From: Microbacteriaceae bacterium
GTDB taxonomy: Bacteria; Actinomycetota; Actinomycetes; Actinomycetales; Microbacteriaceae
Length of the DNA: 33,861 nucleotides
Direction: 5' to 3'
Assembly (NCBI GenBank): GCA_021741825.1
Contig: JAIOXB010000005.1
Location: 1 to 33,861, forward strand
The position numbers and the translations under genes were made by a program. Under the pieces are notes generated by a model that saw only the letters and a program-made list of their open reading frames with translations, was not told the DNA's origin and did not search any database. Of this stretch, positions 1-33,861 are shown in pieces; position 1 is the first letter of the stretch, and each line of letters starts with the position of its first letter.

Positions 1-1182
1 TTCAAGCGTCGTTGGGTCCGTTACCAAACGGTAGGGAACAACGTTGTAAACGGTACGCGTGATGTAGCTTGTGTAACCATTTGTGATGTAGTCCGGGTTG
101 ATCACGAGGTTCGCCCCAGAGCCGCTGGTTGGTACGACACCATTGAGGGTTCCGATTACCGCTCCGAAACGAACATCGGTGACGCCTTCAATTCCCTTGG
201 CCATCGCAATCCACTTCGGAATTGAGAACGGAGTGATGGCTCCAGGGTTTCCGTCGACAGCAGCACCACTGTGCTCCTGCACCGAAATACCGGTGTAGTC
301 CGCTGCTGATGTGAAGGTATTGTCTCCTCCGGAAACATCGCCCGCGTCTCCGGCTACGAAGGCCTTACGCTCGACACAGTTCGAAACGGAACTGCCGAAC
401 TTGGCACCAGACTTACCCTGCCAGAAGTCGCCGGTTCCCGACCCAGCTTGGGGAAGGTAGGCACGAATACGCGTAGAGGTCTCGCCATCGGCCAAGGTGT
501 AGCTGTTGTCTACGAGTTTGGTTTCTGCGCCAGTCTTGGTGATGATGCGAGTCGCAGCACAGTTGTAGATTGCCCACAGAGAGCTTGGTGTGACTCCGCT
601 ACCATTTGCGGCATCGGTCGAAGAACCAACGGTCAGCGCAGGCATCACCGAGTCATCGGAGACTGCATAACCCATTGCGTCTTTTGCAAATGGGACATAG
701 GCAACGACGCCACCCTCAACGACCGTGGGGCCGGAAGAGGAGCGCGAGTACTGGAATTGGCCAACAACATTATTGGCGCCAGCCACTGTTGACCACGAAC
801 CTGCAGAACCGCTGAAAGGAGTGCAGGTTTCTGAGTCATCTGCGCCGATTGCCACATTGAGGGCCTTGAGTCCGTTGCCGGAGCCGTTGGGACGACAAAT
901 CGCTGTGTTCCCATTTGACTTGGTCTGAATAGTCCCGGCAGCGTTCGCGTCGTAGGAGGCGAGCTTCCAATCACCGTTGTTCGACACTCGACCAATCGCA
1001 ATCTGAAGACCGTTCATGACATCCTGCGTGGTGTCCGAACCGACGCCGGAGAGTTGTCCGTACAGGGACTTCGCGCCGTTTGCAATCGGATCGGCTTGTG
1101 CGACGGGCGCAACAAGCCCGCCGAGAAGTAGTGCGGTGAGACCAGAGGCCGCAGCCAACTTGGTCGTCAACGAGAATTTCAT
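1..1182 (-). CDS. PstS-like secreted substrate-binding protein (C-terminus cut by window edge)
   Basis: At least 394 residues are visible; the stop lies beyond the left edge. The ATG at 1182 is preceded by a clear Shine-Dalgarno (GAAAGGAAAAC then ATG). A Sec signal peptide covers residues 1-30, with probable cleavage after AQA and a mature start at DPIAN. The mature part begins with GVGSDTTQDVMN (about 46-57), comparable to the first ligand loop (GAGSSW) of PstS, and carries RPNGSGNG (97-104), comparable to the RSDGSGST phosphate loop; FQYSRSS and VAYVPFAKDAMGYAV also fit a type II periplasmic-binding fold. No lipobox is present. It follows the pst genes on the same strand, with an 11-bp-periodic repeat upstream, so a phosphate-related surface role is likely. 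Binding of phosphate is inferred from the motifs. Confidence 0.82.
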   Translation of the reverse strand, partial: MKFSLTTKLAAASGLTALLLGGLVAPVAQADPIANGAKSLYGQLSGVGSDTTQDVMNGLQIAIGRVSNNGDWKLASYDANAAGTIQTKSNGNTAICRPNGSGNGLKALNVAIGADDSETCTPFSGSAGSWSTVAGANNVVGQFQYSRSSSGPTVVEGGVVAYVPFAKDAMGYAVSDDSVMPALTVGSSTDAANGSGVTPSSLWAIYNCAATRIITKTGAETKLVDNSYTLADGETSTRIRAYLPQAGSGTGDFWQGKSGAKFGSSVSNCVERKAFVAGDAGDVSGGDNTFTSAADYTGISVQEHSGAAVDGNPGAITPFSIPKWIAMAKGIEGVTDVRFGAVIGTLNGVVPTSGSGANLVINPDYITNGYTSYITRTVYNVVPYRLVTDPTTLE

Positions 1183-1271
1183 TGTTTTCCTTTCGTGGGT
1201 GCGCCCCGGACCTGAACCCAGTTCCGTGGCGGTGTGATGGAGTCCCATCTCACATTCCCAATGTTCATTCC

Positions 1272-1304
1272 CCAAGGTAAATAGCAGTCGAACTCGACGT
1301 TAAC
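1272..1304 (-). promoter_or_regulatory. Possible degenerate PHO box (three 11-bp units)
   Basis: Read on the minus strand, three consecutive 11-mers occur: GTTAACGTCGA, GTTCGACTGCT and ATTTACCTTGG. Each starts with a GTT/ATT-type half like the GTTCACC half-sites bound by PhoP in actinobacteria. The block begins 2 bases after the stop codon of the 841-residue gene and 90 bases before the start of the secreted PstS-like gene. The match to consensus is weak in the second unit, so this is a suggestion supported mainly by the 11-bp phase and the context. Confidence 0.35.
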
Positions 1305-1305
1305 G

Positions 1306-3831
1306 CTAGAGGGATTTTGCCTTTCGAATTAGGGTTCGTCCACCCGCAATCATGGGAATTCCGAAGCACAATGCTGACAACATTGAATACCGCAACGCGG
1401 ACGATGGATCGCCAGGAAACTTCCCAGTTGCAGCAGCCGAAGCTTCCGTGACAGGTGTTCCGAGGTTGTCAGTTGGTAATGTCGGGGACACTGTCGTGTC
1501 AAAATCAGTGGACTCTGACGCCAAGTGTTCAGGACAAACAGGATTCGATACTTCTGCAGAAATTTTGCCGATTGCACTCTTTGTCTGTGCGACTTGCGCG
1601 TCATCGAGTGGGACATAACCCACCGGGATTTCACCCTCTCCATTTCCGATGGTTTGACCATCGTTGGCGATGTGCGACAACAGGCCTTTGAAGGACTTGA
1701 GCTCGCCAATCGACGAACGACACACGTCCACCGCGGCATACGTCAGTGTCGCAAGGGGGTACGACTCCTCTTTGGCTAATGTCGCGGTTGAGACCTTCAC
1801 ACCTACGACGTTGGATTCGACAAACTCGGACACAGCTGAATCAATCGATGCGGAATTTGCTTGGACAGCCTCACCACTTGGATTGATGAGTTTTGCCGTC
1901 GAGAGGCCCAATCGTTCCGCAGTCGCAAGATCAGTAACCGTGAGCATGAATCGGCGCCCTAGAAGTTGCGAACCGCTTGACACAAATGCTGCAGGCGAAC
2001 GACCGGTGTCCCAAAACGTTTTGGTTCCTGGTTCTCCGCGAAATGCGCGAACACCACCGTCGTGGAGATCATGTACATATGGCCGAAGTTCGAAAGTTCC
2101 GAAACCAGGTTCCGGGACGGTATCAGATTCCCTGAAGGTTGCCGTGTCGGCTTTGGGGAATGAGTTGATTGTTTCGTCGTTGTCGATGTCGAGAGTTTGG
2201 TAGTTCCGGTTAACTACCATTCCCCAATCGTCCGCAATCCCATCCAGGAAGGCCTTTGCGTCGGCGTCAGCCTTAACGTAATCCCACAACTGTGCGAACA
2301 CATCTTCGTTACCAATCGGCACCATCAAACCTGCAGGCTCCGCACCATTGACGAACTGATCAAACTCTGGGTTTAGTTCAAGGAACTCGGGGTCGTGGCG
2401 CAGATTCAGGGCATTCGTGGCCAGATAGGAAAGTCGCTCCCCGCCCGCAACATCGGCTTTATACGACTGAGTCAACAGTTTTGCCACTAATCGAGGATTC
2501 AACGTCATTTCCGTGACCTGTTGTCCATCTTTGGACTCGAGAGGGTAGCCACCTTTAATGAAGTAATTGATGTTGAATGCGATTGTCAACGCAGATTTCA
2601 CAGCGGGAGCGTAGACGACCGTTGAATCTCCCACTTCGATTGAGGAGAGCGGATTATCGACGAATGCGAGTCGAGCCGCCCCATCTGTATCACTAACAAT
2701 GTTTCGTCTTGATTCTGCATCGCCGATCATCGAGAATCCAAAGACAGACTTCTTCGCGCACATTGCCGATTGCCATGACGAGAATGCAGGGGTCACCAAC
2801 TGATTGCCGGTGGTACGCAATTCATCAGCCCCGATGGGGCAGTTGGATTCGACGCTCCGGAAACTAAGCGGAAACTCGAATCGGTTGTCCCAGTTCGACT
2901 GAGACAGCGGCGAGCCCGACAAACGGCCGTTGACGCCGTCAAGAAAGTTTTCACCCGAAGCAGTAAATTCACCGCGAGGCACGACAACAAGCCAACAATC
3001 GCGAATCTCGCCATCCGCCTGCGGGGATCCGCACCCTAAGTGAGGCGCCTCCACGACGGTCTGAATCTCGAACGTTGCTTCTCCAGTTCCATTTGAGGTG
3101 GTTCGAGCCCCAGAGATTTCATTGGTCGATGTAGCGTCAAAGAAACGCTCGACATCGTGAGTAGTTTGTCCATCCGGATAAAGCGTGTTTGGTGCTGTTT
3201 CAAACGGCACGGAATAGGTGTATTCGTACTCCCCCAAGGGCGGGCGGATAGCGAATTTGCCGGTGTAGTCCTGGATAGGGTCTTCACCTTCAAATCCGAG
3301 AGATCGAGTCATGGCATTCGAACCCAATAGCGAAACGTTGGCTCCAGTCGCTGCACCAAATTGACATCTCGCCGGGTCGGCCGAGCCACTCCCGTCGTCC
3401 CAACATTGCATAATTTGCATAAAGTTCGACGCAAGTTGCTGAGCCGACGTTTCGACACCACCGTTCCAGGTGACTTTGACAGCCTGATAGCTAAGGTCCT
3501 GCACCTGGCTTACAGATACCTGGAGGTTTTCAAAGAGCGAATAGTTGGGTGCGGCATTGTCACGAACAGTGTCGAGCCAGTCGATTGTCATCGATCCGTC
3601 GGAGTTGACGCGCGGCGTTCGAGAGGCCTGTCGCGATACGGGCTCTGCTGCCGGCTCTGTTGTCGGCTCGACCGTCGGCGTATCCGTGGGGAGAACCCCG
3701 ACGGTTACATCGCCTTCCGCGGCGTATGCCGAGGTGACGGCCATTCCTCCGAAAAACACTCCGAGCCCCAAATCGGTGAGCAGCAGCACTGCGAGAAATC
3801 GTGTTCGTTTCGGCGGTCGGCGCTCTGACAT
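1306..3831 (-). CDS. Large membrane-anchored PstS-like surface protein
   Basis: The protein has 841 residues from the ATG at 3831, which lies 2 bases after the pstS stop; the open frame continues upstream but only into pstS sequence. A signal peptide ends near AYA|AEG (residue 37), followed by a Pro/Thr/Glu-rich linker (about 48-64). The N-terminal domain contains NFMQIMQCW (136-144). From about 405 the sequence becomes PstS-like (VVYAPAVKSALTIAFNIN, then MTLNPRLVAKLLTQSY), with YPLATLTYAAV and GYVPLDDAQ nearer the C-terminus, as in type II binding proteins. A hydrophobic segment at about 813-831 followed by RTLIRKAKSL anchors the C-terminus in the membrane. It is co-transcribed with pst and probably helps capture phosphate or a phosphorylated ligand at the cell surface. 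The N-terminal domain has no function I recognise. Confidence 0.8.
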   Translation of the reverse strand: MSERRPPKRTRFLAVLLLTDLGLGVFFGGMAVTSAYAAEGDVTVGVLPTDTPTVEPTTEPAAEPVSRQASRTPRVNSDGSMTIDWLDTVRDNAAPNYSLFENLQVSVSQVQDLSYQAVKVTWNGGVETSAQQLASNFMQIMQCWDDGSGSADPARCQFGAATGANVSLLGSNAMTRSLGFEGEDPIQDYTGKFAIRPPLGEYEYTYSVPFETAPNTLYPDGQTTHDVERFFDATSTNEISGARTTSNGTGEATFEIQTVVEAPHLGCGSPQADGEIRDCWLVVVPRGEFTASGENFLDGVNGRLSGSPLSQSNWDNRFEFPLSFRSVESNCPIGADELRTTGNQLVTPAFSSWQSAMCAKKSVFGFSMIGDAESRRNIVSDTDGAARLAFVDNPLSSIEVGDSTVVYAPAVKSALTIAFNINYFIKGGYPLESKDGQQVTEMTLNPRLVAKLLTQSYKADVAGGERLSYLATNALNLRHDPEFLELNPEFDQFVNGAEPAGLMVPIGNEDVFAQLWDYVKADADAKAFLDGIADDWGMVVNRNYQTLDIDNDETINSFPKADTATFRESDTVPEPGFGTFELRPYVHDLHDGGVRAFRGEPGTKTFWDTGRSPAAFVSSGSQLLGRRFMLTVTDLATAERLGLSTAKLINPSGEAVQANSASIDSAVSEFVESNVVGVKVSTATLAKEESYPLATLTYAAVDVCRSSIGELKSFKGLLSHIANDGQTIGNGEGEIPVGYVPLDDAQVAQTKSAIGKISAEVSNPVCPEHLASESTDFDTTVSPTLPTDNLGTPVTEASAAATGKFPGDPSSALRYSMLSALCFGIPMIAGGRTLIRKAKSL

Positions 3832-3833
3832 GA

Positions 3834-5414
3834 CTATCGAACCTTCCGTGCGGCATAAGTGACGACTACGGGCGGAACAACAACGATGAGAACCAACACG
3901 ATGATGACGCTGAGGATGATCCAGTTCGTCGCCGCCCAACCATTTGAGGTCGTAGCTACAGGGATTGCTTTCACGTTGGAACACACGCCCGTGTCGACGT
4001 CACAAGTAGTCGGCCCTGTTCCCATGGTTCCACCCATGACGCCGCCGCCGGTCGTTCCAGTTCCTGTTGTGCCTCCGGTGGTTCCTGTAATCGTTGTGCC
4101 GGTCGTCGTTCCCCCTGAGGTCGTGCCCGTTGCGCCACCGGTGCCCGCGGTGCACTGCTCGACACCCTTTTTGTCACAGGCGTCCGGCATGGGTGCGTTC
4201 TTGGCTAGCGTGTTTTCGCCCGATGCCGAGAACGTCGGGTTGTTGCACTTGGCAATGTTGATCTTGGAGGTGTCCGCACCCGGGATTTTCGAGACCTGCT
4301 CAAGGCCTACCTTGACAAGGTTCACAGGAAGAGGGGAATAGCCGAGCACTTCTGCTTGTTGTTGGCCCTCACACAAAAAATAGTTCGAAAAAGCCGCAAG
4401 GGTTCCGCCCTTGGCGGCAGTAAAGGAGGCCTGTTCCGTCGTGGGGACGATGATGTAGGAATAGGACGACAGCGGGTATGCGCGGGCGTCCTTGCTGTTG
4501 TAGACCCCACCGAGCTCTTGCGTCAAATACATCGATGAGTTTTTGTTTTGGTTGATTTTTGCTCCGAGGAGACCGACCGCGACGTTGGAAGCGGTCGGTT
4601 CAACGTAGTAGTTCGCATCGTTGAGGATCTTCGCGACGGGGAAATTGGTCTTTAGAGCGTAGGAATACTCGACGTACGTGATGGTTCCTTCGTTGGCTTT
4701 CTGGGCAACATACCCCGAGACACCTTGAGAACCAGGCTGTGCGACCATGCCGGACTTCGTGGGGTAGAACGACGTCTGACCGCATTCATTGCGACCGACC
4801 GCGTTGCAGTAGTTGTTCCACAAAGACGTGTACTTGGTTGCCATCCACAGCGTGAATTGGGCTGTCGAACCAGAACCGTCCGATCGAACTACGGGAACGA
4901 CGGCGCGATCCGGGAGCGTGATGCCGGGGTTATCGGCGGCAATCGCCGCGTCATTCCACTTCGTGATGACGCCCGTGAACATCTTGGTGACGACGTCACC
5001 TGAAAGTCGGAGGTTAGTGATTCGGTTTCCACCCGATGTCAAGTTGTACATGAACGCCGTTCCACCTGCGACGATTGGGATATAGACGAATGGGCGCGTT
5101 GGCAGTTCATCCACAACACCGTTGTCCTTGAGTCCATAGGGCGTTTCGGAAACGCCGAAGTCAACAGTTCCACCCTTGAATTGGTTGCGCCCGTCAACCG
5201 AACCGGTCGACGCGTAGTTGACGCTCATGCCGTACTGCTTGACGTTTCGACGCCACTGGTCAAGCGCATTTGCGCTCCATGACGAGCCCGCACCCGAGAT
5301 CGGCACGTAGTCGGCAGCCACGGCAGCGGTTGACCCACCCGTAACGATGATGGCCGTCAAGAGGAACGCCAGTAATGCGCGGACGGACGATACAAATTTT
5401 TGGCGAGCGTTCAC
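3834..5414 (-). CDS. pstS: Phosphate ABC transporter substrate-binding protein PstS, membrane-anchored
   Basis: The protein has 526 residues from a GTG at 5414. That start has a GAAGGA ribosome-binding site 6 bases upstream and overlaps the pstA stop as GTGA; a longer upstream frame lies wholly inside pstA and is rejected. Signal peptide at about 1-34. The phosphate-binding pattern is clear: ISGAGSSW (39-46), VDFGVSE (84-90), RSDGSGST (177-184), and the MFTGVITKWND segment typical of PstS. Residues about 430-480 are a Gly/Thr-rich low-complexity stalk, followed by one transmembrane segment (about 497-520) and the basic tail AARKVR. E. coli PstS is about 350 residues, so the extra length is the stalk and anchor. 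There is no lipobox. It captures inorganic phosphate outside the membrane for PstCA. Confidence 0.94.
   Translation of the reverse strand: MNARQKFVSSVRALLAFLLTAIIVTGGSTAAVAADYVPISGAGSSWSANALDQWRRNVKQYGMSVNYASTGSVDGRNQFKGGTVDFGVSETPYGLKDNGVVDELPTRPFVYIPIVAGGTAFMYNLTSGGNRITNLRLSGDVVTKMFTGVITKWNDAAIAADNPGITLPDRAVVPVVRSDGSGSTAQFTLWMATKYTSLWNNYCNAVGRNECGQTSFYPTKSGMVAQPGSQGVSGYVAQKANEGTITYVEYSYALKTNFPVAKILNDANYYVEPTASNVAVGLLGAKINQNKNSSMYLTQELGGVYNSKDARAYPLSSYSYIIVPTTEQASFTAAKGGTLAAFSNYFLCEGQQQAEVLGYSPLPVNLVKVGLEQVSKIPGADTSKINIAKCNNPTFSASGENTLAKNAPMPDACDKKGVEQCTAGTGGATGTTSGGTTTGTTITGTTGGTTGTGTTGGGVMGGTMGTGPTTCDVDTGVCSNVKAIPVATTSNGWAATNWIILSVIIVLVLIVVVPPVVVTYAARKVR
4015..4160 (-). repeat. Gly/Thr-rich low-complexity stalk coding repeat in pstS
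   Basis: The minus strand encodes short repeated GGT, TGT and GTT tripeptide blocks, built from ACC/ACA/GGA/GGC-type codons in imperfect tandem. The stretch separates the folded PstS domain from the membrane anchor and probably acts as a flexible spacer through the cell wall. It is the kind of sequence that varies in length between strains. Confidence 0.6.
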
Positions 5415-6676
5415 GAGGGTTCCTTCGCGTTGAGAGTGCGTCGACGTGCGATCGACGTGAGGGTGCGGGCAGTTTTGGCGAACCATCCGAAGAACTCGGC
5501 GCGGCGAATTCGCGCACGTGCCGACTTTTCGGGGGTCATGCCACCGATGATTCGGGCGATGACGAAAAGTGCAAGGACGAGAAGCATGAGCACAGCCGCG
5601 GTACCAAAACCTCGGGCGATCATCGTCGGTTCGGGCGACTTCACAAACTGGAAGATTGCAAGAGGGAGCGAGATCATCGGGGATTCGAGCGGGTTAACGT
5701 TGAGCTCGGCGGTGAATCCCGAAGTCAACAGAACCGGTGACGTCTCGCCAATTCCACGGGCTGTAGCGAGAATGATTGATGTCGTAAGACCGGACCGCGA
5801 TGTGGGTAGGACGACGTTCCAGACGGTCTTCCATTGAGATGCGCCGAGCCCAATGGACGCTTCTTTGAGCGTTTGAGGTACGAGACGCAACACGACATCA
5901 GCGGATCGAATCATGATGGGGAGCATCATGACGCTGATCGCGAGCGAGGCCGCGAGGCCCGATTTCGGAAGCCCGAACATCAGGATTGCAGTAGCGAAAA
6001 TGAACAAACCGGCAACGATTGAGGGGAGCGCCGTCATCGCTTCAACAATGGTGCGAACGAAACGAGAGAAACGGCCTGGGATTTCGTTCAGATACACAGC
6101 GGCGGCGATTCCGAGCGGGATCGTGATTGCCAGCGCAATCGCGATTTGGATGAGCGATCCCGCGATAGCGTGCGCCACACCACCGACGCTGAGAGGGTCA
6201 AGTGGTCCTGCTAGCCCCATGTCTTCCGTGTAGAAGGTGAGGTACGGCAGCGCCTCGGCACCGCGACCGATCACGAAGACGATGACGAAGATGAGGACCG
6301 AGAAGAGGAGTACGGCAACGCTCGTGACCAAGACCGCGATGAGGCGATCCATCACGAAGGTCTTGGTGTCGTCGATTGACACGAGGAGCGCGTACAAGCC
6401 CACGAACGTCAGGTACCACACCACGAAGAAAGCGATTCCGCCGGTGATGGGGGCGACCTGGGTCGCGAGAACGATTGTCAGCGCGAACGCAGCAACGGCC
6501 GCTCCCAGAATCGACAGAAGGTCGCCGATGCGAATTCCACCCAGTGTTCGCTTGGGTTCAACACCGACGAATTCCCCACGCGGGTGAATCGTTGTGACCT
6601 TTGCCGACGGGCGCTTCTTGCGTGATACGCCGACGAGAGCGTTGGTGCTTACGGGGGCCTTCGTGGTCGTTGCCAT
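5411..6676 (-). CDS. pstA: Phosphate ABC transporter permease PstA
   Basis: The protein has 421 residues and starts with ATG at 6676, overlapping the pstC stop by one base (TAATG). It is longer than E. coli PstA (about 296) because of a roughly 50-residue basic cytoplasmic N-terminus, extra N-terminal membrane segments and a basic C-terminal tail rich in Arg. The permease core has the ATPase-contact loop (EASIGLGASQWKTVWNVVLPTSRSG) and the family signature ILATARGIGETSPVLLTSG. It forms the membrane channel with PstC and passes phosphate received from PstS; a PstB ATPase is needed but is not encoded in the window. It is followed by pstS with a 4-base GTGA overlap, which implies translational coupling. 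Confidence 0.94.
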   Translation of the reverse strand: MATTTKAPVSTNALVGVSRKKRPSAKVTTIHPRGEFVGVEPKRTLGGIRIGDLLSILGAAVAAFALTIVLATQVAPITGGIAFFVVWYLTFVGLYALLVSIDDTKTFVMDRLIAVLVTSVAVLLFSVLIFVIVFVIGRGAEALPYLTFYTEDMGLAGPLDPLSVGGVAHAIAGSLIQIAIALAITIPLGIAAAVYLNEIPGRFSRFVRTIVEAMTALPSIVAGLFIFATAILMFGLPKSGLAASLAISVMMLPIMIRSADVVLRLVPQTLKEASIGLGASQWKTVWNVVLPTSRSGLTTSIILATARGIGETSPVLLTSGFTAELNVNPLESPMISLPLAIFQFVKSPEPTMIARGFGTAAVLMLLVLALFVIARIIGGMTPEKSARARIRRAEFFGWFAKTARTLTSIARRRTLNAKEPS

Positions 6677-7653
6677 TAGGACGCTGCCCCCGATCGCGAC
6701 CGAGCGACGACGATTGATGCGCCGAAGTTGACGATGAGGGTCATTGTAAAGAGCGCGAGGCCCGCCGCCATGAGGGCCGACAGTCCCATCTCAGTTGACT
6801 CGCCGTAACGAAGGGCGATGAGCGCCGCGACGGACGATGCACCGTTTTGCAGGATGTTCGGCTGGATGACGAAGACAGGCGAGATGATCATGTACACCGC
6901 GATTGTCTCGCCCAGGGCGCGACCGAGACCGAGCATCGTTCCACCGATGATTCCGCCCTGGCCGAACGGAAGGACGACGTTGCGGATCATTGCCCAGCGG
7001 GTCGCACCGAGTGCCAGAGCGCCCTCGCGTTCACCGACGGGAGTCTGCGAGAACACTTCTCGCATGATGGACGTGACAATGGGCGTGACCATAATCCCGA
7101 CGACGATTCCGGCGATGAACGTCGATGACGTGTAGACCGTCGTTGTGGCGAGCGGGTCGGTTGGGTCGACCCCCGTCACGCCGAGCCCGGGAATCCAGCC
7201 GAAGTATTGCGAAATCCAGCGCGAAACCGGAACGATCGCCTGCTGAAGAAAGAAGAACCCCCACAGCCCGAAGACGACGGAGGGAATTGCGGCCATGAGG
7301 TCGACAATCGACACGAGAAAGCTGCGAAGTTGCCTGGGTGCATATTCGGTGATGAACAGTGCGGTTCCCAGCGAGAGCGGAAGCGCCACGATGATCGCGA
7401 CTGTGGCGATGAGGATAGTTCCGACGATGACGGCGGCGATACCGAACTTACCGGCGTCGGGTTCCCATGCCTGTTCGGTGAAGAAGCTCCACCCCGCCAT
7501 ATTGAGCGCCTGCGCCGCGCGATAACCGAGGAATGAACCGACCAGCACCATGATGATGAGCACCACAGAGCCGCCCGCGCGAATGACTCCGCGGAAGACC
7601 TTGTCGCTTCCATCACGAATGATGGTGAGCTTGCGTGGTGTGTCGGTGAGCAT
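6676..7653 (-). CDS. pstC: Phosphate ABC transporter permease PstC
   Basis: The protein has 325 residues, a normal PstC length. After a basic N-terminus comes a hydrophobic segment (VVLIIMVLVGSFLGY), the WSFF...W motif with FGIAAVIVGTILIATVAI, and the PSVVFGLWG signature. The ATPase-contact loop is EGALALGATRWAMIRNVVLPFGQGGIIGG, followed by GLGRALGETIAVYMI. It is the first gene of the pst operon here, preceded by a PHO box within 100 bases, so it should be induced by phosphate starvation through the PhoR-PhoP system (inferred). The gene order pstC-pstA-pstS differs from the common pstS-pstC-pstA-pstB. Confidence 0.95.
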   Translation of the reverse strand: MLTDTPRKLTIIRDGSDKVFRGVIRAGGSVVLIIMVLVGSFLGYRAAQALNMAGWSFFTEQAWEPDAGKFGIAAVIVGTILIATVAIIVALPLSLGTALFITEYAPRQLRSFLVSIVDLMAAIPSVVFGLWGFFFLQQAIVPVSRWISQYFGWIPGLGVTGVDPTDPLATTTVYTSSTFIAGIVVGIMVTPIVTSIMREVFSQTPVGEREGALALGATRWAMIRNVVLPFGQGGIIGGTMLGLGRALGETIAVYMIISPVFVIQPNILQNGASSVAALIALRYGESTEMGLSALMAAGLALFTMTLIVNFGASIVVARSRSGAAS

Positions 7654-7710
7654 GAATCCGTTTCCTCAAGGTGTCAGGCGCGACGGAAGTCGCACAACAA
7701 TGCTGGCTCA

Positions 7711-7732
7711 ACGAGGTAAACGGAGGGTGAAC
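7711..7732 (-). promoter_or_regulatory. PHO box (PhoP-binding direct repeat) upstream of pstC
   Basis: On the minus strand two adjacent 11-mers read GTTCACCCTCC and GTTTACCTCGT. This agrees closely with the 11-bp direct-repeat units of actinobacterial PHO boxes (GTTCACC-type halves). It lies about 58 bases before the pstC start codon, the right place to control the pst operon. Confidence 0.78.
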
Positions 7733-7754
7733 GGTGACACTGCCGAACAAAAAC

Positions 7755-8543
7755 TTAGTGTCGGGAGGAATCCGACTTCATGAGGGTTTTTGCGACGGAA
7801 ATCAGCATTCGACGGGGAACAAACCGTCCTGCCATCGCCATGACGCGATTGGAGGATCCGACGATGACGCTGGGCGGCGGGGATTTTGTATCAAGGGCCG
7901 ACATCGCGGTGGCGACAACTTGCGAAGGAGTCATGAGTCCACCCGACATCGCGCGCCCGCCGGCGACGTCGAAAAATTCGGTTGCCGTTCCGCCGGGCGA
8001 GACGGCGAGCGCCGTCACACCCGTTCCCTGCAACTCGCCCCACAACGCTTCGGTGAACGACAAAACATAGGCCTTCGTCGCGGCATAAACCGACATGTTG
8101 GGAACGGGTTGATACGCGGCGGTTGACGCGATGTTGATGATTGTTCCACGGCCACGTTCGATCATCGGCGCGACGAACAATCGTGAGAGTTGCGTCAAGG
8201 CGGTGATGTTGACGTTGATCTCGTCGGCCATGCCGTCGAGATCTTCGGCGGCGAATGCGCCGATGTGGCCCCACCCCGAATTGTTGACGAGCACGTCGAT
8301 TGGGGTTTTCCCGACAGCGGTCGCGAGTTTTTTCGCAGCGCCCGGTACCGAGAGGTCCGATGCAACCACACGCACGCTTACCCCGTGAGACGCAGTGATT
8401 TCTGCGGCCAGCGCATCCAGTCGATCGGTTCGTCGCGCAGCGATGACGAGGTCGTGTCCGCGCGATGCGTATTCGCGGGCGAACACCGCGCCGATCCCGC
8501 TGCTCGCGCCGGTGATGAGTGCTGTTGGTCGTTTTTCTGCCAT
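7755..8543 (-). CDS. Short-chain dehydrogenase/reductase (SDR) oxidoreductase
   Basis: The 262 residues form a classical SDR of normal length. The nucleotide-binding motif TGASSGIG is at 11-18, NNSG at 87-90, the catalytic serine at about 140 (IINIAST), and Tyr153 and Lys157 in YAATK. The second strand ends in AARRTDRL, and the arginines suggest NADP(H) preference (inference). The substrate is unknown; related proteins act on acyl or steroid-like carbonyls. A TAGACT box ends 6 bases before the ATG with no Shine-Dalgarno, suggesting a leaderless transcript. It diverges from the TetR-type gene, a usual arrangement for a repressor and its target. It is on the same strand as the pst operon, but the PHO box lies between them. 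Confidence 0.9.
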   Translation of the reverse strand: MAEKRPTALITGASSGIGAVFAREYASRGHDLVIAARRTDRLDALAAEITASHGVSVRVVASDLSVPGAAKKLATAVGKTPIDVLVNNSGWGHIGAFAAEDLDGMADEINVNITALTQLSRLFVAPMIERGRGTIINIASTAAYQPVPNMSVYAATKAYVLSFTEALWGELQGTGVTALAVSPGGTATEFFDVAGGRAMSGGLMTPSQVVATAMSALDTKSPPPSVIVGSSNRVMAMAGRFVPRRMLISVAKTLMKSDSSRH

Positions 8544-8549
8544 TTCGTC

Positions 8550-8555
8550 AGTCTA
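8550..8555 (-). promoter_or_regulatory. -10 box, leaderless promoter of the SDR gene
   Basis: The minus strand reads TAGACT, then GACGAA, then the ATG at 8543. A TANNNT box 6 bases from the start codon and the lack of a Shine-Dalgarno fit the leaderless pattern common in actinobacteria. No convincing -35 was seen. Confidence 0.5.
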
Positions 8556-8616
8556 GTGACCGCTGCGATTCGGCCCGCCGTCGAGAAACAATCTCATTAA
8601 ATAACCGAACTCATGT

Positions 8617-8622
8617 TAGTAT
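8617..8622 (+). promoter_or_regulatory. -10 box, leaderless promoter of the TetR-type gene
   Basis: TAGTAT is followed by TTTGCC and the ATG at 8629, again a 6-base spacing without a Shine-Dalgarno. It mirrors the arrangement of the divergent SDR gene. Confidence 0.5.
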
Positions 8623-8628
8623 TTTGCC

Positions 8629-9375
8629 ATGGGAAGACCGCCAAAAGGAACTCGGCCAGTAACCGACCCGTCGTTGACGGATGATTTTTGGCGGGACCTC
8701 ACCGGACAATCCGAGCCAGCACAGCGGGACCAATTCCTGTGGCTGTCGATTCACCTCGTCCGTGAACTCGGTTTGAATCAGTTCAAGATCACGACGGTCG
8801 CCAAAATGCTCGGGTATTCGGTGGCGATGGTCAATCACCATTTCGGGTCACGCGACGGGCTCATTGCTGAATGTGCCGAGCGAGTGCACCAGAACTACTC
8901 GCTCGAACTAATTGATGCAACCGAAGCCGCAGAGCGCAACCCGCGAGCCCGGCTCGAGGCGTACATCAGGGCCCGTGTGGTTTGTGGTCGACAGCTTGGG
9001 GGCTGGACGCAGGTTCTCAACTACCCCTACCACTCCTTCGAATCGCCAGCCATCGCAATCTCGCGATCAGGCGACTCGTTTGAGAACAGTTTCTTCCGGA
9101 ACCTGACGTACATCACCCAGTTGGTGCTCGACTTACAACAGGGGACCGTCTCGGACACGCGTCCCGATCGGCACGCGTTCGCGACCGAGATCATGAAACG
9201 CAACCCCGTAGCGATTTTTCACGCGGCGAATATTGGTACCGCAACTGCCGGGGCCGTGATGTGGATGTCGGGACGAATGGATGTCCTCACGCAACCTCAA
9301 GAGATTGTGGATCTCGCGAACGCGGCCCTCGAATGGCAGGTTGGCCACTTGGTCGACAGCATTCCCGTTCCCTGA
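8629..9375 (+). CDS. TetR/AcrR-family transcriptional regulator
   Basis: The protein has 248 residues. The N-terminal DNA-binding domain includes the helix-turn-helix ITTVAKMLGYSVAMVNHHFGSRDGLI (about 54-79), with the family-typical aromatic NHHFGSRDGL where many relatives have YYHF. The rest is an all-helical ligand-binding region without a recognisable ligand signature. An N-terminal extension (MGRPPKGTRP) gives a basic arm that could contact DNA. It is divergent from the SDR gene across about 85 bases and most likely represses that gene and itself when no ligand is bound (inferred from arrangement). A short GAGA-N5-TCTC repeat occurs between them but is too weak to call an operator. Confidence 0.88.
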   Translation: MGRPPKGTRPVTDPSLTDDFWRDLTGQSEPAQRDQFLWLSIHLVRELGLNQFKITTVAKMLGYSVAMVNHHFGSRDGLIAECAERVHQNYSLELIDATEAAERNPRARLEAYIRARVVCGRQLGGWTQVLNYPYHSFESPAIAISRSGDSFENSFFRNLTYITQLVLDLQQGTVSDTRPDRHAFATEIMKRNPVAIFHAANIGTATAGAVMWMSGRMDVLTQPQEIVDLANAALEWQVGHLVDSIPVP

Positions 9376-9429
9376 ATCCCGTCACCGGTGCGCAACAATA
9401 GACGTACAACCCGGTGAAAGGACTCGACC

Positions 9430-9816
9430 ATGGTCGCCGACAAGCGTATTTCCTCTGGTGGCCCGTGGGAGGACAGCATTGGCTATTCCCGCGCCACCGT
9501 GGCTGGTCCGACGGTCCACGTCTCTGGCACAACAGCCACAGTGAACGGTGAACTTCAGCACGCCGGAGACGCATACGGGCAGACACAGGTTGCCCTGGGC
9601 ATCATCGCCAATGCCCTAGCCGAGGCCGGGCATTCGATTAATGACATCGTCCGCACCCGAATGTTCCTGGCCAACGCGTCCGACATGGATGCCGTGGGCA
9701 AGGCGCACGGAGAGATGTTCGGCTCTATCAAACCCGCCGCGACCATGATCGCCGGTCTTGAGTTCATCAATCCAGAAATGCTCGTCGAGATCGAGGTTGA
9801 CTCGTATAAGGCGTGA
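9430..9816 (+). CDS. RidA/YjgF/YER057c family protein lacking the usual arginine
   Basis: The 128 residues match RidA length. A good Shine-Dalgarno (GAAAGGA) precedes the ATG. Family landmarks are IVRTRMFLANASDMDAVGKAHGEMF (73-97) and MLVEIEVDSY (117-126). True RidA enamine/imine deaminases carry Arg in PARS (Arg105 in E. coli); here the same site reads KPAATM, with Ala at 104. Glu120 is retained. The protein is therefore probably one of the Rid subfamilies with a different or unknown activity. It lies 54 bases after the TetR-type gene on the same strand, and a link to that regulon is possible but unproven. Confidence 0.88.
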   Translation: MVADKRISSGGPWEDSIGYSRATVAGPTVHVSGTTATVNGELQHAGDAYGQTQVALGIIANALAEAGHSINDIVRTRMFLANASDMDAVGKAHGEMFGSIKPAATMIAGLEFINPEMLVEIEVDSYKA

Positions 9817-9860
9817 CAATCGATACGTCAAACACCAGGTGAGGGAAATTTGGGTGCTGA

Positions 9861-9866
9861 TAGGCT
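9861..9866 (+). promoter_or_regulatory. -10 box, possible leaderless promoter of the GT-C-like gene
   Basis: TAGGCT is followed by 7 bases and a GTG at 9874. This favours the GTG as a leaderless start, although an in-frame TTG at 9850 has a Shine-Dalgarno-like GGTGAGG upstream. Confidence 0.35.
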
Positions 9867-9873
9867 CAACCAC

Positions 9874-11736
9874 GTGACTTCGAGGACCTTAAAGTTGCCG
9901 ACGTGGCTTGGCAAAATCGGCCGAATCGATGGCGACGATAGAAGGTTCGTGATTTTCACGAGCATTGCGGCGTACCTCGGCATTTCGGTCATCTACAACA
10001 TTGCCCAATACCAATCCTTGGGCGCGGCTCGCGTGACGGTGGCAGCACTGCTATTCGTCGCACTGTTCATCTGCTTTTTTGCTGTGAGTCACCGCGGGGA
10101 ATCGTGGCGTTTTCCGCGTCCTCAGAATTTTTGGGCCGGGCTGTGGATTCCACTCGTGACACTGTTCGCGTGGATGTCCAGTTTCCCGAGTGGCGAGCGA
10201 TTTCAGGAATACTATCCAGCGTTTCCGCTGAATTCGATCGACTCTGGGGGGCCGATTGGTCGGGACACGGTGTTCCATGAAACGCTGATTCAGAGCATCA
10301 TGAGTTTCGGATACCCGAGCACGGGGCTCAACGATGTTCCGCTCTTGGTTTATCACACGCTGAGTCACTACACCGAATCCGCGATTCTCTTGATTTCCGG
10401 TCTTGAACCGCTCGACAGTGCGGGTCTTTTTTTCGACCTCAAGGTCGTTCTCATCGTCGCGAGTATCGTGTTGTTGCTCAGCGCGGCGACAAAAGACCGC
10501 TCCTTTACGACATTTGTCGTTGCCGTCATCGTGGCAGTTCCCGCCTTGACCTCCCGCTGGTTAATCACGTGGTCGTTGGCGCTCTGGTTGACAACATTCA
10601 TTTTGATCGCCACGGCTCGTTTCAGCCACCGTGCGATCACGTCTGCAGCGCGTCCGACCGGGGCCACCCTGGTCGGGCTCGGCGTCATCGGTGTTGCACT
10701 GTGTTTGGGGAAAATTTCGTCCGGGATGATTTACATTCTTGTCGTCGGCATACACCTGCTCATCTCGCACGGCCGAGACAGACGTATTTACCTGCTGGGG
10801 ACGTCCTGGCTCGTGTTTCTCGTCATCTACGGTTGGCAATTCGCACGCGACCGAACGATTGTTCCCGCCGAGGATGGATTTTCCGTGTGGAATGGCATCA
10901 AGTCAGTTGCCAAAATGATCCTCCTCAACGGCAAATTTCCGCAATACACGCAAGACCTTTACGTGCTTGGTGGTGTAATCATCATCACCTGGGTCCTTTA
11001 CCGGCGACGATCGACCGTCGCCCTGGCGCTTTCGCTCGCAACTGGTTTCGCGGGAATTTGCGTACTCCAATTCCTAGGAACAAACCCCCACGATGTGCGC
11101 TACTTCGCCCAAGCGCTGTTTTTCGTTGTACTTCTCTTCACCGTTCTCGAAATTCTCTCAATCACCCCCACCGCGTCCCTCGCAAAGCCAATCACCAACG
11201 CAGTCTTTCGTCGTTGGTCATATGTCGCGTTCGTTGGCGTGCTGGCAATTGCCGTGACGGGAATCGGACGAGCTCCACTTGATGTTCTCACGTCATCTCC
11301 CGCCTCAATCATCAAACCTTTCTCTGACGTGCGGCCAACGAATGACGCGACGAGCCCGCGGATAGAAGAATTTAGGCACGATCTGAAATCATTCATGGAA
11401 TCTGAGGGCCTCAACAAGCGCAACAGCCTGCTGTTTATCCCGAGTGAGGTCTGGCCAGATTTGTCGGCACGTTTGGCCGAATCCGACTCTCTCAAGGCGG
11501 GAAAATCGTGGTCGCACCCGTTTGTCATTTACGCGGCCACCGGAGTCCCCTTGCTCAACGGAATTGTCGCGTGGGAGGACTATTACGGGTTCTCGGCTTA
11601 TTCCGAACGCAATGTGGTGATTCCCGCCGCGCAACTTTCGATTTCAGACCCTTGTCGTTTTGGGAAGACAATCATCGTCGTTGGGAAATGGCATCCTGCC
11701 GCTTTCTCGACACAGTGCGGAGCGTCCGGTGAGTAA
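9874..11736 (+). CDS. Polytopic membrane protein, GT-C glycosyltransferase-like
   Basis: From GTG at 9874 the protein has 620 residues; an alternative TTG start at 9850 would add 8. About 11-13 hydrophobic segments run from residue 25 to about 470, followed by a soluble C-terminal domain of about 150 residues. The first large loop carries NSIDSGGPIGRDTVFHETLIQSIMSFGYPSTGLND and LLVYHTLSHY, which resemble the Asp/His-bearing loop and YHxxSH pattern of lipid-linked-sugar GT-C proteins. No exact family is recognised. The downstream gtrA overlaps its 3' end by 8 bases, so the two are translated together, which supports a role in envelope glycan transfer outside the membrane. Acceptor and sugar are unknown. 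Confidence 0.72.
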   Translation: MTSRTLKLPTWLGKIGRIDGDDRRFVIFTSIAAYLGISVIYNIAQYQSLGAARVTVAALLFVALFICFFAVSHRGESWRFPRPQNFWAGLWIPLVTLFAWMSSFPSGERFQEYYPAFPLNSIDSGGPIGRDTVFHETLIQSIMSFGYPSTGLNDVPLLVYHTLSHYTESAILLISGLEPLDSAGLFFDLKVVLIVASIVLLLSAATKDRSFTTFVVAVIVAVPALTSRWLITWSLALWLTTFILIATARFSHRAITSAARPTGATLVGLGVIGVALCLGKISSGMIYILVVGIHLLISHGRDRRIYLLGTSWLVFLVIYGWQFARDRTIVPAEDGFSVWNGIKSVAKMILLNGKFPQYTQDLYVLGGVIIITWVLYRRRSTVALALSLATGFAGICVLQFLGTNPHDVRYFAQALFFVVLLFTVLEILSITPTASLAKPITNAVFRRWSYVAFVGVLAIAVTGIGRAPLDVLTSSPASIIKPFSDVRPTNDATSPRIEEFRHDLKSFMESEGLNKRNSLLFIPSEVWPDLSARLAESDSLKAGKSWSHPFVIYAATGVPLLNGIVAWEDYYGFSAYSERNVVIPAAQLSISDPCRFGKTIIVVGKWHPAAFSTQCGASGE

Positions 11737-12139
11737 TCGCGAAGCACCGGAATCTTTGCGTTTCCTGGCGGTGGGCGCGTTCAACACGCTGCTTGGCTTC
11801 GGTGCTTTCGCCCTGATTCAATTTCTCATCGGGGCCTGGATTGGCGAGGTTCTGGTTCTCGTTCTCGCTCACATCTCAGTGTCCACCATTGCGTTTTTTC
11901 TGCATCGCCGTATAACGTTTCGAGCCCACGGAAATCTGGTGATTGATTTTGTGCGCTTCCAGAGCGTGTACATCATCCCCGTCGGCATCAACCTCGTGGT
12001 TCTGCCACTACTCGTTCGGGTCGCCGGAATGAACGTTTATCTCGCTCAGGGAATAATCACGATTTTTAGTGTGGTCGTGAGCTATTTCGGTCACAAGTAC
12101 TTCTCGTTCCGCCGTAAGGGACCACCGAAACCTCAATAA
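11729..12139 (+). CDS. GtrA-family membrane protein
   Basis: The GTG start at 11729 gives 136 residues, the normal size; it overlaps the upstream gene by 8 bases and has a GGAG site upstream. A longer in-frame start at 11660 would give an unusual polar N-terminus and is rejected. Four membrane segments are visible, starting with the family opening LRFLAVGAFNTLLGFGAFALIQFL, then a loop with FFLHRRITFRA and a final VVSYFGHKYFSFRRKG. GtrA proteins are thought to flip or pass polyprenyl-phosphate-linked sugars made by GtrB-type enzymes. A GtrB/DPM1-like gene is convergent immediately downstream, fitting a functional pair on opposite strands. Confidence 0.88.
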   Translation: MSNREAPESLRFLAVGAFNTLLGFGAFALIQFLIGAWIGEVLVLVLAHISVSTIAFFLHRRITFRAHGNLVIDFVRFQSVYIIPVGINLVVLPLLVRVAGMNVYLAQGIITIFSVVVSYFGHKYFSFRRKGPPKPQ

Positions 12140-13074
12140 TCGACGGTGCTATCCGCGACAAACCCGATCGGTTCCGCACGCAACGAAATGTAGATGCGCA
12201 AAATGTATTCGCCGATAACGCCGACCAGCATTGCGATAATCCCGAAGCCGAACAGGATTAACGAAAAAAGGCTCGCAAACCCTTCGGGCCAATTGGGGTT
12301 TGACAGCTTCTCCGAGATAATCCACACGATCATCGATAACGACGCGACCAGGAACATTCCTCCGAAAAAGATGGCCATGCGCAGTGGCACAATCGAGTTG
12401 TTGAAGATTGCTTCAACGCCCAGTTTGAAAACCTTGCTGAGCGGGAACTTGCTCTCGCCCGCCACTCGCGCCGCGCGCTCGTATTCAATACCGACGCTCT
12501 CAAATCCCATTCCCGCAATAGTGCCGCGGATATAGGGCCGAGGGTTGTTCTGTGCCAGCAACGCCGTAATGACCCGGCGGTCCAGCAGGCGGAAATCGCC
12601 CGCGTCGCGAGGAATCGGGTGCTCGCTCAGCCGGTCAATCGCCCAATAGCCAACCGATCGAATCATCCCGTTGACCGCGCCTTCTTTGCGGGCGCGACGA
12701 ACTCCGTAGACGACCCGAGCGCCCTTCTCCCACTCCGCAAGGAATGTGGCAATCAGTGAGGGCGGGTCCTGCAGGTCCGCATCAATCTGAATGACGGCGG
12801 CGCCCGACGTGAACGAATAGTTCATGAGGATTGACTTCTGGAACCCGATGTTGCGGGTGAAACGAAAACCCTTCACGCGCGAATCTGACTTTGCCATGCG
12901 CTGAATCATGGGCCACGAATCGTCCGTTGAATGATTGTCGGTGAAAACGAATTCGAAATCGAACCTGCGCGACAACGATTTCGCTACCGAAACCAGTTCC
13001 GTGTAGAGGTTTTTCAGGTTCTCTTGCTCGTTAAAGACCGGAATCGAGATACTGACGAGGCGATTGCTGCTCAC
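12133..13074 (-). CDS. GT2 glycosyltransferase, GtrB/DPM1/ArnC-like (polyprenyl-phosphate sugar transferase)
   Basis: The protein has 313 residues from a GTG start at 13074 that overlaps the upstream stop (TAGTG). The GT-A domain has SISIPVFNEQENL (8-20), TDNHSTDDSW (45-54) and the metal-binding DADLQDPP (98-105), diagnostic of the dolichyl/polyprenyl-phosphate mannose-glucose synthase group. Two C-terminal membrane segments (about 235-258 and 272-300) anchor it, as in GtrB/ArnC. It should transfer a nucleotide-activated sugar to polyprenyl phosphate on the inner face. Its end overlaps gtrA by 7 bases in convergent orientation. The donor could be the CDP-6-deoxy sugar made by the neighbouring genes, but that is inference. 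Confidence 0.9.
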   Translation of the reverse strand: MSSNRLVSISIPVFNEQENLKNLYTELVSVAKSLSRRFDFEFVFTDNHSTDDSWPMIQRMAKSDSRVKGFRFTRNIGFQKSILMNYSFTSGAAVIQIDADLQDPPSLIATFLAEWEKGARVVYGVRRARKEGAVNGMIRSVGYWAIDRLSEHPIPRDAGDFRLLDRRVITALLAQNNPRPYIRGTIAGMGFESVGIEYERAARVAGESKFPLSKVFKLGVEAIFNNSIVPLRMAIFFGGMFLVASLSMIVWIISEKLSNPNWPEGFASLFSLILFGFGIIAMLVGVIGEYILRIYISLRAEPIGFVADSTVDY

Positions 13075-13922
13075 TATTTCTCGTTCCGTTCGTTCTCGGG
13101 CGATTTCATCGCGAAAGCTTGGTGCATGTAGTCGACGACCCCTGTGATTGGTTCACGGAAACTCACGCCCGCCAATTCTACGGTGGGAATCTCTCGTGCC
13201 TGGAAAACCTCATTCGGCGCGGAAGCGATGGCCCCGATGTTGAGAAGATCCGTGCGGTCAAAGCTCGAAAAAATCGATTCGGCGAGGACCCTCAGTTGCA
13301 CGGGCATTCCGTGGGAAATCGTGACCCATCGCGACGGGCGTGTGGCCGAGAGAATGTTGAGCGCTTCGACGAGATCGTCAACGTGGTGATATTCGCGAAG
13401 TTGTTCGCCGGAAGACATGTCAAACGACTTTTCCGCAACGAGCGCATCGAGAATCTGCCCCAAAAACATGTGCGGCTGCGGAATCGCGGCACCGTAGACG
13501 GTGTGGAAGCGAACATGCATCGCGTCGACTCCCGAATCTGCGGCATCGTCGACGAGTTCCGCAACCGCTCGCTTGGATTCGAGGTAAGGATTTGTGCTCG
13601 GACCGAGTGACTCGAGAGCTGTTCCGTAGGTTGTCACCGCAAATCCACTGGACTTTGCGACATCCAGCACTGTTCCGGGAAGGGTTACGTTGACGGCGGT
13701 CACGACGTCAGTACTAGACCGCGGGTCCGTCACAGCGGCGAAAAGATGAACGTTTTTCGGGGCAACGGGAAGTGAGTCGACAAACCGTTCAAACGCTGAC
13801 CCATCGGTGTCGGCAAGCCACAATTCGATGTCCTGACGGCCCGCCACGATGAATTGTTCGTGAGGGTTGGCGGCAACGAATCGCTGGGCAATCCGTGACG
13901 AACCGCCGATAATGAGTTGCAC
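13074..13922 (-). CDS. NAD(P)-dependent epimerase/reductase, short
   Basis: From GTG at 13922 the protein has 282 residues and begins directly with the first Rossmann strand (VQLIIGGSSRIA). An upstream in-frame ATG at 14009 would add 29 residues, but that stretch uses codons uncommon in the neighbours (CTA, AGG, AGT) and would leave only 16 bases to the divergent rfbF, so I prefer the GTG. The catalytic pair is Tyr113-Lys117 (NPYLESKR). The first glycine motif is altered (GGSSRIA instead of GxxGxxG). Neighbouring CDP-glucose enzymes suggest it reduces or epimerises a CDP-4-keto-6-deoxyhexose, like CDP-abequose or CDP-paratose synthases (inference). Confidence 0.78.
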   Translation of the reverse strand: MQLIIGGSSRIAQRFVAANPHEQFIVAGRQDIELWLADTDGSAFERFVDSLPVAPKNVHLFAAVTDPRSSTDVVTAVNVTLPGTVLDVAKSSGFAVTTYGTALESLGPSTNPYLESKRAVAELVDDAADSGVDAMHVRFHTVYGAAIPQPHMFLGQILDALVAEKSFDMSSGEQLREYHHVDDLVEALNILSATRPSRWVTISHGMPVQLRVLAESIFSSFDRTDLLNIGAIASAPNEVFQAREIPTVELAGVSFREPITGVVDYMHQAFAMKSPENERNEK

Positions 13923-13976
13923 GACAATCGATCCAATCAGTCGCTCAGCGGAGGGAGTCTCCAGCCTGTCTGACAC

Positions 13977-13982
13977 TAGACT
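13977..13982 (+). promoter_or_regulatory. Candidate -10 box for rfbF-rfbG
   Basis: TAGACT stands about 44 bases before the rfbF ATG. On the opposite strand an overlapping TAGTGT (13974-13979) could serve the divergent epimerase gene, so the two promoters may exclude each other. No clear -35 element was found. Confidence 0.3.
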
Positions 13983-14025
13983 TGCAATATTGTTGAGCAT
14001 ATCGGACATGCTTCTTCTCACATGA

Positions 14026-14823
14026 ATGAATAGTGCAGGTGACATCATCAAGGCAGTGATTCTCGCGGGAGGCCTCGGGACCCGCATTAGCGAAGAAACA
14101 TCGACTCGACCGAAACCCATGGTCGAGGTCGGGGGGATGCCGATTCTGTGGCACATCATGAAGATGTACTCGCACCACGGAATCAACGAGTTCATCATTT
14201 GCCTGGGATACAAGGGCTACGCGATCAAGGAATACTTCGCGAACTATTTCCTCCACACCTCGGACGTGACGATGGACCTTTCGGACAATTCGATCGAGGT
14301 CCACCACCGTTACACCGAGCCGTGGAAAGTCACACTCGTGGACACGGGTGAAGCGACAATGACCGGTGGCCGGTTGAAGCGAATTCGCTCGTATCTCACC
14401 GCCGGAGAGCCCTTCTGCATGACCTACGGTGACGGTGTCAGTGACGTGGACATCACCCAGCTCATCGCTCACCACACATCAGCGGGACTGGACGCCACCC
14501 TCACCGCGACTATTCCACCGGGTCGATTTGGCGCGCTCGACCTTGCGCCAGACGGCCGAGTCAACGCTTTCCAGGAAAAGCCCGACGGGGACGGCGGAAT
14601 GATCAACGGCGGCTTTTTCGTCCTCGACCCCAAAGTGATCGATTTGGTCGACGGCGATGACACGGTGTGGGAGCAGGGTCCGCTCGAGAAACTCGCCAAA
14701 TCCGGGCAATTGTCGGCATTCACACACACGGGGTTTTGGCAACCGATGGATACGCTTCGTGACAAGAACTATCTTGAAGCGCTCTGGGCCAAGGGAGAAG
14801 CGCCGTGGAAAACCTGGGCGTGA
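14026..14823 (+). CDS. rfbF: Glucose-1-phosphate cytidylyltransferase
   Basis: The 265 residues are normal for RfbF/DdhA. Sugar-nucleotidyltransferase motifs are [24 protein letters not shown] spread over 10-33, where GGLGTR binds the nucleotide and RPKPMV carries the catalytic Lys. Further RfbF-specific features are [40 protein letters not shown] and INGGFFV. It makes CDP-glucose from CTP and glucose 1-phosphate, the entry step to CDP-6-deoxyhexoses. No Shine-Dalgarno is visible before ATG at 14026. The next gene starts 19 bases before its stop, so they are coupled. Confidence 0.95.
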
Positions 14824-15890
14824 CCGCCGATTTCTGGTCGGGAAAGCGCGTTTTTCTGACCGGACACACAGGTTTTAAGGGCAGCTGGTTGGCCGTCTGG
14901 TTGCACAAACTCGGCGCAGACGTGACGGGCTTTTCGCTCGAGCCAAACACGCAGCCGAATCATTTCGAGGCGCTGAAACTCGACTCTGCCATCACGTCGA
15001 TTCTGGGCGACATTCGAGACCTCGAACACCTTCGGTCATCGATGGTCGCGGCGAATCCCGACATTGTCCTGCACCTCGCGGCGCAACCGCTCGTTCGCGA
15101 GTCGTTCGACAACCCCATCGACACCTACGCGACCAACGTGATGGGTACCGCGAACGTTCTCGAATCGGTTCGCGATTGCCCGAGCGTCAAATCGGTCGTG
15201 ATGATCACGACCGACAAGGTCTACGAAAACAAGGAATGGGAATGGGGTTACCGCGAAGACGACCGTCTCGGCGGCTTTGACCCCTATTCGAACAGCAAGG
15301 CCTGCAGTGAACTCGTCACCGCGTCATACACTCAGTCTTTTTTCAACTCGGACGACTACGGCACCCACGGAGTCGCGATTGCGACCGCTCGAGCCGGGAA
15401 TGTTTTCGGCGGCGGAGACTGGGCGAAAGACCGCCTGATTCCCGACCTTGTTCGCGCGCACGCGGAAAAAGTGGCTCCGGTGATTCGCTACCCCGGTGCC
15501 GTTCGTCCGTGGCAGCACGTGCTCGAGCCACTGAGTGGTTATCTTGCCCTCGCCCGCGCCTTATATGAACACGGCCCGCGGTTCAACGGCGCCTACAACT
15601 TCGGCCCCCGAGACACCGACGCACAGACCGTCAAAACAATCTGCGAGATCGTCACGGGAATTCTGGGTGACGCGCAGAAGTGGGTGTTGGACGACGCGGT
15701 CAATCCCCACGAGGCGGGCCATCTCAAACTCGATATCTCGAAGGCAAAGGCACGACTCGGCTGGGAGCCAAAAACCAACCTCGACCAAGGCCTGACGCTT
15801 GCGGGTGAGTGGTACAAGAACTTCGCTGCGGGAACAGACGCGATGGAGTTAACACTGCGTGATATCGCAGCGTTCGAGGTGCTTTCCTAG
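14805..15890 (+). CDS. rfbG: CDP-glucose 4,6-dehydratase
   Basis: The 361 residues match RfbG/DdhB. It starts with GTG at 14805 inside the end of rfbF, with AAGGGAG as ribosome-binding site. The cofactor motif [11 protein letters not shown] is at 20-30, the catalytic TTDK at 135-138 and Tyr161-Lys165 in YSNSK. The motifs [11 protein letters not shown] and [14 protein letters not shown] are typical of the CDP-glucose branch of the extended SDR family. It converts CDP-glucose to CDP-4-keto-6-deoxyglucose. No RfbH (3-dehydratase) follows, so the product is more likely reduced or epimerised at C4 than deoxygenated at C3, unless rfbH lies elsewhere. Confidence 0.95.
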
Positions 15891-15936
15891 CAATCTCGAT
15901 TTGACCTGAACTGACGATCCCGAGAACAACTCGCCG

Positions 15937-16683
15937 TCAGAAGAGGAGAGTCACACCGCGAATGAGGGTGGCGACCGATCCCAGGATTGCGAGCCACGTT
16001 ATCGCGTTGCTCGTGCGTTCGAGCGAGAGCTTTCGTGAGATCAGTTCTCCGACGAGGAGACCGGCCCCCAGAGCCCCCAGCAACACGATCCACGAAATGA
16101 GCGAATACGACGGCAGTGGAATCGAGCCGCCCCAGGTCTTGAACAGGAGCGAGCCTCCGCTCATCATGATGAGGAGGGGCTGAATCGTCGGGATGAACCT
16201 GTCCGGCGGCCACCTTTTCAGATTGCGGAACACGACCAAGGGTGGGCCGCCGATCGATGCGACGGCGTTCAGGAACCCGGACGCCAACCCGGTCAGAGAC
16301 GCGGGAATGAACAGTGACTGTGTCGACGGCAGCGGAGGGGACTTCACCGTGATGATTACCGCGAGTAACAACACGAACCCGATTCCGACCTCCAGAAAAG
16401 CCGGATCGACCTCCTTCAGGAACGACACCCCGAGCCAGATTCCCAGCGCACAGGGAAGAAACATCGGCAGGATTATGTTCCATTCGATGTTCCGCCAGTT
16501 CAGAAACATCGCCAATCCTGCCGCAGGCAGACCAAGCAGGTTCATCAACAAGACGCCTTCGAACGGTCCTACGGCGATGATCGCCAGCGGAGCCGCCGCC
16601 AAAGCGAACCCCATACCCGTAGCACGTTGAGCAATTCCTCCCATGGCAACCGCCAGCAGCAGGAGCCATGCGTAATCGATCAT
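15937..16683 (-). CDS. TSUP-family permease (TauE/SafE type), copy 1
   Basis: The 248-residue membrane protein has about 7-8 hydrophobic segments in two similar halves. Each half shows the TSUP pattern: GGIAQRATGMGFALAAAP in the first and GLASGFLNAVASIGGPP in the second. Members move sulfite, sulfoacetate or other small organic anions, usually outward. Its ATG overlaps the amidohydrolase stop by one base (TGATG), making it the last gene of the 13-gene minus-strand set. A second TSUP gene with the same sequence landmarks lies at 31097. The position suggests export of a pathway by-product or uptake of a related anion; the substrate is not established. Confidence 0.87.
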   Translation of the reverse strand: MIDYAWLLLLAVAMGGIAQRATGMGFALAAAPLAIIAVGPFEGVLLMNLLGLPAAGLAMFLNWRNIEWNIILPMFLPCALGIWLGVSFLKEVDPAFLEVGIGFVLLLAVIITVKSPPLPSTQSLFIPASLTGLASGFLNAVASIGGPPLVVFRNLKRWPPDRFIPTIQPLLIMMSGGSLLFKTWGGSIPLPSYSLISWIVLLGALGAGLLVGELISRKLSLERTSNAITWLAILGSVATLIRGVTLLF

Positions 16684-17699
16684 CAGAGGTGCGTGACCTC
16701 CGCAGCCAGAGGGGCGAGGAAAGTCGTGGCCGTCTCGTGGAGCACTTTGCCGAGTTCGGCGTTGTCCAGACCCATCACTCTCTCTACTGTCTGAACCGGG
16801 TTCATGTCCGCCATGTCGAACGGGTAGTCGCTTCCCAGGAAAACTCGATCCGCACCCATTCGGTTGATCAACAGGGCCAGCGACTGATCGTCGTGAGTGA
16901 GCGAATCGAACCAGAAATGCTTCAAGAGAGTGGAAGGCGCGACAGGAAGATGAACCTTGGGCTCTGGTCGAGCCGCCCAGCCGTGATCGAATCGTCCGAT
17001 TTGATAGGGCAGGAAGCCGCCACCGTGCAGCAGTCCGAACCGAAGACGTGGGTGCCGTGTCAACACCCCCCCGAACATGAGCGACCCCGCCGCGAGCGTC
17101 GTGTCGGTCGGGTTTCCCACGAAGTTGTGCAGATAGTGCGCCTTCATTCGGCCGGTTCCCTCAACCACGTCGTGGGGATGAAGGACAATTGGCATTCCGG
17201 CCAGCGCGATGGCCGCCCAGATTGGATCGAGTTCTGGCGCATCGAGATTGACTCCGGCGACGTTCGTGGCGAGTTCAACCCCAACCACATGAGGTGATTG
17301 TGCCAGTCGGGACAGTTCCGCGATCGCGAAATCAGCGCTCTGCATCGGAAGCGTTGCAAGGACAACGAACCTGTCCGGGCTCGCCTCTGCCATCGCAATC
17401 ATCGAATCGTTGTGGCTGGCGGCGACGAGCGCTGCAAGTTCAGCGTCAACGTGATAGTTGAAGTGTGTCGGGGGGACACTGAGCGCTTGAACGTCAATTC
17501 GCATCGCATCCATGTCCTTGATGCGCGCTTCGTGGTCGAACATTCCGATTGGCATCGGTCCACTCCGGCGTCCGTCTTCATAGACAAACGTGCAATTCGA
17601 GCCGTCCAGTTCGATGCGAGGCGCTAGTTGCGGTGCTTCGCTTTTCATCCTCTCGATGTGATCGGCAGGAACGGTGTGGGCATGTACGTCAATGGTCAT
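16683..17699 (-). CDS. Amidohydrolase-2 family protein, ACMSD-like decarboxylase/hydrolase
   Basis: The protein has 338 residues, normal for the ACMSD-related branch. Metal and catalytic residues are HAH at 6-8, His174 in LHPHD, His225 in LLHGGGFLPYQIGRFDHGW, and Asp291 in GSDYPFD. These match, each shifted by three, the zinc ligands and catalytic His I recall for Pseudomonas ACMSD (9, 11, 177, 228, 294). Relatives non-oxidatively decarboxylate aromatic or muconate-type acids; some are hydrolases. The ATG has a TTGGAG site and starts 11 bases inside the permease end. The gene sits between an importer and a TSUP permease, so it probably acts on the imported compound or an intermediate. Confidence 0.88.
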   Translation of the reverse strand: MTIDVHAHTVPADHIERMKSEAPQLAPRIELDGSNCTFVYEDGRRSGPMPIGMFDHEARIKDMDAMRIDVQALSVPPTHFNYHVDAELAALVAASHNDSMIAMAEASPDRFVVLATLPMQSADFAIAELSRLAQSPHVVGVELATNVAGVNLDAPELDPIWAAIALAGMPIVLHPHDVVEGTGRMKAHYLHNFVGNPTDTTLAAGSLMFGGVLTRHPRLRFGLLHGGGFLPYQIGRFDHGWAARPEPKVHLPVAPSTLLKHFWFDSLTHDDQSLALLINRMGADRVFLGSDYPFDMADMNPVQTVERVMGLDNAELGKVLHETATTFLAPLAAEVTHL

Positions 17700-18537
17700 T
17701 TTTCTCCAAGTCAGGGCGGGATACTGCAGTGGATCTCCAGAAGACGATTCTCTTCTCTGCGAAGGAAATCAGCAGATACGCACTGACTCCAATCACCAGG
17801 AAGCACAGAATAAGAACCCAGGCGGCGGGGGTGTCGTAGCTCGAGCGATACCTCAACAGCAAGAAGCCAAGGCCCGCGTCCGCCCCGACAAACTCCGAGA
17901 CGATTGCACCGATGATTGCGGTTGTCGCGCCGAGTTGCAAACCGCCAAAGATAACGGGCAGCGCAGAGGGAACTCGCAGCTTCAACAGTGTCTGGAGTTT
18001 TGATGCTCCGAGTGACTGCATGAGGGAAACGCTGTTTGCGTTGGCTAGCGACAACCCGGACAGCGTCGTGATAAACACGGCGTAGAAACACGCAATGGCC
18101 GCCTGCACCGCCTTGCCCTCAATTCCGAAACCGAACCACGCGATGATCAGCGGGGCGATGATGACGGTCGGAACTGCTTCCAGCGCGCTGAGCGCCGGAA
18201 GATACGCGGCTCGAAGAACGCTCGATGACCCGAGCAACAATCCGAGAAGGAAACCAACCGCGGCACCCAGGGCGAATCCGGCAAGTGTCTCGATCAACGT
18301 TCGAGAGGCGTGGATGCCAAAGGTTTCTGATCCCAACACGCGTGGAATCGATGTCAGAACGGCTTCAGGCCCTGGCAAAAGAATGGGATGCAAGACTTCG
18401 AGCTGTGTCACCACGAACCAGACAAGGAGGATTGCCGGGAAGAGCGCGGCGGTTATCCAGTAGGGCGATACCTTCCTGCGCTTCTTTTGAGGGTCGAGTA
18501 GCGTCGCCTGTGCGCCGCTTGTGGCTGCTGTGCTCAT
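17689..18537 (-). CDS. NitT/TauT-type ABC transporter permease, second subunit
   Basis: From ATG at 18537, which overlaps the preceding permease stop by 4 bases (ATGA), the protein has 282 residues; a longer upstream frame lies in the neighbour and is rejected. About six membrane segments follow a Lys/Arg-rich cytoplasmic N-terminus. The ATPase-contact loop is QSLGASKLQTLLKLRVPSALP, and LSALEAVPTVIIAPLIIAWFGFG is typical of the SsuC/TauC permease group. It is paired with the next permease upstream, so the channel is probably a heterodimer, less common than the single-permease Tau/Ssu systems. Confidence 0.9.
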   Translation of the reverse strand: MSTAATSGAQATLLDPQKKRRKVSPYWITAALFPAILLVWFVVTQLEVLHPILLPGPEAVLTSIPRVLGSETFGIHASRTLIETLAGFALGAAVGFLLGLLLGSSSVLRAAYLPALSALEAVPTVIIAPLIIAWFGFGIEGKAVQAAIACFYAVFITTLSGLSLANANSVSLMQSLGASKLQTLLKLRVPSALPVIFGGLQLGATTAIIGAIVSEFVGADAGLGFLLLRYRSSYDTPAAWVLILCFLVIGVSAYLLISFAEKRIVFWRSTAVSRPDLEKNDH

Positions 18538-19367
18538 GACTTTTTGCCTCGCTCGCTCTCGGACCAAAAGACCGCTTTTCTTTCAAGCACATCCATGATC
18601 GACACCAATGACACCGCGATGGTCAGAACCACGGTGATGACAGCCAGCGTCAAGGGCATGTTCAACTGAATAGAGAATTCCTTGACCAGTTTGCCGAGAC
18701 CGTTTGATGCGGACGACAAAATCTCGGCCACTAGGACACCGGTGAACGAGAGCAGCATTGCGTGCTTCATGCCCACCAAGACGATCGGCACGGCTGAAGG
18801 CATTTGCAGCTTGCGGAACAACTGCACACGCGTTGCGTTGAGCGACCGCATGAACGTGAACTCCGCAGCGCTGGGAAGTGAAAGTCCGACCATCGTGTTG
18901 ATCCAGACCGGGAAGAAGCAAATGGCGACCGCGATGGCGATCTTGCTTTCAGGTCCGAAGCCCAGCGCCCCGATCAGGACGGGAGCTAAGACGATTTTGG
19001 GAAGGGCTTGAAGCGCGATTGCATAGGGCGTGATGGCGGTGCGGACAAATGGAGAAGTCCCCAGCACGACGCCCATGGTGATTCCGAAGGCCACACCAAT
19101 CGTCCAGGCGATCAACACGGACGACAGGGTACTGGCCAAATCCTCCCACCAATACCCTCCAATAATGAGCTGCCCGAGCCCCCAGATTGTGTCGGACACC
19201 GTCGGGATGAGAACGCGATTTAGCACACCGAGGGTCGGAAGAATTTCCCACAGAGCCAGGAAGACCACGAGCGTGACGGTACCGACGATGACCGATTGTG
19301 TCGTGGACTTACTCTGTTTTCTGAGTTCTTTGCCGCGAGACCGGACGTCGGCAGCGGTGGAGGTCAT
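18534..19367 (-). CDS. NitT/TauT-type ABC transporter permease, first subunit
   Basis: The 277 residues include about six membrane segments. The coupling loop is MRSLNATRVQLFRKLQMPSAVP, and ALQALPKIVLAPVLIGALGFG is the conserved segment of the SsuC/TauC/ThiX type. It overlaps the ATPase gene by 4 bases on one side and the second permease by 4 on the other, so all three are translated as a unit. It shares layout but only moderate sequence with the second permease, consistent with an old duplication. The partner binding lipoprotein and ATPase are directly upstream. Confidence 0.9.
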   Translation of the reverse strand: MTSTAADVRSRGKELRKQSKSTTQSVIVGTVTLVVFLALWEILPTLGVLNRVLIPTVSDTIWGLGQLIIGGYWWEDLASTLSSVLIAWTIGVAFGITMGVVLGTSPFVRTAITPYAIALQALPKIVLAPVLIGALGFGPESKIAIAVAICFFPVWINTMVGLSLPSAAEFTFMRSLNATRVQLFRKLQMPSAVPIVLVGMKHAMLLSFTGVLVAEILSSASNGLGKLVKEFSIQLNMPLTLAVITVVLTIAVSLVSIMDVLERKAVFWSESERGKKS

Positions 19368-20140
19368 GCCAGGCCTAACATTTCGCGAGCCTGGACCACG
19401 AGCTTGGTGAACTCTGGGCGCCCATAGAGCTCGGGCTTACGCGGCCGCTCAAACGGAACATCGATGACTCCGATGAGGCGGCCCGGTCGTGCACTCATCA
19501 CGGCGATTCGATCCGACATGAACACCGCCTCGCTGATGTTGTGCGTGACCAATACCGCGGTCGATCCCGAGTGGCTTTGAAGCCGCAAGAGCTCTTGGTT
19601 CATTGTCTCGCGGGTGAATTCATCGAGAGCACCGAAGGGCTCATCGAGAAGGAGAAGTTTCGGGTGGTGAATGAGCACGCGACAGAGCGCAGCACGCTGC
19701 TGCATTCCACCCGACAATTGCCACGGATACGATTTGGCGAATTCTGTCATGCCGACCATCTCCAAAAGCTCTTCGGCTTTCGCAACATAGTCCTTTTTGT
19801 TCAAGCCAAAGACTTCGATCGGGAGAAGAACGTTTTCAATCGTTGTCCTCCACGGGAACATGACCGCTTGCTGGAACATCATGCCGATGTCTCGGCGTGG
19901 CTTTGTCATTTCTTCGCCGGCGATCGTGATTATTCCCTCGGAGGCTTTCAGCAAACCGCCCATGATGTTGAGGGCGGTCGACTTACCGCAACCACTGGGA
20001 CCCAGGAGGGAGAGAAACTCCCCCTCCCGGGCCTCAAGGTCAAGGCCACTGAGCGCAACGATTTCATTGCTACCCGACTGGTACTTCTTAGAGACACCCT
20101 CTAAGCGGACCAGTACTTTGGAATCGTTATTCTTTGGCAT
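19364..20140 (-). CDS. NitT/TauT-type ABC transporter ATP-binding protein
   Basis: The 258 residues have all ATPase motifs: Walker A GPSGCGKST (47-55), Q-loop MFQQAVMFPW, signature LSGGMQQR (142-149), Walker B LLLLDE (162-167) with DEPFGALDEFTR, and H-loop His200 in VTHNISEAV. The D-loop sequence FGALDEFTR and the end APGRLIGVIDVPFERPR are characteristic of the TauB/SsuB/NrtD group. It powers import with the two downstream permeases. It is 25 bases after the lipoprotein gene and overlaps the next gene by 4 bases. Confidence 0.95.
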   Translation of the reverse strand: MPKNNDSKVLVRLEGVSKKYQSGSNEIVALSGLDLEAREGEFLSLLGPSGCGKSTALNIMGGLLKASEGIITIAGEEMTKPRRDIGMMFQQAVMFPWRTTIENVLLPIEVFGLNKKDYVAKAEELLEMVGMTEFAKSYPWQLSGGMQQRAALCRVLIHHPKLLLLDEPFGALDEFTRETMNQELLRLQSHSGSTAVLVTHNISEAVFMSDRIAVMSARPGRLIGVIDVPFERPRKPELYGRPEFTKLVVQAREMLGLA

Positions 20141-20165
20141 TTCAGCGGCCTTTCGTTTGTACTAG

Positions 20166-21233
20166 TTAGTAGTTCGCTGCGTCTGATTCGACCCGAGCGC
20201 GGTCGAAGTCATTGGCAACACTGAGGTAATCGGTGTTGAGGAACACCGACAGATCGACGTCTTGAGCGTTGTCAATCGTCGACGCGATGAGAGCCAAGAA
20301 CGCGCTGGTTCCGGCCTCGTTGTGTGCACCGTACGCCGCTGAATCCGCGGGTGGCACCTGGGTGAGCGACAGCGCGAAGCGCAATCCACCCTGAGAGATG
20401 CCATCCATGTTTTCTTCGAACGCAGCCGGGATTACTTCCTTCAACATTCCAATACATGCTTCATTGTTTTGGAGGCAGAAGTGCGTTCCCATCGCGGTGC
20501 CCTTGGCAAAGAGACCCCATGCATCGCCCTTTTCTTCGAGCTTTGCGCTCGTCGTGATGATTCCACGAGCCGGGAATGTCTTGAACTCGGCAGGAGTCAG
20601 GTCAACCAGGTTCAAACCCTGAGTCTGCAACGCGAAGATGTCGTTGTACGCGGTTGAGTAGGCATCAACGTTTCCGCCTTCAATCGCAGCAAACGTCTCT
20701 GGTCCACCGTCACCGATTGGGATCAGGGTAGCGCCAGTGATGGGGTCGATTCCTTCATTGATGAGTGATGCCTCAAGGAAGGAAACCTCGCCGCCACCGG
20801 GTTCCGAGATACCGATGTTCTTGCCAGCAAGACCAGCGATGCTCGTGATACCTGAGGATTCCGGAGCGAAGATACCGAAAATCGCACCGGTCGAGTAGGT
20901 GTAGAGGTTGATGAGGTCAAGACCAACAACAATTCCTTCACCGACAGCGGGCATCGATGGGTTACCCGCATCGATGTTGCCAGCGACGAGCTGTTCCACA
21001 ACGTCGCCACTACCGCCAACTGCTTCGAACGTGACATCGAGTCCCAATTCGTCGTAGTAGCCGAGTTCAGACGCTGCAAGCCAGCCCCACCATTCAGCAG
21101 TGAAGGTGTCGCCGGATGCCATGCCCATAACGATTGAAACTTTCTCGGTAGGGGCGGCTGGAGCACACGCAGAAAGAGCAAAGGCGCCAACGGCCAAAAT
21201 CGCCATTGAGCCAAGCCGTCTCGTTTTGTTCAT
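20166..21233 (-). CDS. ABC transporter substrate-binding lipoprotein, NMT1/TauA-like
   Basis: From ATG at 21233, with a strong AAGGAG site, the protein has 355 residues; an earlier in-frame ATG at 21281 has no such site. The signal peptide ends in the lipobox LSAC with Cys23, so it is membrane-tethered by lipid. The mature protein follows the NMT1/SsuA pattern: YYDELGLDVTFEAVGGSGDVVEQLVAGNIDAGNPSMPAVGEGI, AGKNIGISEPGGGE, and IEGGNVDAYSTAYNDIFAL. These binders take small organic anions or heterocycles (taurine, sulfonates, thiamine precursors, aromatics); the ligand cannot be told from sequence. An inverted repeat 61 bases upstream resembles the one before the ThDP gene. Confidence 0.93.
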   Translation of the reverse strand: MNKTRRLGSMAILAVGAFALSACAPAAPTEKVSIVMGMASGDTFTAEWWGWLAASELGYYDELGLDVTFEAVGGSGDVVEQLVAGNIDAGNPSMPAVGEGIVVGLDLINLYTYSTGAIFGIFAPESSGITSIAGLAGKNIGISEPGGGEVSFLEASLINEGIDPITGATLIPIGDGGPETFAAIEGGNVDAYSTAYNDIFALQTQGLNLVDLTPAEFKTFPARGIITTSAKLEEKGDAWGLFAKGTAMGTHFCLQNNEACIGMLKEVIPAAFEENMDGISQGGLRFALSLTQVPPADSAAYGAHNEAGTSAFLALIASTIDNAQDVDLSVFLNTDYLSVANDFDRARVESDAANY

Positions 21234-21293
21234 TTGTTTCTCCTTATGATGGTTTTTAGTTTTCTTTCTGTACCTTTTCATACCGAACCCGAT

Positions 21294-21310
21294 ATCTCGC
21301 GATGCGAGAT
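21294..21310. promoter_or_regulatory. Inverted-repeat operator candidate before the importer gene
   Basis: ATCTCGC GAT GCGAGAT is a perfect 7-3-7 inverted repeat lying between the aldo/keto reductase stop and the lipoprotein gene. Its core TCTC-N7-GAGA is the same as in the repeat at 29253-29271 beside the IclR gene, so the same regulator may bind both. It would give the importer genes their own controlled promoter. Confidence 0.6.
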
Positions 21311-21320
21311 TGTGAGCCCC

Positions 21321-22262
21321 CTAGGTGCGAACCTCTGCAACGATCGCGGAGATTGCCACTAAGTCTTCGGTGGATAACACGGCATCTGCTGCTCGGGTGT
21401 TGTCCACTACCTGTTGGGGGCGAGAAGCCCCCGTGATGACGCACGAAACTGAGGATTGGCGAAGGATCCACTGGATTGCCGCAACCAGTGGGTCGTAGCC
21501 CTCGGCGATGAGAGCGGACACGATGTCTTTCGCGAGATTTTTGTCCTCGTCGCTGAACCAGTCCTGATAAAGCTTGATGGTCGCGAGCCTGGTGTCTTCC
21601 GGGTCCGCTTTTCCGTGCTGGTACTTTCCCGTGAGCAAACCGCTCGCCAGTGGATAGTAGGGCACAAACGCCGTTCCCGTCGCCTCGCAGAAATCGAATA
21701 CGCCGTCCGTTTCCGAACCCGTTCGGATCATCGAATACTCGTTTTGGACGGACACATATTTTGCGAAACCATTTGCGGTAGAGACGTCGTGGGCTTCTTT
21801 CAATTCAGCGGCCGTCGCGTTCGAGACACCGATTTCTCGGACCAGTCCCTCGAGGACCAGGTCATTCAATGCGCCGAGGGTTTCCTCGAGCGGAACCTTG
21901 GGGTCCGGCCTGTGCAGCTGATACAGGTCGATGTAATCAGTGCCGAGCCGAGTAAGGCTTCCCTGAACCGCCTTGCGAATCCAGTCCGCCGACGCGCCAC
22001 CGCTCTCTGGTTGGTCGGGCAACACCAAACCAAACTTGGTCGCAACGATGACGCTGCTTCGCTTGGATTTGATGGCCTCGCCGAGGAAAGTCTCTGAACG
22101 TGTCTCGCCGTACTTGTCCGCGGTATCGAAGTAATTGATCCCGCACTCGAGAGCGACATCAACGATTTCCTGAGTCGCTTTTTGGTCCAGTCCGCGGCCC
22201 ATGTTGTTGCAGCCGATACCCAGTACTGACGAACTGAGTGAACCGATTGTTCGCAGCATCAT
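21321..22262 (-). CDS. Aldo/keto reductase
   Basis: From ATG at 22262, which overlaps the thiolase stop (ATGATG containing TGA), the protein has 313 residues, the normal AKR size. Catalytic residues Asp46, Tyr51, Lys76 and His117 are all present (NYFDTADKYG, VATKFG, YQLHRPDP). Cofactor-binding motifs near the C-terminus include the segment around CVITGASRPQQVVDN. It should reduce a carbonyl or oxidise an alcohol with NADP(H). A longer upstream frame lies antisense-free but inside the thiolase gene and is rejected. The substrate in this pathway is unknown; it may interconvert an aldehyde or ketone intermediate. Confidence 0.92.
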   Translation of the reverse strand: MMLRTIGSLSSSVLGIGCNNMGRGLDQKATQEIVDVALECGINYFDTADKYGETRSETFLGEAIKSKRSSVIVATKFGLVLPDQPESGGASADWIRKAVQGSLTRLGTDYIDLYQLHRPDPKVPLEETLGALNDLVLEGLVREIGVSNATAAELKEAHDVSTANGFAKYVSVQNEYSMIRTGSETDGVFDFCEATGTAFVPYYPLASGLLTGKYQHGKADPEDTRLATIKLYQDWFSDEDKNLAKDIVSALIAEGYDPLVAAIQWILRQSSVSCVITGASRPQQVVDNTRAADAVLSTEDLVAISAIVAEVRT

Positions 22263-23401
22263 GATGGCTCCTCGTTTCCGAGAATCGCCGTGGCGTGTGA
22301 GGCCAGGGTCATCCCCATTCCGTGGACGAGAGACAGTTTTGCTCCGTCGTGTTGTCGAGCGCCGGCCGTGCCGCGAAGTTGTGCCACGGCCTCGATCATG
22401 AGGAACATCGACAGCATTCCCGGATGCGAGAAGGACAGGCCTCCGCCGTTGGGGTTCAACGACAATTCCCCGCCGGGCGCGAGGCGACCGTTCTCGACAA
22501 ACGACCCGCCTTCGCCCTTTGCGCAAAAACCAAGGTCCTCCATCAGAATCAGCAAGCTGATAGTGAATGCGTCGTAAACGTGGGCCGTATCGATATCGGC
22601 AATTCCAACCCCGGCTTGTTCGAATGCGCGCTTGGCCGAAACCGACGCCCTCGTGCTGGTGAAATCGGGCATTTGCGAAATGTTGCGGTGGTTTTGCGCT
22701 TCACCGGTTCCCAGTACCCACACGGGTTTCTGCTTGAGCGATCGCGCCCGTGCCCCCGAGGTGACGACGATTGCGCCCGCACCATCCGTGACAAGGCAGC
22801 AATCAAGTTTGTGTAACGGTGACGCGACGATTCCTGAACTCAAAACCTCGTCGACCGTGAGCGGCGTGGGGTACGGGGCTTCTGGGTTGAGCAACGCCCA
22901 CTCCCGCGCCGAGACAGCGTATTGGGCCAACTGCTCGCTCGTGGTTCCGAACTCTTTCATGTGCCGGTGAGCAATCATTCCGAAAGCGCCGACGGGGTGA
23001 ATGAGGCCGTACTGCTGCTCGTACACCGACTGCTCCGCCATGCTGACGAGCTTTCCTGCATCCGTTCGTTGCGTGCTTCCGTAGACAATCAGTGCGACCT
23101 CGCAAAGACCCTGGTTGATCATGGCGACTGCGTGGCCCAGATGCTGAACAAAAGAACATCCGCCGGTTGACGTCGAGTCAACAACGTTGGGCGAAAGCCC
23201 CAGATATTCGGCCATGGTCAAGGTCGGCATCGCGTAGTAGGACGACGACGAAAAAACTGCGTCGATGTCAGACATCTGCAAACCGGCTTCTTCAACCGCG
23301 CGTTTCGCAGCTAGGGCGGCTAACCCAACAGGAGACCTGTCAGTGGTCTTGAACGTATCGATCTGGGCGGCGCCCACGATAGCGACTGACTTATCGGCCA
23401 T
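22259..23401 (-). CDS. SCP2-type thiolase / lipid-transfer-like acyltransferase
   Basis: From ATG at 23401 with a GGAGG site the protein has 380 residues. It opens AIVGAAQIDTFKTTDRSP, typical of the SCP2/Ltp thiolase group. Cys82 in STGGCSFVQHLGHA sits where the nucleophile is expected, and His326 lies in LSFSHPGML. The second catalytic cysteine of classical thiolases (CxG near the C-terminus) is replaced by LVHGMGMTLASH. Such proteins usually pair with a DUF35 subunit, and one lies immediately upstream with an 11-base overlap. The complex may cleave a beta-ketoacyl-CoA with CoA, or act as a retro-aldolase on a beta-hydroxyacyl-CoA as Ltp2 does. The second possibility is suggested by the missing cysteine. 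Confidence 0.87.
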   Translation of the reverse strand: MADKSVAIVGAAQIDTFKTTDRSPVGLAALAAKRAVEEAGLQMSDIDAVFSSSSYYAMPTLTMAEYLGLSPNVVDSTSTGGCSFVQHLGHAVAMINQGLCEVALIVYGSTQRTDAGKLVSMAEQSVYEQQYGLIHPVGAFGMIAHRHMKEFGTTSEQLAQYAVSAREWALLNPEAPYPTPLTVDEVLSSGIVASPLHKLDCCLVTDGAGAIVVTSGARARSLKQKPVWVLGTGEAQNHRNISQMPDFTSTRASVSAKRAFEQAGVGIADIDTAHVYDAFTISLLILMEDLGFCAKGEGGSFVENGRLAPGGELSLNPNGGGLSFSHPGMLSMFLMIEAVAQLRGTAGARQHDGAKLSLVHGMGMTLASHATAILGNEEPS

Positions 23402-23804
23402 GTGACACCTCCATTCGGAAATGCACAACCGGGTGCTCGTTGTCGGGGTGTTCAATTTCGGCGACCACCGGCAAACCGATGCTGATCGCCTCGGGTTCCG
23501 ACCCGACGAGATCGGCCATCATCCGATAGCCCTCCTCGAGATCCACCATGACGATCGTGTACGGAACCTGGTCTTCGAGCGCCGGGTTTCCCGCGCGATA
23601 CTGCGTGGTGAACGAATAGATGGTGCCTCGCCCAGAACCTACGCGCGATTCAATGTCGTCACTGTGGCAGTTCGGGCACAGTGTTCGCGGGTAAAAGTGC
23701 GATGTCGAACAAGCCAGGCAGAAACCGTAGGTGAGGTTTCCGTCGGCGAGCGCCGAGAAATACAGTTTCTCCTCGCCGCGAGGCGCGATCTGTGGGCGGG
23801 TCAT
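23391..23804 (-). CDS. DUF35 Zn-ribbon/OB-fold protein, thiolase partner
   Basis: The 137 residues carry a rubredoxin-like zinc ribbon with Cys29-x2-Cys32 and Cys43-x2-Cys46 (FCLACS and LCPNCHS), then an OB-fold beginning GTIYSFTTQYRAG and ending ISIGLPVVAEIE. Proteins of this kind form heteromers with SCP2-type thiolases and channel or position acyl-CoA. Its ATG overlaps the dehydrogenase stop (ATGA) and its end overlaps the thiolase start by 11 bases, so stoichiometric production with the thiolase is expected. Confidence 0.92.
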   Translation of the reverse strand: MTRPQIAPRGEEKLYFSALADGNLTYGFCLACSTSHFYPRTLCPNCHSDDIESRVGSGRGTIYSFTTQYRAGNPALEDQVPYTIVMVDLEEGYRMMADLVGSEPEAISIGLPVVAEIEHPDNEHPVVHFRMEVSHGR

Positions 23805-24883
23805 TTCACTCCCACCCCACTCAACGCGGCGATCGCCTGCGAAATTGCGTCGCCGACTTCAGTTGTCGAGGAGTTACCGCCCAAATCCTTGGTCAGCGTT
23901 TGTCCTTCGCGAGTCACGTGGTTGATTGCCTCGGCGAGGAGCTCCGCTGCAGCGCTTTCCCCGAGGTTCTCGAGCATCATCACCGCGGACCACACCTGAC
24001 CGATCGGGTTCGCGATGCCCATTCCCGCGATATCCGGGGCCGAACCATGAACAGGTTCGAACAGTCCCGGTCCGCTGTTGGGGTTGATGTTTGCGGATGG
24101 CGCAACACCGAGGCTTCCGACGACGGCAGCACCGATGTCGCTCAAAATGTCGCCGAAAAGATTCGACGCAACAATCACGTCCAGCGTTTGGGGGTGGCTG
24201 ACAAGACGCGCGGCCAGCGCATCGACGTGCATCGACTGCCAACTCACGTCCGGATAGTCGGTCATGACGTCCTCAACGACCTCGTCCCAGAACGTCATCG
24301 AGTGAATGATTCCGTTTGACTTGGTCGCTGAAATAAGCGTCTTCGAACGTCGCGACGCGAGCTCCGCAGCGAACCGGACGACCCGCTCGATTCCCACGCG
24401 GGTGAAGACTGCTTCTTGCACAGCAACTTCTCTGACAGTTCCGCGGTTGAATCGCCCACCGACCTCGCTGTATTCGCCCTCGGTGTTTTCGCGCACAATC
24501 CGGAAATCAATCTGTGGAACCGGGTCGCGCAACGGCGACTCGATTCCCGGCAAAAGCGTCACGGGGCGAAGGTTGATATAGAGGTCAAACTCACGTCTGA
24601 TCGGGATGAGCAACCCCCACAGTGAGACGTGGTCGGGAACACTCGGCCAACCCACGGCGCCAAGGAAGATCGCGTCGTGGGCGGCCAAGGTCTGAAGCCC
24701 GTCGTCGGGCATCATCGTTCCCGTGGTTAAGTAACGCTCGCAGGACCAATCCAGCTCGGTCCAGTCCATGGTGAATCCGTGTATTTGTGCCACTTCGTTG
24801 ACGAGTTTTTGGGCAACGGGAACTACCTCGCAACCGATTCCATCTCCTGGAATCGTCGCGATGCGGTAGCTCGTGGTTGCCAT
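23801..24883 (-). CDS. TtuC/DmlA-type beta-decarboxylating dehydrogenase
   Basis: The 360 residues form a complete isopropylmalate-dehydrogenase-like enzyme. IPGDGIGCEVVP (11-22) opens the fold; LLIPIRREFDLYINLRP supplies the substrate arginines, and RENTEGEYSEVGGR (131-144) is the tartrate/D-malate dehydrogenase version of the loop rather than the leucine-biosynthesis version. Lys188, Asp221, Asp245 and Asp249 are the catalytic and metal residues, and EPVHGSAPDIAGMGIANP binds NAD. It should oxidise and decarboxylate a (2R)-malate-like hydroxy-diacid to a 2-oxoacid and CO2. In this operon the 2-oxoacid could pass to the ThDP enzyme. The real substrate is not known. Confidence 0.9.
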   Translation of the reverse strand: MATTSYRIATIPGDGIGCEVVPVAQKLVNEVAQIHGFTMDWTELDWSCERYLTTGTMMPDDGLQTLAAHDAIFLGAVGWPSVPDHVSLWGLLIPIRREFDLYINLRPVTLLPGIESPLRDPVPQIDFRIVRENTEGEYSEVGGRFNRGTVREVAVQEAVFTRVGIERVVRFAAELASRRSKTLISATKSNGIIHSMTFWDEVVEDVMTDYPDVSWQSMHVDALAARLVSHPQTLDVIVASNLFGDILSDIGAAVVGSLGVAPSANINPNSGPGLFEPVHGSAPDIAGMGIANPIGQVWSAVMMLENLGESAAAELLAEAINHVTREGQTLTKDLGGNSSTTEVGDAISQAIAALSGVGVK

Positions 24884-24896
24884 GATGTGTCTCTCG

Positions 24897-25892
24897 TTAC
24901 TTGATCGCCATCGGGTTCACCGGTGAGCCGACGCCCTGGGTGATGACGAGTGGGGGTGCGCAGAAGAAGAAGTCGTACTGGCCGTCCTCGGCGCAATCCG
25001 CGGCGAGCTCTTCGAGGTCGAAGATTTCGCCGATCCAGAGTCCCATCGCCACAATGAATACACAGTGCAGTGGCTGGAACACATCGGGGGTTTCATTGGG
25101 GAGCACTTCGGCACCCCACGTGTCCGTTGCAATTCCCGCGACATTCGAGTCGTAGACCCACGAGATCGCATCGAGGCCGAGGCCCGGAGCACTTCCACCC
25201 GCGTAGTCACCCCAATTACCCTTGCGTTCGCCCATTTGACCCGTGCGGATCAAGACGAAGTCGCCTTCCTTGATGGTGACACCGTGGGCGGCCGCACAGT
25301 CGGTGAGGTCTTGAGAGGTGATGGCATAACCCGGCTCGAGGAATTCGACCTTCTTGAACCGAGCGACGTCGAGCAACACTCCGCGCCCCGCGATTTGATC
25401 GCGCGCGACAGTGATTGCTCCTCGTTGAGCGCCCTTGCTGCTGATGGTGTTGGCGGCAACGCCGTTGTACATTTTGTCTTCAAAGAGGATGTGCGCCAGG
25501 GCGTCCCACTGAGTTCCCGACTGCAGAGGCATGATGATCATGTCGTCGGTTCCGCGGATGTGCCTATCGCGTCCACCGTAAAAGTCGTCAACAATTTGGC
25601 CCGAAACGATGTCTCCGCCGTCTCGGAACATCAAGTGAATCGGATTGAATCGCCCGAGGCCGCCGGTCTGAGGCCCGTTCGAGTCGACGGGGAGTCCCAT
25701 CGAGATGCGTTTTCCGGACCGAATCGAACTCGCTGCGTCGCGAACAATGTCGGGCGTGAGGAAGTTGAGCGTTCCGAGCTGGTCATCCTTACCCCAACGT
25801 CCCCAGTTGCTGTATTTCTTCGAAAGCTCGCGAACGGTCTCTACGCTCGGCTTTCCGGGTACGGGGGCTACTACCTTCGATTGATCAGTCAT
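24897..25892 (-). CDS. Cyclase-family (kynurenine formamidase-like) hydrolase, altered metal motif
   Basis: The protein has 331 residues, longer than bacterial kynurenine formamidase (about 210) but usual for the large cyclase subfamily. The opening WGKDDQLGTLNFLTPDIV is typical of that subfamily. The metal motif HxGTHxDxxxH reads QSGTQWDALAH (124-134): Asp130 and His134 are kept, while both earlier histidines are Gln. Later segments such as GRGVLLDVARFK and GDFVLIRTGQMGERKG are conserved. Known relatives hydrolyse amide, lactone or ring-carbonyl bonds (formylkynurenine, isatin). In this operon it could open a ring or hydrolyse a cyclic intermediate before CoA activation (inference). Confidence 0.85.
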   Translation of the reverse strand: MTDQSKVVAPVPGKPSVETVRELSKKYSNWGRWGKDDQLGTLNFLTPDIVRDAASSIRSGKRISMGLPVDSNGPQTGGLGRFNPIHLMFRDGGDIVSGQIVDDFYGGRDRHIRGTDDMIIMPLQSGTQWDALAHILFEDKMYNGVAANTISSKGAQRGAITVARDQIAGRGVLLDVARFKKVEFLEPGYAITSQDLTDCAAAHGVTIKEGDFVLIRTGQMGERKGNWGDYAGGSAPGLGLDAISWVYDSNVAGIATDTWGAEVLPNETPDVFQPLHCVFIVAMGLWIGEIFDLEELAADCAEDGQYDFFFCAPPLVITQGVGSPVNPMAIK

Positions 25893-25919
25893 GGGGTCTA
25901 CTTTCTATGATTCGGGTTA

Positions 25920-27518
25920 CTAGGATTTCGTTGCGTGTGGGCGGGTGACTCCGAGGTCAACGCGAGTTCCGAGTGAATAGTCACCCGAACGGAGTCGGTG
26001 CTTTTCGATCTTTGCCGTTGGCGTTTTGGGGAGCGCGTCCAGCACCTCGACGTATCGAGGAATTTTGAAAAAGGCAAGCCGTTCCTGCGCCCACTCGATG
26101 ACTTCCGCGGGATTCACGTCGTGGCCGGGCTTGGGAACCACGAACGCGAGGATGTCCTCATCAGTAAGTTCGGAGGGAACGCCGATGACCGCGGATTCCA
26201 TGACATCGTCGTGACTGTTGAGAACGAGTTCGACCTCGAGTGACGACACGTTTTCTCCACGTCGGCGAACGATGTCCTTCATTCTGTCGACGAAGTAATA
26301 CCAACCGTCCTCGTCCATCCACGCGCTATCTCCGGTTCGCAACCAACCGTCACTGAGAACCTGATTGGTTTTCTCTGGGTCGCGGAAATAGCCGAGCATC
26401 ATTGCTTCGTTTCGGAGAACCAGTTCGCCCACTTGGCGTGGCGGCTGGCGGTTACCGTTCTCGTCAATGACCATCACCTCGGTCGGCTTCAGCTCGGGGC
26501 TCGGGTGGCTGCGAGGAAGACCCATCGACGCGGCGCGGCGCGGTTGGTCGAGTGGTTCCAACAAACCGAATGTGGTTTCGCTCATGCCGAACCCGGAAAC
26601 ACAATCCAGGTTGAAGCGTTCTTGAATCTCCATACGCACATCGTGAGGCAGCGCGGGAACCCCATACGCAACGCGAACCTTGTGGTCTCGGTCTTCCGGC
26701 CCTGGGGCTTTCTTCGACAGAATCACGGTCATCGCGCCGATGAAATTGAAAACCGTGACGCCGTGGCGTTTGACGTCTGGCCAGAACTTCGATGCACTGA
26801 AGCGGGCGGCGAGAACTAGTGCTCCCTGAGCGCCAATCGCCCCCATCGTCGAGTACGCCTGCGAGTTGATGTGGAACAGGGGAAGGCACGCGTAGATGCG
26901 ATCGCCCTTCTCCATACCCATCCAGTGGGCGTAGGCCTGTCCCGTGAGCACATAGTTCTTATGGGATTGCATGACGGCCTTGGGAAGACCGGTGGTTCCC
27001 GAGGTATAGATCAAGCTGATGAGGTCGTCGCCCACAACCGTCACGTCGGGGACCTTTGCCGGCATGGACTCTTTGCTCGCCATGAATTCGTCATACCCAT
27101 CGACGTTTCCCAGCGTGAGAACCTTTTTCAAACGAGGAACGTCCTGAGCGACTTTGTCAAAGACCGCCATGTGTTCCTGACCGACGAGCGCAAACTCTGA
27201 CTGGGAGTGATCCACGAGATAGGCGGCTTCTTTTGCCTTGAATCCCGTGTTGATCGCAACCAACACTCCGCCGATTTTTGCTAAACCGAGCCAGGCGTAC
27301 AAGAATTCGGGCGAGTTGTCCACCATGAACGACACGCAATCCCCGTGCCTTACTCCGAGTGAATACCAGAGAGCGGCTGCCTGATCCACGTGAAAATTAA
27401 AATCGACGTACGAAACGACTTGCTCTTCCCAAATCAGGAACGGATCGTTCGGGTTGGCTTCCACCGCGCGCTCCAAAAAGTTCCGAAGTGTGTAGTCGCT
27501 GAAGTCGTGGGTTGACAT
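25920..27518 (-). CDS. Acyl-CoA ligase (AMP-forming, ANL superfamily)
   Basis: The 532 residues are complete. The ATP loop YTSGTTGLPKAVMQ begins at 171; the A5 motif is SGFGMSETTFG; the hinge region reads LRTGDSAWMDEDGWYYFVDRMKDIVRRRGENVSSLEVE; and the catalytic lysine is near 503 (PKTPTAKIEKHRLR). The layout resembles CaiC-like and medium-chain or aromatic acid ligases, but the acid cannot be read from the sequence. It makes an acyl-AMP and then an acyl-CoA, the step that would commit the pathway's acid to thiolase chemistry. The ATG at 27518 directly abuts the ThDP gene stop with no gap, so translation is probably coupled. Confidence 0.93.
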   Translation of the reverse strand: MSTHDFSDYTLRNFLERAVEANPNDPFLIWEEQVVSYVDFNFHVDQAAALWYSLGVRHGDCVSFMVDNSPEFLYAWLGLAKIGGVLVAINTGFKAKEAAYLVDHSQSEFALVGQEHMAVFDKVAQDVPRLKKVLTLGNVDGYDEFMASKESMPAKVPDVTVVGDDLISLIYTSGTTGLPKAVMQSHKNYVLTGQAYAHWMGMEKGDRIYACLPLFHINSQAYSTMGAIGAQGALVLAARFSASKFWPDVKRHGVTVFNFIGAMTVILSKKAPGPEDRDHKVRVAYGVPALPHDVRMEIQERFNLDCVSGFGMSETTFGLLEPLDQPRRAASMGLPRSHPSPELKPTEVMVIDENGNRQPPRQVGELVLRNEAMMLGYFRDPEKTNQVLSDGWLRTGDSAWMDEDGWYYFVDRMKDIVRRRGENVSSLEVELVLNSHDDVMESAVIGVPSELTDEDILAFVVPKPGHDVNPAEVIEWAQERLAFFKIPRYVEVLDALPKTPTAKIEKHRLRSGDYSLGTRVDLGVTRPHATKS

Positions 27519-29228
27519 TTACTTCGCCAGGCCCTTTGGCAGAGCGATGGAGGAGCGTTCCGTTGTTCCCTTTGGCGCGACCGCGCCGATGTCGGTAACA
27601 ACGTCGATGAGAACGGGGCCGGGCGTCTCGTGTGCTTGCTGCATCGCGGACTCCAATTGGCTTGCCTTGGTGACGCGAATTCCCTTGACGCCAAAACTTT
27701 CTGCGACGTCCGCCATGTTGACGTCGTCGAAGTGCCAGAGTTCTGCGTGTTTACCGTGAAGCGTGCCTCCATAGGCCGGAAGGTACGGGTTGATCTCTTG
27801 ATTGAGTGAACGGTTGTCGTTCACCACAAAGGTCACGGGGACCTGCCAGCGGGCGGCGGTCTCGAGCTCGCTCAAGTGGTAGTAGGCACCACCGTCGCCC
27901 GTGAAGACCACAACCGGAACATCGGGTCGCCCGATTTGAGCGCCTATCCCTGCGGGCAGCGCCCAACCGAGGGATCCCGCCGCTCGCAGATAGGTCTGTT
28001 CCGGTTTGGTCAAATCAAGATGAGCGGCTGTCCACATTCCCGCGTGCCCGGTATCGGAAACGACCATTGCGTTGTCGGGCAATAGGTTCGAGAGTTCACC
28101 AACGAGCAATTCGGGTCGCATCGGGTCGACGTTCTTGTCCATAACCGACTCGAGGCTGTCCCGCCATTCTTTTGCAACTGCCCGAGTCCACTCCGCCCAG
28201 GTCTCGTACTTGTTGGCTGGTTGATCCCACGCCTTGATGAGTTCGGTCAGAGCAAGACGGGCGTCCGAAACGACTCCGATGGTGTTCTTGTATTGATTAC
28301 CCACTTGTTCGGGGCTGATGTCGAAGTGCACAACGCGTGTGTCAGGGTGCGGAACCTGCCAGGTCAACGTGACTTGGCTTCCGGTTTGGCTTCCAATGAA
28401 AATCACCAGGTCCGCTTCGAGAACGACCTGGTTCGCGCTCTTCCGGGCATACAAGCCCGGAGTTCCGACCGACAGCTTGTGGTCGGCCGGGAACACATCT
28501 TTCGAGTTGAGCGAGGTCGCCACCGGAATCCCGGATCGTTCGGCGAAAGCGACCAACTCTGCGCCCGCCCGTGACCATCGAACTCCACCGCCCGCGACGA
28601 TTACCGGACGCGAGGATGCGGTGATTGCTGCGAGAGCCACGGCGAAGGCCTCTGGGTCCGGTGCTGTTCGGTGTAACGGCACTTCGTAGTTGTTGGAGTA
28701 GACCGCGGCCTCGATGTTCTGGGCTTCGATCATGTCACCCGTGTGACCAGCCAACTCGAGGTGGGTTGGACCGGGCCTACCGCTTGTTGCGTGGCGCAGG
28801 GCGGTGTGGAGCATGTCCGGAAGACGTTTCACATCAAGAACCTGGCCCGAATACTTGGTGACGGGCTTGAACAGCGGGAAGTCTTCGATTTCCTGGTAAT
28901 AGTTGCGTCCCCGGCTCCACTCGTACGGACCTCCGGTCAGGGCCAGAACAGGAGAGTTGGCGAGGTAGGCGTCCCGCAGGCCGGCAGCAAGGTTGGCGCC
29001 GCCGATGTTTTGAGCCGCACAGACACCCGGTCGGTTGGTGGCACGGGCATATCCGTCGGCCATGTACGCCGTCGCTTTTTCGCCGTGAGCCACGATTCGC
29101 TTGATGTTGGTTTCGTTCTCCATCGTGAAGAGCGTGTTCGTGAGAGCCGTGGGGACAAGGAAGATCGCGGTTACTCCGCACGCGTCGAGCGTCCGAGAGA
29201 GATATTGTGCTCCGGTTACGGTATCCAT
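27519..29228 (-). CDS. Thiamine diphosphate-dependent enzyme (acetolactate synthase/2-oxoacid decarboxylase superfamily)
   Basis: The 569 residues contain the three expected domains. The catalytic glutamate is Glu50 in VAHGEKATAYMADGYARATNRPG; the central domain follows RPVIVAGGGVRWS; and the ThDP/Mg motif runs from GDG (444-446) to NDN (470-472). The protein has no FAD-specific feature that I can identify. Possible reactions are decarboxylation or carboligation of a 2-oxoacid, or C-C hydrolysis as in cyclohexane-1,2-dione hydrolase. It is the first gene of the operon, starting 25 bases from a palindrome next to the divergent IclR gene, with AAGGA as ribosome-binding site. It lacks the HEGSGG version of the Glu loop that I recall for sulfoacetaldehyde acetyltransferase. 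Confidence 0.9.
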   Translation of the reverse strand: MDTVTGAQYLSRTLDACGVTAIFLVPTALTNTLFTMENETNIKRIVAHGEKATAYMADGYARATNRPGVCAAQNIGGANLAAGLRDAYLANSPVLALTGGPYEWSRGRNYYQEIEDFPLFKPVTKYSGQVLDVKRLPDMLHTALRHATSGRPGPTHLELAGHTGDMIEAQNIEAAVYSNNYEVPLHRTAPDPEAFAVALAAITASSRPVIVAGGGVRWSRAGAELVAFAERSGIPVATSLNSKDVFPADHKLSVGTPGLYARKSANQVVLEADLVIFIGSQTGSQVTLTWQVPHPDTRVVHFDISPEQVGNQYKNTIGVVSDARLALTELIKAWDQPANKYETWAEWTRAVAKEWRDSLESVMDKNVDPMRPELLVGELSNLLPDNAMVVSDTGHAGMWTAAHLDLTKPEQTYLRAAGSLGWALPAGIGAQIGRPDVPVVVFTGDGGAYYHLSELETAARWQVPVTFVVNDNRSLNQEINPYLPAYGGTLHGKHAELWHFDDVNMADVAESFGVKGIRVTKASQLESAMQQAHETPGPVLIDVVTDIGAVAPKGTTERSSIALPKGLAK

Positions 29229-29252
29229 CAGACTTCCTTGTCTGTTTAAGCC

Positions 29253-29271
29253 TGTCTCATATAATGAGACA
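29253..29271. promoter_or_regulatory. Palindromic operator candidate between the ThDP gene and iclR
   Basis: TGTCTCAT ATA ATGAGACA is a perfect 8-3-8 inverted repeat, 25 bases upstream of the ThDP gene start. On the minus strand it contains TTATAT, which could be the -10 box, so a bound regulator would block or position polymerase. A partial half-site, TGTCTCGA, occurs at 29320-29327. Size, symmetry and place beside a divergent IclR gene fit an IclR-family operator. Confidence 0.7.
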
Positions 29272-29375
29272 CAGTCTTATTTCTTCGAGCATACAACTTT
29301 TCGACGAGTTTGACCAGAGTGTCTCGAGTCGTTGCCAATTTGTTACCAAACACCGAATCGGGGCCGAAGGGAAAA

Positions 29376-29381
29376 TAGACT
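29376..29381 (+). promoter_or_regulatory. Candidate -10 box for the iclR-type gene
   Basis: TAGACT lies about 30 bases before the GTG at 29411, leaving a short leader with a GGAAGGA ribosome-binding site. No convincing -35 element was found. Confidence 0.35.
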
Positions 29382-29410
29382 GATGCTCGTTGAGCGGGAA
29401 GGATGAGCAC

Positions 29411-30220
29411 GTGACGGAACCTGAGGCGACGCCGCCCGTCGGCGCTAGTGGGGTTCTCGGTCGCGCAATCGAACTCATCGAACTCGTCGCAGCCGAGAAC
29501 AACGGGCTCGGTGTTCGCGAGGCCGCACGACTCAGCGGAGTTGATCGCAGTGCCGTCAGCAGAATCATGAGTCAGCTGGAAAAATCTGGGTACGTCGAGC
29601 AGGACCAAATTCGAAAGCTGTATTTCCCCGGTCCGAAACTTTTCTCACTGGCATCAACCCTCGTCGAACACGACAGCCTCTGGAAAGCAGCGGAACCCTT
29701 CCTTAATGAGCTGGTGCAGAGGTTCAACGAAACCTGTTACCTGTCCGTTCGGGTTCGCGATGAACTCGTCTTCCGCGGCAAGGTCGATTGCAATCACACC
29801 ATCAAGTACGTGATTGAGCTGGGAAAGCCATTCCCCTGCACATCCGGGGCCGCCGGCACGGCGATCTTGTCGGGAATGTCAGAAGACGCCAGCAATCAAA
29901 TCCTCAACAAAGGTTTTGCCCAATACACCGAACTCAGTTTTTCGTCCACGAAGGAATACCAAGAGCAACTCCGTATCGATAGGAACCTCGGCTACTCGTA
30001 TTCCCCTGGCCGATGGGTCAAGGGCGGTTCGGGTGTCGCGTCCCCCTATTTCAATGCGGCTGGTGAGTGCGTGGGTTCGATCACACTGAGCTGCCCGAGT
30101 GATCGTCTCGCTGGAATTTCCATCACGGAAGCCGGTGCTGCCGTCCGTGATGCCGCTCACGGCTTATCGCGCCGACTGGGTTACCTGGGCGATTGGGATG
30201 GCTGGTCCGCGGTCGCCTAA
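29411..30220 (+). CDS. IclR-family transcriptional regulator
   Basis: From GTG at 29411, with GGAAGGA 7 bases upstream, the protein has 269 residues; a TTG at 29390 is possible but has no such site. The N-terminal winged helix is LGVREAARLSGVDRSAVSRIMSQLEKSGYVEQD (about 33-65). The effector domain shows the IclR signatures ELGKPFPCTSGAAGTAILSGM and LGYSYSPGRWVKGGSGVASPYFNAAGECVGSITLSCP. IclR regulators commonly sense an aromatic or small organic acid and control a divergent catabolic operon. Here the divergent operon starts with the ThDP gene, and a palindrome lies between. It is convergent with, and 5 bases from, the alpha/beta hydrolase gene. Confidence 0.92.
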   Translation: MTEPEATPPVGASGVLGRAIELIELVAAENNGLGVREAARLSGVDRSAVSRIMSQLEKSGYVEQDQIRKLYFPGPKLFSLASTLVEHDSLWKAAEPFLNELVQRFNETCYLSVRVRDELVFRGKVDCNHTIKYVIELGKPFPCTSGAAGTAILSGMSEDASNQILNKGFAQYTELSFSSTKEYQEQLRIDRNLGYSYSPGRWVKGGSGVASPYFNAAGECVGSITLSCPSDRLAGISITEAGAAVRDAAHGLSRRLGYLGDWDGWSAVA

Positions 30221-30225
30221 AAACT

Positions 30226-31002
30226 TCACGGGTTCGATGCACCGCGAACGCGGTCGATAAACGTTGAGATGAGCTGTGCGACCTCGCCGGGGTTCTCGAT
30301 CGGAAACAAATGCCGCGCTTGTGGGATTTCGACAAACTCGCCCCGCGGAACCAACTCGCTGAGATCGCGCGCCTGATCCAGCGGGACCACCTCATCCCGT
30401 TCCGCGGCGATGACGAGCACGGGCACGGAAATGTGCCGCGCGGTCTGTGTTCCATCAAAGCCCCCGAGAGCCTCGGCGCACAGCGCGTACGATTCACCGT
30501 CGACGCTGCCCAAACTGTCGAGAGCCTTGTTTACGTCTCCGGAGTTGCTTTCGACGAACTCGTCGGTGAACCATCGCGATTGAGCTGCTTCTTTCATGAC
30601 GGTCGTCCCCGACGTGCGTGCAAGTTCCGCTCTGCTCTGCCATATCGCCGCGTCCCCCATCGTTGCCGCCGCAGCCATGACGACTACCGCAGAGTCGCCG
30701 GACAGCGAGCGGGCAATTTCGAGAGCGATAGTTCCGCCGATGGAAAGCCCGATGACAACAACGCGTTCGGCGTCTCGAGCGTTGTTCTTCAGGTACTCGA
30801 GACATTCGTCTGCGAGGTCGGTGATGGAAAAAGAACGGTCTGCAGGCGAGTTGTCGCCGTGTCCGGGAAGTTCGACGAACACGTTGGACCAGTCATCGAG
30901 GACGGACGGCATTTCCGCCCACATACGTGATTGTTGCCCGAGGGATGGAATCCACATCGCTATCTTTTTTCCGAGGTCACCGGAATGTCTAAAACTCAGC
31001 AT
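30226..31002 (-). CDS. Alpha/beta hydrolase, PcaD-like
   Basis: The 258 residues have the full alpha/beta-hydrolase triad: Ser87 in GLSIGG (85-90), Asp203 in AAERDEVVP and His231 in QARHLFPIENP. The oxyanion segment IPSLGQQSRMW and ELPGHGDN resemble 3-oxoadipate enol-lactonases and related ring-fission hydrolases, where HG is replaced by SLG. An AGAGAGG site precedes the ATG. It lies between the regulator and the second TSUP gene, so it probably belongs to the same breakdown pathway and may hydrolyse a lactone, ester or C-C bond of an intermediate. Confidence 0.87.
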   Translation of the reverse strand: MLSFRHSGDLGKKIAMWIPSLGQQSRMWAEMPSVLDDWSNVFVELPGHGDNSPADRSFSITDLADECLEYLKNNARDAERVVVIGLSIGGTIALEIARSLSGDSAVVVMAAAATMGDAAIWQSRAELARTSGTTVMKEAAQSRWFTDEFVESNSGDVNKALDSLGSVDGESYALCAEALGGFDGTQTARHISVPVLVIAAERDEVVPLDQARDLSELVPRGEFVEIPQARHLFPIENPGEVAQLISTFIDRVRGASNP

Positions 31003-31096
31003 CGATCTGCCTCTCTCAATTGCGCTCTGCCGGAGTGCCCTATGGTGGTGAAATCATCGCCGTGATGATCCCGATGGCACGGAGAGGCAGTCAATC

Positions 31097-31828
31097 GTGT
31101 TCCTGGTTGTCGCACTTGGCATATTAGTAGGTGCCATTGCGCAGCGCGTTGCGGGAATGGGATACGCACTCACGCTTGCTCCGATTTTGGTCCTGACACT
31201 CGGCCCCTTCGAAGGGCCGATGGTGGTGAACATTGCGGGAGCGCTGTCGTCAGCGTTGGTTTTCCTACAAAGCAAAAAATCTGTTGACTGGAAACAATTC
31301 TGGATTCTCTCGATTCCCGCGGTGATTGTCATCATTCCGAGTGCGTTTTTCAGTGTCGCCTTCAGCGGGCCGCTGTTGCAAATCGGCATCGGCGTGATTC
31401 TTATTTTTGCGCTCGGGACGTCTCTCGTGGCGGTGAAGTCCGATCGATTTCTTCCTCGGGGAGGCCTCGGGGTTCTGTTTGGAGCGAGTTCAGGTTTCAT
31501 GAGTGCAACCGCCGGGATCGGCGGACCAGCAATGGGGGTCTACGCAATTTTGACGGGTTGGGATCAAAAATCTTTTGCCGCAACCCTGCAGCCGTATTTT
31601 GTCACCCTTGGGGTGACCTCGTTCCTGTCTAAATTTGCCGCGTCCGGCACGTTACCGGACCTGTCCATCTGGTTGTGGGTGGGCATTGCGGCGCTCACAG
31701 TAGTTGGCTCGTGGTTGGGGATTTTTCTTCAGAAATACGTGTCGGTTGAATTGGCTCGATTGAGTGTCATCATCATTTGTTTCACGGGCTCACTGGCGGC
31801 CATCATCGACGGTGTGCTTGACCTTTAG
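31097..31828 (+). CDS. TSUP-family permease (TauE/SafE type), copy 2
   Basis: The 243-residue membrane protein starts with GTG at 31097 behind a GGAGAGG site. It shows the same repeated-half design as the copy at 15937: GAIAQRVAGMGYALTLAP in the first half and GASSGFMSATAGIGGPA in the second, with GPFEG and LQP also shared. The copies are clearly paralogous yet diverged, so they probably move different but related anions or work in opposite directions. It points away from the divergent hydrolase gene and towards the acetoacetyl-CoA synthetase gene. Confidence 0.87.
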   Translation: MFLVVALGILVGAIAQRVAGMGYALTLAPILVLTLGPFEGPMVVNIAGALSSALVFLQSKKSVDWKQFWILSIPAVIVIIPSAFFSVAFSGPLLQIGIGVILIFALGTSLVAVKSDRFLPRGGLGVLFGASSGFMSATAGIGGPAMGVYAILTGWDQKSFAATLQPYFVTLGVTSFLSKFAASGTLPDLSIWLWVGIAALTVVGSWLGIFLQKYVSVELARLSVIIICFTGSLAAIIDGVLDL

Positions 31829-31885
31829 AAACCGTTCAAGCAAACCGAAACCTTCCGATTCGTCGCAGCCGCAATGCTCTCTGGA

Positions 31886-31891
31886 TAGGAT
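31886..31891 (+). promoter_or_regulatory. -10 box, possible leaderless promoter of acetoacetyl-CoA synthetase
   Basis: TAGGAT is followed by TCGCTC and the ATG at 31898, the same 6-base spacing as at the SDR and TetR-type genes. No Shine-Dalgarno is visible before the ATG. Confidence 0.4.
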
Positions 31892-31897
31892 TCGCTC

Positions 31898-33754
31898 ATG
31901 CTCATGGAAACTGCGATCGCGCGTCACGGGTTCGCGAATTTCCGAGAACTGCATCGGTGGTCGATTGAAAATCCCAACGATTTTTGGCGCGAGGCGTGGG
32001 ATGAATTGGGAATCGTCGGCGAGCGAGGGGATCGGACGAGTCACGGGGACGGTTTCGAAGAGACGGAATGGTTTCCCGACGCGCGACTGAATATCGTTGA
32101 CACCCTTTTGTCAGGGGATTCGTCGTTCAACGCCGTGATTGCGCACGCCGAGGACTCACCGCGATTTTCGCTCACTCGAGGTGAACTTCGGGAGCACGTT
32201 GCTGCGTGCGCGGCGGCTCTTCGAGCCTCGGGAGTTCAGGTCGGCGACAGAGTCGTGGCGTGGACGCCGAATGTCGTCGAAACAGTCGTTTTCGCCCTCG
32301 GTGCCCTGTCCATCGGCGCCGTCGTCAGCACAGCATCAACGGATTTTGGTCCCGCCGCGCTGGTTGATCGGTTCGGCCAAATCGAACCGACGGTCCTTCT
32401 TACGGCGTCGTCCTACATCTATGGCGGCAAAGAAGTCCTCCTTGCCGAATCGATCGCACAGGTGGTCAGTGAGTTACCGACGCTCACGACCGTCGTTGTC
32501 ATTGGCGGCAGTGACGCGCACCCGACGTGGGAGAACTGGCTTGCCCCGCATCGAGGCAGCGAATTAGATCCAACCCCGCTTCCGTTCAATCACCCGGGCT
32601 TCATCCTGTTTTCGAGCGGGACAACGGGACGCCCCAAATGCATCGTCCATTCTGCGGCGGGCGTTCTGTTGAAAGTTCTGAGTGAACAGGGATACCATCT
32701 CGATGTTCGTCCAGGCGACACAATGCTGTACGCGACCACGTGCGGTTGGATGATGTGGAACTGGCTGGTGTGCGGGCTCGGTCGCGGAGCGACGATTGTG
32801 CTGTGCGACGGCAGCCCCGGGTATCCCGATATTTCTCGATTGTGGGCGATCACTCGTGCGGAACGCCTGACGTTCCTCGGCGTTTCCGCCGCGCTGATTG
32901 ATTCGTGGCGCCGCGCCTCGCTCGAGCCCCGACACGATTTTGACGTTTCCACGCTTCGAACGATCGCGTCCACCGGTTCACCGCTCGCGGCGTCCGGCTA
33001 CGACTGGGTGGCCGACGCGGTGTCCCCCGATGTGCGCGTTGCGTCCATCGCGGGGGGTACTGACCTGTGCGGTTGTCTCGTGCTGGGAGTAGACACCGAG
33101 CCCGTTGTCCGGGGCGAAATTCAGGGGCCAGCACTGGGGCTGGACGTTACGGTTCTGCGGTCGGATGGGACCGAGGCCGACGTGTCCGAAGAAGGAGAAC
33201 TGGTGTGCAGAACGCCGTTCCCGACCGTGCCGCTAACGTTCTGGGGGGACACCGACGGTTCGCGGCGTCACAGCGCCTACTTCGATCGATTCCCCGGATT
33301 GTGGGCCCACGGCGATTACGCGAAACGAACCCCGTCGGGTGGGTTCGAGATTTTGGGCCGATTGGACGCGACCCTCAACGTGAAGGGGGTTCGAATCGGA
33401 ACCGCGGAAATCTATCGCGTGGTCCTGTCCATTCCCGGTGTGCTGGAAGCGATGGCGATCGAACAGCCCGATGGCGACGATGCGCGCGTTGTGTTGTTCG
33501 TGGTGCTCGAACAACACCTCTCTGCCGAGCTGGATGGGCTGATTCGAACAACGCTCCGGACTCAAGCGAGCCCAAGGCACGTCCCCGCGATCATTGTCGA
33601 GGTTCCCGAACTGCCTCGAACTCGCAGTGGCAAGATGACCGAACTGGCGGTCGCCGACATTGTGACTGGCCGCCCAGAGCGTGACACGTCGTCGCTCGCT
33701 TACCCCGAATGTCTCACGTGGTTTCGCGAGTGGGCCGCCGCGTCTACGTCGTAG
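31898..33754 (+). CDS. Acetoacetyl-CoA synthetase (acetoacetate-CoA ligase)
   Basis: The 618 residues are slightly shorter than the usual 650 or so. The ATP loop is FSSGTTGRPKCIVHSAAG (from 238). Family-specific landmarks are TCGWMMWNWLVCGL, SIAGGTDLCGCL, and DATLNVKGVRIGTAEIYR, the last being the hallmark that separates acetoacetyl- from acetyl-CoA synthetases. The catalytic lysine is Lys579 in TRSGKMTELAV. The start MLMETAIARHG leaves ATG at 31904 as an alternative. It would activate acetoacetate, or a related 3-oxoacid, for cleavage by a thiolase. It may serve the neighbouring pathway or ketone-body and PHB use. The end overlaps the convergent LacI gene by 11 bases. Confidence 0.9.
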   Translation: MLMETAIARHGFANFRELHRWSIENPNDFWREAWDELGIVGERGDRTSHGDGFEETEWFPDARLNIVDTLLSGDSSFNAVIAHAEDSPRFSLTRGELREHVAACAAALRASGVQVGDRVVAWTPNVVETVVFALGALSIGAVVSTASTDFGPAALVDRFGQIEPTVLLTASSYIYGGKEVLLAESIAQVVSELPTLTTVVVIGGSDAHPTWENWLAPHRGSELDPTPLPFNHPGFILFSSGTTGRPKCIVHSAAGVLLKVLSEQGYHLDVRPGDTMLYATTCGWMMWNWLVCGLGRGATIVLCDGSPGYPDISRLWAITRAERLTFLGVSAALIDSWRRASLEPRHDFDVSTLRTIASTGSPLAASGYDWVADAVSPDVRVASIAGGTDLCGCLVLGVDTEPVVRGEIQGPALGLDVTVLRSDGTEADVSEEGELVCRTPFPTVPLTFWGDTDGSRRHSAYFDRFPGLWAHGDYAKRTPSGGFEILGRLDATLNVKGVRIGTAEIYRVVLSIPGVLEAMAIEQPDGDDARVVLFVVLEQHLSAELDGLIRTTLRTQASPRHVPAIIVEVPELPRTRSGKMTELAVADIVTGRPERDTSSLAYPECLTWFREWAAASTS

Positions 33755-33861
33755 TTGCGACGGGGCCGGTGGTTCCTCGAACCACCAGGGTCGCCGATAC
33801 GTGTTGACGGTTTGCCGGTGCGGTGCGGTCGTCGATTCGATGGAGCATGTGTTGGGCCGCG
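33744..33861 (-). CDS. LacI-family transcriptional regulator, C-terminal end only
   Basis: Thirty-eight codons and a TAG stop are visible on the minus strand; the rest lies beyond the right edge. The translation ends HVSATLVVRGTTGPVATT, and upstream has MLHRIDD. This matches the usual C-terminus of LacI/GalR regulators, where a helix with a leucine-rich stretch is followed by a strand ending LVVRxST. The DNA-binding part is not in the window, so the target is unknown. It overlaps the end of the acetoacetyl-CoA synthetase gene by 11 bases, tail to tail. Confidence 0.75.
   Translation of the reverse strand, partial: AAQHMLHRIDDRTAPANRQHVSATLVVRGTTGPVATTT

Follow-up and report, generated by a model that had tools for sequence, protein, structure and literature searches.

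The window analysed here is the whole of one contig (C67, 33,861 bp) from a Microbacteriaceae genome of 0.95 Mb that is 68% complete and whose closest relatives are Microbacteriaceae genomes from metagenomes. A row of genes on its minus strand, read from their translations, consists of pstC, pstA, PstS, an 841-aa protein designated P2, and a further protein designated P1 (Table 1). The contig ends at window base 1, within P1, and as a result the operon is cut off. The permeases are of the phosphate type, as both PstC and PstA exceed the curated TIGR equivalog cut-offs. PstS, P2, and P1 all lack a Cys near the signal peptide. The initial annotation of this DNA had reported three PstS-type surface proteins in one pst operon, none with a lipobox, and both statements hold: all three proteins can be assigned to the phosphate-binding-protein fold, and the set is conserved in relatives. 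Taken together, the window most likely holds the first (5') part of a second, phosphate-starvation-type Pst operon that recurs across many actinobacteria.

Table 1. Features of the pst operon in the window
Feature	Position	Strand	Details
pstC, phosphate ABC permease	6676..7653	-	TIGR02138 267 bits (cut-off 196)
pstA, phosphate ABC permease	5411..6676	-	TIGR00974 203.9 bits (cut-off 193)
PstS	3834..5414	-	GTG 5414 to stop 3834, 526 aa; signal peptide without lipobox
PstS Gly/Thr-rich stalk	3996..4145	-	about residues 424-473, read from translation
PstS C-terminal membrane anchor and basic tail	3855..3926	-	strong helix; read from translation
P2	1306..3831	-	841 aa (ATG 3831 to 1306); signal peptide lacks Cys; both ends carry Pro/Thr-rich segments
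P2 C-terminal helix (probable anchor)	1336..1389	-	weakly hydrophobic, basic tail; from translation and relatives
P1	1..1182	-	ATG 1182; 394 codons present, open at the contig end (base 1)
PHO-box-like direct repeat	7715..7732	-	GTTCACC-CTCC-GTTTACC (two 11-nt units), 79 bp upstream of the pstC ATG

The surroundings of the operon differ from those in a close relative, G013 (L022:8243-11725), in which ApbE-like, small redox-like, and reductase-like genes, named by eye, lie between an SDR gene and pstC. In the window, the SDR gene (7654-8543) abuts the operon without these three intervening genes. Elsewhere in the window, at 17689-20140 and 20166-21281, a receptor, an ATPase, and two permeases were recognised by eye as a complete NMT1/taurine-type ABC importer; the genes around it look catabolic, also by eye.

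Lipoprotein PstS is usual in Gram-positive bacteria. A canonical lipobox was found neither in the PstS of the window nor in the operon PstS of relatives, and none of the latter carries an LPXTG-like signal. The C-terminal membrane anchor is present in 77/77 relatives. In sequence, the window protein matches PBP_like_2 (E 5.7e-39) and the TIGR00975 PstS equivalog (208.2 bits, cut-off 205), and the operon PstS proteins form a separate clade with a support of 0.986. Its phosphate site was compared with that of E. coli PstS, in the contact numbering of 1IXH. The equivalents of S38, R135, D137, S139, and G140 are conserved in all 35 sequences aligned, with Ser or Thr at T10 and Glu or Asp at D56; in the numbering of the operon PstS, the conserved contacts include S72, R177, S181, and G182 (35/35).

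P2 is recognisable as a PstS relative by sequence alone in its C-terminal part, which matches PstS weakly (2e-6), and P1 gives no PstS match in family-profile searches. Single-sequence searches of the two proteins against the PDB returned nothing useful (no match, or DARPin noise), and profiles and structure models were needed to detect their fold. AlphaFold (AF2) models, built on 64-65 homologues, reached pLDDT 86.5 and pTM 0.84 for P2, and pLDDT 83.3 and pTM 0.80 for P1. When the P2 model was compared with the PDB by Foldseek, PstS structures ranked first (1a54, E 1.2e-13, TM normalised on PstS about 0.75); for P1, the best match was 4q8r (E 5.5e-7), and 22 of the 22 top matches were phosphate-binding proteins. 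Comparisons of profiles with that of PstS gave 96% probability for P2 and 73% (E 3e-5) for P1, and the C-terminal lobe of P2 is closest in sequence to PstS1 of Mycobacterium tuberculosis (E 4e-11). On these models, the phosphate-binding-protein fold of both extra proteins may be regarded as settled. The profiles of P1 and P2 show no detectable similarity to each other; the two are therefore not recent duplicates, and that origin was rejected.

The three proteins are attached to the cell in different ways. The two C-terminal anchors of the initial annotation stand firmly for PstS and with less force for P2, whose helix has a Kyte-Doolittle value of 1.5 in the nearest relative (L029); a value of 1.6 is passed by 63 of 79 relatives, and the helix is a probable membrane anchor. 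The same annotation took the third protein to be secreted. As the P1 of the window is cut by the contig end, its lack of an anchor rests on relatives, of which 0/75 have a C-terminal helix; no LPXTG-like signal was found in their P1 either. Within the genus, P1 extends to about 560-930 aa; in G010, G005, and G006, whose contigs are longer, its length is about 640-930 aa, and that of G010 runs into an Ig-like domain (Big_3_5, 7e-14).

The binding sites differ as well. In P2, T10 is replaced by Glu or Asp (Gln in the window copy) and S38 by Asp or Glu, the R135 position is mostly Gly, and the SGT loop is deleted. No canonical phosphate-contact residue is left, which makes P2 unlikely to serve as a phosphate receptor. 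In P1, a site composed of GSDT, Ser/Gly, Arg-x-Ser, Ser-Gly, and Glu is invariant in 64/64 sequences. The S38, S139, and G140 positions are invariant and T141 is Thr or Ser, and the replacements of T10 by Asp and of R135 by Pro are invariant or nearly so. Since the Arg135 equivalent is replaced, the ligand of P1 may not be free phosphate. As judged from these residues, the canonical phosphate site among the three receptors is found only in PstS; that of P1 appears remodelled and that of P2 lost. P1, with an invariant but altered anion site, would thus be a better candidate than P2 for binding a phosphorylated ligand. The same site lends itself to the idea that P1 and P2 recognise phosphorus compounds other than phosphate (polyphosphate, phosphodiesters of teichoic or nucleic acids, or organophosphates) and, as receptors, feed the same permease or sense for it: the SGT and Ser38-type positions are kept in P1 next to the changes at Thr10 and Arg135, i.e., the site is conserved but different. 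We consider this unlikely, as the contact residues are lost altogether in P2 and the operon has no recognised gene for a phosphatase or phosphodiesterase.

Scanning 84,980 species genomes yielded 412 relatives of P2, and the locus counts given here come from the best 80 of the 412, with loci that have a long enough flank as denominators. These 80 are all Actinomycetota and range from lake Microbacteriaceae to Cellulomonas, Streptomyces, Nocardioides, and Actinoplanes. Among them, P1 follows P2 directly in 77/77 loci, PstS stands directly before P2 in 74/74, and the order pstC-pstA-pstS-P2 is kept in 67/69. Further downstream, a sortase-fold gene is present in 57/57 and directly precedes pstB in 55 of these. 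The relatives thus keep the same pst context, and the comparison of gene order brought up no unrelated function. In 297 genomes sampled from the phylum, full or near-full P2, P1, and the full-length sortase-fold protein share almost the same 8-9 genomes. Two genomes outside the class (G054 and G040) keep the set in a different order; with the set preserved and gene order variable among distant members, the association is not just an inherited neighbourhood. P2 in these two genomes (L122, L123) is about 600 aa long with the same partners, and is possibly an ancestral version.

For the window itself, the genes beyond the contig end are predicted from same-genus genomes. In the longer contigs of G010, G005, and G006, P1 is followed by a protein of about 405 aa with a sortase fold and then by pstB; the sortase-fold gene matches PF04203 with 1e-11 in G010 and 4e-13 in G005. 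Examples of this membrane protein are found at L025:5368-6453 and L021:10440-11669. The catalytic positions were set by PDB alignments, with the residues of SrtE1 taken from PMC5148588. In the sortase-like protein, the catalytic His is replaced by Arg in 69/69 sequences, and no aligned column of the sortase domain contains a Cys. Six further members outside the 69 likewise lack Cys and His at these sites, and a deep-branch member has AGRR and TTS where active sortases have AGHR and TTC. Because both catalytic residues are missing throughout, the downstream gene is predicted to encode a catalytically dead pseudosortase. It retains the conserved motifs GPGHRRD, PGQ, and TTGQG, hydrophobic C-terminal segments, and a near-invariant C-terminal PNL. 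An active sortase that cleaves the anchors was considered and rejected, as the catalytic residues are lacking and PstS and P1 have no LPXTG; among 79 P2 tails there is one sortase-type match, LAVTG.

The loss of the phosphate site in P2 and of the active site in the sortase could also mean that duplicated PstS paralogues under relaxed constraint persist next to a decayed sortase with no joint function. The conservation of the set, the order, and the residues disfavours this strongly: set and order are conserved across families and, rearranged, beyond the class, and many residues are invariant in P1 and in the pseudosortase, including its PNL end. Decay of this kind is therefore highly improbable.

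In some lineages, genes for WxL- or WxLIP-like proteins lie between P1 and the pseudosortase (L027:10976-14051, L028:3826-6789, L091, L098, and L104), and some Streptomyces carry several copies in the operon. WxLIP-like genes occur in 14 of the best 80 loci and are found neither in the window nor in its nearest relatives. In G020 and G021, a WxLIP_PGBD match of 2e-5 lies below the Pfam cut-off and the WxL matches are weak. Together with the Ig-like domains of P1, such proteins resemble the Csc surface clusters of Firmicutes, which are surface complexes attached to peptidoglycan (PMC9772566). It could thus be argued that the extra proteins build an adhesion or envelope structure that spans the wall and is produced in phosphate starvation, with its genes sitting in the pst operon for regulation only and not for transport. 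Both P1 and P2, however, have the phosphate-binding-protein fold, the anion cleft of P1 is invariant, and pstB follows directly after the pseudosortase in nearly all loci. A structure of this kind is accordingly a rather improbable explanation.

A putative control of the operon by phosphate starvation is supported by the PHO-box-like repeat upstream of pstC. The repeat GTTCACCCTCCGTTTACC at window 7732-7715 scores 13/14, which no other site in the window does (base-shuffle P 5e-5). Among relatives, a repeat scoring at least 12/14 is found upstream of pstC in 23% of loci, compared with 0.4% of control stretches. Repeats of this score also occur before P1, in 11% of the P2-P1 gaps of 79 loci versus 0.4% of 400-base control stretches taken upstream of other sites; P1 may have its own promoter. 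The P2-P1 gap of the window (1183-1305) contains a weak repeat at most, by eye. The PHO boxes of Streptomyces are 11-nt direct repeats (PMC7866108). SCO1906 of S. coelicolor, a phosphate-starvation-induced, Tat-secreted protein (PMC2267785), is a conceivable candidate for this gene set.

Several of the genomes that carry this operon have another PstS. In ten genomes, the PstS outside the operon, or the sole PstS where there is no operon, was read, and nine of the ten have a lipobox: six in operon-bearing genomes (G018, G020, G252, G306, G220, and G129) and three in genomes where no P2 match was found (G016, G017, and G022). A standard PstS lipoprotein is thus present in 6/7 operon-bearing genomes whose other PstS was read. 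The seventh is the same-genus genome G010, where the frame of the other PstS starts far upstream and has no lipobox as examined; a family search found no other PstS in the 68% complete genome of the window. Because of these two results, the second-system status rests on the more distant relatives, and by these sequences the operon would usually coexist, as a second Pst system, with a standard lipoprotein PstS.

The identity of the operon as a Pst transporter is well supported. Its general form would be pstC-pstA-pstS(anchored)-P2-P1-[WxL/WxLIP proteins in some]-pseudosortase-pstB. PstS, tethered to the membrane via a flexible stalk and a C-terminal helix, would pass phosphate to PstCAB. P2, with a receptor fold that has no phosphate site, and the dead sortase would be parts of a non-catalytic membrane scaffold. 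P1, with its own anion site and, in relatives, its Ig-like extensions, would extend outward while being retained in the assembly, and would raise the local concentration of phosphate, or of a phosphorylated ligand, close to the transporter. We infer that P2, P1, and the pseudosortase may form one surface assembly, which fits their constant co-occurrence, matching location, and lost catalysis. The complete reading, a second Pst transporter for phosphate starvation whose membrane-tethered receptor assembly rests on a sortase scaffold that is non-catalytic, has in our judgement about an even chance of being correct. The layered phosphate capture proposed in the initial annotation is a fair sketch of it, with the corrections that P2 is a doubtful layer for phosphate and that the pseudosortase has to be added. 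The pseudosortase, pstB, the WxL/WxLIP proteins of some relatives, and the second-system status lie beyond the contig and were absent from that annotation.

The operon shares with the PstSCAB system of the Pho regulon the PstC, PstA, and PstS equivalogs, pstB as the closing gene in relatives, and 11-nt direct repeats upstream, as in Streptomyces (PMC7866108). It differs in that pstC comes first, PstS is held by a membrane helix and not by lipid, two proteins of the receptor fold and a pseudosortase are added, and it coexists with a standard lipoprotein PstS system in several genomes. The pseudosortase has the sortase fold of class E enzymes such as SrtE1 of Streptomyces coelicolor (PMC5148588), by Pfam and PDB profile matches, and class E is its best NCBIfam match, below the cut-off of that family; it differs in its catalytic residues, its hydrophobic C-terminal segments and PNL end, and in the lack of an LPXTG-like signal in the operon PstS and P1. 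The likeness to the Csc (WxL-DUF916) clusters of Firmicutes is confined to WxLIP-like and weak WxL-like proteins in some operons; these matches are weak, absent in the closest relatives of the window, and tied to a phosphate transporter. Mycobacterium tuberculosis, with PstS1 and PstS3, also has several PstS-fold proteins in one actinobacterium, whereas here the paralogues are of at least 394 aa and of 841 aa, are not lipoproteins, and the proteins have three different site types.

Each part of the operon belongs to a known fold family. In the open-licence literature searched, no description was found of the combination, the anchored PstS subfamily, P1, P2, or the pseudosortase, and in the part of the Streptomyces phosphate-transport review (PMC7866108) covered by term search there is no mention of a sortase, a PstS-like protein, or a second pst. 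Phosphate control shapes the growth and antibiotic production of actinobacteria, and P1, P2, and the pseudosortase provide a concrete gene set for Streptomyces genetics. The pseudosortase would be a further case of a sortase turned non-catalytic, here next to a nutrient transporter and fixed in many families. More tentatively, and with somewhat less confidence than we place in the reading of the operon itself, the set may represent a widespread phosphate surface machine of actinobacteria, in which a dead sortase, turned docking scaffold, carries the Pst receptors in an assembly outside the membrane.
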